Assembly (NCBI RefSeq): GCF_036345255.1
Contig: NZ_CP107783.1
Coordinates: forward strand, 7,052,001 to 7,116,000
DNA: 64,000 nt
Direction of reading: 5' to 3'
Origin: Streptomyces sp. NBC_00569
Lineage (GTDB): Bacteria; Actinomycetota; Actinomycetes; Streptomycetales; Streptomycetaceae
A program made the translations under genes and the position numbers. The notes under the pieces are model-generated. The model made no database searches, was not told the origin of the DNA, and saw only the letters and a program-made list of their open reading frames with translations. Numbering within the stretch: position 1 is the first letter of the stretch; the number at the start of each line of letters is the position of its first letter. This document shows positions 1-64,000 of the stretch, piece after piece.

Positions 1-627
1 CTCCAGGCCTCCGAGCCGTACCTCGCCGGTGGCGGCGCCTCCCGCAAGGTCGCGCGGCGCGCCGACGGCGGTGTGGACGTCGAGTGGCACGACAGCGCGG
101 CCCGCCACGAGGCCGGTTCGCCGAACGTCATCGGCGTCTACTCCATCGCCTCCGCCTGCAAGGCCCTCACCGAGGCGGGCTTCGACTCGCTCGTCGCCCG
201 TGAGCAGTACCTGATCGGCAAGGTCCGTGACGGCCTCGCCGCCGTACCCGAGGTGAAGGTGCTCTCGCTGTTCGGCGACGACGCCCCGCGCGTCGGTGTC
301 ATCTCCTTCGTCGTCGACGGCTGGAACAGCTCGCACTTCGCGGCCGCGCTCTCCGCCGAGTACGGCATCGGGGTGCGCGACGGCCTCTTCTGTGCTCACC
401 CGCTCGTGCGCACCCTGCTGGGCAGCGACCCGCAGTCGCAGGGGGAGTGCGGGGCGCCCGAGGCCGCGCCCGGCGAGAAGTCCCTCAACGCGATCCGCGT
501 CAGCTTCGGCGCCGGCACCCCGGACGAGCACGTCGAGCGCTTCGTCCGCGCCGTCACCGAGCTGGTCCGCGACGGCGCGCGCTGGAACTACCGCACGGAG
601 GACGGGCGTTGCGTCCCCGCGGTGTGA
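1..627 (+). CDS. Aminotransferase class V-fold PLP-dependent enzyme, C-terminal part
   Basis: The reading frame is open from base 1, so the start lies outside the window; about 208 codons are visible. The visible part looks like the small C-terminal domain of a cysteine desulfurase-like (fold type I, class V) PLP enzyme: a helix-rich stretch after HEAGSPNVIG, a conserved region around HPLVRTLLG, and a final segment with NAIRVSFGAGTPDEHVERF typical of the family end. The PLP lysine would be upstream and is not visible, so the substrate cannot be named. It is followed at 652-678 by a hairpin shared with the converging lrp-like gene. Family confidence is good, exact function low. Confidence 0.75.
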   Translation, partial: LQASEPYLAGGGASRKVARRADGGVDVEWHDSAARHEAGSPNVIGVYSIASACKALTEAGFDSLVAREQYLIGKVRDGLAAVPEVKVLSLFGDDAPRVGVISFVVDGWNSSHFAAALSAEYGIGVRDGLFCAHPLVRTLLGSDPQSQGECGAPEAAPGEKSLNAIRVSFGAGTPDEHVERFVRAVTELVRDGARWNYRTEDGRCVPAV

Positions 628-651
628 TCCGCGGACCGCACCGGACATGAC

Positions 652-678
652 GAAGGCCGCCCCTCGGGGCGGCCTTCG
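652..678. terminator. Bidirectional hairpin between converging genes
   Basis: An 11-bp GC-rich inverted repeat (GAAGGCCGCCC / GGGCGGCCTTC) with a short loop lies between the stop of the aminotransferase on the plus strand and the stop of the Lrp-like gene on the minus strand. The position fits a shared terminator. No long T-run follows, as is common in Streptomyces. Confidence 0.7.
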
Positions 679-696
679 GTCGTCAAGCGGACAGGA

Positions 697-978
697 TCAG
701 GAGTCGAGCCCGATCGCGAACGCCGCCTCCAGGTCGTGCTGCGAGTAGGTGCGGAACGCGACGTGCGTGTCCGTCGCCTCCACGCCCGGGATCTTGCTGA
801 TCTTTCCGGGGATGACGTCCGCCAGGTCGTCGTGGCGCGCGACGCGCACCATGGCGATCAGGTCGTACGTACCGGTCACGGAGAAGACCTCGCTGACGCT
901 GTCGAGGGCGGCGATCGACTCGGCGATCTCGGGGATCCGGTCCACGCTGGTCTTGATGAGCACGATCGCGGTGATCAC
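697..978 (-). CDS. Lrp/AsnC-type ligand-binding domain protein (stand-alone RAM domain)
   Basis: This 93-residue protein consists only of the Lrp/AsnC C-terminal alpha-beta (RAM) sensor domain; no helix-turn-helix is present. It opens with MITAIVLIKT, and contains the FSVTGTYDLIAMVRV strand-turn and a final ATDTHVAFRTYSQ strand typical of the domain. Stand-alone RAM proteins form decamers or octamers and bind amino acids; some modify full-length Lrp proteins or act as independent metabolic sensors. The ligand cannot be read from the sequence. The gene converges with the aminotransferase and lies just downstream of the rhomboid gene on the same strand (40 bp apart), so the two may be co-transcribed. 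Confidence 0.88.
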   Translation of the reverse strand: MITAIVLIKTSVDRIPEIAESIAALDSVSEVFSVTGTYDLIAMVRVARHDDLADVIPGKISKIPGVEATDTHVAFRTYSQHDLEAAFAIGLDS

Positions 979-1018
979 GGCTGGCTGTCTCCCTCGGTGG
1001 CCGTGGCTGGGGCTGCTT

Positions 1019-1801
1019 TCACTCTAGCCCTCCCGTCTCCCGCCCCCCGCCCTTGCGCAGAAGCGCTCCGCGCACCCCGCCCTTTCCCCCGTAGCGCGCC
1101 CACGCGTAGAGGAATCCGACGGAGAACCCGACCAGGTGCGCCAGGTACGCCACCCCGGGCCCCCGGCTGACCTGCCCCGCCGCGGCCCACTGGAGCGCCA
1201 CCCAGAACGGCAGCACCACCCACGCGGGAAAGCGCAGCGGCAGGAAGAACAGGAACGGGAACAGGCTCGTCACGCGCGCCCCGGGGAAGAGATACAGGAA
1301 CGCCCCGAGCACCGCGGAGATCGCCCCTGAGGCGCCCACCAGGGTCTGCTCGGAGCCCGCGTACGCGATCGCGTAGCCGAGCAGCGCCACGCAGCCGGAG
1401 AGCAGGTAGAAGAGGGCGAACTGGAAGTGGCCCATACGTTCTTCGACCATCGCGCCGAAGACGTACAGGAAGAGCATGTTGCCGAGCAGGTGCAGCCAGC
1501 TGCCGTGGACGAAGAGGGCCGTGACGGTGGTGAGCGCGGCGCGTGGGGAGCCGGTGAGCAGCTGGGCGGGGATCACGCCCCAGCGGGCGAAGTAGTCGCT
1601 CTGCGCGGCGAGCAACCGGTCGCCCGTGCCGTAGACGGGGTTGAACCCGGACGCCGGGGACAGCAGGAAGGCCGCGCAGCACAGCACGATCAGCCCGTAC
1701 GTCACCGGTGCCGGCTGGTTCCTGACGGTCGACCTGACCGTTCTGCCCGCCGCCGCACCCCAATTGTCGATCATGTTCCAGATCATGACGTAACGGTGCA
1801 C
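1019..1801 (-). CDS. Rhomboid family intramembrane serine protease
   Basis: A 260-residue polytopic membrane protein with the rhomboid catalytic set: the HxxxN motif at His104-Asn108 (HLLGN), the nucleophile Ser158 in GASGA, and the dyad histidine His222 in YLAHLVGF. About six hydrophobic segments are visible between residues 34 and 235, and the C-terminus is short, basic and Gly-rich. Rhomboids cleave single-pass membrane substrates inside the bilayer; the substrate is unknown here. The start shown gives a short N-terminal extension; the internal Met at residue 6 or 10 is possible. The gene diverges from the small zinc-ribbon gene at 1931. Confidence 0.9.
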   Translation of the reverse strand: MHRYVMIWNMIDNWGAAAGRTVRSTVRNQPAPVTYGLIVLCCAAFLLSPASGFNPVYGTGDRLLAAQSDYFARWGVIPAQLLTGSPRAALTTVTALFVHGSWLHLLGNMLFLYVFGAMVEERMGHFQFALFYLLSGCVALLGYAIAYAGSEQTLVGASGAISAVLGAFLYLFPGARVTSLFPFLFFLPLRFPAWVVLPFWVALQWAAAGQVSRGPGVAYLAHLVGFSVGFLYAWARYGGKGGVRGALLRKGGGRETGGLE

Positions 1802-1930
1802 ACCTGCCCAGACGGCCTGCCGGGATTCCCCACTGTGGACGCCCGCGCGGGGGGTCCCCGTCAGGCCGTAGGGTTACGGGCACCACGCACCACGGAAAAC
1901 GTACGACCCCGAAAGAAGGCGACAGCCCCG

Positions 1931-2170
1931 ATGACGGTTCCCCTGCCGACCGCCGAGACCCGTTGGCGCTGCACTCTCTGCGGCAACCTCACGCGATTCG
2001 ACGTGACCCGCTCGTCGAAGGTCGTCGAATACGTACACCTCGACCTCGCGGGTGACCCGAAGGTCGAGGAGCGCGAGGTGGTCAGTGAGACCATCGAGTC
2101 GGTCCGCTGCCGCTGGTGCAACGCGGTGGATCAGGTCGAACTCGTGGACAGGCCGGGCGCCGACTCCTGA
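1931..2170 (+). CDS. Small zinc-ribbon-like protein (79 aa)
   Basis: A 79-residue protein with two CxxC pairs, CTLC near residue 15 and CRWC near residue 58, separated by an acidic beta-rich stretch. The arrangement matches a zinc ribbon or rubredoxin-like knuckle and suggests one bound Zn2+. I recognise it as a conserved Streptomyces hypothetical but know no function. The ATG is preceded by a purine-rich sequence (CGAAAGAAGG) about 16 bp upstream, so the RBS is not ideal. It sits 43 bp before the NYN-domain gene, in the same direction, and may be co-transcribed with it; a role in RNA metabolism would be inference only. Confidence 0.75.
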   Translation: MTVPLPTAETRWRCTLCGNLTRFDVTRSSKVVEYVHLDLAGDPKVEEREVVSETIESVRCRWCNAVDQVELVDRPGADS

Positions 2171-2213
2171 GAGGGAGCGGACCCCCCAGAAATTACGGAC
2201 ATTGGGGTGACGG

Positions 2214-3563
2214 ATGGTGGAGAGCGAAGGCGGGGAGGCCGGGGACGGCGCCGCTGAGGTGCTCGACCGGCCGTTGCCCGAAGGTGTGCGGCGCCGGGTC
2301 GTGCAGATCGTCTCGGACGGCTTCGGCGGGCTGACGGTCGCCGAACTGCCGCCTCAGTTGCGGCAGTATGCGCGCTTCACCCCGACCCGGCGCGCCAAGT
2401 TCGCCGGCAATGCCATGGCCGCCGCCGTGGAGAGCGACACGCTCTTCCGCCAGCGCATCGGTGAACGCCTCAGGGAGGCTCAGCCGGAGCTCGCCGGCGC
2501 CCTGGACGCCGGGGCGCCGCCGCCCGCCGCCGACCCCCTCGACGTGGCCGCCGCGGCCTATGTGCTGCGGCCCACGGGCTGGGTGAAGCTCGTCGCGGCC
2601 GCCGGCGAGGAGGCCGTGCGGGCCGACGCCGAGCGCGCCGACGAGGAGGCGAGGGCCGAGCTGGAGCGGCTGCGCGCGGAGGTCGAGGCCGCCCGCGAGC
2701 AGACGAGGTCCGAGACCGAACGGCTGCGCACGGAGCTGGAGTCGGCGAAGAAGGAGGCCGAGTCCCTGCACCGCAAGCTGCGCAGCGCCCTCAGTGACGT
2801 CAAGCGCGGCGAGGCGGCCCTGCGCAAGGTCCACGGCGAGACCGAGGCCGTACGGGCCGAGACGCATGCGCAGCTGTCCGCCGCCGACAGCGAGACGCGG
2901 CGGCTCAAGGCCCGGCTCGGCGAGACGGAGGCGGCGCTGGAGGCCTCCCGCAAGGCGGCGCGCGAGGGCCGCAGCGTCGAGGACATGCGCGTACGGCTGC
3001 TGCTCGACACCGTCCTGGAGTCCGCCCAGGGGCTGCGCCGCGAGCTGGCGCTGCCGCCCGTGTCCGTGCGCCCCGCCGAGACCGTGGACGCCGTCGAACC
3101 CGGGCGGATGTCGCCCAAGGACATCGCGGCCCGCGCCCTGTCCGAGCACGACCCCGCCATCCTGGACCAGCTGCTCGCCCTGCCGCAGGCCCATCTCGTG
3201 GTCGACGGCTACAACGTCACCAAGACCGGCTATCCGACGATGCCGCTGGAGAAGCAGCGGCTGAGGCTGCTCGGCTCGCTCTCCCAGCTCGCCGCGCAGA
3301 CCGGCGCCGAGGTCACCTGCGTCTTCGACGGCGCGGAACTCGCCGCGCCCGTGCTGCTCGCGCCGCCGCGCGGGGTGCGTGTGCTCTTCTCGAAGGCGGG
3401 TGTGACCGCCGACGAACTGATCCGCCAGCTGGTGCGCGCCGAACCCTCGGGACGGCCCGTGGTGGTCGTCTCCACGGACCGCGAGGTGGCCGACGGGGTC
3501 GCCAAGTCGGGTGCCCGTCCCGTCGCCTCCGTGACGCTCCTGAAGCGTCTCTCGCGCGGCTGA
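2214..3563 (+). CDS. NYN/YacP-type PIN nuclease with central coiled coil
   Basis: A 449-residue protein in three parts: an N-terminal helical domain (about 1-125), a long Glu/Arg-rich coiled coil (about 130-260), and a C-terminal NYN (YacP/Rae1-like) PIN-fold domain beginning at LVVDGYNV with Asp330. Further acidic positions of the fold are visible in CVFDGAE and STDREVAD, consistent with a metal-binding RNase site. YacP-family proteins include ribosome-associated endoribonucleases. The extra coiled coil suggests oligomerisation or attachment to a partner. Specific substrate unknown. ATG chosen; an in-frame GTG lies two codons upstream. Confidence 0.85.
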   Translation: MVESEGGEAGDGAAEVLDRPLPEGVRRRVVQIVSDGFGGLTVAELPPQLRQYARFTPTRRAKFAGNAMAAAVESDTLFRQRIGERLREAQPELAGALDAGAPPPAADPLDVAAAAYVLRPTGWVKLVAAAGEEAVRADAERADEEARAELERLRAEVEAAREQTRSETERLRTELESAKKEAESLHRKLRSALSDVKRGEAALRKVHGETEAVRAETHAQLSAADSETRRLKARLGETEAALEASRKAAREGRSVEDMRVRLLLDTVLESAQGLRRELALPPVSVRPAETVDAVEPGRMSPKDIAARALSEHDPAILDQLLALPQAHLVVDGYNVTKTGYPTMPLEKQRLRLLGSLSQLAAQTGAEVTCVFDGAELAAPVLLAPPRGVRVLFSKAGVTADELIRQLVRAEPSGRPVVVVSTDREVADGVAKSGARPVASVTLLKRLSRG

Positions 3564-3743
3564 CCGACTGCCGCGCAGGTTCCGGCCCTTCGCCACATAG
3601 GCAACGTAGGTCTCATACGTAACCTCTGGGCCTGATGCCCGAATTGGCGGATCGTTTACGCAACGTAGTGTCAAACGAGCATTACCGCACGTGAGTTGAG
3701 TGCAAAGAATGCGCTCGGTGACCGACTTTTTTCCCGTCAGGAT

Positions 3744-3773
3744 TTGAACTGATCACAGGAAGGTCACTAAGGT
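3744..3773 (+). promoter_or_regulatory. Candidate vegetative promoter of the first NlpC/P60 gene
   Basis: TTGAAC (3744-3749) and TAAGGT (3768-3773) are separated by 18 bp, a good match to the HrdB-type consensus. The predicted transcript has a leader of about 100 nt before the GTG at 3881. The gap from 3564 to 3880 otherwise holds only a weak TCGG-TGA-CCGA hairpin followed by a T-run at 3718-3732, which could end the upstream NYN transcript. I saw no ydaO/c-di-AMP riboswitch consensus in it. Confidence 0.5.
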
Positions 3774-3880
3774 CTGGCCTCGAACCTCCGCTCGGGTGAT
3801 CGCTCATCGGGAGTGACGGCAGAGGGTCACCGCCCACCGGCGTGTCGGTAGGCGGCTGGAGGAAGAAGGAGCTCGCCTTC

Positions 3881-4912
3881 GTGGCGTCCCACCGTCGACC
3901 CAAGCAGCCGAGCCGCACCCGTGTGACCGTGCTCACCGCAACCGCCGCCGCAGCCGTGGCCCTCACGTCGCAGGCGGCACAGGCCGCGCCGAAGCCGAGC
4001 AAGAGCGAGGTCAAGGCCAAGGTCGACAAGCTCTACGAAGAGGCGGAGAAGGCCACCGACAAGTACAACGGGGCCAAGGAGAAGCAGAAGAAGCTCGAGA
4101 AGGAGATCGGCGACCTCCAGGACAAGGTCGCCCGCGGCCAGGAGGACCTCAACGAGCTTCGCTCCGGCCTCGGTTCGATGGCCAGCGCGCAGTACCGCTC
4201 CGGCGGCATCGACCCCTCCGTCCAGCTCTTCCTCTCCGCCGACCCGGACGACTTCCTGGACAAGGCCTCCACGCTCGACCAGCTCAGCGGTCAGCAGGTC
4301 GAGGGCCTGAAGAAGATCCAGGAGAAGCAGCGTTCGCTGGCGCAGGAGCGCCAGGAGGCCGCCGACAAGCTCAAGGACCTCGCCGACACCCGCACGGAAC
4401 TCGGCAAGAAGAAGCAGCAGGTCCAGAGCAAGCTCAGCGCCGCGCAGAAGCTCCTCAACACCCTCACCGCCGCCGAGCGCCAGAAGATGGCCGCCGACGA
4501 CGCCCGCGCGAGCCGCTCCGCCGGCGCCCGCGTCGACCTCGGCAACGAGGTCCCGGCCTCCAAGCGCGGCGCCGCCGCCCTGAGCGCCGCCGCCACCCAG
4601 CTCGGCAAGCCGTACGTCTCCGGCGGCACGGGCCCCAACTCCTACGACTGCTCCGGGCTCACCCAGTGGTCGTACGGACAGGCCGGTGTGGGCATAACCC
4701 GGACCACGTACACGCAGCAGAACGACGGCCCGAAGATCGGCATGAGCCAGCTCAGGCCGGGTGACCTGGTCTTCTTCAACAACCTCGCGCACGTGGGCCT
4801 GTACGCCGGCAACGGCCAGGTGCTGCACGCCCCGCACCCCGGCGCCGTCGTCCGCTACGAGTCGATGAGCACCGTCGGTTCGTTCCAGTTCGGCGTCCGC
4901 ATCTCCGGCTGA
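3881..4912 (+). CDS. Secreted NlpC/P60 peptidoglycan endopeptidase (RipA-like), copy 1
   Basis: A 343-residue protein with an N-terminal signal peptide (basic HRRPKQPSR, hydrophobic Ala-rich core, AQAAP cleavage site), a long coiled coil (about 50-215) and a C-terminal NlpC/P60 domain. The catalytic Cys257 lies in YDCSGL and His304 in HVGLYAGN. Such enzymes cut D-iGlu-diaminopimelate stem-peptide bonds and work in growth, germination and sporulation. The GTG at 3881 is chosen because AAGGAG precedes it by 8 bp and it gives a normal signal peptide; a GTG at 3842 is open but would add 13 residues before the positive region. A paralogue follows 241 bp downstream. Confidence 0.92.
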   Translation: MASHRRPKQPSRTRVTVLTATAAAAVALTSQAAQAAPKPSKSEVKAKVDKLYEEAEKATDKYNGAKEKQKKLEKEIGDLQDKVARGQEDLNELRSGLGSMASAQYRSGGIDPSVQLFLSADPDDFLDKASTLDQLSGQQVEGLKKIQEKQRSLAQERQEAADKLKDLADTRTELGKKKQQVQSKLSAAQKLLNTLTAAERQKMAADDARASRSAGARVDLGNEVPASKRGAAALSAAATQLGKPYVSGGTGPNSYDCSGLTQWSYGQAGVGITRTTYTQQNDGPKIGMSQLRPGDLVFFNNLAHVGLYAGNGQVLHAPHPGAVVRYESMSTVGSFQFGVRISG

Positions 4913-4993
4913 GAACCCGGTCCGGCTCCGCCGGGGGAGCGCCACGCGAGAGCGCGCCCGTTCGGGCGAATTCCGGCATCACCCGCTTACCCC

Positions 4994-5029
4994 ACGCCCC
5001 GCCCATGACCTGCGTCATAGGCGGGGCGT
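4994..5029 (+). terminator. Terminator after NlpC/P60 copy 1
   Basis: A near-perfect 16-bp inverted repeat (arms beginning ACGCCCCGCC and ending GGCGGGGCGT, extended by ATGAC/GTCAT) with a short loop, followed by GCGTTTTCC. It lies between the two NlpC/P60 genes and indicates separate transcription units. Confidence 0.75.
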
Positions 5030-5053
5030 CGCGTTTTCCGCCCATAGCGGTCG

Positions 5054-5083
5054 TTGGCCGCGCCCGCCCCTCGCGGCTACTGT
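5054..5083 (+). promoter_or_regulatory. Candidate promoter of NlpC/P60 copy 2
   Basis: TTGGCC (5054-5059) and TACTGT (5078-5083) are 18 bp apart, just downstream of the terminator of copy 1 and about 65 bp before the GTG at 5154. Match to consensus only. Confidence 0.35.
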
Positions 5084-5153
5084 CGCCCCGCATTCCCCCG
5101 ACCGGGTTCTCCGGCCGGGGGTCGTTCGTCAGCGGAAGGGGGAGCGGCTACTC

Positions 5154-6212
5154 GTGGGGTCTCATCGCCGTCCCGCACAGTCCGGCCTCGACCGGAGCGC
5201 GCGCGGCTCCACTGTCAGCCTCCTGTCGGCCGTGTCAGCCGTGTCCGCCGTGGCGGCCACCGCCGCCGGGCTCGCCGCCGTCCCCGCGGGCGCCGCGCCG
5301 CAGGACCGCCCGTCCGGCACCCGGGCCGAGGTCGACCGTCTCTTCGAGCAGGCCGAGCAGGCCACCGAGGCGTTCAACAAGGCCGACGAGCGCGCCGACA
5401 AGCTCCGCGACGAACTGGCGGACCTTCAAGACAGCGTCGCCCGCGGGCAGGAGCGGATCAACACCATGCGTGGCGCACTCGGTTCGCTCGCCGGCGCCCA
5501 GTACCGCTCGGGCGGCATCGACCCCGCTCTCGCCCTGCTCCTGTCGTCGGACCCCGACGGCTATCTCGACAAGGCGTCCGTCCTCGACCGCATCACCGCC
5601 CGCCAGGCCGGCGAACTCACCGAACTGCAGCGGGCGCAGCGCGACCTGTCCCAGGAACGCGCCGAGGCCACCCTCAAGCTCGTCGACCTGGAGCGCTCCC
5701 GCAAGGCCGTCGCCGGGCACAAGCGGACCGTCGAGGACAAGCTCGCCAAGGCCCGCCGTCTGCTCGACTCCCTGCCCGCCTCGCAGCGTGAGGCCTACGA
5801 GCGCGCCTCGCGCGGTGGCGTGCGCGACGGCGTCCCCGACCTGTCGGGCGCGGGCGTGCCGTCGTCCGGCAGGGCCGCCGCGGCGGTGGCGGCCGCCATG
5901 TCCGCGGTCGGCAAGCCGTACGTGTGGGGCGCCAACGGGCCCTCCGGATTCGACTGTTCGGGCCTCATGCAGTGGTCGTACGCGCAGGCGGGCGTGGGCC
6001 TGCCGCGGACCTCTCAGGCCCAGCGGTACGCGGGCCGGCAGGTGCCGCTGTCCCAGGCGCGGCCCGGCGATCTCGTCGCCTACCGATCGGACGCCAGCCA
6101 CATCGGGATGTACGTGGGCAACGGCCAGGTCATCCACGCCCCCTACCCCGGCGCGCCCGTGCGCTACGACCCGGTGGGCATGATGCCCGTGTCGTCCGTG
6201 ACCCGGGTCTGA
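5154..6212 (+). CDS. Secreted NlpC/P60 peptidoglycan endopeptidase, copy 2
   Basis: A 352-residue paralogue of the preceding gene with the same order of parts: signal peptide ending near VPAGAAPQ, coiled coil (about 55-225), and NlpC/P60 domain with Cys268 in FDCSGL and His316 in SHIGMYVGN. GTG start, preceded by GAAGGGGGA at a suitable distance. Compared with copy 1 the coiled coil shares the QYRSGGID segment and register, showing tandem duplication, while the linker before the catalytic domain differs. The hairpin at 4994-5029 and a separate promoter candidate suggest the two copies are expressed independently, perhaps at different growth stages. Confidence 0.92.
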   Translation: MGSHRRPAQSGLDRSARGSTVSLLSAVSAVSAVAATAAGLAAVPAGAAPQDRPSGTRAEVDRLFEQAEQATEAFNKADERADKLRDELADLQDSVARGQERINTMRGALGSLAGAQYRSGGIDPALALLLSSDPDGYLDKASVLDRITARQAGELTELQRAQRDLSQERAEATLKLVDLERSRKAVAGHKRTVEDKLAKARRLLDSLPASQREAYERASRGGVRDGVPDLSGAGVPSSGRAAAAVAAAMSAVGKPYVWGANGPSGFDCSGLMQWSYAQAGVGLPRTSQAQRYAGRQVPLSQARPGDLVAYRSDASHIGMYVGNGQVIHAPYPGAPVRYDPVGMMPVSSVTRV

Positions 6213-6261
6213 GCGGTCGAGGCAGGCGGGGCCCGGCGCGGCGGGCCGTACGATCGGGAGG

Positions 6262-7470
6262 ATGGCTGGTCGTGGGCGTGGTGCGGGTGGAGCGGGGGCG
6301 TGCGTCGCGCTGCTGTCCGTGGCCGCCCTGCTCGCCGGGCTCGTCGGCTGCGGCGGGGGAGCGGCGCGGGACACCGCCCGGGGCGATGTGCAGCACACCC
6401 TCGACCGCAGGGCCGATGCGGTCCTCGCCCGGGATCAGGCCGCGTACCGGGCCACCGGCAGCGCGGACGCCGAGGTCCCGACGAACCTCACCGACGTCCC
6501 GCTGACCTCCTGGACGTACCGGCTCACGCGCCTGGACCGTTCCGGCAGCCGTGCCACGGCCGGCGCGGAACTGCGCTACCGGATCAAGGGCTACGACAGC
6601 GCCCCCGTCGTCTCCGGGCGCTCCCTGGAGCTCGAACTGCGCGAGGGCCGCTGGTACGTGACCGCCGACCGGCCCGCCCCGAACACCGGCGAGCAGCTCT
6701 GGGAACAGGGCAGGGTCGTCGTCGAGCGGGGCGCGCACAGTCTCGTCCTCGGCGTCGGCAGGTCCCACGGCGCGCTGGGCGACTACGCGGACCTCGCCGA
6801 CGAGGCCGTGCCCGCCGTGAGCGACGCCTGGGGGTCCGGCTGGGCCCGGCGGGTCGTGGTCCTCGTCCCGAAGTCCCTCGACGGCATGGGGGCGCTGCTC
6901 GGGTCCCCCGCCGCCGGGTACCGGGGGATCGCCGCGGTGACGACCGGCGAGGCGGGGGCACCGGGGCGCACGCCGGCCGACCGGATCATCGTGAACCCGG
7001 ACGCGTACGGGGTGCTCGGCTCCTTCGGCAAGCAGGTCGTCCTCACGCACGAGACGACCCACGTCGCCACGCGCGCGGCGACGTCGGGCGCGACCCCGCT
7101 GTGGCTGTCCGAGGGGTACGCGGACTGGGTCGGCTACCGCCGCACCGGCCGCTCCGCGGGGCAGGCCGCGCCGGAGCTGGAGCGCGCGGTGCGGCTCGGC
7201 CGGCTGCCGGCCGCGCTCCCCACCGACCCGGACTTCGGGTTCTCCGGCGACGCGGGGCGGCTCGCGCAGGCGTACGAGGGCGGGTGGCTGGCCTGCCGGA
7301 TGATCGCCGACCGCTGGGGCGAGACGAAGCTGAACGACTTCTACCGCGCGGTGGGGAAGCACAAGCGGCGGACCGGGGCGGTCGAGGAGGCGATGGCGAG
7401 CGTGCTCGGGACGACGGAGGAGAAGTTCACGGCGCAGTGGCGGGACTATCTGCGGGTCCAGCTCGGCTGA
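6262..7470 (+). CDS. Lipoprotein with gluzincin-like HExxH peptidase domain
   Basis: A 402-residue exported lipoprotein. The N-terminus has a hydrophobic core and a lipobox LVGC with the acylated Cys30. Residues about 45-170 look like an NTF2/SnoaL-type helper domain; the C-terminal half carries HETTH (His263, Glu264, His267) and, downstream, LSEGYADWVGY whose Glu is the likely third zinc ligand, as in the peptidase MA family. Substrate unknown; surface location is inferred from the lipobox. GGGAGG directly abuts the ATG, too close for an RBS, while TACGAT at 6249-6254 would place the transcript start at or near the ATG, so a leaderless mRNA is possible. Confidence 0.85.
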   Translation: MAGRGRGAGGAGACVALLSVAALLAGLVGCGGGAARDTARGDVQHTLDRRADAVLARDQAAYRATGSADAEVPTNLTDVPLTSWTYRLTRLDRSGSRATAGAELRYRIKGYDSAPVVSGRSLELELREGRWYVTADRPAPNTGEQLWEQGRVVVERGAHSLVLGVGRSHGALGDYADLADEAVPAVSDAWGSGWARRVVVLVPKSLDGMGALLGSPAAGYRGIAAVTTGEAGAPGRTPADRIIVNPDAYGVLGSFGKQVVLTHETTHVATRAATSGATPLWLSEGYADWVGYRRTGRSAGQAAPELERAVRLGRLPAALPTDPDFGFSGDAGRLAQAYEGGWLACRMIADRWGETKLNDFYRAVGKHKRRTGAVEEAMASVLGTTEEKFTAQWRDYLRVQLG

Positions 7471-7483
7471 CCGGCCGGCGGGG

Positions 7484-8731
7484 TCATGACGTGAGCAGGG
7501 TCTCGTCGCGGGCCGCCCGGGCAGGGGGCGCCTGTTCGCGCGTCCGCGGCTCGGTGACCGTCTGCCGCCACAGGCGCCGGGCGGCGGTGAGGGTGGCGGA
7601 GACCAGCAGGCCGTTGCGTACGAGGATCAGGGCGAGGCCGAGTCCGTCGCCGTACACGACGTGTCCGAAGCCGAGCGGGAACTCCAGGAACGTCACGAGG
7701 GACGCCGCCACGACCAGGCAGGCCGGCGGCGTCATCCGGCTCGCGGAGAACACGGTCGACACCGCGGCCAGACCGGTCAGCCACAGCATGTACTGCGGGC
7801 TGATCACCCGGCTCGTCGTCGTGAACAGCAGCACGGCGACGAACGCCGCGTCCGCGAGCGTCCCCGGCGCCCAGGCCCGCGCCCTCAGCCGCCACATCAG
7901 GAGCCAGGCGAACGCGAGCAGCGTCAGCACCTGCGCGACCACGCTCACGACGTCCACGTAGGGGCCGAGGAACTCCATCGAGCCGTAGTTCAGCCCGACG
8001 GAACCCGGCCAGCCGAACTGCCGCGCCACGTGGAACACCAGCGCGCCGAGCGACTCGACCTCCGTGCCGCGGTCGCGCTGGGAGGTGACGAAGTCGAGTG
8101 CGCCCGGCATCGCCCCCGCGAAGGCGACGACCAGAGCGCCGGCGGTGAGGGCCGCGCTGCCCCAGGAAACCCGCGTGACACGGCCGCGGCGGGTCCCGAG
8201 GAGGAGGAGCAGGGGCCACACCTTCAGCAGCGCGCCGAGCCCCGTGAGCGCCCCCATGACGCGCGGATGCCGGGCCCCGGCCAGCAGCGCGGCCCCCGCG
8301 ACCGCCGTGACCATGACGTCGTAACGGGCGTACGCGGTCGGACCGAGCAGCGGTACGCCCGCGACCCACACCCACGCCCCGCGCCACGACCTGCCGGGCC
8401 GCCCGCCCGCGTGCACGAGGAGACCGAAGGTGAGCGCGTCGGAGAGGAGAGCGAGCACGAAGAACGCGGTGGCGTAGGACAGGAACGGCAGGAGGGCGGG
8501 GGAGAGGATCGCGCCCGCGGCGGCGGGCGGGTACTGCCACGTGACGTCGTCCAGCGGGAACGTGCCCGTGCGCAGGACCCCGTACCAGTTGCGGTAGATG
8601 ACGGAGACGTCGCTCGTCACGTCGGGACCCGGGACCGTGATCACCTTCAGGACGCACAGGAGGAGCAGCGCCCTGGTCGCGGCCCACACCAGCACCGCGG
8701 GGACCGGGATTCTCGGCATCATTCGGGCCAT
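7484..8731 (-). CDS. GT87-type (DUF2029) polytopic glycosyltransferase
   Basis: A 415-residue membrane protein with about ten hydrophobic segments and the features of the GT87/GT-C mannosyltransferase family: an acidic first periplasmic loop (PDVTSDVSVIYRNWYGVL), the WQYPPAA motif, the LLKVWPLLLL helix and RVISPQYMLWL near the end. The mycobacterial relative family adds mannose from polyprenyl-phosphate-mannose to lipomannan/PIM glycans. It diverges from the PimB'-like gene at 8801, which supports a common role in phosphoinositide-linked glycans, although the acceptor in Streptomyces is not known. Start at 8731 (MARMMPRIP); no clear RBS, and the inner Met codons are alternatives. Confidence 0.85.
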   Translation of the reverse strand: MARMMPRIPVPAVLVWAATRALLLLCVLKVITVPGPDVTSDVSVIYRNWYGVLRTGTFPLDDVTWQYPPAAAGAILSPALLPFLSYATAFFVLALLSDALTFGLLVHAGGRPGRSWRGAWVWVAGVPLLGPTAYARYDVMVTAVAGAALLAGARHPRVMGALTGLGALLKVWPLLLLLGTRRGRVTRVSWGSAALTAGALVVAFAGAMPGALDFVTSQRDRGTEVESLGALVFHVARQFGWPGSVGLNYGSMEFLGPYVDVVSVVAQVLTLLAFAWLLMWRLRARAWAPGTLADAAFVAVLLFTTTSRVISPQYMLWLTGLAAVSTVFSASRMTPPACLVVAASLVTFLEFPLGFGHVVYGDGLGLALILVRNGLLVSATLTAARRLWRQTVTEPRTREQAPPARAARDETLLTS

Positions 8732-8800
8732 GATGCCGGGCAGAACTGTGCAGGGGCCATGAAGCACGGCCAACCGGCGCGTTAGGTACTGTCGGCGGCG

Positions 8801-9943
8801 ATGCACAAGACCCTGATCGTGACCAACGACTTCCCGCCCAGGCCCGGTGGCATCCAGGCGTTCCTGCACAACATGGCGCTCCGCCTGGACCCCGAGCAGC
8901 TCGTCGTCTACGCCTCCACCTGGAAGCGCACCCGGGAGGGCGTCGAGGCGACCGCCGCCTTCGACGCCGAGCAGCCCTTCACCGTCGTGCGCGACCGTAC
9001 GACGATGCTGCTGCCGACGCCCCGCGTCACCCGGCGCGCGGTGGGCCTGCTCAAGGAGCACGGCTGCACGTCGGTGTGGTTCGGCGCGGCCGCCCCGCTC
9101 GGCCTGATGGCTCCGGCGCTGCGCAGGGCCGGTGCCCGGCGCCTGGTGGCCACCACGCACGGGCACGAGGCCGGCTGGGCGCAACTGCCCGCGTCCCGCG
9201 GGCTCCTGCGCCGCATCGGAGAGTCGACGGACACGATCACGTATCTCGGCGAGTACACGCGGTCGCGGATCGCCACCGCCCTGACGCCCGCCGCGGCGGG
9301 CCGGATGGTGCAGCTGCCGCCGGGTGTGGACGAGAAGACGTTCCACCCCGGCTCCGGCGGCGACCTGGTGCGCGAGCGGCTCGGACTGACCGACCGGCCC
9401 GTCGTCGTGTGCGTCTCGCGGCTCGTGCCGCGCAAGGGGCAGGACACCCTGATCCTCGCGATGCCGCGGATCCTGGCGGCCGTCCCGGACGCGGTGCTGC
9501 TCGTCGTGGGCGGCGGCCCGTACGAGAAGGAGCTGCGCAAGCTCGCCGCGGAGACGGGCGTCACCGACTCGGTGCGCTTCACGGGGGCCGTGCCGTGGTC
9601 GGAGCTGCCCGCGCACTACGGGGCGGGCGACGTGTTCGCCATGCCGTGCCGGACCCGGCGCGGGGGCCTCGACGTCGAGGGGCTCGGCATCGTCTACCTG
9701 GAGGCGTCGGCGACGGGCCTGCCGGTCGTCGCGGGCGACTCCGGCGGCGCGCCGGACGCGGTGCTCGACGGGGAGACGGGCTGGGTCGTGAAGGGCGGCG
9801 ACGCGGAGGACTCCGCGGACCGGATCATCACGCTCCTCGGCGACGCGGAACTGCGGCGGCGCATGGGGGAGCGGGGGCGCGAGTGGGTCGAGGAACGCTG
9901 GCGGTGGGATCTGCTCGCCGAGCGGCTGCGCGGGCTGTTGTGA
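8801..9943 (+). CDS. pimB: GT4 family glycosyltransferase, PimB'-like
   Basis: A 380-residue GT-B enzyme. The N-terminal signature TNDFPPRPGGIQ is the one of PimB' (second mannosyltransferase of phosphatidylinositol mannosides) in mycobacteria and corynebacteria; the C-terminal domain has SRLVPRKGQDTL and the donor-binding E-x7-E motif in EGLGIVYLE followed by GDSGGAPDAV. It probably transfers mannose from GDP-mannose to PIM1 at the inner face of the membrane. TAGGTA at 8783-8788 lies 12 bp before the ATG and no Shine-Dalgarno is visible, so the message may be nearly leaderless. A strong terminator follows. Confidence 0.85.
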   Translation: MHKTLIVTNDFPPRPGGIQAFLHNMALRLDPEQLVVYASTWKRTREGVEATAAFDAEQPFTVVRDRTTMLLPTPRVTRRAVGLLKEHGCTSVWFGAAAPLGLMAPALRRAGARRLVATTHGHEAGWAQLPASRGLLRRIGESTDTITYLGEYTRSRIATALTPAAAGRMVQLPPGVDEKTFHPGSGGDLVRERLGLTDRPVVVCVSRLVPRKGQDTLILAMPRILAAVPDAVLLVVGGGPYEKELRKLAAETGVTDSVRFTGAVPWSELPAHYGAGDVFAMPCRTRRGGLDVEGLGIVYLEASATGLPVVAGDSGGAPDAVLDGETGWVVKGGDAEDSADRIITLLGDAELRRRMGERGREWVEERWRWDLLAERLRGLL

Positions 9944-9947
9944 CGCT

Positions 9948-9992
9948 GAACGCCGGACGGGCTGGATGATCCATCCAGCCCGTCCGGCGTTC
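9948..9992. terminator. Long palindromic terminator of a type common in Streptomyces
   Basis: A 20-bp inverted repeat (GAACGCCGGACGGGCTGGAT and its complement) with a 4-5 nt loop lies between the converging PimB'-like and acyl-CoA ligase genes. From memory, variants of this CCGGACGGGCTG/CAGCCCGTCCGG palindrome, often followed by GAGGACAGGG, recur at many gene ends in Streptomyces chromosomes, so it is probably both a bidirectional terminator and a dispersed intergenic repeat. Confidence 0.85.
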
Positions 9993-10028
9993 GAGGACAG
10001 GGACGCGGGGGCTGAGCCCCCGCAGGAC

Positions 10029-11825
10029 TCAGCCCCGGTAGATCGCTTCGATCTCGTCGGCGTAGTCCTTCGCCACCACGTTCCGCTTGAGCTTCAGGGA
10101 CGGCGTCAGGTGGCCCGACTCCTCCGTGAACTGGGTCGGCAGGATGCGGAACTTGCGCACCGACTCCGCCTTGGAGACCGCCGCGTTGCCGTCGTCCACG
10201 GCATCCTGGATCGCCGCGAGGAGGTCCGCGTCGTCCCGCAGGGACACCGCGGTCGAGTCGGCCGGCTTGCCGTGTTCGGCGGCCCAGCGGCCGAGGAACT
10301 CGTCGTCGACCGTGACGAGCGCGCCGACGAAGGGGCGCCCGTCGCCGACGACCATGCACTCGGCGACCAGGGCGTGCGCACGGATGCGGTCCTCGATGAC
10401 GGCCGGGGCGACGTTCTTGCCGCCCGCCGTCACGATGATCTCCTTCTTGCGGCCGGTGATCCGGAGGTAGCCGTCCTCGTCGAGCGTGCCGATGTCGCCC
10501 GTGTGGAACCAGCCGTCGGCCAGCGCCTCCTCGGTCGCGGCCTCGTTGTTCCAGTAGCCCGAGAACAGGTGCTCGCCGTGCAGCAGCACCTCGCCGTCGT
10601 CGGCGATCCGGACGACGGAACCCGGCAGCGGCTGGCCGACCGTGCCGATCTTCTGCCGGTCCCACGGGTTGAAGGCGGTGGCGGCGCAGGACTCGGTCAG
10701 GCCGTAGCCCTCGAGGACCGTGAAGCCGATGCCGCGGAAGAAGTGGCCGAGGCGCTCGCCGAGCGGGGCGCCGCCGGAGATCGCGTACTCGCCGCGGCCG
10801 CCGAGGACGGCGCGCAGCTTGGAGTAGACGAGCTTGTCGAACGTCTTGTACTTCAGCTTCAGACCGATGGACGGGCCCTTGGGCGTGTCCAGGGCGCGGC
10901 TGTACTCGATGGCCGTGTCGGCCGCCTTGTCGAAGATCTTGCCCTTGCCGTCGGCCTGCGCCTTGGCGCGCGCCGAGTTGTAGACCTTCTCGAAGACGCG
11001 CGGCACACCCAGGATCAACGTCGGCCGGAACGCGGCCAGTTCATCGGTGAGGTGCTTGATGTCGGGGGCGTGGCCCAGCTTGATCGGGGCCATCAGCGAG
11101 GCGACCTCGACCAGGCGGCCGAAGACGTGCGCGACGGGCAGGAAGAGCAGCACCGAGCACTCGCCCGTACGGAAGAGGGGCTTGAGGCGCTCGACCACGT
11201 TCCCGCACTCGGCGAAGAAGCTGCGGTGCGTGAGGACGCAGCCCTTGGGGCGGCCCGTGGTGCCCGAGGTGTAGACGATCGTCGCCGGGTCGTCGGCCTT
11301 CGCGACGGCGCTGCGCTCGTCGACGGTCACCTCGGAGACTCCGGCGCCCGCGCGCTCCAGCTCCTGGACGCCGCCGGCGTCGATCTGCCAGACGTGCGCG
11401 AGGCCGGGGAGGCTGTCGCGCACGGACTCGACGGTGGCCTCGTGCCCGGCGCTCTCGACCACGCAGGCCACGGCGCCGGAGTCGCCGAGGATCCACTGGA
11501 TCTGCTCGGCCGAACTGGTCTCGTACACCGGGACGGTGATCGCGCCTGCGCTCCAGATCGCGAAGTCGAGGAGCGTCCACTCGTAGCGGGTACGGGACAT
11601 CAGGCCGACCCGGTCGCCCGGCTGCACGCCGGAGGCGATCAGGCCCTTGGCGGCGGACCGCACCTCCGCGAGGAAGGTGGTGGCAGTGACGTCCTGCCAG
11701 GTGCCGTTCACCTTGCGGGCGATGACGGCGACGTCAGGGTGCTGCGCGGCGTTTCTGCGGACGATGTCGGTCAGGTTGCCGTCCGCGGGGACCTCGTACA
11801 GGGCCGGAAGGCTGAACTCGCGCAA
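10029..11825 (-). CDS. Long-chain fatty acid--CoA ligase (FadD15-like)
   Basis: A 598-residue member of the ANL adenylating family. The P-loop motif YTSGTTGRPKG is near residue 190, the A5-type motif GYGLTESC lies in the second half, and the hinge/A8 motif HTGDIGTLDEDGYLRITGRKKE precedes the C-terminal lid; the catalytic Lys is in the final LKLKRN stretch. It activates long-chain fatty acids to acyl-CoA via acyl-AMP at the membrane. The sequence order resembles mycobacterial FadD15, which is also next to pimB'. The gene converges with the PimB'-like gene and diverges from the metallophosphoesterase across a 309-bp gap. Confidence 0.93.
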   Translation of the reverse strand: MREFSLPALYEVPADGNLTDIVRRNAAQHPDVAVIARKVNGTWQDVTATTFLAEVRSAAKGLIASGVQPGDRVGLMSRTRYEWTLLDFAIWSAGAITVPVYETSSAEQIQWILGDSGAVACVVESAGHEATVESVRDSLPGLAHVWQIDAGGVQELERAGAGVSEVTVDERSAVAKADDPATIVYTSGTTGRPKGCVLTHRSFFAECGNVVERLKPLFRTGECSVLLFLPVAHVFGRLVEVASLMAPIKLGHAPDIKHLTDELAAFRPTLILGVPRVFEKVYNSARAKAQADGKGKIFDKAADTAIEYSRALDTPKGPSIGLKLKYKTFDKLVYSKLRAVLGGRGEYAISGGAPLGERLGHFFRGIGFTVLEGYGLTESCAATAFNPWDRQKIGTVGQPLPGSVVRIADDGEVLLHGEHLFSGYWNNEAATEEALADGWFHTGDIGTLDEDGYLRITGRKKEIIVTAGGKNVAPAVIEDRIRAHALVAECMVVGDGRPFVGALVTVDDEFLGRWAAEHGKPADSTAVSLRDDADLLAAIQDAVDDGNAAVSKAESVRKFRILPTQFTEESGHLTPSLKLKRNVVAKDYADEIEAIYRG

Positions 11826-11891
11826 GACTGCTGCTCCTCATAGGGCACCGGCGCCACGGCATTGTGTGAGTCGACGATGCGGTCCAAGGTC

Positions 11892-11961
11892 GGGCAGGTG
11901 CTCAGCTGCTGAAGCAGTGGTAGTTCCAGTGGTTGAAATGCTGAGCACTACTGGACTGCCC
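11892..11961. other. Hyphenated inverted repeat in the 309-bp divergent gap
   Basis: The gap 11826-12134 between the acyl-CoA ligase and the metallophosphoesterase holds a nested inverted repeat: GGGCAG (11892-11897) with CTGCCC (11956-11961) outside, and GTGCTCAG (11898-11905) with CTGAGCAC (11941-11948) inside, around a smaller CTGC-TGAA-GCAG hairpin. On the minus strand it would fold in the leader of the ligase mRNA; as DNA it could be an operator. I recognise no known RNA or operator family. Confidence 0.5.
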
Positions 11962-12134
11962 GGACGTTACCCACCGGTACTGCTTTTCCGGTAGGGGGTC
12001 CAGGCCAGATGTTCGCTGCGTCACACGCCGTGTAACTGCTCCGCCGACCCTAGTCCACCCGATCGGAGAATAGGAAGTAACCGCAGGTCCGGCCCCCTCT
12101 ACCCACGATTCCCACACAGTTCTAGGGTGATCGC

Positions 12135-12896
12135 ATGCGCGTACATGTGGTCAGCGATGTGCACGGAAACTCCACAGACCTCGCCCGGGCGGGAGACGGG
12201 GCGGACGCCCTCGTCTGCCTCGGTGACCTGGTGCTCTTCCTCGACTACGCAGATCATTCGCGTGGCATCTTCCCGGACCTGTTCGGTGTGGAGAACGCGC
12301 ACCGCATCGTCGAGCTGCGCACCGCCCGCCGCTTCGAGGAGGCACGTACGTTCGGCGCCGGGCTGTGGGCCGGGATCGATCGCGGGACCGCCATCGAGAC
12401 GGCGGTGCGCAAGCAGTACGCCGAGCTCTTCGCGGCGTTCCCCACACCGACGTACGCCACCTACGGCAACGTCGACATCCCGCACCTGTGGTCCGAGTAC
12501 GCCGGATCAGGCACCACCGTCCTCGACGGCGAGCGCGTCGAGATCGGAGGCCTCGTCTTCGGCTTCGTCGGCGGCGGACTGCGCAGCGCCATGCGCACCC
12601 CGTACGAGATCAGCGACGAGGAGTACGCCGCCAAGATCGAGGCCGTCGGGGAGGTCGACGTGCTGTGCACTCATATCCCGCCGGATGTCCCCGACCTCGT
12701 CTACGACACCGTCGCGCGCCGCTTCGAGCGCGGCAGCCGCGCCCTCCTGGAGGCGATCCGGCGCACCCGGCCCCGGTACTCCCTGTTCGGCCACGTCCAC
12801 CAGCCGCTCGTCCGCCGCATGCGGATCGGGGCGACGGAGTGCGTCAATGTCGGCCACTTCGCGGGTTCGGGCAGGCCCTGGGCCCTGGAGTGGTGA
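12135..12896 (+). CDS. Calcineurin-like metallophosphoesterase
   Basis: A 253-residue enzyme carrying all the metal-binding blocks of the superfamily: SDVHGN (Asp, His), LGDLVLF (Asp), TYGNVD (Asn), a histidine in CTHIPPDVPD, and the final GHVHQP. Such proteins hydrolyse phosphomonoesters or phosphodiesters with a two-metal centre in the cytoplasm; substrate unknown. TAGGGT at 12123-12128 lies 6 bp before the ATG, with no RBS, suggesting a leaderless message. It begins a plus-strand run that continues with the SRPBCC and ArsA-like genes. Confidence 0.88.
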   Translation: MRVHVVSDVHGNSTDLARAGDGADALVCLGDLVLFLDYADHSRGIFPDLFGVENAHRIVELRTARRFEEARTFGAGLWAGIDRGTAIETAVRKQYAELFAAFPTPTYATYGNVDIPHLWSEYAGSGTTVLDGERVEIGGLVFGFVGGGLRSAMRTPYEISDEEYAAKIEAVGEVDVLCTHIPPDVPDLVYDTVARRFERGSRALLEAIRRTRPRYSLFGHVHQPLVRRMRIGATECVNVGHFAGSGRPWALEW

Positions 12897-12976
12897 CAGC
12901 GCCGCCGCCGCTGCGCGGTAGCCTTCACGCGATACACACCACCCCTCAGCGGACCGCATCTGGAGGAGCCACCGCG

Positions 12977-13411
12977 ATGGCGGAACACACCAGCTCGAGC
13001 ATCACGATCGAGGCGGCACCGGCCGATGTCATGGGGGTGATCGCCGACTTCACCCGCTACCCCGACTGGACGGGAGAGGTGAAGGAGGCCGAGGTCCTCG
13101 CCACGGACGGCGCGGGCCGCGCCGAGCAGGTGCGACTCGTCATGGACGCAGGAGCGATCAAGGACGACCAGACCCTGGCCTACACCTGGACCGGGGACAA
13201 CGAGGTCTCCTGGACCCTCGTCAAGTCCCAGATGCTGCGCTCCCTCGACGGCACGTACCTCCTCAAGCCGTCCGGCACGGGCACCGAGGTCACCTACCGC
13301 CTCACGGTCGACGTCAAGATCCCCATGCTCGGCATGATCAAGCGCAAGGCCGAGAAGGTCATCATCGACCGCGCCCTCGCCGGCCTGAAGAAGCGCGTGG
13401 AGACGAAGTAG
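12977..13411 (+). CDS. SRPBCC (START-like) family protein
   Basis: A 144-residue protein of the polyketide cyclase/START-like helix-grip fold: SSSITIEAAPADVMGVIADFTRYPDW at the start, a beta-sheet middle, and a long C-terminal helix (KIPMLGMIKRKAEKVIIDRALAGLKKRV). Members bind hydrophobic ligands such as lipids. The homologous mycobacterial gene Rv2185c occupies the same place next to pimB' and fadD15, which favours a lipid-related role (inference). GGAGG at 12962-12966 precedes the ATG by about 10 bp. Confidence 0.88.
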   Translation: MAEHTSSSITIEAAPADVMGVIADFTRYPDWTGEVKEAEVLATDGAGRAEQVRLVMDAGAIKDDQTLAYTWTGDNEVSWTLVKSQMLRSLDGTYLLKPSGTGTEVTYRLTVDVKIPMLGMIKRKAEKVIIDRALAGLKKRVETK

Positions 13412-13500
13412 CTTCCGGCACCCCCGTCCGGCGGTCCGCTGTCTCCGTCCGTCCGCCGGCCGGCCGGGGGCCACCTGCGCCCCAGGTAGCCTCACACCCC

Positions 13501-14667
13501 ATGCGCACCGTTCTGGTAACCGGCCCCGGCGGCTCCGGCCGGACCACCGCCGCCGCGGCCACGGCCCTGACCGCCGCCCGCCGCGGAGCCCGCACCCTCG
13601 TGCTCTCGGCGGACCCCACGGACACCCTCGGCGCCGCCCTCGCCGGCCCTACGGGCGCGGCGCCGACGTCCGTCGAACCCGGTCTCACCGCGATACGTCT
13701 CGCCCCGGCGGACCGCTTCCGCGAGGACCTCGCCGGCCTCCAGGAAAAGACCGCGTCCGCCCTCGACCTCCTGGGCGCCACCCGCCTCGACGCCGAGGAA
13801 CTCACCCCGCTTCCCGGCAGCCACGAGCTCGCCCTGCTCCGCGCCCTGCGCGACAGCGCCCACGGTCCCTACGACCTCGTCGTCGTCGACCTTCCCCCGG
13901 CGCCGCAGGCCCTCGCCCTGCTCGCCCTGCCGGAACAGCTGCGCCGCTACCTGCGCCGCCTGCTCCCCCCGGAACGCCAGGCCGCCCGCGCCCTGCGCCC
14001 CCTCCTCGGCCGCATCGCCGGCGTCCCCATGCCGGCGGAGTGGCTGTACGAGACGGCGGACCGCTGGGACACCGAACTCGCCGCCGCCCAGGCCGTCATC
14101 GAGGACCCGCACACGACCGTGCGTCTCGTCGCCGAACCCACGCCCGCCGCGGCCGACGCCCTGCTCACCACGACCACCGCTCTCGCCCTGCACGGCCTGC
14201 GCGCCGACGCGCTGCTCGCCTCCCGTGTGCTCCCCGACGGCTCGACCGACCCGTGGCTCACCGACGCCGCCGCCCGCCAGCGCAAGGTCGTCGCCACCTG
14301 GCAGGGCACGTACGACGTGCATGAGCTGCCCCATCTGGGCCGTGACCCGCGCGGCGCCGACGACCTGGCCGCGCTCGGCGCACCGCCGGTCCCGCCCGCG
14401 CCGGCCGTGACCGCCTGGCCCGTCGAGGACCGCATCGCCGACGAGGGCGTCCTCGTGTGGCACCTGCCGCTGCCCGGCACCGTCCGCGAGGATCTCGGAC
14501 TGGTGCGGCGCGGCGACGAACTCGTCGTCACCGCCGGACCGCTGCGCCGCATCGTGGCCCTGCCGTCGGCACTGCGCCGCTGCACCGTCGCCGGCGCCGG
14601 CCTGCGCGACGGCGTCCTGCGCATCAGGTTCACCCCCGACCCCGACCTGTGGCCGCGGGCACGGTGA
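13501..14667 (+). CDS. ArsA/MinD-like P-loop protein with altered Walker A
   Basis: A 388-residue protein with the overall layout of ArsA/Get3-type SIMIBI ATPases: P-loop at residues 8-16, a switch-like VLSADPTDTLGAAL, a Walker B-like DLVVVDLPPAPQ near residue 127, and a C-terminal region with a final small beta domain. The P-loop reads GPGGSGRTT: the signature lysine of the deviant Walker motif is Pro9 and the general P-loop lysine is Arg14. ATP hydrolysis by the normal mechanism is therefore doubtful; it may bind nucleotide weakly or act as a scaffold. It shares a direction with the SRPBCC gene and with the DUF5304 gene 88 bp downstream. Confidence 0.82.
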   Translation: MRTVLVTGPGGSGRTTAAAATALTAARRGARTLVLSADPTDTLGAALAGPTGAAPTSVEPGLTAIRLAPADRFREDLAGLQEKTASALDLLGATRLDAEELTPLPGSHELALLRALRDSAHGPYDLVVVDLPPAPQALALLALPEQLRRYLRRLLPPERQAARALRPLLGRIAGVPMPAEWLYETADRWDTELAAAQAVIEDPHTTVRLVAEPTPAAADALLTTTTALALHGLRADALLASRVLPDGSTDPWLTDAAARQRKVVATWQGTYDVHELPHLGRDPRGADDLAALGAPPVPPAPAVTAWPVEDRIADEGVLVWHLPLPGTVREDLGLVRRGDELVVTAGPLRRIVALPSALRRCTVAGAGLRDGVLRIRFTPDPDLWPRAR

Positions 14668-14755
14668 ACGGACTACCGCCGTTCGGGTAACGTCGAAGGT
14701 ACGCACCCTCCTGGTACGCACCCACCCATATACGTTCTCGCAGGAGTCAGCCGCC

Positions 14756-15241
14756 ATGAGCGACGCCACCGAGCAGCCCGCACCCGAGGCCGACGCCGAC
14801 GCCTGGGAGAAGGCGTGCGCCGAGGACCTCGCGGAGGAGAAGGCCCGCCGCCGTGCCGAGTACGGGCCCCCGCCCGGCTCGGCCGCCGAGGAGCTGCGCA
14901 AGCTCGTCGACGCCGTCGCCGAGAAGCTGTCGGGGCTCCAGACGCCCCTCCTCGGCGCGGTCGCGCAGGGCACCGCGCAGCAGGTCGTCAACCAGGTCGT
15001 CAAGCAGGCGAAGGCGGCCGTCGAGCCGGTCGTCGAGCGCAACCCCGAGGTCTTCGACCACCTCGCGGCCGCGGGCAACGAGCTGCTCGCCGCCTACCGC
15101 TCCGCCGTCGAGCGCCAGGAGCAGCGCTGGACCCAGCGCTCGTCGGGCGCCCAGGCCGGACGGGCCGCCGGGGACGACACGGACCCCCGTGACGAGGGCC
15201 CCGAGGGGCCTTCAAAAGGTGAACACATCGACCTCGACTGA
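14756..15241 (+). CDS. DUF5304 family protein
   Basis: A 161-residue acidic, Ala/Glu-rich, mostly helical protein without signal peptide or membrane segment. The N-terminal half (AWEKACAEDLAEEKARRRAEYG) is charged; the middle (AAEELRKLVDAVAEKLSGLQ and VVNQVVKQAKAAVEPVVERNPEVFDHL) is amphipathic; the C-terminal tail is disordered. I recognise it as the actinobacterial DUF5304 group; no function is known. A GCAGGAG RBS precedes the ATG. The upstream gap contains an 11-bp direct repeat GGTACGCACCC (14698-14708 and 14713-14723), meaning unknown. Confidence 0.78.
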   Translation: MSDATEQPAPEADADAWEKACAEDLAEEKARRRAEYGPPPGSAAEELRKLVDAVAEKLSGLQTPLLGAVAQGTAQQVVNQVVKQAKAAVEPVVERNPEVFDHLAAAGNELLAAYRSAVERQEQRWTQRSSGAQAGRAAGDDTDPRDEGPEGPSKGEHIDLD

Positions 15242-15294
15242 GAGCCGCTCGGGTACGGTGGGCCGTAGCGGGGCTCGACCGAACTGAGGGATTC

Positions 15295-16248
15295 ATGGGA
15301 CTCACCATCGGCGTCGACATCGGCGGCACAAAGATCGCGGCCGGCGTGGTCGACGAGGAAGGCAACATCCTCTCGACGTTCAAGGTGCCGACTCCCAGCA
15401 CGTCCGAGGCCATCGTTGACGCGATCGCCTCGGCCGTCGAGGGCGCACGGGCAGGACACGAGATCGTCGGCGTGGGCATCGGCGCCGCCGGATACGTCAA
15501 CCGCCAGCGCTCCACGGTCTACTTCGCGCCCAATATCGACTGGCGCCAGGAGCCACTGAAGGAAGAGGTCGAGAAGCGGGTCGGCCTCCCGGTCGTCGTC
15601 GAGAACGACGCGAACGCGGCCGCCTGGGGCGAATACAAGTTCGGCGCGGGCAAGGGCCACCGGAACGTCATCTGCATCACGCTCGGCACCGGCCTCGGCG
15701 GCGGCATCATCATCGGCAACAAGCTGCGCCGCGGCCACTTCGGCGTGGCCGCCGAGTTCGGCCACATCCGGATGGTCCCGGACGGTCTGCTGTGCGGCTG
15801 CGGCAGCCAGGGCTGCTGGGAGCAGTACGCCTCCGGCCGCGCGCTCGTCCGTTACGCCAAGCAGCGCGCCAACGCGACCCCGGAGAACGCGGAGTTCCTG
15901 CTCTCCCTGGGCGACGGCACCCCGGACGGCATCGAGGGCAAGCACATCTCCATGGCCGCCCGCCAGGGTGACGCCGTGGCCGTCGACTCGTACCGCGAGC
16001 TGGCCCGCTGGGCCGGCGCAGGCCTCGCCGACCTGGCCTCGCTGTTCGACCCGTCCGCGTTCATCGTCGGCGGCGGGCTCTCGGACGAGGGCGAGCTCGT
16101 CCTCGACCCGATCCGCAAGTCCTACAAGCGCTGGCTGGTCGGCGGCAACTGGCGCCCGGTGGCGGACGTCATCGCGGCCCAGCTCGGCAACAAGGCGGGC
16201 ATGGTCGGGGCAGCGGACCTGGCACGGGAGCCCGACCCGATCATGTGA
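15295..16248 (+). CDS. glkA: ROK family glucokinase
   Basis: A 317-residue glucokinase of the ROK family: phosphate-1 motif GVDIGGTKIAAGVVD at the start, GAAGYVN, the catalytic region ENDANAAAWGEYKFGAG, LGTGLGGGI, and the zinc motif CGCGSQGCWEQYASG with the upstream His of EFGHIRM. It phosphorylates glucose with ATP. In Streptomyces coelicolor GlkA is also the main mediator of glucose repression, acting through protein contacts rather than only catalysis. Length and neighbours (DUF5304 before it; EEP, acyltransferase and PFK after it) match the S. coelicolor glkA locus. Cytoplasmic. Confidence 0.96.
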   Translation: MGLTIGVDIGGTKIAAGVVDEEGNILSTFKVPTPSTSEAIVDAIASAVEGARAGHEIVGVGIGAAGYVNRQRSTVYFAPNIDWRQEPLKEEVEKRVGLPVVVENDANAAAWGEYKFGAGKGHRNVICITLGTGLGGGIIIGNKLRRGHFGVAAEFGHIRMVPDGLLCGCGSQGCWEQYASGRALVRYAKQRANATPENAEFLLSLGDGTPDGIEGKHISMAARQGDAVAVDSYRELARWAGAGLADLASLFDPSAFIVGGGLSDEGELVLDPIRKSYKRWLVGGNWRPVADVIAAQLGNKAGMVGAADLAREPDPIM

Positions 16249-16271
16249 CACCGGCTGCTTCAGCCACCGAG

Positions 16272-16302
16272 CGCCCGCCGTTTCCCCGGAGAAACGGCGG
16301 GC
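16272..16302 (+). terminator. Terminator after glkA
   Basis: A 13-bp inverted repeat CGCCCGCCGTTTC / GAAACGGCGGGCG with a 5-nt loop, followed by TTCGTCG. It lies 24 bp after the glkA stop and just before the next start. Confidence 0.8.
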
Positions 16303-16323
16303 GTTCGTCGTATCTTGATCGTC

Positions 16324-17082
16324 ATGGTCACCGGATCACTCCCCAACTCCCGCACCGAACCCGACGGTTCGGCCGTCGTCCGGGTGCTCAGCTACAACAT
16401 CCGCTCGATGCGTGACGACACCGCCGCGCTCGCCCGCGTCATCGCGGCCTGCGCCCCCGACCTGGTCCTGATCCAGGAGGCGCCCCGCTTCTTCCGCTGG
16501 CGCAAGAAGCTCGCCCGGCTCGCGGCCGCCTCGGACCTGGTGATCCTCTCGGGCGGCGCGAGCGCGGCGGGCCCGGCGCTGCTCTGCTCCCTGCGCGCCA
16601 CCGTCGAGCGCACCGAGGACGTCCTGCTGCCCCTCACCCCCGGACTGCACCGGCGCGGCTTCGCGACCGCCGTCGTCCGCTTCGGCGACGCCAGGATCGG
16701 CGTACTGAGCTGCCATCTGAGCCTGCAGAAGGACGAGCGGTACGCGCAGGGCGGGATGCTCCTCGACCGGCTCGCGGCGCTCGGCGTCGAGCACGCCGTC
16801 GCCGGCGGTGACCTCAACGAACGCCCCGGCGGCCGCACGTTCCGGCGCCTCGCCGAGGCTCTCCAGGACGCCTGGGCCACGAAGCCGTGGCTCGGCGAGT
16901 ACACCTCGACACCGGCCGACCCGCGCCAGCGCATCGACGCCATCCTCGCGACACGGGGCGTCGAGGTCCTCGGCTGCGGGGTCCCGGTGGGCATGCCGGG
17001 GGTGAGCGAGGACGACCTGAGGGCGGCCACGGACCATCTGCCGGTCCTGGCCGCCCTCAGGGTTCCCGCCGCGCGGGGGTGA
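16324..17082 (+). CDS. Endonuclease/exonuclease/phosphatase (EEP) family hydrolase
   Basis: A 252-residue DNase I-like fold protein. Motifs in order: SYNI (Asn), LIQEAP (metal-binding Glu), SCHLSLQKDER (His), GGDLNERP (Asp, Asn), RIDAILATRG (Asp) and ATDHLPVLA (Asp-His). The set is complete, so a Mg2+-dependent phosphodiesterase or phosphatase is expected; substrate may be nucleic acid, lipid or a small metabolite. No signal peptide. ATG at 16324 is chosen; a TTG three codons earlier is open. TATCTT at 16311-16316 lies 7 bp before the ATG, suggesting a leaderless transcript restarted after the glkA terminator. Confidence 0.85.
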   Translation: MVTGSLPNSRTEPDGSAVVRVLSYNIRSMRDDTAALARVIAACAPDLVLIQEAPRFFRWRKKLARLAAASDLVILSGGASAAGPALLCSLRATVERTEDVLLPLTPGLHRRGFATAVVRFGDARIGVLSCHLSLQKDERYAQGGMLLDRLAALGVEHAVAGGDLNERPGGRTFRRLAEALQDAWATKPWLGEYTSTPADPRQRIDAILATRGVEVLGCGVPVGMPGVSEDDLRAATDHLPVLAALRVPAARG

Positions 17083-17088
17083 CGCGGG

Positions 17089-17796
17089 TCAGACGACCGC
17101 GCCGCGCCCCGGATCGTCGTCGTCATCGTCGCCCTGCATCCGCATCACGAGCGTGCCGAAGCCGCCGAGGAAGCCGCCGACGCAGACCGTCGTGAGCCAC
17201 CACGTCATCTGCCAGCCGAGCAGCACGGCCAGCAGCATCAGGACCGGGCCGCCGATCACGGCGAGCCAGGCGAACTTGGCGGTGACGTCCGCCTCGGGCA
17301 GCGGCGGGGGCTCCGGGGGCACGAAGTGGCCCTCGTCGTCCGCGTCGCTGTCCGACGGCTCGGCCGGCCGGTGGTCGCGGGGGCCGCCGCCGACGCCGGG
17401 TGCGAAGGAGACCGAGGAGCCGAGCGGCGTCGCCGGCTTGTCGGCCTTGCCCGCGCCGGGCTCCGAGCTCTTCGTCCCCGAGCTGTTCGTCTCGGAGCCG
17501 TCCCCGTCGAATTCGGGCAGGGCCAGGTCCTCGATCGACTTGAACGGCCTGGCGCCCGGCGGATCCGGCGGCTCCTCGCCGTACCCGGCGACGATGGCGG
17601 CCCAGGCGGCGTCCTCGTCCACGGGCTCGCCGGCGTCCCCGGAGGCTGCGGCCGCGTCCGCGCCGGGCTGCTGCTCCTTGCCGAGCTGCGCCGGGCCGCC
17701 GGGCAGCGCCGTGCCCGACGCCGCCGGCTCGGCGGACGCGTCCTCCGGCTCGCGGCTCTCGTCGCCGGCGGGCTCACGTCGGTCCTGCTCAGCCAC
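17089..17796 (-). CDS. Membrane protein with long disordered acidic N-terminus
   Basis: A 235-residue protein. Residues 1-170 are low in complexity and rich in Glu, Asp, Pro and Ala, probably unstructured and cytoplasmic; two adjacent hydrophobic helices follow (WLAVIGGPVLMLLAVLLGW and WWLTTVCVGGFLGGFGTLV), then a six-Asp cluster at the C-terminus. The GTG at 17796 overlaps the end of the alpha/beta hydrolase gene by 8 bp, so the two are translationally coupled. I recognise a conserved Streptomyces protein of unknown function; a role as a membrane anchor or partner for the hydrolase is inference from coupling. Confidence 0.75.
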   Translation of the reverse strand: MAEQDRREPAGDESREPEDASAEPAASGTALPGGPAQLGKEQQPGADAAAASGDAGEPVDEDAAWAAIVAGYGEEPPDPPGARPFKSIEDLALPEFDGDGSETNSSGTKSSEPGAGKADKPATPLGSSVSFAPGVGGGPRDHRPAEPSDSDADDEGHFVPPEPPPLPEADVTAKFAWLAVIGGPVLMLLAVLLGWQMTWWLTTVCVGGFLGGFGTLVMRMQGDDDDDDPGRGAVV

Positions 17797-18586
17797 CGGT
17801 GGCCGTCCCTTCCTTACCGACACTGGGGGCGAGCCGGCCGATGAACGCATAGCTCTCGTCGAAGATCCGGTCCGCATCATGGTCCAACGTCGCGACGTGG
17901 TAGCTCTGTTCCAGCAGGATCTCCTCGACGTCCGTGGACGAGATCCGGCTGAGGACGCGGGCCGAGTCGACGGGCGGCACCACATGGTCCTGGGTGCTGT
18001 GCAGGACCACCAACGGCTGTGTCACCTGCGGCAGTTCACGGTCGACGATACGGAAGAAGTTCCGCAGGGAGTGCGCGGCGTGCAGCGGCACCCGGTCGTA
18101 CCCGATCTCCGACGAGCCCTCCTTCGCGATGTCGCTGGCGATCCCCTTCGTCGAGCGCACGAGATGCCGGGCCACCGGGAGGGCGTGCGCGGCGAGGCCG
18201 TGCACCTTGTTCCCCGGGTTCACCAGGACCAGGCCCGCCACCTCGTCCCCGTGCTTCGCCGCGAGCCGCAGCGCGAGGGCGGCGCCCATCGACAGACCGA
18301 AGACGAAGACCTGGGAGCACCGGTCCAGCAGCTCGCGCAGGGCGCGGTCCACCTCCGCGTACCAGTCCTGCCAGCCGGTGACCTGCATGTCCTCCCAGCG
18401 CGTGCCGTGACCGGGCAGCAGGGGGAGCGACACGGTGAGCCCGCGCTCGGCGAGGTACTCCGCCCAGGGGCGCAGCGACTGCGGGGAACCGGTGAAACCG
18501 TGACAGAGGAGGACGCCGACCTCTCCGCCCTCGTGGCGGTACGGCTCGGCTCCAGGAATGACCGGCACCTTCGGTCTCCTGTTCAT
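17789..18586 (-). CDS. Alpha/beta hydrolase, Est30/monoglyceride lipase-like
   Basis: A 265-residue serine hydrolase: oxyanion region LLCHGFTGSPQSLRPWAEYLAERG, nucleophile Ser in GLSMG, acid in STQDHVVPP, and base His in SYHVATLDHD. The arrangement and short cap match the Geobacillus Est30/carboxylesterase group acting on short-chain esters or monoacylglycerols. No signal peptide. Its stop overlaps the start of the following disordered membrane protein; it is divergent from the PlsC-like acyltransferase, hinting at a common link to lipid turnover. Confidence 0.9.
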   Translation of the reverse strand: MNRRPKVPVIPGAEPYRHEGGEVGVLLCHGFTGSPQSLRPWAEYLAERGLTVSLPLLPGHGTRWEDMQVTGWQDWYAEVDRALRELLDRCSQVFVFGLSMGAALALRLAAKHGDEVAGLVLVNPGNKVHGLAAHALPVARHLVRSTKGIASDIAKEGSSEIGYDRVPLHAAHSLRNFFRIVDRELPQVTQPLVVLHSTQDHVVPPVDSARVLSRISSTDVEEILLEQSYHVATLDHDADRIFDESYAFIGRLAPSVGKEGTATGG

Positions 18587-18718
18587 GAGAGGGGGATCGC
18601 CCAGGACTGCGGGGCTTACTTCACCGTACGCGACCGTGCTGACACCGACCAGGGTCGTCGGGCCTCGGAGCTGCGGCGCGGGTTAAGGTCTCATCCACGG
18701 ACGAAGGAAGGCAGTGGG

Positions 18719-19513
18719 TTGATCTACGGCGCAATGAAGGTGGCCATCGGAGGGCCGCTGAAGCTCGGCTTCAGGCCCTGGGTGGAGGGCCTCGAGAACA
18801 TTCCCGCCGAGGGTCCCGCCATCCTGGCCAGCAACCACCTGTCCTTCTCGGACTCCTTCTTCCTGCCGGCGGTGCTCGACCGCAAGGTCACCTTCATCGC
18901 GAAGGCCGAGTACTTCACGACGCCGGGTGTGAAGGGCAAGCTCACGGCGGCGTTCTTCAAGGGCGTCGGCCAGCTCCCCGTGGACCGCTCCGGTTCGCGC
19001 GGTGCGGGCGAGGCCGCCATCAAGAGCGGCATAGAGGTCCTGGAGCGCGGCGAGCTCTTCGGCATCTACCCGGAGGGCACCCGCTCGCCCGACGGCCGTC
19101 TGTACCGCGGCAAGCCCGGCGGCCTCGCGCGCGTGGCGCTCGCCACCGGCGCGCCCGTCCTCCCGGTCGCGATGATCGACACCGAGAAGATCCAGCCCCC
19201 CGGCAAGGTCCTGCCCAAGCTGATGCGCCCCGGCATCCGCATCGGCAAGCCCCTCGACTTCGGCCGCTACCAGGGCATGGAGCACGACCGGTTCGTGCTG
19301 CGGGCCCTGACCGACGAGGTCATGTACGAAATCATGAAGCTCTCCGGCCAGGAGTACGTCGACATGTACGCGACCGCCGCCAAGCGGCAGATCGCGGACG
19401 CGGCGAAGGCCGAGGCCAAGGCGGAGAAGGAAGCCAGGGCGGAGAGGGAAGCCCTGGCCGAGAAGGAAGCCAAGGAGAACAAGGGCGGCGGCGTGGAACG
19501 GCCGGCCTCCTAG
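18719..19513 (+). CDS. 1-acyl-sn-glycerol-3-phosphate acyltransferase (PlsC-like)
   Basis: A 264-residue LPLAT-family protein: the catalytic NHLSFSD (HX4D) motif near residue 40, GVGQLPVDRSG, and the phosphate-binding YPEGTRSPDG block near residue 118. It probably transfers an acyl chain to lysophosphatidic acid or a related lysolipid or glycolipid at the inner membrane face. Residues 225-264 form a very charged Ala/Lys/Glu helix seen in many Streptomyces copies. The TTG at 18719 fits best: AAGGAAGG lies about 8 bp before it, whereas the ATG at 18734 is too far from it. The upstream GTG at 18714 runs into a stop. Confidence 0.9.
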   Translation: MIYGAMKVAIGGPLKLGFRPWVEGLENIPAEGPAILASNHLSFSDSFFLPAVLDRKVTFIAKAEYFTTPGVKGKLTAAFFKGVGQLPVDRSGSRGAGEAAIKSGIEVLERGELFGIYPEGTRSPDGRLYRGKPGGLARVALATGAPVLPVAMIDTEKIQPPGKVLPKLMRPGIRIGKPLDFGRYQGMEHDRFVLRALTDEVMYEIMKLSGQEYVDMYATAAKRQIADAAKAEAKAEKEARAEREALAEKEAKENKGGGVERPAS

Positions 19514-19570
19514 CCGCGTCGTCGTTCTGGGAGCGGACGTTCCGGGAGCCGCAGTTCGGGGGGTGGGTGC

Positions 19571-20800
19571 GTGGCCAGGCGCGAACGCGTGACGAGGATG
19601 TCCGTCGAGCAGCCGCTGTGGCGCGCGCTGACGGCGTACCGGCTGCTGACGATGCTGTACGCGATCGGCCTGTTCGTCACGGCGCAGGACAGGTTCGATC
19701 GCCCCTGGGTGGCGATCGGCTACTTCGTGGTCCTGGTCGTGTGGACCCTTGCCACGCTGCCGCGTGTCGCGAACGCCGCGAGCTGCACCAAGCGCTTCCT
19801 CACCGCCGACCTGATCGTCGCGCTCGCCGGCATCCTGCTCACGCCGGTCGCCGTCGAGCACAGCCGGATCGTGGCCGGCGGCCCGACCCTGCCGTCGATC
19901 TGGACGGCCGGCGCGGTCCTCGCGTACGCGGTCAAGGGCGGCTGGCGGTGGGCCGCGTTCGCCTCGCTGCTCGTCGGCGTCGCGAACGTGGTGCAGCGCG
20001 GCGCCTTCAGCCGCGACACCCTCCACAACGTCCTGCTCGTGTGCATCGCGTCGATCGCCATCGGCTACGTCGTCGAGGTGGCCCGCGCCTCCGAGCGCAC
20101 CCTCGCCCGGGCCCTGGAGATCGAGGCGGCCACCCGTGAGCGGGAGCGGCTCGCCCGCGACATCCACGACGGCGTGCTCCAGGTCCTCGCCATGGTGCAG
20201 CGCCGCGGCACCGCGCTGGGCGGCGAGGCCGCCGAGCTCGGCAGGATGGCCGGCGAGCAGGAGGTCGCCCTGCGCACCCTGGTCGCCGGTGGTCTCGTGC
20301 CCGCCTCGCGTGCCTGCGAGGACGCCTCGCAGGGTGCGCTCGTGCGGGCCGTGGAAGAGCCGGACGACCTGCCCGGCGCGTCGGCGCCCCGCGATCTGAG
20401 GTCACTGCTCGCGCCGCACGCCGGGGCGCGGGTGAGCTTCGCCGAGCCGGGCGCCCCGGTGTTCCTGCCGCCGGTCGCGGCGAAGGAACTGGCGGCGGCT
20501 GTCAGTGCCGCCCTGGACAATGTGCGCAGGCACGCGGGGGCGGACGCCCGGTCCTGGATCCTCGTCGAGGACGAGCCCGACGCCGTGATCGTGACGGTGC
20601 GGGACGACGGACCCGGCATCCCGGAAGGGCGTCTCGCGCAGGCCGAGGGGGAGGGGCGGCTCGGTGTCGCCCAGTCCATCCGCGGCCGGCTGCGGGACAT
20701 CGGCGGCACGGCCGAGCTGATCTCGGTGCCGGGACAGGGCACCGAGGTCGAACTGAGAGTTCCGAAGGTTTCACGGGGGAAGGCGGGATCGGGAAGATGA
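19571..20800 (+). CDS. Sensor histidine kinase, MacS-like (HisKA_3)
   Basis: A 409-residue membrane kinase. About four to five hydrophobic segments occupy residues 20-165 (DUF5931-type sensor), followed by the dimerisation helix with the phosphorylated His in RERLARDIHDGVLQVL and a HATPase_c domain with N-box NVRRHAG, DDGPGIPEG and a Gly-rich lid. It belongs to the NarL-associated class of kinases and pairs with the LuxR-type regulator whose start overlaps its stop by 4 bp (ATGA). The sensed signal is unknown; the membrane sensor suggests an envelope cue. GTG start, with a GGGGGGTGGG stretch upstream. Confidence 0.9.
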   Translation: MARRERVTRMSVEQPLWRALTAYRLLTMLYAIGLFVTAQDRFDRPWVAIGYFVVLVVWTLATLPRVANAASCTKRFLTADLIVALAGILLTPVAVEHSRIVAGGPTLPSIWTAGAVLAYAVKGGWRWAAFASLLVGVANVVQRGAFSRDTLHNVLLVCIASIAIGYVVEVARASERTLARALEIEAATRERERLARDIHDGVLQVLAMVQRRGTALGGEAAELGRMAGEQEVALRTLVAGGLVPASRACEDASQGALVRAVEEPDDLPGASAPRDLRSLLAPHAGARVSFAEPGAPVFLPPVAAKELAAAVSAALDNVRRHAGADARSWILVEDEPDAVIVTVRDDGPGIPEGRLAQAEGEGRLGVAQSIRGRLRDIGGTAELISVPGQGTEVELRVPKVSRGKAGSGR

Positions 20801-21492
20801 CCGAGCAGCAGCGGGAGGGCGCCGCCGCAGGCGCGATCAGGGTCATGGTGGTCGACGACCACCCGATGTGGCGCGACGCCGTCGCGAGGGACCTCGCCGA
20901 GGCGGGTTTCGACGTGGTGGCCACCGCGGGCGACGGCGAGCAGGCGGTGCGTCGGGCCGGCGCCGCCGCGCCCGACGTCCTCGTACTGGACCTGAACCTG
21001 CCGAAGAAGCCCGGCGTGCAGGTCTGCAAGGAACTCGTCGGCGCCGACCCCGCCCTGCGCGTCCTGGTCCTGTCGGCGAGCGGGGAGCACGCCGACGTCC
21101 TGGAGGCGGTGAAGTCCGGCGCCACCGGTTACCTGCTCAAGTCGGCGTCGACCGAGGAGCTGACCGACGCGGTGCGCCGCACGGCCGCCGGCGACCCCGT
21201 CTTCACCCCGGGGCTCGCGGGCCTCGTCCTCGGCGAGTACCGGCGCCTGGCCTCCGAACCCGCGTCCGCCGCGGGCGCCGGCGAGCCCAAGGCCCCGCAG
21301 CTCACCGAGCGCGAGACCGAGGTCCTGCGCCTGGTCGCCAAGGGCCTGAGCTACAAGCAGATCGCCGAACGGCTCGTCATCTCGCACCGCACCGTGCAGA
21401 ACCACGTGCAGAACACCCTGGGCAAGCTTCAGCTGCACAATCGCGTGGAGCTCGTCCGGTACGCCATCGAGCGCGGCCTCGACGACGCGTAA
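20797..21492 (+). CDS. LuxR/NarL family response regulator, MacR-like
   Basis: A 231-residue two-domain regulator. The receiver has the acidic pair in VVDDHPMWRDAV, phospho-acceptor Asp in VLDLNLPKKPG, and the conserved Lys in LLKSAS. The C-terminal helix-turn-helix reads LTEREVEVL-like (TERETEVLRLVAKGLSYKQ) and ISHRTVQNHVQNTLGKLQ, typical for NarL-type DNA binding. It overlaps the kinase gene by 4 bp, so the two are translated together. MacR in S. coelicolor controls membrane and lipoprotein genes; assigning this pair to that exact system is by resemblance and not certain. Confidence 0.9.
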   Translation: MTEQQREGAAAGAIRVMVVDDHPMWRDAVARDLAEAGFDVVATAGDGEQAVRRAGAAAPDVLVLDLNLPKKPGVQVCKELVGADPALRVLVLSASGEHADVLEAVKSGATGYLLKSASTEELTDAVRRTAAGDPVFTPGLAGLVLGEYRRLASEPASAAGAGEPKAPQLTERETEVLRLVAKGLSYKQIAERLVISHRTVQNHVQNTLGKLQLHNRVELVRYAIERGLDDA

Positions 21493-21641
21493 CCGCTCCG
21501 AGCCTCCTGAAGGATCACCACACAAAGGTCAACTCCCACACTCTTGAACGGAATTCACCCTTCGCGTGCTGCCGAAGTGACGTGGATCACTATTAGCGTG
21601 ACCCGTGTCAGCTCACAGTGCTGTGGCGAAGGGACATTTCC

Positions 21642-22670
21642 ATGCGGGTCGGAGTACTGACCGGAGGCGGCGACTGCCCCGGGCTCAACGCCGTCATCCG
21701 TGGCATCGTCCGCAAGGGCGTGCAGGAGTACGGCTATGACTTCGTCGGCTTCCGGGACGGCTGGCGCGGGCCGCTGGAAGGCGACACCGTACAACTCGAC
21801 ATCCCGGCCGTGCGCGGCATCCTGCCCCGCGGCGGCACCATCCTCGGCTCCTCGCGCACCAACCCCCTCAAGGTCGAGAACGGCATCCGCCGCATCAAGG
21901 AGACCCTCGCCAAGGAGGAGGTCGGGGCGCTCATCGCGATCGGCGGCGAGGACACCCTCGGCGTCGCCGCCCGCCTCACCGACGAGTACGGCGTGCCCGT
22001 CGTCGGCGTACCGAAGACCATCGACAACGACCTGTCCGCCACCGACTACACCTTCGGCTTCGACACGGCCGTCGGCATCGCGACCGAGGCCATCGACCGG
22101 CTGCACACCACCGCCGAGTCCCATATGCGGGTCCTGGTCTGCGAGGTCATGGGCCGCCACGCGGGCTGGATCGCGCTCCACTCGGGACTCGCGGGCGGGG
22201 CCAACGTCATCCTCATCCCTGAGCAGCGCTTCGACGTCGACCAGGTCTGCGCCTGGGTCACCTCTCGTTTCAAGGCCTCGTACGCCCCGATCGTCGTCGT
22301 CGCCGAGGGCGCCATGCCCAAGGACGGGCAGATGGTCCTCAAGGACGGGACGCTCGACTCCTTCGGGCACGTCCGTCTCTCCGGAGTCGGCGAATGGCTG
22401 GCCAAGGAGGTCGAGCGGCGCACGGGCAAGGAGGCCAGAACCACGGTCCTCGGCCACATCCAGCGCGGCGGCACCCCCAGTGCCTTCGACCGCTGGCTCG
22501 CCACCCGCTTCGGGCTGCACGCCATCGAGGCCGTGCGCGACCGCGACTTCGGGAAGATGGTCGCGCTGCGCGGCACGGACATCGTCCGGGTGCCGATCGC
22601 CGAGGCGACCGCCCGGCTGAAGACGGTCGATCCCGCGCTGTACGAGGAGGTCGGGGTCTTCTTCGGCTGA
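21642..22670 (+). CDS. 6-phosphofructokinase with PPi-type signature residues
   Basis: A 342-residue PfkA-family enzyme of the actinobacterial clade. It has GGGDCPGLN at residues 8-16, GGEDTLG with Asp104, PKTIDND with Lys125, and MGRHAGW. In this family Gly at 104 and PGTIDND mark ATP users, while Asp104 plus the Lys mark pyrophosphate users, as in Amycolatopsis methanolica PPi-PFK, which this protein strongly resembles. It phosphorylates fructose 6-phosphate in glycolysis, perhaps reversibly with PPi. ATG at 21642 is supported by GAAGGGA 9 bp upstream. Streptomyces usually has several PFK genes; this one corresponds in place to the copy near glkA. Confidence 0.93.
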   Translation: MRVGVLTGGGDCPGLNAVIRGIVRKGVQEYGYDFVGFRDGWRGPLEGDTVQLDIPAVRGILPRGGTILGSSRTNPLKVENGIRRIKETLAKEEVGALIAIGGEDTLGVAARLTDEYGVPVVGVPKTIDNDLSATDYTFGFDTAVGIATEAIDRLHTTAESHMRVLVCEVMGRHAGWIALHSGLAGGANVILIPEQRFDVDQVCAWVTSRFKASYAPIVVVAEGAMPKDGQMVLKDGTLDSFGHVRLSGVGEWLAKEVERRTGKEARTTVLGHIQRGGTPSAFDRWLATRFGLHAIEAVRDRDFGKMVALRGTDIVRVPIAEATARLKTVDPALYEEVGVFFG

Positions 22671-22804
22671 GGCGCGAGGCCGGGGCGACGCCGGGGGTGG
22701 GGCGGGGCGAGACCCTCCCACTCCCGGGTGTCACGGGGTTGCCCGGCCCGTATATTCGCCGTAACCGGCACACACGACGCGATACGGAAGAAACGGGTGC
22801 AGTC

Positions 22805-23809
22805 GTGGAGATCCTCGCATTCGGCGTGCAGTCCGACGAGAAGCCCCTCATGGAGAAGGCGTTCGCGGGCCATCACGAGGTCCGCTGCCTGGATGTCTTC
22901 CTCAACGAGGACACGGCCCCCATCGCGGCCGGCTACGAGATCATCTCCACCAGCGTCAACGCCACCCTGAACAACCGCGTCCTGCAGACCCTCGCCGCCG
23001 GCGGCACGCATCTGATCGCCCAGCGCTCCACGGGCTTCAACAACATCGACCTCGAGGTCGCCGAGCGCCTCGGCCTGACCGTCGCCCGCGTCTCGTACTA
23101 CTCGCCGTACTCCGTGGCCGAGTTCGCCTGGACCCTCGCGATGGCCGTCAACCGCCGCATCGTCCGTGCCTCCAACCGCACCCGCGACTTCGACTTCAGG
23201 CTCGACGGGCTGATGGGCCGCGACCTGCGCGGCCGCACCGTGGGCGTCCTCGGCACCGGCAAGATCGGCGAGGCGTTCACCCGGATCGCCCACGGCTTCG
23301 GCATGAAGCTCCTCGGCTGGGACATCACCGAGAACCCGGCCTGCGTCGAACTCGGCATGAAATACGTCGACAAGGAGCGCCTCTTCACCGACGCCGACCT
23401 GATCAGCCTGCACGTACCCCTGCTCCCCGCCACGGAGCACCTCGTCGGCAGCGCCGCCCTGCGCACCATGAAGGACGACGCGATCCTGGTGAACTCCAGC
23501 CGCGGCGGCCTCATCGACACCAAGGCGCTCGTCTCCGAGCTGCGCGAGGGCCGCTTCACGGGCGTCGGCCTCGACGTGTACGAGGCCGAGGCCGGGCTCT
23601 TCTTCCTCGACAAGTCGCTCGACGTCGTCGAGGACGACACCCTGGCCCGCCTCGTCACCTTCCCGAACGTCCTGGTCACGTCCCACCAGGCGTACTACAC
23701 CCTGGACGCGGTGAGCCAGATCATCGAGACCACGGTGGCCAACGTCCTCGACTATCAGGCGGGCCGGCGCTCCGAGAACGTCCTCGTGCCCTCCGCACCC
23801 AGGAGCTGA
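22805..23809 (+). CDS. D-2-hydroxyacid dehydrogenase (LdhA-like)
   Basis: A 334-residue NAD-dependent dehydrogenase. The nucleotide-binding GVLGTGKIG is near residue 150; the catalytic set is visible in [24 protein letters not shown] (Arg), GLDVYEAEAGLF (Glu) and the His in VLVTSHQAYYT. It most resembles fermentative D-lactate dehydrogenase LdhA and related 2-ketoacid reductases. GTG start at 22805, preceded by GGAAGAAACGGG. Its last 55 bp overlap the 3' end of the converging trpEG gene in antisense, so both stop codons lie inside the other gene. Confidence 0.92.
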   Translation: MEILAFGVQSDEKPLMEKAFAGHHEVRCLDVFLNEDTAPIAAGYEIISTSVNATLNNRVLQTLAAGGTHLIAQRSTGFNNIDLEVAERLGLTVARVSYYSPYSVAEFAWTLAMAVNRRIVRASNRTRDFDFRLDGLMGRDLRGRTVGVLGTGKIGEAFTRIAHGFGMKLLGWDITENPACVELGMKYVDKERLFTDADLISLHVPLLPATEHLVGSAALRTMKDDAILVNSSRGGLIDTKALVSELREGRFTGVGLDVYEAEAGLFFLDKSLDVVEDDTLARLVTFPNVLVTSHQAYYTLDAVSQIIETTVANVLDYQAGRRSENVLVPSAPRS

Positions 23810-25668
23810 CCCAGCAGCTCCCGCACGACGTCCGCCCCGCGCAGCGACAGCACCGACTCCGGGTGGAACTGGACCCCCGCCACTGCATTCTTTGGCGCGC
23901 CTCCGGCACGACCCGGCCCGCGCAGCGCGTGCACCTCGCCGCTCGCCGCGTCCCGGCTCACCTCGACGCCGTGCGCGGCCAGCTCCATCGCCGCGTCGTC
24001 GTCGCAGCGCGCCACGAAGCTGTTGTAGAACCCGACGGTCTCGGCCCGCCCGAACAGATCGACGTCCGTCTGCGCGCCCTGGTACGGCACCTCCTTGCGG
24101 ACGATCTCAAGCCCCAGCTCGGCCGCGATCAGCTCATGGCCGAGGCACACGCCGAGCACGCCGTGCCGGTGATCACGCAGCACCTCGGCGGTCAGCGCGC
24201 GCAGGAAACGCATCTTCGGATCCGTCTCGTCGGAGGGGTTGCCGGGCCCGGGGCCCAGGACGACAGGGCCCTCGTGGGCGAGCACGGCGTCCCGCAGCCC
24301 CGGCTCGTCGTAGCGCCGCACGGAGACCGTGAGGCCCGACGACCGCAGCAGATGCGCCAGCATCGCCGTGAACGTGTCCTCGGCGTCCACCACGAGCGCG
24401 TGCCCCTCCAGGGCCGCGGCTTTCTCCTGCATCCGCAGCCAGAACGGCGCCAGCGCGGCCCGCCGTCCGTCGAGCGCCGACTGCACCCGCGGGTCGTCGG
24501 CGAGCGCGGGCCGCACGCCCTCGCCGCGTGGCCGCCCGGGCCGTACCCCCAGCGCGGCCAGCACCCCGGCCGCCTTCGCGTGCGTCTCCTGGACCTCGCT
24601 CGCCGGGTCGGAGCCGCGCACCAGGGTCGCCCCGACCGGCACCCGCAGCTTCCCGTCCGCGTCGATGTCGGCCGTACGGATCAGGATCGGGGAGTCCAGG
24701 GTCTGCGCCCCGCCCGCGTCCCGTCCGACCAGCGCGAGCGCCCCCGCGTAATAGCCGCGCCCACCCACTTCGTGCCGCTCGATCACCCGGCAGGCGTTCT
24801 GCACAGGCGACCCCGTGACGGTCGCCGCGAACATGGTCTCCTTCAGCACCTCGCGCACGTCCAGCGAGGACCGGCCCCTCAACTCGTACTCCGTGTGAGC
24901 GAGATGGGCCATCTCCTTCAGGCGCGGGCCGATCACGACCCCGCCCATGTCGCCGACCGTGCACATCATCTTGAGCTCCTCGTCGACGACCATCGACAGC
25001 TCCTCGATCTCCTTGCCGTCGGCGAGGAAATCCAGCAGGTGCTCGGGCGTCGGGCCCTCGGCCGGGTAGCGGTACGTTCCGCTGATCGGGTTCATCACGA
25101 CCGTGCCGCCGCTCATCCGCACATGCACCTCAGGGCTCGCCCCGACCAGCGTCCGCGCGCCCGTATGCACGACGAACGTCCAGTAGGCGCCCCGCTCCCC
25201 GGCGAGCAGCCGCCGGAACAGCGAGAGCGCGTCCGCCCGGCCGAACCCGCGGATCGCGCCTTCGTACGTCCGCCGGATCACGAAGTTCGCGCCCTCGCCC
25301 TGCCCGATCTCCTCGCGCAGGACCCGCTCCACGATGTCCGCGTACGCCGCGTCGTCCACGTCGAAGCCTCCGTCCGACACGCGGACGTCATGGGCCGGCA
25401 GCTGCGCGAGGACGTCCGCCAGCGGCAGCTCGTACGTCTGGTCGGGGGTGAGCACCACGAGCGGGGTGCCGTCGTCGTGGACGTCGAAGCCGCGCTCCCT
25501 GATCTGCCGGAACGGCACGAGGGCGAGGCCCTCCGGGATGTCGGCGAGTCGCTCGTAGGTGTTCACGGGGCCGACCAGGAGTTCCACGATGTCGTGGTCG
25601 TGGCCGGGTGCGCGGCGGCGCAACAGGGCGAAGGGACGGTCGTCGTGCAGCAGCTCGGACAGATCCAT
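23755..25668 (-). CDS. trpEG: Anthranilate synthase, fused TrpE-TrpG
   Basis: A 637-residue fusion. Residues 1 to about 415 form the chorismate-utilising TrpE part (ANFVIRRTYEG, GASPEVHVRM, PISGTYRYP, DEELKMMCTVGDMGGV, TVTGSPVQNACRVIERHE). Residues about 435-637 form the glutamine amidotransferase with GPGPGNPSD, the nucleophile Cys in GVCLGHE, and the His-Glu of QFHPES. It makes anthranilate from chorismate and glutamine, the first step to tryptophan. Expression is under a Trp-codon attenuator at 25732-25830. The gene diverges from class II DAHP synthase, the entry enzyme of the same pathway. The fused type also occurs in phenazine and other secondary pathways, but the attenuator argues for tryptophan supply. 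Confidence 0.95.
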   Translation of the reverse strand: MDLSELLHDDRPFALLRRRAPGHDHDIVELLVGPVNTYERLADIPEGLALVPFRQIRERGFDVHDDGTPLVVLTPDQTYELPLADVLAQLPAHDVRVSDGGFDVDDAAYADIVERVLREEIGQGEGANFVIRRTYEGAIRGFGRADALSLFRRLLAGERGAYWTFVVHTGARTLVGASPEVHVRMSGGTVVMNPISGTYRYPAEGPTPEHLLDFLADGKEIEELSMVVDEELKMMCTVGDMGGVVIGPRLKEMAHLAHTEYELRGRSSLDVREVLKETMFAATVTGSPVQNACRVIERHEVGGRGYYAGALALVGRDAGGAQTLDSPILIRTADIDADGKLRVPVGATLVRGSDPASEVQETHAKAAGVLAALGVRPGRPRGEGVRPALADDPRVQSALDGRRAALAPFWLRMQEKAAALEGHALVVDAEDTFTAMLAHLLRSSGLTVSVRRYDEPGLRDAVLAHEGPVVLGPGPGNPSDETDPKMRFLRALTAEVLRDHRHGVLGVCLGHELIAAELGLEIVRKEVPYQGAQTDVDLFGRAETVGFYNSFVARCDDDAAMELAAHGVEVSRDAASGEVHALRGPGRAGGAPKNAVAGVQFHPESVLSLRGADVVRELLGQLLGAEGTRTFSERRPA

Positions 25669-25731
25669 GGCGTGTGATTCCTCTTCCGGACTCCGGTTGC
25701 GGAGAGGAACGGCCAGGTCCCGGAAAACACT

Positions 25732-25796
25732 GAAGGCCGCCCTCGGGCGGCCTTCGCTTCGCTGTACGCGCAGTCAGTGGGCCGCTGGGTGAGCGG
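25732..25796 (-). promoter_or_regulatory. trp transcription attenuator
   Basis: On the minus strand a pause hairpin (CCGCT/AGCGG, 25782-25796) starts 2 nt after three Trp codons, and a terminator (GGCGGCCTTC type, 10-bp stem, 25732-25755) follows with a T-run after it. GCGGCC from the right arm of the pause hairpin (25780-25785) is complementary to GGCCGC in the left arm of the terminator, giving the alternative antiterminator. All three mutually exclusive structures can thus be read from the sequence. Confidence 0.85.
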
Positions 25797-25830
25797 TCCA
25801 CCACCAGTTACGGGTCGTGTGCGCGAACAT
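25774..25830 (-). CDS. trpL: trp leader peptide (18 aa)
   Basis: A short reading frame, MFAHTTRNWWWTAHPAAH, lies between the promoter and trpEG. Codons 9-11 are three consecutive Trp codons (25798-25806). When charged tRNA-Trp is scarce the ribosome stalls there and exposes the right arm of the following hairpin for antitermination. The ATG is only 7 nt from the TAGGGT -10 box and no Shine-Dalgarno exists, so the leader is probably translated from a leaderless mRNA. It is too short for ordinary gene callers. Confidence 0.92.
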   Translation of the reverse strand: MFAHTTRNWWWTAHPAAH

Positions 25831-25837
25831 GAGCGGC

Positions 25838-25867
25838 ACCCTACCCGATGGGCAGCTCATCTGTGGA
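25838..25867 (-). promoter_or_regulatory. Promoter of trpL-trpEG
   Basis: On the minus strand TCCACA (25862-25867) and TAGGGT (25838-25843) are separated by 18 bp. The -10 is excellent for Streptomyces, the -35 moderate. The predicted start falls at or next to the trpL ATG. Confidence 0.6.
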
Positions 25868-25896
25868 CGACGCGTCTCAAAGGGTGAGCGGTCGGC

Positions 25897-27283
<1,387 letters not shown>

Positions 27284-27298
27284 TCTTGCAGCACATCG

Positions 27299-27335
27299 CC
27301 GTGGGGCGCGGATCACATCGATCCGCGCCCCACGG
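27299..27335 (+). terminator. Terminator after DAHP synthase
   Basis: A 16-bp inverted repeat, CCGTGGGGCGCGGATC with its complement and a 5-nt loop, followed by CACTTTTG. A strong intrinsic terminator. Confidence 0.88.
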
Positions 27336-27361
27336 CACTTTTGTGCTCCGGACCCGGCGGG

Positions 27362-27385
27362 TAAGGTTAGGTTAGCCTCACCGTT
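27362..27385 (+). promoter_or_regulatory. Iron box (DmdR/IdeR-type) over the bfd promoter
   Basis: A 19-bp site beginning TTAGGTTAGCCTCACC at 27367 matches the DmdR/IdeR consensus (TTAGGTTAGGCTAACCTAA) at about 14 positions. It overlaps the end of a TAAGGT -10 box at 27362-27367, so the iron-loaded repressor would block transcription of the ferredoxin gene at 27436. Family knowledge: DmdR1 is the main iron regulator in Streptomyces. Confidence 0.8.
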
Positions 27386-27435
27386 CATTGGGGCGGGAGC
27401 AAGGAACCGGTCCTGATCGTTGGGAGGTGAACCGC

Positions 27436-27681
27436 GTGTACGTCTGCAGCTGCTTCGGTGTGACCGAGGACCAGGTCAAGAAGCAGGCGGACAGCGGTGC
27501 GTGCACCCCCCGCCAGATAGCGTCGGCCTGCAAGGCCGGCACGGACTGCGGCTCGTGCGTACGCCGCATCCAGGCGCTGCTCGGCCGTGGGAGCTGCCCG
27601 CGCCGCGAGCTGGTCGAGCAGGGAAGGCCCGCCCTGACGGCCGACCCGAACGCCCTCGTGGACCTTCCTGACGCCGCCTGA
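27436..27681 (+). CDS. bfd: Bacterioferritin-associated ferredoxin
   Basis: An 81-residue Bfd-type protein. A [2Fe-2S] cluster is expected on the pairs CSC near residue 4-6 and CGSC near residue 38-41; basic residues between them would contact bacterioferritin. Bfd delivers electrons to the bacterioferritin haem so that stored Fe(III) is released, which suits derepression under iron shortage by the iron box upstream. GTG start with GGGAGGTGA 6 bp before it. The gene converges with bfr, 39 bp away. Confidence 0.92.
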   Translation: MYVCSCFGVTEDQVKKQADSGACTPRQIASACKAGTDCGSCVRRIQALLGRGSCPRRELVEQGRPALTADPNALVDLPDAA

Positions 27682-27708
27682 GGCTCCGCCCGGCCGAGCG
27701 TGGCCGCT

Positions 27709-27732
27709 CTAGCTGTCCGGCTAGCTGTCCGG
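27709..27732. repeat. 12-bp tandem duplication covering the bfr stop codon
   Basis: CTAGCTGTCCGG is present twice in immediate succession (27709-27720 and 27721-27732). On the minus strand it reads Pro-Asp-Ser-stop, Pro-Asp-Ser-stop, so the last four codons of bfr including the stop were duplicated. The protein is unchanged because the first stop is used. Confidence 0.9.
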
Positions 27733-28200
27733 CTGCTCGATCTGCTGGGCCAGATACAGCGCCTCACCGAGACTCTCGATCAGCTCCAGCTGCGTGTCGA
27801 GGTAGTCGATGTGGTGCTCTTCGTCCTCCAGGATGTCCTCGAAGATCCGCGCCGACGTCACATCGCCCTTGGCCCGCATGACGTCGATGCCGCGCTTGAG
27901 GCGGTCGATCGCCTCGACCTCGACCTGACGGTCGGCCTGGAACATCTCCGTGACGGTCTGCCCGACCCGTACGTGGAAGAGCCGCTGGTAGTTCGGCAGG
28001 GCATCGAGGAAGAGAATCCGCTCCGTCAGCCGGTCCGCGTGCTTCATCTCGTCGATGGACTCTGCGCGGGTGTACTTCGCGAGCTTGGTCCAACCGTTGT
28101 TGTCCTGGATCCGGTAGTGGAGCCAGTACTGGTTGATGGCCGTCAGCTCGCCCGTGAGCTGCTCGTTGAGGAATTCGATGACCTCGGGGTCGCCCTGCAT
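27721..28200 (-). CDS. bfr: Bacterioferritin
   Basis: A 159-residue haem-containing ferritin. The ferroxidase ligands are present: Glu18, Tyr25, Glu51, His54, a Glu near 94, and Glu-His in EDEEHHIDYL near 127-130; Met52 is the haem ligand. Twenty-four subunits form an iron-storage shell. The start at 28200 (MQGDPEVIEF) is the family start and has AAGGAG at about 9 bp; the frame stays open upstream but adds unrelated residues. It faces bfd tail to tail. Its stop region carries a 12-bp duplication. Confidence 0.96.
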   Translation of the reverse strand: MQGDPEVIEFLNEQLTGELTAINQYWLHYRIQDNNGWTKLAKYTRAESIDEMKHADRLTERILFLDALPNYQRLFHVRVGQTVTEMFQADRQVEVEAIDRLKRGIDVMRAKGDVTSARIFEDILEDEEHHIDYLDTQLELIESLGEALYLAQQIEQPDS

Positions 28201-28364
28201 CGCAGAGGCTCCTTCCACGTGATGGACTCGGCAGATTTCGCGCATCCTCGCACCGGCACCGAAAACCGTCCAGTAAGTGCACGCTTAGTAGGAGTTGCCC
28301 TTTTCGGAGGTGGCGGGGCTCTCGCTGGTCACGGCCACTGCCCGGGGTCTGTCAGGATGGAGGC

Positions 28365-28997
28365 ATGGGTCAGCCGGTGGGTCGCGAGTCTGGGGGAGCA
28401 GTGCAGTCGGAGCTTCCACCGGGACAGCGTCTCCAGCGGGGCTGGCCGGTCACCCACTACGGCCCGGTTCCCAAGTTCCGCCCCGAACGCTGGGAGTTCA
28501 GGGTCTTCGGCGCCACCGCCGACGGGGACAAGCGCTGCTGGACCCACGAGGAGTTCTCCGCCCTGCCGTACGGCACGGTCGTGGCCGATCTGCACTGCGT
28601 CACCAAGTTCAGCATGCTCGGCGCGGAGTGGGGCGGCGTGCCGGCCGCGACGATTCTCGAGCTGGCGCCGCCCGCGCCCGCCGTCACCCATGTGATGGTC
28701 TGGGCCGAGTACGGGTTCAGCGCGAATCTCCGCCTCGAGGACTTCGCTGCCGACCGCACGATCTTCGCCACCCACAAGGACGGCGAACTCCTCACCGCGG
28801 AACACGGCTTCCCGCTTCGCCTCGTGGTGCCCCATCTGTACGCCTGGAAGGGCCCGAAGTGGGTCCGCGGCGTCGAGTACATGACGGCCGACCGCCGCGG
28901 CTTCTGGGAGGAGCGCGGCTATCACAACGTCGGCGACCCCTGGCGGGAGCAGCGCTACTCGTACCAGGAAGAGCCCGGGGACGGCCCCGAGCTCTGA
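28365..28997 (+). CDS. Sulfite oxidase-like molybdopterin oxidoreductase
   Basis: A 210-residue SUOX-fold protein consisting of the Moco-binding domain only. Cys78 in ADLHCVTKFS is the expected thiolate ligand of molybdenum; WGGVPAATILEL and the region of RLVVPHLYAWKGPKWVRGVEYM line the cofactor pocket. There is no Tat signal or transmembrane segment, so unlike MsrP/YedY it is predicted to be cytoplasmic. Substrate unknown. The gene stands alone between bfr and the converging DUF4396 gene. Confidence 0.9.
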   Translation: MGQPVGRESGGAVQSELPPGQRLQRGWPVTHYGPVPKFRPERWEFRVFGATADGDKRCWTHEEFSALPYGTVVADLHCVTKFSMLGAEWGGVPAATILELAPPAPAVTHVMVWAEYGFSANLRLEDFAADRTIFATHKDGELLTAEHGFPLRLVVPHLYAWKGPKWVRGVEYMTADRRGFWEERGYHNVGDPWREQRYSYQEEPGDGPEL

Positions 28998-29021
28998 GTC
29001 CTGGCGCTTTCGTACGGTCCG

Positions 29022-29576
29022 TCAGTGGTGGTACCGGTGCACCACCGCGTGGCCCTTGCCGCGGCCGATCATCCACTTGTTGACCGGCGTGGTCACCACG
29101 AAGGCGATGGCCAGTGAGACCGCAAGCGCGCCCCAGAACAGGCCGTCCGACAGATGGGCGTCCATCGCGTTCGGCCACAGCGCGATCACGCCGTTGTCGA
29201 TCAGCTCCATGACGGCGATGGACAGGGTGTCCGCGGCGAGCGCGACCCGGAACGCGGTCCTGAAGTCGACGCCGGCCTTCAGGACGCTGCGCAGCGTGAG
29301 CGAGTAGCCGAAGAAGAACGCGAGCACGATCGCCAGGATCATCGTCGGCGTGTTGCCCCAGCCGAGCGCCGTGCCGATCACCATGCCGAGGACCTCGCCG
29401 ATGGCGCATCCCGCGAGGCAGTGGAGGGTCGCCTGCGCGGCCATGGACCAGCTGACCTTGCCGAGGCCGTGCCCGGCGTGGGCGTGATCGGTGCGGGTGT
29501 GACCGGCGTGTTCGTGCTGCTCGTGGTCTGCGTGCTGGTCGTGCTGCTCGTGTCCGGCGTGCGTCTCGTGCTGCAT
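29022..29576 (-). CDS. DUF4396 membrane protein with His-rich N-terminus
   Basis: A 184-residue protein. The first 40 residues contain about 15 His plus Asp/Glu (HAGHEQHDQHADHEQHEHAGH region), a typical metal-binding tail. Four hydrophobic segments follow: AAQATLHCLAGCAIGEVLGM, MILAIVLAFFFGYSLTL, ADTLSIAVMELIDNGVIAL and GLFWGALAVSLAIAFVVT; a HLCAGC-like Cys-x3-Cys pair sits in the first. The ATG at 29576 has GGGGGAA before it. The promoter at 29620-29648 contains a perfect CsoR-type palindrome, so copper (or a related metal) is the likely inducer. Function unknown; metal buffering or transport is inferred. Confidence 0.85.
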   Translation of the reverse strand: MQHETHAGHEQHDQHADHEQHEHAGHTRTDHAHAGHGLGKVSWSMAAQATLHCLAGCAIGEVLGMVIGTALGWGNTPTMILAIVLAFFFGYSLTLRSVLKAGVDFRTAFRVALAADTLSIAVMELIDNGVIALWPNAMDAHLSDGLFWGALAVSLAIAFVVTTPVNKWMIGRGKGHAVVHRYHH

Positions 29577-29619
29577 GAGTTCCCCCAACGTCAGAGAGCG
29601 GTTCCTGTCGCTGACAAGA

Positions 29620-29648
29620 ACCGTATACCCCCTGGGGGTATTCCTCAA
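29620..29648 (-). promoter_or_regulatory. DUF4396 promoter with CsoR-type operator
   Basis: On the minus strand TTGAGG (29643-29648) and TACGGT (29620-29625) are 17 bp apart. The spacer region carries the 17-bp perfect palindrome ATACCCCCTGGGGGTAT (29625-29641, plus strand). This fits the operator class of CsoR/RcnR-family repressors, which are released by Cu(I) in S. lividans. The operator sits 16 bp before the end of the nfo gene region (29657) so the unit is compact. Confidence 0.85.
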
Positions 29649-29656
29649 GCGATCTC

Positions 29657-30532
29657 CTAGCCCTTCCGCAGCTCCTTCAGACGGGCCACGTCCGTCGCGT
29701 GGCCCGCCTTGCCGCCGGGGGTCTCGATGATCAGCGGCACGTTCTCGGTCGCCGGGTGGGCCATCAGCGCGCGGAACGGCTCGGCGCCGATGTGGCCGGA
29801 GCCGATGTTCTCGTGGCGGTCCTTGTGCGCCCCGGCGACGTCCTTGGAGTCGTTGGCGTGGATCAGCTTGAGGCGGCCCTCGCCCACGGTGTCCACCAGC
29901 AGGTCCAGGGTCTGGTTCATGCCGGCGGGGCCCGTCAGGTCGTGGCCCGCCGCGAAGATGTGGCACGTGTCCAGACAGACACCCAGCTTCGGATGCGCGT
30001 CCAGCGCGTCGAAGTACGGCCCGAAGTCCCAGGTCCGCGAGCACAGCGAAGAGCCCTGGCCCGCCGTCGACTCCAGGAGGAGGTACGGGTCGTCGTCATG
30101 GGTCAGCTCGTCGAGGAGCGGCAGCATCCGCTCACGCACCTGCGCGAGCGCCACCTCCCGCGCACGGCCGCCGGTCGCCGAACCCGTGTGCACGACGACG
30201 CCGAGCGCGCCTATCTCCCGGGCCCGGCGCAGCGAGTGCCGCAGCGACTCCACGGACTTCTCCACGGTCGCCTCGGTGTGCGAGCCGAAGTTGATCAGGT
30301 AGGGCGCGTGGACGTACGCCGGGATGTCCTCGGCGGCGCAGGCCGCGCGGAACGCCTCGTCCTGTTTCGGATTGCCGGGCGGCGTCGCCCAGCCGCGCGG
30401 GTTGGCGACGAAGACCTGGACGGTCTCGGCGCCGAGCTCGCGCGCGTACGAAAGCCCTACGGAGGCCAGGCCGCCGGCGACGGGGACATGGCCGCCGACC
30501 GGGTTACGGGATGCGGTGTCGGTGCTGCTCAC
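29657..30532 (-). CDS. nfo: Endonuclease IV (deoxyribonuclease IV)
   Basis: A 291-residue TIM-barrel AP endonuclease. Metal ligands are visible in GGHVPVAGGL, VVVHTGSATG, LLLESTAGQGSSL, GVCLDTCHIFAAGHDL, LIHANDSKD, HKDRHENIGSGHIG and LIIETPGG, matching the three-zinc site of Nfo. It cleaves DNA at abasic sites during base excision repair. GTG start at 30532. The PASTA kinase gene ends only 34 bp upstream... on the same strand, but no overlap exists, so co-transcription is possible and not proven. Confidence 0.95.
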   Translation of the reverse strand: MSSTDTASRNPVGGHVPVAGGLASVGLSYARELGAETVQVFVANPRGWATPPGNPKQDEAFRAACAAEDIPAYVHAPYLINFGSHTEATVEKSVESLRHSLRRAREIGALGVVVHTGSATGGRAREVALAQVRERMLPLLDELTHDDDPYLLLESTAGQGSSLCSRTWDFGPYFDALDAHPKLGVCLDTCHIFAAGHDLTGPAGMNQTLDLLVDTVGEGRLKLIHANDSKDVAGAHKDRHENIGSGHIGAEPFRALMAHPATENVPLIIETPGGKAGHATDVARLKELRKG

Positions 30533-30566
30533 CCGTCAAGGGTGGCACGCGCGCGTGGCCGTCCCG

Positions 30567-32513
30567 TCAGCGGATCTGGATGGTGATCGTCGACCCCTTC
30601 GGGGCCTTGTCACCGCCCTCCGTGGACTGCTTCTTCACGGTGTCGCCGAAAATGCCGAGCAGACCGCGGTCGTCCTCGACGTCGAAGCCGCGGGCCTCGA
30701 GCTTCTGGTGTGCGTCGTCGACGCTCATGCCCACGACGTCGGGGACCTCGACCATGACCGGGCCCTTGGAGATCGTCAGGGTGACCGTGTCCCCCTCGCC
30801 GAGCCGCTTGCCCTCGACGGGGGACTGCTCCGCGACACTGCCCTTGTCCTCGTCCGAGTACTTCCGCTCCGTGGAGATCTCGGCCTTCAGGCCCACGTCC
30901 TGCAGGTCGGCGATGGCGTCCTCCTCGGACTCGCCCGTCACGTCCGGGACGTCCACCACCCTGCCCCTGCTGACCACGAGCGCGATGGCCGAGCCGGCCT
31001 TGCGCGTGGTGCCGGACTCCGGGTCCGTGGCGATCACTGCCCCCTTGGGGACGTCCTCGTCGAACTCCTTGGTGACCATGCCGGGCTCCAGGCCCGCGCT
31101 CTTCAGCCGGCTCTCGGCCTTGCGGAGCGGCGTGCCCCGGAGGTCGGGGACCTTCACGGTCTCCGGTCCCAGGGACAACGTCAGATCCACCGCCCCGTGG
31201 TCCCGGATGCGGGTGCCCGCCTCGGGGTCGCTGGCGATCACGGTGCCGCGCTTCACGGTGTCGCTGTAAGAGCGCCTGACGTGCCCGAGGTCGAGACCGG
31301 CCTGGTCCAGACGCTCCCTGGCCTGCGTCTGCGTCTTGGCGAGCAGCGGAGGGACCTTCGTGAACTGGCCCGAGTTGATGTACCAGACGCCCGCGCCGAG
31401 GCCGAGGGCGAGCAGTACGGCGGCGACGGCCGCGAGCACACCGCGCCGCGGACGACGCCTCCGGGAAGGGGCGGGCGGCGGGGGCGGCGTCTCGAAGCGG
31501 CTTGTTCGGTTGAGCTCCGCCTGCGGGTTCTGGTCGTCGGCGGGCAGCGGGAGCTGTACGCCCCTGGTCCGCAGCGCACGAGGGATCACGCTCGTACGGT
31601 CGTCGGAGATGTCACGGTCCCCGAGGTCCTCGGGCCGTGCGGCCGGCGGCACCGCGTCGAGCTGCGCGTCCGTGAGGACGGCCCTGGCCGCCCTCACCTG
31701 GGCGAGCAGCGCCACCGCGTCGTACGGCCTGAGGTCGGGCGTGCGCGCGGTCGCCGAGGCGACGAGCGCGTCCAGCTCCGCGGGCAGGCCGGGAACGGAC
31801 GCGGACGGGGGCGGCACGTCCTCGTTCAGGTGCTGGTAGAGGACCTGCGCGGGGGAGTCGCCGGAGTGCGGCTTGGCGCCCGTGAGTATCTCGTAGAGCA
31901 CCACCCCGCACGCGTACACGTCGACGCGGGGGTCCGCGGTGCCGGACTCGATCTGCTCGGGGGCGAGGTAGGAGACGGTGCCGAGGACGGAGCCCGTCGT
32001 GTTCGTAACGGTGTCCACCGCCCGTACGAGGCCGAAGTCCGCCACCTTCACGCGGCCGTCGTCCCCTATGAGGACGTTCTCCGGCTTCATGTCGCGGTGC
32101 ACGAATCCCGCGCGGTGCGCGGCGCCGAGCGCGGCGAGGACCGGCTCCAGGATGTCGAGCGCGGCGCGCGGCCGCAGCGCCCCGCGGTCCCTCAGGACGT
32201 CCCGCAGGGTGCAGCCCGCGACGTACTCCATCGCCAGATAGACGTACTGGCCGTCCGCGCCCTGGTCGAAGACCCCGACGACATTCGGGTGGGAGAGCCG
32301 GGCGACGGACTTGGCCTCGCGGATGAAGCGCTCGACGAACGAGACGTCGGCGGCGAGGGCCGGGTGCATCACCTTGAGCGCGAGCACACGGTCTAGGCGG
32401 GTGTCCACGGCCCTGTAGACCGTGGCCATCCCGCCGACCGCGATGCGTGCGTCGACGCGGTACCGGCCGTCGAGCACCTGCCCGACGAGAGGGTCCTGAA
32501 GGGTCGTGTCCAC
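30567..32513 (-). CDS. Ser/Thr protein kinase with four PASTA repeats (PknB/Stk family)
   Basis: A 648-residue single-pass membrane kinase. The kinase domain (about 18-280) has the glycine loop IAVGGMATVY, Lys47, HRDMKPEN with Asp141, DFGL, and a Thr-rich activation loop ending GTVSYLAPEQ. A basic juxtamembrane linker follows, then one TM helix (VLAAVAAVLLALGLGAGVWYI), then four extracytoplasmic PASTA repeats that bind muropeptides or lipid II. It likely couples wall status to growth. GTG at 32513 gives the usual start (DTTLQDPLVGQVLDGRY); a start 10 codons upstream is open. An Rv2175c-like protein, a known substrate type of mycobacterial PknL, lies 4 kb away. Confidence 0.95.
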   Translation of the reverse strand: MDTTLQDPLVGQVLDGRYRVDARIAVGGMATVYRAVDTRLDRVLALKVMHPALAADVSFVERFIREAKSVARLSHPNVVGVFDQGADGQYVYLAMEYVAGCTLRDVLRDRGALRPRAALDILEPVLAALGAAHRAGFVHRDMKPENVLIGDDGRVKVADFGLVRAVDTVTNTTGSVLGTVSYLAPEQIESGTADPRVDVYACGVVLYEILTGAKPHSGDSPAQVLYQHLNEDVPPPSASVPGLPAELDALVASATARTPDLRPYDAVALLAQVRAARAVLTDAQLDAVPPAARPEDLGDRDISDDRTSVIPRALRTRGVQLPLPADDQNPQAELNRTSRFETPPPPPAPSRRRRPRRGVLAAVAAVLLALGLGAGVWYINSGQFTKVPPLLAKTQTQARERLDQAGLDLGHVRRSYSDTVKRGTVIASDPEAGTRIRDHGAVDLTLSLGPETVKVPDLRGTPLRKAESRLKSAGLEPGMVTKEFDEDVPKGAVIATDPESGTTRKAGSAIALVVSRGRVVDVPDVTGESEEDAIADLQDVGLKAEISTERKYSDEDKGSVAEQSPVEGKRLGEGDTVTLTISKGPVMVEVPDVVGMSVDDAHQKLEARGFDVEDDRGLLGIFGDTVKKQSTEGGDKAPKGSTITIQIR

Positions 32514-32607
32514 GCAGGTGAGTGTACGAGCCGCCGCCGACACCCGGCTCCGCAGTCGTGCGCGAGCGGCCGTACTGCAGCAGAGCTGTAACCGTGCCGT
32601 ACGGCCC

Positions 32608-33618
<1,011 letters not shown>

Positions 33619-33622
<4 letters not shown>

Positions 33623-34803
33623 ACGGACTGCTCCACGGAGACGGGTGCGGGGACGGCGGCGAAGCGCCGCGGGGTGAAGGGGCGGGCCACTTCGGGGAGC
33701 TCGCCGGTGGCGAGCACGTGGGCCATGGAGTCGCCGGTGACCGGCGTGAGCAGCACGCCGTTGCGGTAGTGGCCGGTGGCGAGCAGCAGGCCCGGCAGTG
33801 CGCTAGGGCCGAGGATCGGGGCGTTGTCGGGGGAGCAGGGGCGCAGGCCCGCGCGGGTCTCCGTGAGCGGCAGCTCGGTGATGCCCGGCACCAGCTCGTG
33901 GGCGTCGCGCAGCAGCTCGTACACACCGCCGGCGGTGACCGTCGTGTCCCAGCCGAGCTCCTCGCTGGTGGCCCCGACGACGAGCTCGCCGTTGACCCGG
34001 GGCACCAGGTAGAGGTTGCCGCCGCGCACGACGGCGCGCACGGTGCGGCTCAGGAACGGCGCGTACACCTTCGGCACGGTCAGGCGCAGCACCTGCCCCT
34101 TCACCGGGCGCACCGGCGGCAGCACGTCGTCAGGGACCCCGGCGAGCCTGCCGCTGAGACTGCCGCCGGCGAGGACGACCTGGTCCGCTTCGAGCCCGGT
34201 GCCGTCGGCGAGGACCACGCCGCGCGCACCCTCGCGGACGACCGTCAGCCGCTCGGCCCACTGCCGGTGGAAGCGCACCCCGGCCAGCTCGCAGGCCGCG
34301 ACAAGGGCCTTCGCGAGGCGTCTCGGGTCGATCTGGTGGTCACCGTCGACACGCAGGCCGCCCCGCACGGACGGGGCCAGCATCGGTTCGAGGCGCCGGC
34401 ACTCACGGCCCGACAGCCACTCCGAGTCCAGGCCCGACTTGCGCTGCAGGGCGTGCAGTTCCCGAAGGTGCGCTCGGTCGTCCGAGTCGAGCGCGACGGC
34501 GAGCGTGCCGCACGCGCGGTAGCCGAGGTCGAGCCCGGTGGCCTCGGAGAGCTCGGCCGCGAACGCCGGATAGCGGCGCGCGGACTCCACGTTGAGGCCG
34601 AGGAGGGTCTGTTCGGCCTCTCCGTAGTGCAGTTCGGTGACGGCGGCCAGCATCCCGGCCGCCACCTGAGCGGCCCCGCCGCCCGGTTCGGGGTCCACGA
34701 CAGCGGTGCGCAGCCCGCGCTGCGCGGCCCGCCACGCGGTGACGAGACCGATGATCCCGCCGCCCACGACCAGGACGTCGGAGCCTTCTGAAGTACGCGA
34801 CAT
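33619..34803 (-). CDS. thiO: Glycine oxidase ThiO
   Basis: A 394-residue FAD enzyme of the DAO family: dinucleotide fold VVGGGIIGLVTAWRAAQRG near the N-terminus, GGGAAQVAAGML, a substrate-domain beta sheet, and the FAD-binding end ATGHYRNGVLLTPVTG. It oxidises glycine to dehydroglycine for thiazole formation. It is the first gene of the thiOSG operon, immediately downstream of the TPP riboswitch; the ATG follows a GAAGGGAGGGG purine stretch that is part of the riboswitch end, fitting control of translation initiation. Confidence 0.95.
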
Positions 34804-34816
34804 GGGCGTCCAGCCC

Positions 34817-34905
34817 CTCCCTTCGCCGGCATGACCCGGATCAGGTTCGTACGGTCGGAGGCCGTCCCAGCCTCCCTCTCAGCCCGGTACGTCCGGGCTC
34901 CCGCG
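34817..34905 (-). promoter_or_regulatory. TPP riboswitch (THI element)
   Basis: On the minus strand the leader of thiO holds the TPP aptamer: GGGCTGAGAGGG in the first arm, and ACCTGATCCGGGTCATGCCGGCGAAGGGA in pieces (ACCTGATC, GGGTCATGCC, GGCGAAGGGA) in the second. The 3' end of the aptamer runs into GGGAGGGG near the thiO start, so ligand binding probably hides the Shine-Dalgarno. A TAGGGT -10 box on the minus strand at 34923-34928 would start the leader. Confidence 0.95.
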
Positions 34906-34974
34906 AGTGCTTTACGGTGGTCACCCTAACCCCCTGAACCACTGCCCCGACGCCCAGTAAGGGAGCCCACCCGC

Positions 34975-35319
34975 ATGGCCCGCTCGCTCGACGGACTCGT
35001 CCTCGCCCCGGTCGCCGACCAGGCTCCAGGTCAGGTGGGTACGCGGACCCGGTTCACGTACCACGAGGAGGACGGCCGGATCTGGGCCGAGTACGCGGGC
35101 GGGGACGTGGTGCGCGGCCACCTCGTGGGCACCCGCGAGGGCGACCGGGTCGACTTCAGGTACGTACAGCTGAAGACGGACGCGACGACCTCCTCCGGGC
35201 ACTGTGTCTCGCTCGTCGTGGACCTTCCCGACGGGCGGGTGCGGCTGGACGAGACGTGGGAGTGGGAGTCGCAGGCGGGCAGCGGCACGAGCGTCGTCGA
35301 AGAGGTCCCCGGCGCCTGA
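34975..35319 (+). CDS. Conserved hypothetical protein, beta-rich (114 aa)
   Basis: A 114-residue soluble protein of alternating beta strands (TRFTYHEEDGRIWAEYAGGDVVRGHLVGTREG, VDFRYVQLKTD, VSLVVDLPDGRVRLDETWEWES). It resembles Streptomyces proteins sometimes labelled N-acetylglutamate synthase, but no GNAT acetyl-CoA motif (Q/RxxGxG/A) is present, so that label is not supported. The fold may be a small lipocalin-like or beta-barrel domain. It diverges from the thiOSG operon. Confidence 0.7.
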   Translation: MARSLDGLVLAPVADQAPGQVGTRTRFTYHEEDGRIWAEYAGGDVVRGHLVGTREGDRVDFRYVQLKTDATTSSGHCVSLVVDLPDGRVRLDETWEWESQAGSGTSVVEEVPGA

Positions 35320-35399
35320 CGGCGCGGACGCGGGCGGCTGCACCGGTCAAACCGGCGGCCGGTGTGGAAGACGTCACGGGACCGGAGTGACGCGGCCCG

Positions 35400-35429
35400 C
35401 TGACTGACTGAACGTCAGGTGCATATGGT
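35400..35429 (+). promoter_or_regulatory. Candidate promoter of the ferredoxin reductase-like gene
   Basis: CTGACT (35400-35405) and TATGGT (35424-35429) are 18 bp apart; the GTG start at 35436 is 6 bp after the -10 box and no Shine-Dalgarno is present, so the transcript would be leaderless. Confidence 0.45.
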
Positions 35430-35435
35430 GATCCG

Positions 35436-36671
35436 GTGAGCGAGCAGACCCAGAACCAGGCACCGGTGCCCCAGGCAGGGCGGCACGTCGTCATCGTCGG
35501 CGCCGGGATGGCGGGGGTCCAGACCGCCGTGGCCCTGCGCGAACAGGGCTTCACCGGCGCCGTCACGCTGATCGGCGCCGAACCCCACCAGCCGTACGAC
35601 CGGCCCCCGCTGTCCAAGGCCGTCCTCCTCGGCAAGGCCGAGGGTTCCGCCTTCGACGTCGACTTCGAAGCACTCGACATCACGCTCGAACTGGGCCGCG
35701 AGGTCACCGGCGTACGCCCCGCCGAGCACACCCTCGACACCGCCACCGGACCCGCCCCCTACGACGTCCTCGTCCTCGCGACCGGCGCCGAACCCGTCAG
35801 GCTGCCCGGCACGGAGGCCATCCCCGGTGTCCATCTGCTGCGCACGCTCGACGACGCCGAACGCCTGCGCCCCGTCCTCGCCGCGCAGCGCGACATCGTC
35901 GTCGTGGGCGCGGGCTGGATCGGCGCCGAGTTCGCCACCGCGGCCCGTGAGGCGGGATGCGCGGTCACCGTCGTCGAGGCGGCCGAGCGGCCGCTCGCCG
36001 GGGCGCTGCCCGAGGAGGTCGCCGCCCCCATGGCCGCCTGGTACGCGGACGCCGGGGCGGAACTGCGCACCCACGCGCGCGTGGAGCACATCGAACCCGG
36101 TGCCGTCCTCCTCGACGACGGCACCCGGGTGCCCGCCGGAGCGGTGGTCGTCGGCATCGGGGCCCGCCCCGCCACCGGCTGGCTCACCGGCTCCGGCATC
36201 ACCCTCGGCGTCCACCGCGAGGTCGTGGCGGACGACGGCCTGCGCACCTCCGAGCCCGATGTGTACGCAGTCGGTGACTGCTCGTCCTTCCCTTCCGGCC
36301 GGTACGGCGAGCGCCTGATGGTCCACCACTGGGACAACGCCCTCCAGGGCCCCCGCACGGTCGCCGCCAACATCATCGGCGAGACCCCGGCGACGTACGA
36401 CCCCGTGCCGTACTTCTGGTCGGAGCAGTTCGGCCGCTTCGTGCAGTACGCCGGACATCACGCGGCCGCCGACACCACCGTGTGGCGCGGCGACCCGCAG
36501 GGCGCGTCCTGGAGCGTGTGCTGGCTGCGCGAGAGCCGTCTCGTCGGCGTCCTCGCCGTGGGCCGCCCGCGCGACCTGGCACAGGGGCGCAAGCTCATCG
36601 AGTCGGGCGTCCCGCTGGACCCGCAGGTCATCAGCGATCCGGCCCGTCCCCTGAAGGCCGCCGTCTTGTAA
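35436..36671 (+). CDS. NAD(P)/FAD-dependent oxidoreductase, ferredoxin reductase-like
   Basis: A 411-residue two-dinucleotide-domain flavoprotein of the putidaredoxin/rhodocoxin reductase type. FAD motif VVIVGAGMAGVQTAVALREQG at residue 12 onward, YDRPPLSK, ATGAEP, the NAD motif IVVVGAGWIGAEFATAAREAG near 150, YAVGDCSSFPSGRYGE, and the C-terminal dimerisation domain with YFWSEQFGRFVQYAG. It passes electrons from NAD(P)H to a ferredoxin, perhaps for a cytochrome P450; no ferredoxin or P450 is adjacent. Ends before a strong terminator. Confidence 0.9.
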   Translation: MSEQTQNQAPVPQAGRHVVIVGAGMAGVQTAVALREQGFTGAVTLIGAEPHQPYDRPPLSKAVLLGKAEGSAFDVDFEALDITLELGREVTGVRPAEHTLDTATGPAPYDVLVLATGAEPVRLPGTEAIPGVHLLRTLDDAERLRPVLAAQRDIVVVGAGWIGAEFATAAREAGCAVTVVEAAERPLAGALPEEVAAPMAAWYADAGAELRTHARVEHIEPGAVLLDDGTRVPAGAVVVGIGARPATGWLTGSGITLGVHREVVADDGLRTSEPDVYAVGDCSSFPSGRYGERLMVHHWDNALQGPRTVAANIIGETPATYDPVPYFWSEQFGRFVQYAGHHAAADTTVWRGDPQGASWSVCWLRESRLVGVLAVGRPRDLAQGRKLIESGVPLDPQVISDPARPLKAAVL

Positions 36672-36673
36672 CC

Positions 36674-36698
36674 GCCCCCCGCGCGGGCGGGGGCCTTT
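36674..36698 (+). terminator. Terminator after the reductase gene
   Basis: GCCCCCCGC / GCGGGGGC-type stem followed by CTTTTG directly after the stop codon at 36671. A classic intrinsic terminator with a T-run. Confidence 0.85.
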
Positions 36699-36746
36699 TG
36701 CGCGGTCGCGTTTCCCACTGTCAGTCCGGGATGGCAGGCTTGTCCT

Positions 36747-37112
36747 GTGACCGAGATTGACGCAAAGATCGATGCTCTCGTCCCCGAGTGGCTCACCCTT
36801 CCCGACATCGCCGAGCAGTTCGGCGTGGAGGTGACGCGTGTGCGGCAGCTGGTGAAGGAAGGCCAGGTGATCGCCGTACGCCGCGGTGAGAACAGGGCGC
36901 TGCACGTGCCCGCCGCCTTCATCGACGGCGACAAGGTCGTCAAGGGCCTCACCGGGACGCTGACCCTGCTCAGGGACGACGGCTTCAACGACGAAGAGAT
37001 GCTCGAATGGCTCTTCACCCCCGACCCGACCCTGCCGGGCACCCCCGCGCAGGCGCTGAGCGAGAATCGTGGCACGGAGGTGAAGCGCCGCGCCCAGGCG
37101 CTCGCCGTCTGA
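36747..37112 (+). CDS. Rv2175c family DNA-binding protein
   Basis: A 121-residue protein with an N-terminal winged helix-turn-helix (WLTLPDIAEQFGVEVTRVRQLVKEGQVIAVRRGENRALHVPAAFI) and a short C-terminal helical domain (EMLEWLFTPDPTLPGTPAQAL). The mycobacterial relative Rv2175c binds DNA and is phosphorylated on its N-terminal Thr by kinase PknL, which abolishes binding. The sequence here starts TEIDAKID, with a Thr right after the start. The PASTA kinase gene is 4.2 kb away, and metF follows, as in mycobacteria. GTG start. Confidence 0.9.
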   Translation: MTEIDAKIDALVPEWLTLPDIAEQFGVEVTRVRQLVKEGQVIAVRRGENRALHVPAAFIDGDKVVKGLTGTLTLLRDDGFNDEEMLEWLFTPDPTLPGTPAQALSENRGTEVKRRAQALAV

Positions 37113-37183
37113 CCTGACAACCGTCCGGCGCGCGGGCCGCGCTCACCGCGGCCCGCGCGCCACCGACCACGGGGGACTCACCC

Positions 37184-37837
37184 ATGGCCATGGCCGCCAC
37201 ACAGCGCGCCCAGCTCGCCGACGCCCGGCTGTACCTGTGCACGGACGCCCGCAAGCGCCAGGGCGACCTCCCCGAGTTCCTCGACGCCGTCCTGGCGAAC
37301 GGCGTGGACATCGTGCAGCTGCGCGACAAGGGCATGGAGGCGGGCGAGGAGCTGGAGCACCTGGCCGTCCTCGCCGACGCCGCCGCGCGCCACGGCAAGC
37401 TGTTCGCGGTCAACGACCGGGCGGACGTCGCCCACGCCGCCGGCGCCGACGTCCTGCACCTGGGCCAGGGCGACCTGCCGGTCGCGGCCGCCCGCGCCAT
37501 CCTCGGCGAGGACGTCCTGATCGGCCGCTCCACGCACGCCGACACGGAGGCCGCCGCGGCCGCCGTCCAGGACGGCGTGGACTACTTCTGCACCGGCCCC
37601 TGCTGGCCGACCCCCACCAAGCCCGGCCGGTACGCGCCCGGCCTCGACCTGGTGCGCTACACGGCCTCGCTCGGCACGGACCGCCCCTGGTTCGCGATCG
37701 GCGGCATCGACGCGGGGAACCTGGACGAGGTGCTCGAAGCCGGTGCCCGCCGCGTCGTCGTCGTCCGTGCCATCACCGAGGCGGACGACCCGGGCGCGGC
37801 CGCGGCGGACTTCGCGAAGCGGCTGCGTACGGCCTGA
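37184..37837 (+). CDS. thiE: Thiamine-phosphate synthase
   Basis: A 217-residue TIM-barrel enzyme that joins hydroxymethylpyrimidine diphosphate with thiazole phosphate. Family blocks: [90 protein letters not shown]. It lies 2.4 kb from the thiOSG operon on the other strand and has no riboswitch of its own that I can see. An ATG two codons downstream (37190) is an alternative start. Confidence 0.95.
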
Positions 37838-37914
37838 CCCGCCCGGACGCGCTCGGCCAAGACGTGTGTCCGCAGGGTGGACGGGGATTAGGGAGAGGGC
37901 GCTCCCGTGGCTAA

Positions 37915-38844
<930 letters not shown>

Positions 38845-38891
38845 CCCGGCCGTATTCCACCAGGGGCGGCGGCCGTACGAGAGGGGCGTAC

Positions 38892-39734
38892 ATGGGCTGG
38901 ACGGTCCTCTACATCGCGTTCGGAATCGTCGCGTTGTGGCTGCTCGGTGAGGTACTGCTCCAGTACAAGGCGCGGCTGCGTTACCGGCTGCTCGCCTTCG
39001 TCGGGTTCGTGGGCGTCGTCCTCGGTGTGCTGATCCCGTCGGTGATCGTCATCGGGATCGGCGCCATCACGTTCGCCGTCGGCCAGACGTACGTGACGCT
39101 GTCGTTCCGCAGGGGCTTCTCCACGGGCTGGGCGCTCGGCGGGAACCCCGGCGCGAGCAAGCGGCGCAAGATCAAGGAGCCGGTCCACCAGGACCCGACC
39201 CTCGAGGTCTCCGACCTGGAGTACGAGTCCGACGCCCCGGACGCCCCCGACGCCCCGGAACCCGAGTCCGCGGCCGAGGCGACGTCGGTCTACGCGCCGC
39301 AGCCGATGCCCGACGACACCGGCCAGTACGGCGTCTACACCCCGGCCGCCGCACAGGCGGACTCCGCGGCGCAGGGGTACGCGTACGACGCGTACGCGGG
39401 CTACGACCAGCAGCAGTACGGCTACGACAACGGCCAGCAGCAGTACGCCGCCTACTCCGACCCGTACATCGGGACGCAGACCTACCCGGCGCAGCCCCAG
39501 TACGACGACGCGTACGGCACGGGACAGCAGTACGGCGATCCGTACGCGGCGGGCGGCTACGGCATGGAGACGCCGCCCGGCGGGGTCTGGGTGCCCCAGC
39601 AGCGCACCGGCGACGACCAGCACCAGCAGTACGGCGGCGAACTGCCCCCGGAGCAGCCCTACCCGTACGAGCAGAACGGCCAGGGCGGTTACGACGGCGG
39701 CTCCGGCTACAACGAGCAGCAGTACCGCTACTGA
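38892..39734 (+). CDS. Membrane protein with long Tyr/Gln/Gly-rich tail
   Basis: A 280-residue protein. Residues 1-75 contain three hydrophobic helices (WTVLYIAFGIVALWLLGEVLL, LLAFVGFVGVVLGVLIPSV, IVIGIGAITFAVGQTYVTL). After a basic hinge (SKRRKIKE) the remaining 190 residues are disordered: first acidic, then rich in Tyr, Gln, Gly, Ala and Pro with repeated QQYGYD, QQQYAAY and PQYDDAY units. No enzyme domain. The tail composition resembles prion-like low-complexity domains. Conserved in Streptomyces as hypothetical; function unknown. Converges with the CrtI-like gene with a 19-bp gap. Confidence 0.82.
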   Translation: MGWTVLYIAFGIVALWLLGEVLLQYKARLRYRLLAFVGFVGVVLGVLIPSVIVIGIGAITFAVGQTYVTLSFRRGFSTGWALGGNPGASKRRKIKEPVHQDPTLEVSDLEYESDAPDAPDAPEPESAAEATSVYAPQPMPDDTGQYGVYTPAAAQADSAAQGYAYDAYAGYDQQQYGYDNGQQQYAAYSDPYIGTQTYPAQPQYDDAYGTGQQYGDPYAAGGYGMETPPGGVWVPQQRTGDDQHQQYGGELPPEQPYPYEQNGQGGYDGGSGYNEQQYRY

Positions 39735-39753
39735 GCCCGGCGGGCGCCGCCCG

Positions 39754-41253
39754 TCACTGCGAGCCGCGGAAGTCCGGGCCCTCCACGATCAGCCCGGCCG
39801 CCAGCGCGCCCGACATCCCCGCGTGCGGCAGCCCGCCGCCCGGGTGCGACCAGCCGCCGACGGCGAACAGGCCCGGAACGAGTGTGCTGTTCGCCGGGTG
39901 CAGGAGCCGGCCGGAGGCCGCCGCCAGGGCCGGTGCGGGCACCGAACCGCCGTCCGCGCCCGTCGCGTCGGCGACGTCCGACGGCGTGCGGACCTCGTGC
40001 CACAGCAGACGGTCGCGCAGTCCTGGGACCGCCCGCCCGGCTGCCTCGACGACCCGCTCCACGTCCGCGTCCGTCACGCGCGCGCCGCGCGCCACCGTGA
40101 CCACCAGGGTCACCGCCTCATGGTCCGGGTCCGGCACCACCGAGGCGTCGTCGGGACGAAGCACCGTGACCGTGGGCCGCTCCGCCACCGCCGTGCCTCC
40201 GCCGAACAGTGACGCCAGTTCGGCTTCCCGGTCCGCGGCATGCACGACCGTCCGGTGCGGGGTGTCCCCGGGACGCGCGCCGCGCAGCGCCAGAAACACC
40301 GTCAGTCTGCTCGGCAGCGCCGACTGCGGCGCCACCGAGTCCTCGGCCCTGAGCGCCCGCCCCGGCAGCAGCGCGTCGAGGACGCCGGGCGCCACACCGG
40401 CGACCACGAAGTCGGCCTCCATGACCCGGCCTTCGGCCAGCTCCACGCCCGCCGCCCGGCCGTCCTTCTCCACGATCCGCGCCACCGGCGCGTCGAACTC
40501 GAACGCGACCTTCCGCTGAAGGCAGCGCTCGTACACGGCCCGCGCCAGCTCCCGCATCCCGCCGCGCACGGCCCAGGTGCCGAAGGTCTGCTCCATGTAC
40601 GGCAGCACGGCCGCGCTCGCCGGGGCCGTCCGCGGATCGAGGCCGGAGGCGAGCGCGTACTGCTCGAGGAGCGCGACGAGCCGCGGATCCCCGCTCAGCT
40701 CCAGGGCGGCGACCTCGGAGAGCGTCGTCGCCGACAGGTCCTTGCGCAGCATCCGGCGGCGCACCACCGCGGGGTACGGCTCGCGGTCCGCGAGGATCCG
40801 CCAGTTCGGCCACAGGGGCTCTTCGAGGAGCGGGCGCCGGGTGCGGTCCCAGGCCTCACGCGCCCGGTTCATGAACGCCGACCAGTGCGCGCCCGAGCCC
40901 TCGCCGAGCGACGCGTCCAGGGCGTCGGCGATGCCCGCGCGCCGCGCGTTCGGCAGGTCCACCGCCGTGCCGTCCGCGAAGACATGCCGCACGGCGGGCT
41001 CCACCTGGGTCAGCTCGACCGCGTCCTCCAGCGGTTGCTTGCCCGTCTTGATGAACAAGTCCCTGTAGACCGCGGGGAGTTGGAGCAGCCCCGGGCCCGT
41101 GTCGAACGAGAAGCCGTCCCGGGCGAAGCCGCCGAGCGCCCCGCCGTACGTCGACGTGCGCTCGTACACCGCCACCCGGTGGCCTGCCACGGCCAGCCGG
41201 GAAGCGGCCGCCATCGCGCCCATCCCGGCGCCGATCACCGCAATCCGTGCCAT
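39754..41253 (-). CDS. Phytoene desaturase-like FAD oxidoreductase
   Basis: A 499-residue CrtI/amine oxidase-like flavoprotein: FAD motif VIGAGMGAMAAASRLAVAGHRVAVYE at the start, the GGALGGFARDGFSFDTGPGLL block, and the C-terminal FAD segment GLFAVGGWSHPGGGLPHAGMSGALAAGLI. The first motif reads GAGMGA rather than GAGxGG but is still intact for FAD. No other carotenoid genes are nearby, so carotenoid desaturation is not implied; related stand-alone proteins are of unknown substrate. Confidence 0.88.
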   Translation of the reverse strand: MARIAVIGAGMGAMAAASRLAVAGHRVAVYERTSTYGGALGGFARDGFSFDTGPGLLQLPAVYRDLFIKTGKQPLEDAVELTQVEPAVRHVFADGTAVDLPNARRAGIADALDASLGEGSGAHWSAFMNRAREAWDRTRRPLLEEPLWPNWRILADREPYPAVVRRRMLRKDLSATTLSEVAALELSGDPRLVALLEQYALASGLDPRTAPASAAVLPYMEQTFGTWAVRGGMRELARAVYERCLQRKVAFEFDAPVARIVEKDGRAAGVELAEGRVMEADFVVAGVAPGVLDALLPGRALRAEDSVAPQSALPSRLTVFLALRGARPGDTPHRTVVHAADREAELASLFGGGTAVAERPTVTVLRPDDASVVPDPDHEAVTLVVTVARGARVTDADVERVVEAAGRAVPGLRDRLLWHEVRTPSDVADATGADGGSVPAPALAAASGRLLHPANSTLVPGLFAVGGWSHPGGGLPHAGMSGALAAGLIVEGPDFRGSQ

Positions 41254-41311
41254 GACGGCGACTTTATCCGCCCCCGCCGACCCCCCGCCGACAGCCCGGC
41301 CGGGCTGCGGA

Positions 41312-41926
41312 TCAGCCCGGCGGCGCCCCGGTCCGGTGGGCGATGCGCCTCTCCTCGCGCCGCTGCGCCCGGCGCCGCAGGAAGCGCCGGATCCGCGAGA
41401 TCAGGAAGTACAGCATGAGCAGCCCGAGGAGGAGCAGGACGGCGGCGATGATCGCGGCCGCTTCAGGATGGAATATGGCGAACGTGATGATTCCGGCGAC
41501 CCCGAGGTCCTCGGCGGAGCTCACGGCGAAGTTGCTGAAGGGCTCGGGCGAGGTGTTGATCGCCATCCGGGTCCCGGCCTTCACGGCGTGGCTGGCCAGC
41601 GCCGTCGACCCGCCGACCGCGCCCGCGGCCAGGTCGGACAGCGACCCGCTCTGGCCCGCGAGCAGGGCGCCGACGACGGCGCCCGACACCGGCCGGATCA
41701 CCGTGTGCGCGGTGTCCCAGACCGAGTCCACGTAGGGGATCTTGTCGGCGACGGCCTCGCACAGGAACAGCACGCCGGCGGCGATGAGCACGTCGGTGCG
41801 CTGGAGCGACTCGGGAACGTCGTCGGTCAGCCCGGTCGCGCCGAAGACACCGAGGAGGAGAACCACCGCGTACGCGTTGATCCCGCTCGCCCAGCCGCTG
41901 GTGAAGACCAGGGGGAGTACGGACAC
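41312..41926 (-). CDS. DUF4126 family membrane protein
   Basis: A 204-residue polytopic protein with about five hydrophobic segments: GWASGINAYAVVLLLGVFG, DVLIAAGVLFLCEAVADKI, a Gly/Ala-rich repeat (SGAVVGALLAGQSG and LAAGAVGGSTALASHAVKAG), and AAAIIAAVLLLLGLLMLYFL, then a basic tail (RRFLRRRAQRREERR). The internal Gly-rich duplication suggests a small transporter, but no substrate is known. GTG at 41926 is chosen; TACGAT on the minus strand (41934-41939) is 7 bp upstream, compatible with a leaderless mRNA. Confidence 0.82.
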   Translation of the reverse strand: MSVLPLVFTSGWASGINAYAVVLLLGVFGATGLTDDVPESLQRTDVLIAAGVLFLCEAVADKIPYVDSVWDTAHTVIRPVSGAVVGALLAGQSGSLSDLAAGAVGGSTALASHAVKAGTRMAINTSPEPFSNFAVSSAEDLGVAGIITFAIFHPEAAAIIAAVLLLLGLLMLYFLISRIRRFLRRRAQRREERRIAHRTGAPPG

Positions 41927-42305
41927 GGACGAGATCGTATCCAGTCGCGAAGTCCACGTGCTGGGCCTGAGCACCCAGGCCTGAGTATCCGTACCTAGTG
42001 CATGAGATGAGTAGCTGCGCGGATGGGGTCCGACCTGCGCGGACGGGAGAGTGGAGACACGGAAGGGGGCGCGGCGCCGGTACCGCCGACACGGGGCGGC
42101 GGAACAGCGCTTCGCCCCCTTGGCCGCACCTCCCGCCACAGCGGGGGGCGAGGCACGGGGGCCCGCACGACCGGCGGGCCCGCGTGGGGACACGGGGGAA
42201 CACGGGGACACGGGGGACGCGCCGGTCCGGTGAGGCCTGAGAGTTCGGGCCACGCCGGACCGGCGCTCTGTCGTCTCCGCCGTCTTCGCCCCCGTCCGGG
42301 GGCGG
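41927..42305. other. 379-bp gap without a convincing gene
   Basis: Between the DUF4126 start and the tetR stop, both on the minus strand, no reading frame has codon usage or homology that convinces me. The first 20 bp hold the DUF4126 promoter candidate. An interrupted repeat (GTGCTGGGCCTGAGCACCCAGG) lies around 41959-41980. The right part has a G-rich tandem repeat listed separately. Confidence 0.5.
42185..42219. repeat. Short G-rich imperfect tandem repeat
   Basis: About four copies of a GGGGACAC/GGGGAACAC unit occur in a row in the gap before the tetR gene. On the plus strand the G-runs could support a G-quadruplex, but no function can be assigned. Confidence 0.6.
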
Positions 42306-42914
42306 TCAGCGTCCGCCGGTCACGCGCCCCTGGAGCAGCCGTGACAGCGCCGCGTGGACGTCGTCCAGGGAGCGCTCCGGCTGGAAGGCCTGCCAGTCGA
42401 GGGCGGCCACGAGGACCATGCCGACCAGCGCGGCCGCCGTCAGCGGAATGTCGATCTCCTCGCTCAGCTCACCGCCCTCGACCGCGTCCCGCAGCACGTC
42501 CTCCACGACGGCGACGGCCTCCTGCCGGACCACCGCGAGCGTGGACTGCCAGGCGCGGTTCGTGCGCCACAGCTCGGCCACGTACAGCTGGGTGAAGGCC
42601 GGATAGCGGTCGATGAAGACGAGGCCGGCCCGGATCATCGCGTCGAGGGCGTCGATCTTGCTGCCGCCGCTCGCGGCCGTCTTCTCCGACGCCTCCCGCA
42701 GGGAGGCGGTGAGAAGCCCGACCCCGTGCCGGAGAAGCTCCTCGAAGAGGACCGACTTGCTGGCGAAGTTGTAGTAGACCGTGCCTTTCGCGACCCCGGC
42801 GCGCTCGGCGATCTCGTCGACCGTGGTGGCCGAGAAACCCTGTTCCGCGATGAGCGTGACCGCGGCCTCGTACAGCTTCTGCCGGGTGGCCTGGCGCCGT
42901 GTGCTGCTTTCCAT
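42306..42914 (-). CDS. TetR family transcriptional regulator
   Basis: A 202-residue repressor. The N-terminal HTH reads TRQKLYEAAVTLIAEQGFSATTVDEIAERAGVAKGTVYYNF in blocks typical of TetR, and the C-terminal ligand domain is helical. It follows the YhgE/Pip gene with a 35-bp gap, the last of an ABC ATPase - YhgE - TetR run. A palindrome ACTGAC-TG-GTCAGT in front of the ATPase gene (45887-45900) is the natural candidate operator. The ligand is unknown; toxic lipophilic compounds are usual for such clusters. Confidence 0.92.
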   Translation of the reverse strand: MESSTRRQATRQKLYEAAVTLIAEQGFSATTVDEIAERAGVAKGTVYYNFASKSVLFEELLRHGVGLLTASLREASEKTAASGGSKIDALDAMIRAGLVFIDRYPAFTQLYVAELWRTNRAWQSTLAVVRQEAVAVVEDVLRDAVEGGELSEEIDIPLTAAALVGMVLVAALDWQAFQPERSLDDVHAALSRLLQGRVTGGR

Positions 42915-42949
42915 GCCCCTGATTCTCACAGGCGGCGATGTGGGCGCGC

Positions 42950-45034
42950 TCACAGGCTGAGTTCGGGGTGCAGCCGGTCGAGTGTCCACACCTGCTTGCC
43001 GCGGGCGCTGAGCGCGGTCAGGGCCAGCGCGCCGGCCGTGAACGCGGCGAGCACGGCACACGCCTGCCACACGGGTCCGAGGCCACCGCCCGAGATCAGT
43101 CTCCGCAGCGCCTCGACGACATAGGTCATCGGCAGGAAGGGGTGGATCGCGTTGAAGAAGCCGGGGCTCGTCTGCACGGGATACGTGCCGCCCGCCGACG
43201 TCAACTGGAGCATCAGGAAGGCGAGTACGAGGATCCGCCCCGCCGCTCCGAAGCGGGCGTTCAGCCACTGCACGATCGCGGCGAAGCACGCCGTGACGAG
43301 GAACAGAAAGCCGACCGTTCCGGCCGCCCTGACCATCTGGAGCCCCAGCGCCCAGTGCAGCACCGACATCAGGGCGGCCACCTGGAGCACCCCGAGCGCG
43401 GCCACGGGAAGCCAGCCCGCCAGCGCGATCCGCCAGGCGGAGGCGCCCGCGGCGAGTGCGCGCCGGTTGAGCGGCTGGATCAGCATGTAGGCCACCATCG
43501 CGCCGACCCACAGGGACAGCGGGATGAAGTACGGGGCGAATCCGGTGCCGTAGTTGGGCGCCTTGTGCAGGGACTGCGAGGCGAGCTGGACCGGGTCGGA
43601 CATGACACCGGTGCGCCGGTCGCGGTCGTTCTTGTCGTAGTCGGGGATCTGCTTCACCCCGTCGTGCAGCCCGCCGGCCAGCTCTCCGGAGCCGTCGGCC
43701 AGCTTGAACATGCCGCCGTTGAGATCGCTCGCGCCCGTCTTCAGCTTGCCGACGCCCGTGTCGAGGTCCGCCGAGCCCGTCCTCGCCGTGCCGAGCCCGG
43801 TGTGCAGCTGCTTGGCGCCCCTGGCGACCTGACCCGCGCCCTTGTTGAGCGCGTTGATCTTCGAGACGGCGGTGGCCACGTCCTGGTCGAGCGTCGGGGC
43901 GTGCTTGGCCAGCGCCTCGGACTGCCGCTGGAGCGTGGCGAGATGGCGGTCGAGGGTGTCCAGGTCGCCGTGGTCGTCCTCGATCAGGACGTTCAGGTCG
44001 TCGGCGACCTTCGCCACGTCGGCCGCGGCCACCTTGGCCTTCTTCAGGTCGGGGCAGGCCGGGTCGGGCAGCGGCAGCGTCTCGCAGCGCGCCGTGTAGA
44101 CCCCGTCCAGGACGTCGGATCCCGCGTGCGCGCCCTTGGCGGCCGTCGGCGCCGTCTTCACCAGGACGTCGAGGTTGTGCCGGATGCCCTTCGCCGAGTC
44201 GGCGACGAGCCGGGCGGTGTCGCCGATCGCCTTCTTGTTGTCCTTCAGGAACGGCCGCACCTGCCCGGCGACGCCGTTGACCTTGTCGGCGAGGAGCTGG
44301 GTGCCGTCGGAGACCTGCTTCGAGCCGGACTCCAGATCCCCCGCGCCCTTGTTCAGCTTCTTGATCCCGCCGGCCAGGTCGCCGCTGCCCTTCTTGGCGT
44401 CCTTCAGACCGTCCGCCAGGTCCTTGGACCCCTTCTTCGCCTTGCCGATACCGCCCTTGAGCCGGTCGGCACCCTTGGCGGCCTTCTTGGTCGCGTCGTG
44501 GATGTCGGAGAAGGAGATGAAGATCCGGTCGAGGAAGGAGCGTGACGCGTTGGTGGACGCCGCCGAACGCACCTCGGAGAACACCGTCCGCGAGATCTGC
44601 CCGACGATGTAGTTGTTGGCGTCGTTCGTCCGCACCTGAAGGGCGCCGGTCTCCGGGGTGTCCCCGGAACTGGACGCGATGCGCGCGCTGAAGTCCTCGG
44701 GCATCGTCAGGGACAGGTAGTACGTCCCGTCCTCGACGCCCTTGCGGGCCTGCGCCGCACTCACCTCGTGCCACTCGAAGGTCTTGCTGTCGTGCAGCCC
44801 CTCGGTGATGTCGTCGCCCGCCACGATCTTCTGACCCGCGGCCCGCGCCCCCTTGTCGTCGTTGACGAGCGCGACGGGAATCTTGTCGAGACGCCCGTAC
44901 GGGTCCCAGAAGGACCACAGGTACAGGGCGCCGTACAGCAGGGGCAGCAACAGGAGCGCGGCGAGCGCGGCGCGCGGCAGCTTCCCCCTGCCGAAGCGCC
45001 TGAGCTCAAGCGCGGCCAGCCTCGGCGAGCGCAT
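42950..45034 (-). CDS. YhgE/Pip family membrane protein (ABC-2-like)
   Basis: A 694-residue protein with one N-terminal TM helix (LAALLLLPLLYGALYLWSFW), the family hallmark DPYGRLDKIPVALVNDDKGA, a large extracytoplasmic region (about 50-470) rich in Lys/Gly/Asp helical repeats of the type KGADRLKGG and KGSGDLAGG, and five C-terminal TM helices. YhgE/Pip proteins include a phage receptor and a component of ESX-related secretion in Firmicutes. Here its start overlaps the end of the ABC ATPase gene by 29 bp, so the two are made together, suggesting a large exporter-like complex under TetR control. Confidence 0.9.
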   Translation of the reverse strand: MRSPRLAALELRRFGRGKLPRAALAALLLLPLLYGALYLWSFWDPYGRLDKIPVALVNDDKGARAAGQKIVAGDDITEGLHDSKTFEWHEVSAAQARKGVEDGTYYLSLTMPEDFSARIASSSGDTPETGALQVRTNDANNYIVGQISRTVFSEVRSAASTNASRSFLDRIFISFSDIHDATKKAAKGADRLKGGIGKAKKGSKDLADGLKDAKKGSGDLAGGIKKLNKGAGDLESGSKQVSDGTQLLADKVNGVAGQVRPFLKDNKKAIGDTARLVADSAKGIRHNLDVLVKTAPTAAKGAHAGSDVLDGVYTARCETLPLPDPACPDLKKAKVAAADVAKVADDLNVLIEDDHGDLDTLDRHLATLQRQSEALAKHAPTLDQDVATAVSKINALNKGAGQVARGAKQLHTGLGTARTGSADLDTGVGKLKTGASDLNGGMFKLADGSGELAGGLHDGVKQIPDYDKNDRDRRTGVMSDPVQLASQSLHKAPNYGTGFAPYFIPLSLWVGAMVAYMLIQPLNRRALAAGASAWRIALAGWLPVAALGVLQVAALMSVLHWALGLQMVRAAGTVGFLFLVTACFAAIVQWLNARFGAAGRILVLAFLMLQLTSAGGTYPVQTSPGFFNAIHPFLPMTYVVEALRRLISGGGLGPVWQACAVLAAFTAGALALTALSARGKQVWTLDRLHPELSL

Positions 45035-45863
45035 CCGCCGTCTCCTTCTTGTTCTTGTTCTCGTTCTTGACGGTCTCGTCCTGCGTGGCCTTCTCGGCGT
45101 TCGCAGCGTTCGCAGCGTTCGCAGCGTTCTCGGCCTTCTCGGCCTTCGCGGTGCTCTCGGCCTTCTCGGCGGGGGCCGTCGATACGACGACCGCGTCCTT
45201 CGGCGCCTCGCTGCACACCGCCACGACCGTCGTGCCGGACTCGGCGACGGACCTCAACAGGTCCCAGACCTCCGCCCGTTCGGCGTCCGAGAGCTTCAGG
45301 TCGGTGTCGTCGACGCCGAGCAGCCGCGGCCGCCCGATCAGAGCGAGAGCCACGGACAGCCGGAGCGCCTCGATCCGCTCCAGGTCGCGCACGGCGGTAC
45401 GAGTGCCCTTAGGCAGGGACTCCCGGTCGAGCCCCGCGGCGGCCAGGGCGGTGTCGATCCGCAGCCGCGATGCGGCCGCCCGTTCGGCCCGGGGCCGCAG
45501 CAGTGCCCGCAGCGAACCGTCGAACCGCCGCTGGAGCAGCGCCCGTTCGCGCAGATGCTCCTCGACCGTCAGCGCGGGATCGAGGTCGGTGACCCCGGGC
45601 ACATGGGCGAGAGCGCTGACACGGCGGACGGCGGACAACTGCTTCGGCAGCCGGAAGGGGCCGACGGACGCGGCGCCCTCGGTGGGCCGCATGCGTCCGG
45701 TGAGGGCGAGCAGCAGGCAGGTGCGGCCCGACCCGGACGGCCCCTCGACGGCGACGAGCGCCCCGGGCTCCGCGTCGATGTCCACCCCGCGGAACGCCCA
45801 GCCGCGCGGGCCCCTGAGCCCGAACCCCTCGGCGCTGACGGTGACCGCGTTCGGACCGTCCAT
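45006..45863 (-). CDS. ABC transporter-type ATPase with degenerate motifs
   Basis: A 285-residue protein with an ABC nucleotide-binding domain at residues 1-215. The Walker A loop reads GPSGSGRT with Arg47 in place of the invariant Lys, no LSGGQ signature is found where LERIEALRLSVALALIGRP stands, and Walker B ends VDD so the catalytic Glu is Asp. ATP turnover is therefore uncertain. The last 65 residues are a low-complexity Ala/Lys/Glu/Asn tail with an AAN tandem repeat. It overlaps the YhgE/Pip gene. ATG 45863 (MDGPNAV) is chosen; 45878 is in frame and possible. Confidence 0.82.
   Translation of the reverse strand: MDGPNAVTVSAEGFGLRGPRGWAFRGVDIDAEPGALVAVEGPSGSGRTCLLLALTGRMRPTEGAASVGPFRLPKQLSAVRRVSALAHVPGVTDLDPALTVEEHLRERALLQRRFDGSLRALLRPRAERAAASRLRIDTALAAAGLDRESLPKGTRTAVRDLERIEALRLSVALALIGRPRLLGVDDTDLKLSDAERAEVWDLLRSVAESGTTVVAVCSEAPKDAVVVSTAPAEKAESTAKAEKAENAANAANAANAEKATQDETVKNENKNKKETADALAEAGRA
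45097..45123 (-). repeat. Three perfect 9-bp tandem units inside the ABC ATPase gene
   Basis: GCGTTCGCA occurs three times in a row and a fourth time in part; the minus strand encodes repeated Ala-Ala-Asn in the C-terminal tail. The unit is a multiple of three, so slippage would change tail length without a frameshift. Confidence 0.85.
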
Positions 45864-45886
45864 GGTCGGGCCCCCCATTTTTTTGA

Positions 45887-45900
45887 ACTGACTGGTCAGT
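45887..45900. promoter_or_regulatory. Palindromic operator, probably for the TetR regulator
   Basis: ACTGACTGGTCAGT has perfect 6-bp arms (ACTGAC/GTCAGT) around TG and lies 24 bp before the ATPase start. On the minus strand TTGCAC precedes it at a distance suitable for a -35 box, so the palindrome would cover the spacer or -10 region. Site size and symmetry fit a TetR-family dimer. Confidence 0.7.
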
Positions 45901-46023
45901 GCAAAAGTTAGCCCGAACTGTCGCTCGAAGCAAAGACGCAGGTCAGGGCCGATTGTCAGTGGCGTACTCCACGATGGGCACATACGGCCACTGAGCCGTC
46001 ACACAGACGACAGGAGGTTCGTC

Positions 46024-46578
46024 ATGGCTGGACATTCAGCAGCAGCCGCACGCCGGCCCCGCGCCACCGGCCCTGCACCCTCGCTGACCGGACCCGCCGC
46101 CGACGTCCACCCCGTACTCCGCCGGGCGACAGCCCCTCCCGCCGCACTCGACCTGCTCGCCCAGGCGCGCACGGGACTCGACGAGGCGGCCCTCCTCGAG
46201 ACGCCCAACGAGCGGTACGCCACGGCCCACCTCGCCGCCCTGCGCACCGCGGCCGCCGTACTCGCCGCCCGCGGCCGCCCCGAACCCACGCCCCGACGCC
46301 GTGCCCGGATACGGAGCGCCTGGGAAGTGCTCCCCGAGATCGCACCCGAACTGACCGAGTGGAGCGCGCTGTTCGCCTCCGGCGCCACCCGCAGGGCGCG
46401 CGCCGAAGCGGGCATCCAGGGGGCCGCCGGCACCCGCGACGCGGACGACCTGCTCCGCGATGTCGCTGTGTTCTTGCGCATCGTCGAGAGGTTGCTCCTG
46501 CTCCAGCCCTTGCTGCCCCAGCCCAGGGTGCAGGACGAGGCTCCGGAGGCAGGCCGGGAGGTGCCCGACGTGGGGTGA
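46024..46578 (+). CDS. SAV_6107-type HEPN domain protein
   Basis: A 184-residue helical protein of the HEPN family found in actinobacteria. Residues 40-160 form the four-helix domain, and Arg64-x4-His69 (RYATAH) matches the RX4-6H motif of HEPN ribonucleases. The N-terminal 35 residues are Ala/Pro/Arg-rich and disordered. No nucleotidyltransferase (MNT) partner is next to it, unlike toxin-antitoxin pairs; the neighbour is a methyltransferase. It may act in RNA metabolism, but no target is known. Good RBS (AGGAGG at 46013) before the ATG. Confidence 0.85.
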   Translation: MAGHSAAAARRPRATGPAPSLTGPAADVHPVLRRATAPPAALDLLAQARTGLDEAALLETPNERYATAHLAALRTAAAVLAARGRPEPTPRRRARIRSAWEVLPEIAPELTEWSALFASGATRRARAEAGIQGAAGTRDADDLLRDVAVFLRIVERLLLLQPLLPQPRVQDEAPEAGREVPDVG

Positions 46579-46706
46579 CCGGACAGCTCTCACGAGGCAA
46601 TAGGGTGGAGGCGCCCGAACCCTCCACCCATCGCCGTGCCGGTGAGGGAGGAACCCCCATCGCTCCGCAGCCCATGAGCCGGAGCCGCGCCGAGGAGTCA
46701 CCTGTC

Positions 46707-47477
46707 GTGTCGGACCCGATGCGCCCCCGCGCTTCTCTCCGTACCGCCGTGGTCTGGGACGTTCTCAAGGACGCCCTCGACCGTCGCGTCAAGGCCACGG
46801 GGCGCGAGTCGCTCGACGTGCTCGACACCGGCGGCGGTAGCGGTAACTTCGCGGTGCCCGTGGCAGGCCTCGGCCACCGCGTCACCGTCGTCGACCCCAG
46901 CCCGAACGCGCTCTTCGCGCTCGAGCGTCGCGCGGCCGAGGCCGGCGTGGCCGACCGAGTGCGCGGGGTGCAGGGCGACGTCTCCGGTCTCTTCGACGTG
47001 GTCGAGCGCGACGGATACGACGCGGTCCTGTGCCACGGCGTCCTGGAGTACGTCGACGACCCGGCCGAGGGCGTACGCAACGCGGTGGGCGCCCTGCGCT
47101 CCTCCGGCGTCCTCAGCCTGCTCGCCGCGGGACTCGGCGGTGCCGTGCTCGCCCGCGCGCTCGCCGGGCACTTCAAGGAGGCCAGGCAGGCCCTCGGCGA
47201 CCCGGCGGGCCGCTGGGGCGACGGCGACCCCGTGCCGCGCCGCTTCAGCGCCGAACAGCTCACCCAGCTCGTCGGATCCGCGGGCGTCGAGGTCGGCGCG
47301 GTGCACGGTGTACGGGTCTTCGCCGACCTCGTGCCGGGCGTTCTCGTGGACACCGAACCGGGCGCCCTCCAGGAGCTCCTCAAGCTGGAGGCCGCGGCCG
47401 CCGAGCTGCCCGCCTTCCACTCCGTCGCCACGCAGCTGCACGTCCTCGGCGAGAAGCAGGGGACCCCGGAGGTCTGA
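46707..47477 (+). CDS. Class I SAM-dependent methyltransferase
   Basis: A 256-residue Rossmann methyltransferase: motif I VLDTGGGSGNFAVPVAGLGH near residue 40, acidic motif VTVVDPSPNAL, GDVSGLFDV, and motif IV CHGVLEYVDDP. The order resembles tRNA or small-molecule methyltransferases of the UbiE/SmtA (CmoM-like) group; substrate unknown. The GTG at 46707 is chosen since GAGGAG lies 9 bp upstream; an ATG at 46674 has no RBS. It follows the HEPN gene by 128 bp. Confidence 0.88.
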   Translation: MSDPMRPRASLRTAVVWDVLKDALDRRVKATGRESLDVLDTGGGSGNFAVPVAGLGHRVTVVDPSPNALFALERRAAEAGVADRVRGVQGDVSGLFDVVERDGYDAVLCHGVLEYVDDPAEGVRNAVGALRSSGVLSLLAAGLGGAVLARALAGHFKEARQALGDPAGRWGDGDPVPRRFSAEQLTQLVGSAGVEVGAVHGVRVFADLVPGVLVDTEPGALQELLKLEAAAAELPAFHSVATQLHVLGEKQGTPEV

Positions 47478-47674
47478 GTGCCCCGGGTGACGCGCCGCTG
47501 ATCAGGGGCGCAGCGGCGGATGGAGTACGCCACAGGCCCCCCGCTTCCGCGCCGGGCGCCGTATGATCGAGGGAGACGGTCCGGCATGACGGGACGGCCG
47601 CCGGGGCATTAACGCCTCAGCGAGCCGGAGCGGCATGGTGGTCCTGGTTGGCGAAGTTGGCGTAGAGGGGCGGG

Positions 47675-47703
47675 TTTCACGGGGGCGATTCCCTGCCTAT
47701 CCT
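47675..47703 (+). promoter_or_regulatory. Candidate promoter of the DUF3040 gene
   Basis: TTTCAC (47675-47680) and TATCCT (47698-47703) are 17 bp apart, about 50 bp before the GTG at 47752. The rest of the 274-bp gap from 47478 shows no gene. Confidence 0.4.
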
Positions 47704-47751
47704 GAAGGGGACCCCCGGTCGCCCCGGCGACTGCACGATGAGGAGGACTCC

Positions 47752-48171
47752 GTGCCGCTCTCGGAGCACGAGCAGCGAATGCTCGAGCAGATGGAGCGAG
47801 CGCTGTACGCCGAAGATCCCAAGTTCGCGACAGCGCTTGAGGGAAGCGGGCTGCGTACGTACACCCGACGTCGGGTCTACCAGGCAGTCGCCGGATTCCT
47901 GGTGGGTATCGCGCTCCTCATGGCCGGAATGGTCGCAAAGCAGATCTGGATCAGCGTGGTGGGGTTCCTCGTCATGCTGGGCTGCGCGGTCCTTGCCATG
48001 ACCGCATGGCGCAAAGCGCCCAAGCCCGGTGAACAGCCGGCTGCCGGAGCAGCGCCAGGAGCGCCGCCGACCGCACGGCGACAGGGCAAGAAGCATCGGT
48101 CGATGATGGACCGGATCGAGAAGCGCTGGCAGCGGCGCCGAGACGAACAGGGCGGCCAGGGCGGCCGCTGA
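47752..48171 (+). CDS. DUF3040 family membrane protein
   Basis: A 139-residue protein with the typical start PLSEHEQRMLEQMERALYAEDPKFA, two TM helices (VYQAVAGFLVGIALLMAGMV and IWISVVGFLVMLGCAVLAM), and a basic C-terminal tail (RRQGKKHRSMMDRIEKRWQRRR). DUF3040 genes lie beside the dcw cluster in many actinobacteria (Rv2169c in M. tuberculosis), which suggests a role linked to wall growth or division. GTG with AGGAGGA 5 bp upstream. No mraZ follows it, unlike in mycobacteria. Confidence 0.9.
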   Translation: MPLSEHEQRMLEQMERALYAEDPKFATALEGSGLRTYTRRRVYQAVAGFLVGIALLMAGMVAKQIWISVVGFLVMLGCAVLAMTAWRKAPKPGEQPAAGAAPGAPPTARRQGKKHRSMMDRIEKRWQRRRDEQGGQGGR

Positions 48172-48229
48172 GTCCCCACCGGACCAGGTCCTCAAAGGAT
48201 CAGAAGTCCTCCAGGGAACAGATGTGGCT

Positions 48230-48261
48230 GAGGGGTGACCACTCACGAGTGGTCACCCCTC
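48230..48261. terminator. Bidirectional hairpin between DUF3040 and the transglutaminase gene
   Basis: A 14-bp inverted repeat GAGGGGTGACCACT / AGTGGTCACCCCTC with a 4-nt loop in the gap between converging genes. Very stable and correctly placed. Confidence 0.88.
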
Positions 48262-48377
48262 AGGCGTATCCGCGTGCCGGTGTATCAATGGGCCGGGGTG
48301 TGCACGGGCCGGCTTGACCGCGCGGCCGGCGTGTCCGCTTGCGCGCGAGGGGCGCCGTCCCGCAGCTCTCCTGGCTG

Positions 48378-50795
48378 TCAGCCCTCCTGGCCGGAAGGCC
48401 GCCGAGGCCGCCGCAGAAGCGTCGACGTCCGGGCCGTCCAGCGGGAGCCGAGCTCCTCCCGGCGCTGCGAAAGGCTCCACGCCACTCGAACAGCCGAGCG
48501 CGGTACGAGCGTCGCCCGCAGCCGGGCCGAGCGACTCGCCTTGGCGCGCAGGCCCTGTTCGAAGCGGCGCACATCGTCCCCGAGACCCGCCGTCGGCTGC
48601 GGCCTCGGCGCGTAGAGCACCTGCTCCACCGCCGCCGCCACCCGATGCACGGAGTCCGCGGCGACCTGATCGAGCTCTCCGACGCGGACGATCCGCGCCG
48701 CCGCCTTCCGCGGCGTCTGTGACTCGTCCGGTGCGATGCCGTGGTCCCACGCCGTGTCGGTCACTTCCAGCCACGCCGCGAGGGTGCGGGCCGCCGCGTC
48801 CCCCTCCGTGCGGCCGGACGAGCCGAGCCGCACGGCCCGAACCCGCCGCCGCCACAGCATCGGCAGCAGCGGCACGAGCACCACCGACAGCACGCCCAGC
48901 GTGACGAGGGCGATCGTGCCGAAGGGCGGGCCGTCGCCGCCGGACGCACCGATCACCGCGGGCGCCGTGTTCGAGCAGCCTTCCAGCTTTCGCTGGGCCG
49001 CCGGGCAGTTGTCCGACGCGGAAGGCTGCCCGGCCGACGGCTGGGACGAGGCGGCCTCGCTGGGCGCCGCCGGGTTGCTCGGGTCGCCCGCCGGGGTGTC
49101 GTCACGGGTGTACTCGGGCGTCGTGCCGCGGTTCGGCGTCGGCTCGAAGCGCGTCCAGCCCACGCCCTCGAAATACAGCTCCGGCCACGCGTGCGCGTCC
49201 CGCAGACCGACCGACATCCGGCCGTCCGCCTGCGGAGAGCCCGGCGTGAAGCCCACCGCCACCCGCGCCGGGATCCCCAGCGTCCTGGCCATCGCGGCCA
49301 TCGAGAAGGAGAAGTGGACGCAGAAACCCTCCTTGTCCTTCAGAAAACGGGCGATGGCCGAGGAGCCGCTGCCGGCCTGGACCTCCGTGTTGTACGTGAA
49401 GCCGCCGCTCACGGCGAAGTAGTCCTGGAGTTTCACGGCCCGCTGGTAGTCGTTCGCCGCGCCCTCGGTGACCCGCAGCGCCGTCTTCTCGACGATCGCC
49501 GGCAGCGACGACGGCACCTTGGTGAACTCACGCCGCAGCTCGCTCGGCGCCGCGGGAGCGTTCGCCAGCTGCTCCGCCGTCGGCTGGACGATCAGGCTCT
49601 CGACGCCGTACTTCTTGCCGCGCGTGGTCTGGTTGTGGTCGCCGACGAGCGTCCGGCCCACCGGCTCGTACCGCCAGCGTCCCGAGATGTCGACCTTCGT
49701 CGCCGGGTAGGGGAGCGGCAGCCAGTCCTGGGCGTACCAGCCGGCCGCCGCGATGTTCGTGCGGATCTCCGTCCGGCGGACGTCCGCGCCGAGGCCGCGG
49801 GGGCTCGGGAACGGCGAGGGCACATCGATGATGCTGCGCTTGGCGGGCCGCCAGGTCGTCCCGTCGAACTCGTCGAGGGAGACGATCCGCAGATAGAGGT
49901 CCTGGGTGTCCTTCGAGTTCGTGCGGTACGACATCACCTCCCGGTCCTCGGGCTGGTTCAGGCTGTTCTGGAGGGAGACCAGGGGGTTCACGGCGGAGAT
50001 GGTGCCGCCGCCCCCGGAGCCCACGCCCGCGCCCGTACCCGCCGGGCCGAGCAGCCCGCCGTCGAGCGCGGGCAGGACGACCGGCACCACCAGGGCGACG
50101 CCGAGCGCGACCGCGCCGATGCGGCGGCCCGTGCGGATCGGGGCCACGGCATCGGCCGTGCTCTCGGCAGCGCCGCCCGCGCGGCCCGGTGAGCGGGCCG
50201 TACCGCCGAAGACGCGCCCCCACTGCGAGAGCCGGTCCCGTCCCTCGGCGAGGAGCAGCATCAGATAGCCGCCGGCGGCGAGCAGGAACCACAGCCAGTC
50301 GGCGGAGCCGTGGGAGAGGCCCGCGGCGACCGAGTACAGGGCGAGCAGCGGCAGCCCGGCGGGCGCCGCGCTGCGGAACGTCACCGCGAGCGCGTCCACC
50401 GCGAGGCCGATCACCAGGACGCCGCCCACCAGCATCAGCCGGATCCCGTCGGACAGCGGCGCGGGGATCGCGAACCGCCCCACGTCGTCGCCGCCCGCCT
50501 GGAGCAGCTCCCCGAAGTGACGGAACGCCTCCGGGCCCGGCAGCACCCCGCCGATCGCCTGCGCGTGCGCGAACAACAGGGTGAGCAGCATCAGCGTCAC
50601 GAGCGCCTGCACGGCCACCGTGAGCGGCCGCGCGAGAGGCACGCGCCGGGTCAGAGCCCCCACTCCGGCCTGGACGACCAGCAGGAACGCGGCCTGGAAG
50701 ATCCAGGTCGCCAGATCGACCAGCGGCAGCAGGGCACACGCCGCCATGAAAGTGGCCGCCGTCGCACACAGCGTCAGCCGAGCGCCTCCACTCAT
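48378..50795 (-). CDS. TgpA-type membrane protein with transglutaminase-like domain
   Basis: An 805-residue protein: five to seven N-terminal TM helices (DUF3488, residues 1-245), an extracytoplasmic region, a transglutaminase-like core with Cys in KEGFCVHFSFSMAAMARTLGIPAR, His in DAHAWPELYFEGVGWTRFEPTP and a downstream Asp/Glu, then a Ser/Ala/Pro-rich linker, one more TM (GTIALVTLGVLSVVLVPLLPMLW) and a cytoplasmic DUF4129-like tail. TgpA is an essential periplasmic enzyme in Pseudomonas. It is the last gene of a moxR-DUF58-tgpA operon, a conserved trio of unknown function next to dcw. A 34-bp gap separates it from DUF58. Confidence 0.92.
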   Translation of the reverse strand: MSGGARLTLCATAATFMAACALLPLVDLATWIFQAAFLLVVQAGVGALTRRVPLARPLTVAVQALVTLMLLTLLFAHAQAIGGVLPGPEAFRHFGELLQAGGDDVGRFAIPAPLSDGIRLMLVGGVLVIGLAVDALAVTFRSAAPAGLPLLALYSVAAGLSHGSADWLWFLLAAGGYLMLLLAEGRDRLSQWGRVFGGTARSPGRAGGAAESTADAVAPIRTGRRIGAVALGVALVVPVVLPALDGGLLGPAGTGAGVGSGGGGTISAVNPLVSLQNSLNQPEDREVMSYRTNSKDTQDLYLRIVSLDEFDGTTWRPAKRSIIDVPSPFPSPRGLGADVRRTEIRTNIAAAGWYAQDWLPLPYPATKVDISGRWRYEPVGRTLVGDHNQTTRGKKYGVESLIVQPTAEQLANAPAAPSELRREFTKVPSSLPAIVEKTALRVTEGAANDYQRAVKLQDYFAVSGGFTYNTEVQAGSGSSAIARFLKDKEGFCVHFSFSMAAMARTLGIPARVAVGFTPGSPQADGRMSVGLRDAHAWPELYFEGVGWTRFEPTPNRGTTPEYTRDDTPAGDPSNPAAPSEAASSQPSAGQPSASDNCPAAQRKLEGCSNTAPAVIGASGGDGPPFGTIALVTLGVLSVVLVPLLPMLWRRRVRAVRLGSSGRTEGDAAARTLAAWLEVTDTAWDHGIAPDESQTPRKAAARIVRVGELDQVAADSVHRVAAAVEQVLYAPRPQPTAGLGDDVRRFEQGLRAKASRSARLRATLVPRSAVRVAWSLSQRREELGSRWTARTSTLLRRPRRPSGQEG

Positions 50796-50829
50796 GACCG
50801 CGCCTTTCCCCCGCTGACATCACGCATGA

Positions 50830-52182
50830 TCAAGAACCCCACCCCGTCACCGCCGGTCCGTTCTCCGCGCCGGTGGACGCCCGGTGCCGGTCGGCCTCGC
50901 GCCACAGGTCGACCAGGGAGGTGCCGGGCGGGACCGCGAGGGCCGACCAGCCCGCCTCGCGCAGCATCCGCAGCCGCTCCTCGCAGCGCTCCGAAGGGGC
51001 GCCGCGCGTCCAGGCCCCGCTGTCGAGCACGAAGGCGACGGCGCCGCCGCTGCGCTGCCGCATCCTGGCGGCGACCGCGGTCTGCTCCTCGTCGAGATCG
51101 CCGAAGAAGGCCACCAGCAGCCCCTCGTTCCCCCCGCGCAGCACGTCGTACGCGCGCGAGAGCCCCGAGCCGTCCGAGTGGTCGACGACGGCGAGCGTGT
51201 CCATCATCAGTCCGGCCGCGTCCGCAGACTCCTGGCTCGCGCCGGCGAACCCGTCGGACCCCTCGCCCGGCACCGAATTGCCCGTATCGGTCAACAGGCG
51301 TACGGAGAAGCCCCGTTCGAGCATGTGGAACAGCGTCGACGCCGTGCCCGACACCGCCCACTCGAAGGCCGAGTCGGGGCCCGCGCCCTGGAAGGCGAGG
51401 CGCCGGGTGTCGAGGAGCACCGTGCAGCGGGCCCGCTGCGGCTGCTCCTCGCGGCGCACCATCAGCTCGCCGTAGCGCGCGGTCGAGCGCCAGTGCACGC
51501 GGCGCAGGTCGTCCCCGTACCGGTATCCGCGCGGGATCACGTCGTCCTCGCCGGCCAGGGCCAGCGAGCGGTTCCGCCCGTCGCCGTACCCCTTGGCCTC
51601 GCCGGTCAGCCGCACGGCGGGCAGTGGCTCCACGCGCGGGATGACCGTGAGGGTGTCGTACGTGGAGAAGGACCGGGACAGCTCGCACAGGCCGAACGGG
51701 TCCGTCAGGCGCAGCTGGAGCGGGCCGAGCGGATAGCGGCCCCGCAGGTCCGAGCGCACGCGGTACGACACCTCGCGGCGGCCGCCCGCCTCCACCCGGT
51801 CCAGGACGAAGCGGGGGCGCGGCCCGAGCACGTACGGCACCCGGTCCTGGAGCATCAGCAGGCCCGTGGGCAGCCGCGAGACGTTGTCCATGCGGAGATG
51901 GACGCGGGCCTCGCTGCCCGCGGGCACGCGCGCGGGGGACAGCCGCCGGCTGCCCGCGACCCGGTAGCGCGTGCGGTGGAGCACGAACGCGCAGACCAGC
52001 GGCAGCACGGCGAGCAGCAGCCCGACCCGGAGCAGATCGCTCTGCCCCAGGACGTACGCGCAGATCGCCGCCGCCACCCCGGCGGCCAGGAACGAACGTC
52101 CGCGGGTGGTCAGCCCCGAGAGCGCGACCCGAAGGCCGCCCTTGTCGTCGTCACCCCCGAAGCCTCCCCCCTCGGCCATCAC
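50830..52182 (-). CDS. DUF58 family protein (MoxR operon)
   Basis: A 450-residue protein: two N-terminal TM helices (RSFLAAGVAAAICAYVLG and VGLLLAVLPLVCAFVL), an extracytoplasmic or linker beta-rich part, and the DUF58 signature IPRGYRYGDDLRRVHWRSTARYGELMVRREE followed by a von Willebrand A-like domain starting CTVLLDTR. DUF58 proteins are partners of MoxR AAA+ ATPases. Its start overlaps the moxR stop by 4 bp (ATGA). Role in this trio: perhaps assembly or activation of the TgpA-like enzyme (inference). Confidence 0.92.
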   Translation of the reverse strand: MMAEGGGFGGDDDKGGLRVALSGLTTRGRSFLAAGVAAAICAYVLGQSDLLRVGLLLAVLPLVCAFVLHRTRYRVAGSRRLSPARVPAGSEARVHLRMDNVSRLPTGLLMLQDRVPYVLGPRPRFVLDRVEAGGRREVSYRVRSDLRGRYPLGPLQLRLTDPFGLCELSRSFSTYDTLTVIPRVEPLPAVRLTGEAKGYGDGRNRSLALAGEDDVIPRGYRYGDDLRRVHWRSTARYGELMVRREEQPQRARCTVLLDTRRLAFQGAGPDSAFEWAVSGTASTLFHMLERGFSVRLLTDTGNSVPGEGSDGFAGASQESADAAGLMMDTLAVVDHSDGSGLSRAYDVLRGGNEGLLVAFFGDLDEEQTAVAARMRQRSGGAVAFVLDSGAWTRGAPSERCEERLRMLREAGWSALAVPPGTSLVDLWREADRHRASTGAENGPAVTGWGS

Positions 52183-53198
52183 AGCCTCCGGGCGCCGGGC
52201 GGCTGCTGGCCGTATAGCGAAGACCCGTGGCCCGGGGCGGCCGGGACCGACGTGTGCTGGAGGATCTCCAGGACGACCTGCTCGGACGTGCGCCGGTTCA
52301 ACTGGGCCTGAGCCGTGGGCAGCAGGCGGTGCGCGAGGACCTGCACGGCGAGCGCCTGCACGTCGTCGGGCAGCGCGTACTCACGCCCGCTCAGTGCCGC
52401 GGATGCCTTCGCCGCCCGCAGCAGATGCAGCGTGGCGCGCGGCGAGGCGCCGAGTCTGAGGTCGGGGTGGCTGCGAGTGGCGGCGACCAGATCGACCGCG
52501 TACCGCCGGACCGAGTCGGCCACGTGGACCGAGCGGACGGCGTCGACGAGCTTCACGATGTCGTGCGCGTGCGCCACCGGCTGGAGGTCGTCCAGAGGAG
52601 AGGCGCCGCCGTGGATGTCGAGCATCTGCAGCTCGGCCTCCGGGCTCGGGTAGCCGATCGACACCCTCGCCATGAAGCGGTCGCGCTGCGCCTCGGGCAG
52701 CGGGTACGTGCCCTCCATCTCGACCGGGTTCTGCGTGGCCACCACCATGAAAGGGCTGGGCAGCTCGTACGTCTGCCCGTCGATGGTGACCTGGCGCTCC
52801 TCCATGGACTCGAGGAGCGCCGACTGAGTCTTCGGGGACGCGCGGTTGATCTCGTCGCCGATCACGATCTGCGCGAAGATCGCGCCCGGCTTGAACTCGA
52901 AGTCCCGGCGCTGCTGGTCCCAGATGGAGACACCGGTGATGTCCGACGGCAGCAGGTCGGGCGTGAACTGGATGCGACGCACCGAGCAGTCGATGGACTT
53001 GGCGAGCGCCTTCGCCAGCATGGTCTTGCCGACGCCCGGTACATCCTCGATGAGCAGGTGCCCCTCGGCCAGGAGCACCGTCAGCGAAAGCCGTACGACC
53101 TCCGGCTTGCCCTCGATCACACCCTCCACCGACCTGCGGACTCGCTCCACAGTGGTGGTCAGATCAGTGAGGCTCGCTCGATCGTCATAGGTCGTCAC
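52179..53198 (-). CDS. MoxR family AAA+ ATPase
   Basis: A 339-residue ATPase: Walker A EDVPGVGKTMLAKALA, Walker B IVIGDEINRASPKTQSALLESM, sensor 1 VVATQNPVEMEGTYPLPEAQRDRF and a C-terminal lid domain with GASPRATLHLLRAAKASA. MoxR ATPases act as chaperones that insert cofactors or mature membrane-associated complexes. GTG at 53198 is chosen because GAGGAGG lies about 9 bp upstream; the frame is open for 32 more codons. First gene of the moxR-DUF58-tgpA operon. Confidence 0.95.
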   Translation of the reverse strand: MTTYDDRASLTDLTTTVERVRRSVEGVIEGKPEVVRLSLTVLLAEGHLLIEDVPGVGKTMLAKALAKSIDCSVRRIQFTPDLLPSDITGVSIWDQQRRDFEFKPGAIFAQIVIGDEINRASPKTQSALLESMEERQVTIDGQTYELPSPFMVVATQNPVEMEGTYPLPEAQRDRFMARVSIGYPSPEAELQMLDIHGGASPLDDLQPVAHAHDIVKLVDAVRSVHVADSVRRYAVDLVAATRSHPDLRLGASPRATLHLLRAAKASAALSGREYALPDDVQALAVQVLAHRLLPTAQAQLNRRTSEQVVLEILQHTSVPAAPGHGSSLYGQQPPGARRL

Positions 53199-53351
53199 CC
53201 GGCCCTCCTCGGCCCGTACTTTCCGGGCCGACGCTCTTGGCTGCGGACCGGCCCACCCCGAAACACGGACACCACGCGCGAGCAGTTCCGTCATCTCGCG
53301 CGAGGTGCCTCACCGCATTCTTGTTGCCGTTACCGGTTCGTGTCACTCGAC

Positions 53352-53360
53352 TGTGGATAA
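53352..53360. promoter_or_regulatory. DnaA-box-like 9-mer upstream of moxR
   Basis: TGTGGATAA (complement TTATCCACA, the canonical 9-mer) lies 150 bp upstream of the moxR start. A single box occurs by chance in GC-rich DNA rarely but not never; the Streptomyces consensus is TTGTCCACA, one base different. Confidence 0.4.
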
Positions 53361-53416
53361 CTGGCAGCGATATGTCGGGGCTTACGACCTTTTGAGAGCA
53401 TGGTCGAGTCCGTGGG

Positions 53417-53965
53417 TCAGGCGGGCCGGATCTCCCGCAGCCGGCCCGACTTCACGTCGAAGACAAAGCCGCGTACGTCGTCGGTGTGCAGCAGGAAGGG
53501 CGAGGTGCGCACCTTCTGGATGGACTGGCGCACGTCCTGGTCTACATCGCGGAACCCCTCGACGGCCCAGGTCGGGCGCTGGCCGACCTCCATCTCCAGG
53601 TCGTGCCGGAAGTCCTCGGAGAGGCCTTCCAGGCCGCAGCCCGAGTGGTGGATCAGCACCACGCTGCGGGTGCCGAGCGCCCGCTGGCTGATGGTCAGCG
53701 AGCGGATGACGTCGTCGGTGACGACGCCGCCCGCATTGCGGATGGTGTGGCAGTCGCCCAGCTCGAGGCCGAGGGCGGCGTGCAGGTCGAGCCGCGCGTC
53801 CATGCAGGCCACCACGGCCACCTGCAGAACGGGACGGGCGTCCATACCCGGGTCGGTGAACGCCTTGGCGTAGCGCTGGTTCGCCTCGACGAGGCGATCG
53901 GTCACGGTGCCGTCGGCAGGTATGGCGCTTTCGGACTCAGCAGGGAGGGATGCGGAAGTCGTCAT
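53417..53965 (-). CDS. Beta-class carbonic anhydrase
   Basis: A 182-residue enzyme with the zinc ligands of the beta class: Cys-x-Asp-x-Arg in AACMDARLD-type VACMDARLD, and His-x2-Cys in LIHHSGCGLEG. The Asp-Arg dyad that orders the zinc-bound water is intact. It interconverts CO2 and bicarbonate, which feeds carboxylases such as acetyl-CoA carboxylase. It stands alone on the minus strand, divergent from the dcw promoter. ATG at 53965 is used; a GTG 9 codons upstream has AGGAG nearby and could be the true start. Confidence 0.9.
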   Translation of the reverse strand: MTTSASLPAESESAIPADGTVTDRLVEANQRYAKAFTDPGMDARPVLQVAVVACMDARLDLHAALGLELGDCHTIRNAGGVVTDDVIRSLTISQRALGTRSVVLIHHSGCGLEGLSEDFRHDLEMEVGQRPTWAVEGFRDVDQDVRQSIQKVRTSPFLLHTDDVRGFVFDVKSGRLREIRPA

Positions 53966-54140
53966 AGCTATGACGGTAATGGTCACTCCTGGGACAGGCC
54001 CGCTGTGAGAGTGGACAAAGAACGCCATCGGGGCTTGTTGTGAGGTAACCCACAGGGGCGGCTCCGGCTCGCCCGTACGGGTGAATTCTGCTGATCGGTG
54101 GCATCGCGAGGAGGCGGCGCGCGGCGCGCAGGCCGGTTGA

Positions 54141-54168
54141 TTGACCGGGCGACACGGTGGACTAAAGT
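54141..54168 (+). promoter_or_regulatory. Strong vegetative promoter of the dcw operon
   Basis: TTGACC (54141-54146) and TAAAGT (54163-54168) are separated by 16 bp, the best promoter match in the window. It would make a leader of about 110 nt before rsmH. The 318-bp gap from the carbonic anhydrase start to rsmH holds no gene. Confidence 0.7.
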
Positions 54169-54283
54169 GACGCGGAAACCCCAGGAAACACCGAAGATCC
54201 CGGCACTTCACCGGACTCTTCACCACGTGCGCGACGGGCACCCCGGCGGTGTGTGGGCGCCGCGCCGGAACTGAGAGGGCCCC
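54169..54283 (+). ncRNA. rsmH (mraW) leader, possible mraW RNA element
   Basis: The leader between the promoter and the TTG of rsmH contains several short inverted repeats, for example CACC-CCGGC-GGTG near 54239-54252 and CCGG-x7-CCGG near 54210-54225. An RNA motif named mraW is known upstream of mraW operons in Actinobacteria; I cannot confirm its consensus from memory, so this is a candidate only. Confidence 0.3.
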
Positions 54284-55243
54284 TTGAGCCAGACCCGACA
54301 TGTCCCGGTGATGCTCCAGCGCTGCCTGGACCTGTTGGCCCCGGCCCTCGCCGAACCGGGCGCGGTCGTCGTCGACTGCACGCTCGGCCTCGGCGGACAC
54401 AGCGAAGCCCTTCTCTCCACGTTCCCCTCCTGCCGCCTCGTCGGTCTCGACCGCGACAAGGAGGCCCTGCGCCTGTCCGGTGAGCGCCTCGCCCCGTTCG
54501 GCGACCGCGCCACCCTCGTGCACGCCGTCTACGACGAGCTTCCCGAGGTCCTCGACCGGCTCGGCATCCCGCGCGTGCAGGGCGTCCTCTTCGACCTGGG
54601 CGTCTCCTCCATGCAGCTCGACGAGGCCGACCGCGGCTTCGCCTACGCGCAGGACGCGCCGCTCGACATGCGCATGGACCAGACGACCGGAATGAGCGCC
54701 GCCGAGGTCCTCAACACGTACCCCCCGGGCGAACTGGTGCGGATCCTGCGCGCGTACGGCGAGGAGAAGCAGGCCAAGCGGATCGTCTCGGCGGTCGTGC
54801 GTGAGCGCGAGAAGGAGCCGTTCAGCAACAGCGCCCGGCTCGTGGAGCTGATCCGCGACGCGCTGCCGCAGGCCGCCAAGCGCACCGGCGGCAACCCCGC
54901 CAAGCGCACCTTCCAGGCTCTGCGCATCGAGGTGAACGGCGAGCTCAGCGTCCTGGAGCGGGCCATTCCGGCCGCCGTGCAGGCACTCGCGGTCGGCGGA
55001 CGCATCGCCGTCCTGTCGTACCACTCGCTGGAGGACCGTCTCGTGAAGCAGGTGTTCGCGGCCGGCGCCGCGAACACCGCGCCGCCCGGGCTCCCGGTCG
55101 TCCCCGAGCGCTACCAGCCACGGCTCAAGCTGCTCACACGCGGCGCCGAACTCCCCACGGAGGAAGAGGTCGCCGAGAACCGCCGGGCGGCCCCGGCGCG
55201 GCTGCGGGGTGCGCAGCGCATCCGCGAGGAGGTCGCCGGGTGA
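54284..55243 (+). CDS. rsmH: 16S rRNA (cytosine1402-N4)-methyltransferase
   Basis: A 319-residue methyltransferase (MraW): [14 protein letters not shown], motif [48 protein letters not shown], and [18 protein letters not shown] with [13 protein letters not shown] near the end. It methylates C1402 in the ribosomal P site. TTG start at 54284, with GAGAGGG 6 bp upstream; HVPV close to the start is family typical. First gene of the dcw operon; no mraZ precedes it. Confidence 0.97.
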
Positions 55244-55268
55244 GTTCCGGGCGCGCGAGGAGGGGTCG

Positions 55269-55793
55269 ATGAGTCCCAGGGGCGAACTGCGGGGGAGGGC
55301 CGCGCGACTCGCGCGGCTGCTGCCCGCGGGATCCGCGGGCGCAGGCCGGGCGGCCCGCACACCGTTCGTGCTCCTCGTCGTGCTCCTGCTCGGCGGCGGG
55401 CTGATCACGCTCCTGATGCTGAACTCGGCGCTCAACGAAGGGTCGTTCAGGCTGAACGACCTCAAGAAGCAGACGACCGACCTCACCGAGGACGAGCAGG
55501 CGCTCCAGCGCGACGTCGACGCCTACGCAGCCCCCGACGCCCTGCAGCGCCGCGCCAGGGAGCTCGGCATGGTCCCCGGCGGCGACCCGGCCTTCCTCAA
55601 CCCCGACGGCACCGTGCGCGGCGTCCCCGGCGCGGCCACCGCCCCCTCCACCCTGTGGCGGCCCGCGCCGCCCCCGCCCGAGGTCGCGGGCACGCCCGCG
55701 AGCCCCTCGCCGACCCCGCCCGCGACCCCCAAGGCCACGCCGAATCCCACGTCCTCGCAGGTGAAACCCGCGCCCTCGACCTCCGGCAGGTGA
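55269..55793 (+). CDS. ftsL: Cell division protein FtsL-like
   Basis: A 174-residue bitopic protein: basic cytoplasmic N-terminus, one TM helix (FVLLVVLLLGGGLITLLML), a short coiled coil (LNDLKKQTTDLTEDEQALQRDV), ALQRRARELGMVPGGDPAF, which matches the FtsL/DivIC end, and a Pro/Thr/Ser-rich disordered tail. It would recruit FtsW-FtsI to the septum together with DivIC. ATG at 55269 with GAGGAGGGG 5-10 bp before it. Located between rsmH and ftsI as in all Streptomyces. Confidence 0.92.
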   Translation: MSPRGELRGRAARLARLLPAGSAGAGRAARTPFVLLVVLLLGGGLITLLMLNSALNEGSFRLNDLKKQTTDLTEDEQALQRDVDAYAAPDALQRRARELGMVPGGDPAFLNPDGTVRGVPGAATAPSTLWRPAPPPPEVAGTPASPSPTPPATPKATPNPTSSQVKPAPSTSGR

Positions 55794-55797
55794 CGGA

Positions 55798-57777
55798 ATG
55801 ACCGACAGGGAGCCCCCGCGACGCCGGGTCCCAGCCCCCGCGAGGCCCGCGAGGAACGGCCGCCCCGCCGCCTCCCGGCGCCCGAACCCCGGCCCCAGGC
55901 GCCCGCGTCCCGCCCCCGTCAAGGCGCCCGCCGCCCTGCGCCTCGGCAGTCCACGCCCCCGGCTGCGCATGGTCAGCCTCGGCCTCACCCTCGTCCTCAT
56001 CGCCTTTGTCGTACGCCTGCTCCAGGTCCAGGCCGTCGACGCCAGCGCGTACGCGGCCAAGGCCGAACAGCACCGGTACGTCGAGCACGTCCTCGCGGCC
56101 GAGCGCGGCGGGATCACGGACCGCAGCGGGGTCGCGCTCGCCACCAGCGTGGACGCGTACGACATCACGGCCGACCCCACGATGTTCCGGCCTGCGGACA
56201 CCGCGGCCGTCAAGAACTCTTCGGCCCCGGTGGTGCCGCGGGACGCGCCCGAGCAGGCCGCGGCGCTGCTCGCCCCGATCCTCGGCATGGACGCCGACGT
56301 GGTCGCGAAGAAGCTGCGGACCCCCAGGACGCGTTACGTCCTGCTGGCCCGCCGCCAGACCCCCCAGGTCTGGAAGCAGATCAAGGACCTCAAAAGCACG
56401 CTGTCCGAGAAGGCGGACCGGGAGAAGTCGGCGAGCGTCATCGCCGGAGTCTTTGCCGACCCCAGCAGCAAGCGCGTGTACCCGAACGGCGATCTGGCCG
56501 CCGGGATACTGGGCTGGGTCAACGCCGACGGCAAGGGCGGCGGCGGTATCGAGCAGCAGCTGAACAAGGATCTGGCGGGCAAGCCCGGCAAGATCAAGTA
56601 CGCCCAGTCCGGCGGCCGTCAGGTGCCCACGGCCGGCAGCAACGAGCAGCCCGCCGTGCCCGGTTCGGAGATCGAGCTCACCATCGACCGCGACATCCAG
56701 TGGGCCGCGCAGAAGGCCATCACCGACCAGGTGAAGAAGTCCGGGGCGGACCGCGGCTACGTGATGGTGCAGGACACCAGGACCGGCGAGGTCCTGGCGA
56801 TGGCCAACGCGCCCGGCTTCGACCCCAACGACCTCTCGCAGGCCAACTCCACCGCCATGGGCAACGCCGCGCTCCAGGACGCGTACGAGCCCGGCTCCAC
56901 CGCGAAGGTCATGTCGATGGCCGCCGTCCTGGAGGAGAACGCAGCAACTCCCGACACGCATGTCACGGTGCCCAACCGGCTGCACCGGGGCGACCGGCTC
57001 TTCCAGGACGACATCGACCACGCCACCTGGTATCTCACGCTGAACGGCGTGCTCGCCAAGTCCAGCAACATCGGCACCATCCTGGCGGCGGGCCAGCTCG
57101 GCAAGACCCAGCCCCAGGCCAACCAGGTGCTCTCGTCGTACCTGCGCAAGTTCGGCATCGGCCGCCCCACCGGGCTCGGCTTCCCGGGGGAGACCCCGGG
57201 CATCCTGGCCCCCGCCGACAAGTGGTCGACCTCGCAGCAGTACACGATCCCTTTCGGCCAGGGTTTCTCCATCAACGCGATGCAGGCCGCCTCCGTCTAC
57301 TCGACCATCGCCAACGGCGGCGTACGCGTGGAGCCCACCCTCGTACGCGGCACCAAGGGACCCGACGGCAGGTTCACCCCGGCCCCGAGGCCCGAGGAGA
57401 ACCGGGTCGTCAGCGCGAAGACGGCCAAGAAGGTCGCGCAGATGCTCGAGTCCGTCGTGGACGACGAGGAGGGCACCGGCGCCAAGGCGCGCATCCCCGG
57501 CTACCGCGTCGCCGGCAAGACCGGCACCGCCAACCGAGTCGATCCGGCCACCGGCAGGTATAAGGGGTACACGTCGTCGTTCGCCGGTTTCGCCCCCGCC
57601 GACAAGCCCCGCGTCACCGTCTACTGCGCGATCCAGAACGCCACCAAGGGCAGCTACTTCGGCGGCCAGATCTGTGGCCCCATCTACAAGCAGGTCATGG
57701 AGTTCGCCCTCAAGACGCTCCAGGTGCCGCCCACCGGCGCCGCGCCCGCCCGGCTGCCCGTCAGCTACCAGCCCTGA
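55798..57777 (+). CDS. ftsI: Peptidoglycan transpeptidase FtsI (class B PBP)
   Basis: A 659-residue penicillin-binding protein: Arg/Pro-rich cytoplasmic N-terminus (1-55), a TM helix (LRMVSLGLTLVLIAFVVRLLQ), dimerisation/pedestal domain, and transpeptidase domain with the active serine Ser367 in STAK, Ser422-x-Asn424 (SSN) and Lys574-Thr-Gly-Thr. It cross-links septal peptidoglycan with FtsW. In Streptomyces it is needed mainly for sporulation septa. It begins 4 bp after ftsL and is followed after 31 bp by murE. Confidence 0.97.
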   Translation: MTDREPPRRRVPAPARPARNGRPAASRRPNPGPRRPRPAPVKAPAALRLGSPRPRLRMVSLGLTLVLIAFVVRLLQVQAVDASAYAAKAEQHRYVEHVLAAERGGITDRSGVALATSVDAYDITADPTMFRPADTAAVKNSSAPVVPRDAPEQAAALLAPILGMDADVVAKKLRTPRTRYVLLARRQTPQVWKQIKDLKSTLSEKADREKSASVIAGVFADPSSKRVYPNGDLAAGILGWVNADGKGGGGIEQQLNKDLAGKPGKIKYAQSGGRQVPTAGSNEQPAVPGSEIELTIDRDIQWAAQKAITDQVKKSGADRGYVMVQDTRTGEVLAMANAPGFDPNDLSQANSTAMGNAALQDAYEPGSTAKVMSMAAVLEENAATPDTHVTVPNRLHRGDRLFQDDIDHATWYLTLNGVLAKSSNIGTILAAGQLGKTQPQANQVLSSYLRKFGIGRPTGLGFPGETPGILAPADKWSTSQQYTIPFGQGFSINAMQAASVYSTIANGGVRVEPTLVRGTKGPDGRFTPAPRPEENRVVSAKTAKKVAQMLESVVDDEEGTGAKARIPGYRVAGKTGTANRVDPATGRYKGYTSSFAGFAPADKPRVTVYCAIQNATKGSYFGGQICGPIYKQVMEFALKTLQVPPTGAAPARLPVSYQP

Positions 57778-57808
57778 TCCGAGCCCCGAGAGTGACCAGG
57801 TACAGCCC

Positions 57809-59473
57809 GTGACAACGATCACCCCGAACCCCGGGAACCAGCCCGCGCCACGCCCCTCGCTTCGCTCCATGGGGGGTGAGCCCGGTACGCTCACCGCCGT
57901 GCCACAAGCTGATCAGTCCCAAAACCCCCAGACGGGCGTTCCCGTGACATATCCGGGACCGCCGCGACCGGTGCAGGTCACCGCGACACGACTTGCCGAT
58001 CTCGCAGATCAGCTGGGTGTCCCCGCGCTCCAGGAGCCCTCGGCGTCGACGGGGAGCACCGGCATCACGCACGACTCGCGCGCCGTGCGCCCCGGCGACA
58101 TCTACGCGGCCCTGCCCGGCGCCCGCTTCCACGGCGCCGACTTCGCCGCCCAGGCCGCGAGCCTCGGCGCCGTCGCCGCCCTCACCGACCCGTCGGGCGC
58201 CGAACGCGTCGCGGCGGCCGGTCTGCCGGCCCTCGTCGTGGAGAACCCGCGCGGCCGGATGGGAGAGCTGGCGGCCACGATCTACGGCCACCCCGGCCGC
58301 GATCTGCTCCAGATCGGCATCACGGGCACGTCCGGCAAGACCACGACGGCCTACCTCATCGAGGGCGGGCTGCGCACGATGCACAGCACCGGACTCATCG
58401 GCACCGTCGAGATGCGCATCGGCGACGAGCGCATCAAGTCGGAGCGCACCACCCCCGAAGCCACCGACCTCCAGGCGCTGTTCGCGGTGATGCGCGAGCG
58501 CGGTGTGGACGCGGTCGCGATGGAGGTCTCCAGTCACGCCCTCGTGCTCGGCCGGGTCGACGGCTGCGTCTTCGACGTGGCGGTCTTCAACAACCTCAGC
58601 CCGGAACACATGGAGTTCCACTCCGACATGGAGGACTACTTCCGGGCCAAGGCACAGCTGTTCACGCGCGCACGCAGCAAACAGGGCGTCGTGAACTACG
58701 ACGACGAGTACGGCCGCCGGCTCATCGCCGAGTCCGAAGTGCCCGTCGTGACCTTCTCCGCCGAGGGCCACCCGGACGCCGACTGGCGCGCCGAGGACGT
58801 CGAGGTCGGCCCCTTCGACTCCACCTTCGTGGCCATCGGCCCCAAGGGCGAGCGGATCACCGCCAAGTCCCCGCTGGCCGGGCCGTTCAACGTGGCCAAC
58901 GCGCTCTCCGCGATCGTCGCGCTCGCCGTCGCGGGCGTCGACCCGCAGCAGGCCGCGGACGGGGTCGCCGCGGTGCCGGGCGTCCCCGGCCGCCTGGAGC
59001 GCGTCGACGCGGGCCAGCCCTACCTCGCCGTCGTCGACTACGCGCACAAGACCGACGCCGTCGAGTCCGTGCTGCGCGCGCTGCGCAAGGTGACCGAGAA
59101 CAAGCTCCACATCGTGCTCGGCTGCGGCGGCGACCGTGACACCACCAAGCGGATGCCGATGGGCGCCGCCGCCGCCCGGCTCGCCGACACCGCCGTACTG
59201 ACATCGGACAACCCCCGCTCCGAGGACCCCCTCGCGATCCTCGCCACGATGCTCGCGGGTGCCGCCGAGGTGCCTGCCCACGAGCGCGCCGAGGTCCAGG
59301 TCTTCGAGGACAGGGCGGCGGCCATCGCCGCCGTGGTCGCCCGCGCACAGCCGGGCGACACCGTCCTCGTCGCGGGCAAGGGCCACGAGCAGGGTCAGGA
59401 CATCGCCGGGGTGGTGCGTCCCTTCGACGACCGCCTGGTGCTTCGCGAAGCTATCCAGCAAACCCAGGGATGA
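57809..59473 (+). CDS. murE: UDP-MurNAc-tripeptide synthetase (MurE)
   Basis: A 554-residue Mur ligase: N-terminal uridine domain (ITHDSRAVRPGDIYAALPG), ATP loop GITGTSGKTTTAYL near residue 175, VAMEVSSHAL, the carbamylated Lys region, and DNPRSEDP, the motif that marks diaminopimelate-adding MurE (Streptomyces uses LL-DAP). It attaches DAP to UDP-MurNAc-L-Ala-D-Glu. GTG at 57809 is used (TTITPNPGNQ start); an ATG at 57869 is a possible shorter start. No strong RBS for either. Confidence 0.96.
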   Translation: MTTITPNPGNQPAPRPSLRSMGGEPGTLTAVPQADQSQNPQTGVPVTYPGPPRPVQVTATRLADLADQLGVPALQEPSASTGSTGITHDSRAVRPGDIYAALPGARFHGADFAAQAASLGAVAALTDPSGAERVAAAGLPALVVENPRGRMGELAATIYGHPGRDLLQIGITGTSGKTTTAYLIEGGLRTMHSTGLIGTVEMRIGDERIKSERTTPEATDLQALFAVMRERGVDAVAMEVSSHALVLGRVDGCVFDVAVFNNLSPEHMEFHSDMEDYFRAKAQLFTRARSKQGVVNYDDEYGRRLIAESEVPVVTFSAEGHPDADWRAEDVEVGPFDSTFVAIGPKGERITAKSPLAGPFNVANALSAIVALAVAGVDPQQAADGVAAVPGVPGRLERVDAGQPYLAVVDYAHKTDAVESVLRALRKVTENKLHIVLGCGGDRDTTKRMPMGAAAARLADTAVLTSDNPRSEDPLAILATMLAGAAEVPAHERAEVQVFEDRAAAIAAVVARAQPGDTVLVAGKGHEQGQDIAGVVRPFDDRLVLREAIQQTQG

Positions 59474-59477
59474 AGTT

Positions 59478-60890
59478 GTGATCGCCCTCTCCCTCGCCGA
59501 GATCGCCACAGCCGTCGGCGGGCAGACGTACGACATACCGGATCCGTCGGTCCGGGTGACCGGACCGGTCGTCATCGACTCCCGGAAGGTCACGGACGGC
59601 AGCCTGTTCGCCGCCTTCGTCGGCGAACGCGTCGACGGCCACGACTACGCGGCCGCGGTGGTGGACGCAGGAGCCGCCGCCGTACTCGCCTCGCGCCCGG
59701 TCGGGGTGCCCGCCATCGTTGTCGACGACGTGCAGGCCGCCCTCGGCGCGCTGGCGCGCACCGTCGTCGAACGGCTCGGTGCCACCCTCGTCGCGCTCAC
59801 CGGCTCCGCCGGCAAGACCAGCACCAAGGACCTGATCGCCCAGGTCCTGCGCAGCAAGGCGCCCACGGTCTTCACGCCGGGCTCGTTCAACAACGAGATC
59901 GGCCTGCCGCTGACCGCGCTGAGCGCCACCGACGAAACCCGCTACCTCGTCCTGGAGATGGGCGCGCGCGGCAAGGGCCACATCCGGTACCTCACCGGCC
60001 TGACCCCGCCGAGGATCGGCGTCGTCCTCAACGTCGGCACCGCGCACATCGGCGAGTTCGGCGGCCGCGAGCAGATCGCCGAGGCCAAGGGCGAGCTGGT
60101 CGAGAGCCTGCCGGCCGACGGCACCGCGATCCTCAACGCGGACGACCCCCTGGTCCGCGCGATGGCCTCCCGCACCAAGGCGAGGGTGCTGCTCTTCGGA
60201 GAGGCCGCCGACGCCGACGTGCGCGCCGAGAATGTCCGTCTCACGGAGAACGGACAGCCTTCCTTCAGCCTTCGCACACCCTCCGGGTGCAGCGACGTGA
60301 CCTTGCGCCTGTACGGTGAGCACCACGTGTCGAACGCGCTCGCCGCGGCCGCCGTCGCCCATGACCTTGGCATGTCCGTGGAGGAGATCGCCCTCGCGCT
60401 CTCCGAGGCGGGCACACTGTCCCGCTGGCGTATGGAGGTCACCGAGCGCCCGGACGGCGTGACAGTCGTCAACGACGCCTACAACGCGAACCCCGAGTCC
60501 ATGCGAGCCGCTCTGCGAGCGCTCGCAGCGATGGGCAGAGGGCGCCGTACATGGGCGGTGCTCGGTCATATGGCCGAGCTCGGGGACGAGGCGCTGTCCG
60601 AGCACGACGCGGTCGGACGGCTTGCCGTCCGGCTCAACGTCAGCAAGCTCGTGGCAGTCGGGGGCAGGGAAGCGTCCTGGCTGCAACTGGGCGCCTATAA
60701 CGAGGGTTCGTGGGGTGAGGAGTCGGTGCACGTGTCCGACGCACAGGCGGCTGTCGATCTGTTGCGCAGCGAGCTGCGCCCGGGTGACGTCGTGCTCGTG
60801 AAGGCCTCCAGGTCGGTTGGCCTGGAGAGCGTCGCGCAGGCGCTGCTCGCCGTCGACGGCGACAACGTGGGCGAGGTTGCTGCCCGATGA
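59478..60890 (+). CDS. murF: UDP-MurNAc-pentapeptide synthetase (MurF)
   Basis: A 470-residue Mur ligase that adds D-Ala-D-Ala to the tripeptide. N-terminal [28 protein letters not shown]-loop [12 protein letters not shown] (Ser in place of the usual second Thr), [10 protein letters not shown], and [15 protein letters not shown] are family blocks. GTG at 59478 lies 4 bp after the murE stop with CAGGGA upstream. It overlaps mraY by 4 bp (ATGA). Confidence 0.96.
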
Positions 60891-61960
60891 TGAAGCAGAT
60901 CCTCTTCGCGGGTGTGATCGGGCTCTTCCTGACCCTGATCGGGACGCCCCTGCTGATCAAGCTCCTTGCGCGCAAGGGCTATGGCCAGTACATCCGTGAC
61001 GACGGCCCGCGCGAGCACCACGCCAAGCGCGGTACGCCGACGATGGGTGGTATCGCCTTCATCCTGGCGACGTTCATCGCGTACTTCATGAGCAAGATCA
61101 TCACCGGTGCCGCGCCGACCCTGTCGGGCCTGCTGGTGCTCGGTCTGATGGGCGGCATGGGCCTGGTCGGCTTCCTCGACGACTACATCAAGATCGTCAA
61201 GCGCCGCTCGCTCGGCCTGCGGGCCAAGGCGAAGATGGCCGGACAGCTGACCGTCGGTATCGCCTTCGCGGTGCTCTCGCTCCAGTTCGCCGACAACCGC
61301 GGCAACACCCCGGCCTCCACGAAGCTCTCCTTCGTGCAGGACTTCGGCTGGACGATCGGCCCGGTCCTGTTCGTGGTGTGGGCGCTGTTCATGATTCTCG
61401 CGATGTCGAACGGCGTGAACCTCACGGACGGCCTCGACGGCCTCGCCACCGGCGCCTCCGTGATGGTCTTCGGCGCGTACACCTTCATCGGTGTCTGGCA
61501 GTTCCAGGAGTCCTGCGCCAACGCGCAGACCCTCACCAACCCCGCCGCCTGTTTCGAGGTCAGAGACCCACTCGACCTGGCGGTCGTCGCGTCGGCCCTG
61601 ATGGGCGCCTGCTTCGGCTTCCTGTGGTGGAACACCTCGCCCGCGAAGATCTTCATGGGTGACACCGGCTCCCTCGCGCTCGGCGGCGCTCTCGCGGGTC
61701 TGGCCATCTGCTCCCGCACGGAGTTCCTGCTCGCCCTGCTCGGCGGCCTGTTCGTCCTGATCACCATGTCCGTGGTCATCCAGGTCGGCTCCTTCCGGCT
61801 CACCGGTAAGCGCGTCTTCCGCATGGCGCCACTGCAACACCACTTCGAACTCAAGGGCTGGTCCGAAGTCCTTGTGGTGGTCCGCTTCTGGATCATCCAG
61901 GGCATGTGCGTGATCGTCGGACTCGGCCTCTTCTACGCGGGATGGGCAGCCGACAAGTGA
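60887..61960 (+). CDS. mraY: Phospho-MurNAc-pentapeptide translocase
   Basis: A 357-residue ten-helix membrane enzyme: [33 protein letters not shown] with the Asp pair, [12 protein letters not shown], and [12 protein letters not shown], and the end motif [13 protein letters not shown]. It forms lipid I from UDP-MurNAc-pentapeptide and undecaprenyl phosphate. Overlaps murF by 4 bp and murD by 4-19 bp, indicating tight translational coupling. Confidence 0.97.
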
Positions 61961-63390
61961 CCATTGCGTCCGACTGGCAGAACAAGCGAGTCACCGTCGC
62001 CGGTCTCGGCGTGAGCGGCATCAGCGCCGCCCGCGCCCTGGCCGGCCTCGGCGCGTCGGTCACGGTCGTGGACGGCGGCGACGGCGAGACGCACCGCGCC
62101 AGGGCGGCCGAGCTCGCGCAGCTCGGCGTCGCGGCCCGTCTCGGGGACGCCGAGACGCTCCCCGAAGGCACCGAACTCGTCGTCACGTCACCGGGCTGGA
62201 AGCCCTCGTCCCCGCTCTTCGCGGCGGCGGCCGAGGCGGGCGTGGACGTGGTCGGGGACGTGGAGATCGCCTGGCTCCTGCGCGGCCCCGGCGCCGCGCC
62301 CTGGCTCGCCATCACGGGCACCAACGGCAAGACCACCACCACGCAGATGCTCGCGTCGATCCTGGAGGCGGCGGGCCTGCGCACGGCGGCCGTCGGCAAC
62401 ATCGGTACGCCGATCATCGACGTCGTGCTCGAAGGCGACGACGCGTACGACGTGTTCGCCGTCGAGCTCTCCTCGTACCAGCTGCACTGGGCGCCCTCGC
62501 TGCGCGCCCACTCCGCGGCGGTCCTCAACCTCGCGCCCGACCACCTCGACTGGCACGGCTCCATGGAGGCGTACGCCGCCGACAAGGGCCGTATCTACGA
62601 GGGCAATCAGGTCGCCTGCGTCTACAACGTCGATGCCACCGACAAGCCGTCGACCGAGGACCTGGTCCGCGAGGCCGACGTCGAGGAGGGCTGCCGCGCG
62701 ATCGGCTTCACCCTCGGCACGCCCGGCCCCTCCCAACTCGGCGTCGTGGACGGCATCCTGGTCGACCGGGCCTTCGTAGACAACCGGCACAAGAACGCCC
62801 AGGAGCTCGCCGAGGTCGCGGACGTCAACCCGCCCGCCCCGCACAACATCGCCAACGCCCTCGCGGCCGCCGCGCTCGCGCGCGCCTTCGGCGTCGAGCC
62901 CGCCGCCGTACGCGACGGACTGCGCGCCTTCACGCCCGACGCGCACCGCATCGCGCACGTCGCCGACGTCGACGCGGTCGCGTACGTCGACGACTCCAAG
63001 GCGACCAACACCCATGCCGCGGAAGCCTCCTTGGCCGCCTACGAGTCGATCGTGTGGATCGCGGGAGGGCTCGCCAAGGGCGCGGCCTTCGACGAGCTCG
63101 TCACCAAGTCGGCGAAGCGGCTTCGCGGGGTCGTCCTGTTCGGCCAGGACCGCGCGCTGATCCGGGAAGCCCTCGCGCGACACGCCCCTGACGTCCCGGT
63201 GGTCGACCTCGACCGGACCGACACTGGGGCGATGTCGCAGGCGGTCCAGGAGGCCGCGCGGCTCGCCCGGCCGGGGGACACCGTGCTGATGGCCCCGGCC
63301 TGTGCGTCGATGGACATGTTCACCAACTACAACAAGCGTGGCGACGCGTTCGCGGAAGCGGTCCGCGAACTCGGCTCCACGAGCGTCTGA
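61942..63390 (+). CDS. murD: UDP-MurNAc-L-Ala:D-Glu ligase (MurD)
   Basis: A 482-residue Mur ligase: N-terminal [24 protein letters not shown] loop [14 protein letters not shown] near residue 127, [41 protein letters not shown] and [13 protein letters not shown]. It adds D-Glu to UDP-MurNAc-L-Ala. The ATG at 61942 overlaps mraY by 19 bp; a GTG at 61957 would give a 4-bp overlap and is an equally possible start. Separated from ftsW by 87 bp with a hairpin. Confidence 0.96.
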
Positions 63391-63401
63391 CGGGGGCCTT
63401 C

Positions 63402-63426
63402 GGGTGCCCGGTGACGCCGGGCACCC
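63402..63426 (+). other. Intercistronic hairpin between murD and ftsW
   Basis: GGGTGCCCGG and CCGGGCACCC form a 10-bp stem with a 5-nt loop, followed by TCGGGAGG. No T-run follows and the operon continues, so it may be an attenuator, processing site or stability element rather than a full terminator. Confidence 0.65.
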
Positions 63427-63439
63427 TCGGGAGGGGATC

Positions 63440-63478
63440 GTGGCAGCGTCATCGTCGTACAGCGGTGGGGTGCGCTGA
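63440..63478 (+). CDS. Putative 12-codon upstream reading frame coupled to ftsW
   Basis: GTG at 63440 with GAGGGGAT directly upstream opens a 12-codon frame (VAASSSYSGGVR) whose TGA overlaps the ftsW ATG (TGATG). The main start has no good RBS of its own, so reinitiation could set FtsW output. Too short to prove by composition. Confidence 0.4.
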   Translation: MAASSSYSGGVR

Positions 63479-64000
63479 TGCCCGGCAGCAGCGCGCGGGC
63501 GGCCCGGCGGCCCCCAGCGGCGCGTCCCCCGAAGAAACCGGTCAGGCCGGCCCGCGTCAGCCCCGTACGGCGCCTCTACACCCGGGCTCGCCGCGCCTGG
63601 GACCGCCCTCTGACCGCGTACTACCTCATCCTCGGCTCCAGCCTCCTGATCACCGTGCTCGGCCTGGTGATGGTCTACTCGGCCTCGATGATCACGGCGC
63701 TGCAGAACGGGCTGCCCAGCTCGTACTACTTCCGCAAGCAGTTCCTCGCGGCGACGATCGGCGGGGCGCTCCTGTTCGCGGCCATGCGGATGCCGGTGAA
63801 GCTGCACCGCGCGCTGGCCTACCCGCTGCTCGCCGTCAGCGTCTTCCTGATGGTCCTCGTGCAGGTGCCGGGGATAGGAGTCTCCATCGGGGGCAACCAG
63901 AACTGGATCTCGCTGGGCGGCCCTTTCATGCTCCAGCCCAGCGAGTTCGGGAAGCTGGCCCTCGTCCTGTGGGGCGCCGACCTCATGGCACGCAAGCACG
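63478..64000 (+). CDS. ftsW: Lipid II polymerase FtsW, N-terminal part
   Basis: The frame runs off the window end after 174 codons. The visible part has a basic disordered N-terminus (about 1-45) and then SEDS-family helices: TAYYLILGSSLLITVLGLVMVYSASM, FLAATIGGALLFAAM, ALAYPLLAVSVFLMVLVQVPG, with the signature GGNQNWISLGGPFMLQPSEFGKLALVLW. FtsW polymerises septal glycan with FtsI. In S. coelicolor it is required for sporulation septa. ATG at 63478 overlaps a short upstream frame. Confidence 0.95.
   Translation, partial: MPGSSARAARRPPAARPPKKPVRPARVSPVRRLYTRARRAWDRPLTAYYLILGSSLLITVLGLVMVYSASMITALQNGLPSSYYFRKQFLAATIGGALLFAAMRMPVKLHRALAYPLLAVSVFLMVLVQVPGIGVSIGGNQNWISLGGPFMLQPSEFGKLALVLWGADLMARKH

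Follow-up and report, generated by a model that had tools for sequence, protein, structure and literature searches.

The window analysed here is a stretch of 64,000 nucleotides of contig NZ_CP107783.1 from Streptomyces sp. NBC_00569. On its minus strand, positions 29022..29576 were found by translation and Pfam profile to encode a DUF4396 membrane protein of 184 amino acids with an ATG start. In a profile search PF14342 matched residues 42-175 with an E value of 3.9e-45 and a score of 154.1 bits against a Pfam cut-off of 27, and in a Pfam scan DUF4396 was the sole Pfam family in the protein, HMA and ATPase domains being absent. The deoxyribonuclease IV gene nfo (30532-29657) precedes it in the same orientation, and an Oxidored_molyb gene on the opposite strand and a bacterioferritin gene lie 3' of the DUF4396 gene.

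The 80 nt which separate the nfo stop from the DUF4396 ATG contain, on the minus strand, a -35 box TTGAGG (29643..29648), a spacer of 17 nt (29642-29626), a -10 box TACGGT (29620..29625) and the motif GGGGGA (29581..29586), which from its sequence is a probable ribosome-binding site. Across 105 Streptomyces loci the -10 box is conserved and the -35 box moderately so. Within this promoter lies the CsoR-type operator ATACCCCCTGGGGGTAT (29625..29641, either strand), a TAC-N9-GTA dyad assigned from its sequence and from the CsoR consensus given in the accessible text of PMC3902906. It is palindromic at 16 of 17 positions, all but the odd base in the middle. The palindrome begins one base past the -35 box, runs through the rest of the spacer and reaches one base into the -10 box. 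A sequence-only reading of this DNA had described the promoter TTGAGG-17-TACGGT on the minus strand, with a 17-bp palindrome between and into its boxes, and every element was present at that spacing. No second copy of the operator was found in the window on either strand at up to three mismatches, where shuffles averaged 0.06 matches.

The operator in the host genome and in Streptomyces

The exact core TACCCCYNRGGGGTA was found at three places in the 10.3-Mb host genome, upstream of the window gene, of copA and of copZ-copA. Allowing one mismatch added three further places, namely before csoR, at a second site beside copA and at position 8067579. At up to two mismatches there were 46 matches versus 57 for a reversed control, per strand; the core is thus no commoner than its control at this level, and weaker sites alone carry no meaning. 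The one-mismatch TACCCCTTCGGGGTA site at G000:C1:8067579-8067593 (L022) is probably a chance occurrence.

Two CsoR-family genes were identified in the host genome. The protein encoded at G000:C1:5460725-5460967 (L020) has the Cys...His-x3-Cys pattern of a Cu(I)-type CsoR, as read by eye, and its nearest NCBI model is RicR, at 134 bits and under the cut-off of 175. The second protein (L021) keeps the two Cys but is missing the His, and is of the persulfide-sensing CstR type. Its gene adjoins one whose product has a rhodanese and a metallo-beta-lactamase domain, and a gene for a TauE-like permease (persulfide dioxygenase and TauE assigned by eye). The stretch separating the CstR-type gene from the dioxygenase/rhodanese gene has two N8 palindromes (L021 4472 and 4506). 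The csoR, copZ-copA and copA promoters carry N9 sites, as does the window gene. In the accessible text of PMC3902906 the S. lividans CsoR operator is TAC-N9-GTA with G/C tracts, and in that of PMC7533328 the site of the persulfide-sensing relative in S. coelicolor is ATACC-n6-GGTAT, equivalent to TAC-N8-GTA. The window site has the TAC-N9-GTA dyad, the C and G tracts and the promoter overlap of a streptomycete type 2 CsoR operator, and lacks the 8-base spacer (ATACC-n6-GGTAT) of the CstR type. In this genome the two CsoR-family regulons seem to be kept apart by spacer length, N9 versus N8. The proposal that the palindrome is a CsoR-type operator is supported by its N9 spacing, by the Cu(I)-type CsoR in the genome and by the site type shared with csoR, copA and copZ-copA, and the DUF4396 gene is very probably under copper control via CsoR.

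At E 0.001, PF14342 was detected in 107 of 150 Streptomyces genomes, 106 of them over the Pfam cut-off, and, across the phylum, in 32 of 296 genomes (27 over the cut-off). After seven partial or weak rows were dropped (three from G085, two from G142, and one each from G112 and G043), 120 of 127 Streptomyces rows were counted. An N9 site was present no more than 450 bp before the conserved core in 105 of these 120 genes and the N8 form in one; as background, 450-bp tiles over 30 loci carried a site in 32 of 210 cases, the true sites of those loci included. There were 27 distinct operator sequences among the Streptomyces loci, in which the arms are fixed and the centre is free. In a profile over the 105 loci the operator and the -10 box were the informative parts, the -35 box was less so and sequence outside them carried hardly any information, and the operator kept its place within the promoter throughout. 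In most of 30 listed loci, for which starts were chosen by hand, the operator ended about 50 nt before the start. Absence of the palindrome before orthologues had been named in the sequence-only reading as evidence that would speak against it; the site was present before 105 of the 120 Streptomyces genes and before 27 of the 51 actinomycete genes among the best 80 named loci.

Fifteen of the 120 Streptomyces genes were without the full operator, three of them distant paralogues (25-27% identity) and 12 members of the core family. Two of these 12 (L175 and L244) have degenerate sites, and the surroundings of the other 10 were read. In L254 another gene precedes the DUF4396 gene in its unit, which diverges from a copZ-copA-csoR unit, and a CsoR-type site separates the two; in L259 the DUF4396 gene follows a DUF305 gene. 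Four loci (L255, L256, L261 and L262) keep the gene order of the window, with nfo adjacent and bfr near, and are missing the operator, which suggests that one branch has lost copper control; in L261 the 3' end of nfo overlaps the DUF4396 gene, whose product has no His tail. The remaining four gave no clear clue, one of them (L260) having a weak MerR-like neighbour. The idea that operator-less genes had lost their His tail was not upheld, as some had lost it and others keep 7-18 His. For the Streptomyces plasmid copies L083 and L088, the incomplete annotation listed no copper gene.

Regulatory sites and neighbours beyond Streptomyces

The named-genome sample comprised the best 80 loci of a longer list found with the pattern HC[LYV][TAS]GC[AGS][IA]G[EI]. 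Sorted by record title these were 51 actinomycete, 22 proteobacterial and seven other loci, some of which end at contig ends. A CsoR-type site was scored when 8 or more of the 10 tract positions matched within 300 bp, and a MerR/CueR-type site when 12 or more of 14 consensus positions matched within 700 bp. Among these best 80 loci, CsoR-type sites were found upstream of 27 of 51 actinomycete genes and one of 22 proteobacterial genes, against a background of 8 in 2166 windows drawn from these loci; the one proteobacterial gene (L110) has csoR next door. MerR/CueR-type sites showed the reverse distribution, upstream of 14 of 22 proteobacterial genes and one of 51 actinomycete genes, against a background of 2 in 856 such windows. 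A looser MerR-type background of 12 in 330 was set aside because its random windows could include true sites. A related MerR-type pattern occurred at 0 to 5 places per genome across 22 genomes, giving 27 in total versus 11 for a reversed control. Five of the 14 proteobacterial sites lie about 100 bp or less from the match (L106, L120, L127, L134 and L153). The other nine lie some 250-690 bp upstream, so that some may serve an intervening gene, and a small HMA-type gene does stand between the distal site and the DUF4396 gene in L090, L091 and L092 (the last by eye). Two unrelated sensor families, CsoR and, in Proteobacteria, MerR/CueR, seem to be wired to DUF4396 genes.

Copper genes were sought around the same best 80 loci by tblastn, which returned copA in 20, copZ in 16, csoR in 13, DUF305 in 16, a secreted His-rich protein in nine and a CueR-like protein in eight; some copZ matches may be to HMA domains within copA, and some CueR matches to other genes of MerR type. 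Grouping of open reading frames without any query, at 82 loci, agreed with this, the commonest groups being copA in 18, CsoR in 13, an HMA protein in 12, a DUF305-like protein in 12, a MerR-type regulator in nine and the secreted protein in eight, with DUF4396 and antisense frames set aside and group labels given by eye and tblastn. In a density control, 25 genomes (159.5 Mb), hand-picked from the best 80 loci and thus non-random, contained 44 CsoR-family genes, from which at most about 0.3 would be expected in 80 stretches of 12.5 kb, compared with csoR in 13 of the best 80 loci. Copper ATPases over the NCBI cut-off were present in all 25 genomes, usually several in each, and a nearby copA is therefore weaker evidence than a nearby csoR.

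On the Kineococcus plasmid pKRAD01, where two perfect N9 sites precede the regulator gene, the order is csoR-type regulator, HMA protein, P-type ATPase, DUF4396; Ensifer pT173e has the order DUF4396, copA, cueR. The NCBI CueR cut-off was passed by six of seven neighbouring regulators tested (L081, L089, L090, L127, L142 and L153); the seventh, at L107, is nearer to MerR and passes no NCBI cut-off. In the Kineococcus copper cluster (L082) a glycosylhydrolase of the F510_1955 family is encoded after DUF4396 at 8652-9584, and homologues were near DUF4396 in three of the best 80 loci.

None of the seven loci from other phyla among the best 80 (Nitrospirae, Zixibacteria and Ignavibacteria) bore a copper sign within the sequence covered, and the family may have a role beyond copper, for example in Nitrospirae. 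In three Nitrospirae loci (L104, L114 and L126) DUF4396 has a VOC/glyoxalase-like gene, recognised by eye, as its neighbour, and the surroundings showed no copper gene. A haloarchaeal plasmid (L085) has genes for plastocyanin-like copper proteins within about 7 kb of DUF4396; the annotation around another haloarchaeal copy (L086) contains none of these. An unverified human faecal contig labelled 'Bacteriophage sp.' (L087; MT835530.1, 37332-37769) has a gene for a DUF4396 protein that shares 57.5% identity with one from an actinobacterium, and could be a mislabelled bacterial contig.

The secreted His-rich protein is encoded in the host genome on the minus strand at 2438-3589 of L018 (G000:C1 about 5611437-5612588), divergent from copA, and paired CsoR-type sites lie between the two genes. 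It had no match in Pfam or NCBIfam at the thresholds used, and its best PDB sequence relative, at E 0.89, was taken as chance. It recurs near DUF4396 and appears to represent a second unnamed copper family. In two loci (L066 and L108) DUF4396 and the secreted His-rich domain share a single frame with one additional helix, the identity of the fused domain resting on tblastn in L108 (E 2e-51) and on reading by eye in L066; csoR and copA are close by in L108.

The DUF4396 protein and its relatives

A first structure model made without an alignment was poor (pLDDT 56) and was set aside. The AlphaFold2 model built from 64 sequences has four helices, at residues 43-70, 75-100, 105-133 and 145-174, with a mean pLDDT of 80 and blocks of 86-95 across residues 41-170. 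If the extra helix of the fusions carries the fused domain outward, the C-terminal end of DUF4396 would be cytosolic, and with four helices the N-terminal end would be cytosolic as well. The loop charges fit such an arrangement, the loop between helices 2 and 3 and the C-terminus being positive and the loop between helices 3 and 4 acidic, and we infer an N-in/C-in topology.

Conservation was examined in two alignments, A1 with 17 diverse members gathered without the motif and A2 with 64 rows. The helix-1 motif, H52-C53-x2-G-C57-x2-G60-E61, is encoded on the minus strand at 29394..29423 and is seen in both. In A1 all 17 members had the equivalents of H, C, G56 and G60, and all but one (16 of 17) had the second Cys. 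The invariant polar residues of A2 were T50, H52, C53, C57 and E61 in helix 1, D116, S119, M123, E124, D127 and N128 in helix 3, and N166 in helix 4; since 54 of the 64 rows were found via the helix-1 motif pattern, conservation of helix 1 in A2 is there by construction, and helix 3 is unaffected. The helix-3 motif, D116-x2-S119-x3-M123-E124-x2-D127-N128 (29193..29231, minus strand), was invariant in all 64 rows. From A2 the locus L089 was omitted owing to a stop in the matched stretch, and its rows begin at the match, so that tails may be underestimated. The acidic residues are not kept in haloarchaeal and other distant A1 members and may mark the copper-wired branch. On our reading of the helix, C53 and C57 are one turn apart and G56, G60 and G64 form a Gly-x3-Gly run.

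The sequence-only reading had drawn attention to a Cys-x3-Cys in the first helix, which is C53-x3-C57 and is retained with both Cys in 16 of the 17 A1 members. Its count of about 15 His within the 40 N-terminal residues was too high; the tail (residues 1-40; 29457..29576, minus strand), predicted to be cytosolic, contains 12. The tail stressed in that reading is variable, and the hallmark of the family is the intramembrane motif. Tails of the 105 operator-bearing Streptomyces genes contain from 1 to 21 His, and the tail is long in Streptomyces, shorter elsewhere, and short or absent in some members.

Searches for relatives of DUF4396 gave little. Foldseek with the DUF4396 model returned no match at E 0.001 or better, a VIA fold comparison gave middling Z scores for helical bundles, and the best PDB sequence relative (E 0.39) was taken as chance. 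In a Pfam scan of the 17 A1 members at E up to 1, MerC (PF03203) was absent among the seven families listed, and a CbtA match in one of the 17 (E 0.026) was taken as chance. A MerC profile comparison was abandoned because the two weak MerC hits, in one of 22 genomes, were too few for a profile. The PADLOC defence library gave no match. In the literature searched DUF4396 appeared only in passing, and the 2012 JBC paper on S. lividans CsoR may contain an earlier mention. The accessible text of PMC6414726 lists genes called putatively CsoR-repressed and cites that paper. Nothing on DUF4396 was found in the accessible parts of a CsoR survey of gut Firmicutes (PMC4938975) and of a study of Kineococcus copper proteomics (PMC2928746).

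Proposed function of DUF4396 and known systems

Taken together, the best explanation, and one we hold to be reasonably probable, is a membrane protein of the CsoR regulon which takes cytosolic Cu(I) and passes it outward to an acceptor or to CopA. By analogy with known CsoR proteins, at low copper CsoR would occupy the spacer operator and block transcription, and on binding Cu(I) would release it so that the DUF4396 gene is expressed. The product would be a four-helix inner-membrane protein with both ends predicted to be cytosolic, whose His-rich tail would collect copper and in which H52, C53, C57 and M123, together with the acidic E61, D116, E124 and D127, could provide a site or a path for Cu(I) within the bilayer. 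Outward transfer might then take place to an extracytoplasmic acceptor, for example the secreted His-rich protein beside copA, or to CopA. The parts of this explanation differ in strength. The operator and its conservation, the association with copper genes and the conserved residues are seen in the sequences, whereas CsoR binding, the topology, Cu(I) binding and outward movement are deduced. A direct role of the protein in handling copper is likely. Outward movement or hand-over, rather than buffering, stands a little short of an even chance. More tentative still is the suggestion that DUF4396 is a new class of ATPase-free, oligomeric four-helix Cu(I) exporter or hand-over protein, lined by HCxxGCxxGE and DxxSxxxMExxDN and with a Gly-x3-Gly spine.

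The strongest competitor, which we nonetheless consider rather unlikely, is a membrane-anchored Cu(I) buffer or chaperone whose tail and helix sites bind cytosolic copper and hand it to CopA while moving nothing. Small size, a His-rich tail and clusters with copA and copZ would all suit such a protein, and the mycobacterial PacL proteins (accessible text of PMC9374683) are a precedent for small membrane partners of P1B pumps. The DUF4396 fusions are equally compatible with a tethered buffer. What a tether would not need is the set of conserved acidic and Cys/His residues in two helices, and the tail, which is the natural buffer, is the variable part of the protein.

It is improbable that the protein gives protection from a consequence of copper excess, such as damaged cofactors, aldehydes or membrane stress, with copper itself left untouched. 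The seven unlinked loci of other phyla and the VOC-like genes adjoining DUF4396 in three Nitrospirae, all among the best 80 loci, would be accommodated by this explanation, but the soft metal ligands conserved in the membrane and the fusion to the His-rich secreted domain that accompanies copA would not. Control by a persulfide sensor of the CstR type, and hence a role in sulfur stress, is very unlikely: the genome does have such a regulator beside a persulfide dioxygenase/rhodanese gene with similar sites, but CstR sites are N8, the DUF4396 sites are N9 in 105 and N8 in one of 120 Streptomyces loci, and the recurrent neighbours of DUF4396 are copper genes. That the palindrome is an accident or the nfo terminator, and no operator, is scarcely credible, for although it starts about 15 nt past the nfo stop codon and perfect 8+1+8 palindromes are not rare per se (10 in the window), its one-base centre gives no hairpin loop, no T-run follows it, and the site type recurs across genomes with a varied centre and a constant promoter position.

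Were the proposed outward hand-over of copper correct, CsoR in Actinomycetota and CueR in Proteobacteria would each have recruited an ATPase-free DUF4396 path on their own, and this path would occasionally have been fused to its acceptor. The usual account of bacterial copper handling comprises a sensor, a chaperone, an ATPase and storage. Here two unrelated sensor families appear to link a widespread family of unassigned function to the copper response. DUF4396 thereby gains a concrete, testable job, as a likely extra member of a regulon thought to be small, and its conserved intramembrane motif offers a target for mutation. According to the accessible text of PMC6414726, copper steers differentiation and antibiotic production in Streptomyces, which gives a missing copper component practical weight.

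Among known systems, the CopZ/CopA export pathway has its operator type in common with the window gene here and often its neighbourhood elsewhere, but DUF4396 has no HMA or ATPase domain and no known energy source. MerC-type mercury uptake proteins are small membrane proteins with a Cys pair in helix 1. MerC is, however, absent from the families of the 17 A1 members, and the wiring of DUF4396 points to copper excess. The Csp3 copper storage proteins are, like DUF4396, copper-related four-helix proteins; as far as the available sources describe them they are cytosolic with Cys-lined cores, whereas the window protein is predicted to lie in the membrane and has two Cys. The persulfide-responsive ScCsoR circuit of S. 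coelicolor (accessible text of PMC7533328) has a repressor of the same family and a similar palindrome, but there the spacer is of 8 bases and the genes are sulfur genes, compared with the 9-base spacer and copper genes of the window gene. The S. lividans CsoR regulon of csoR, copZA1 and copZA2 has the same operator class as the window gene, and its counterparts in the host genome carry such sites. DUF4396 is not among the three targets named in the accessible text of PMC3902906, and the window gene would be a further target of this regulon.
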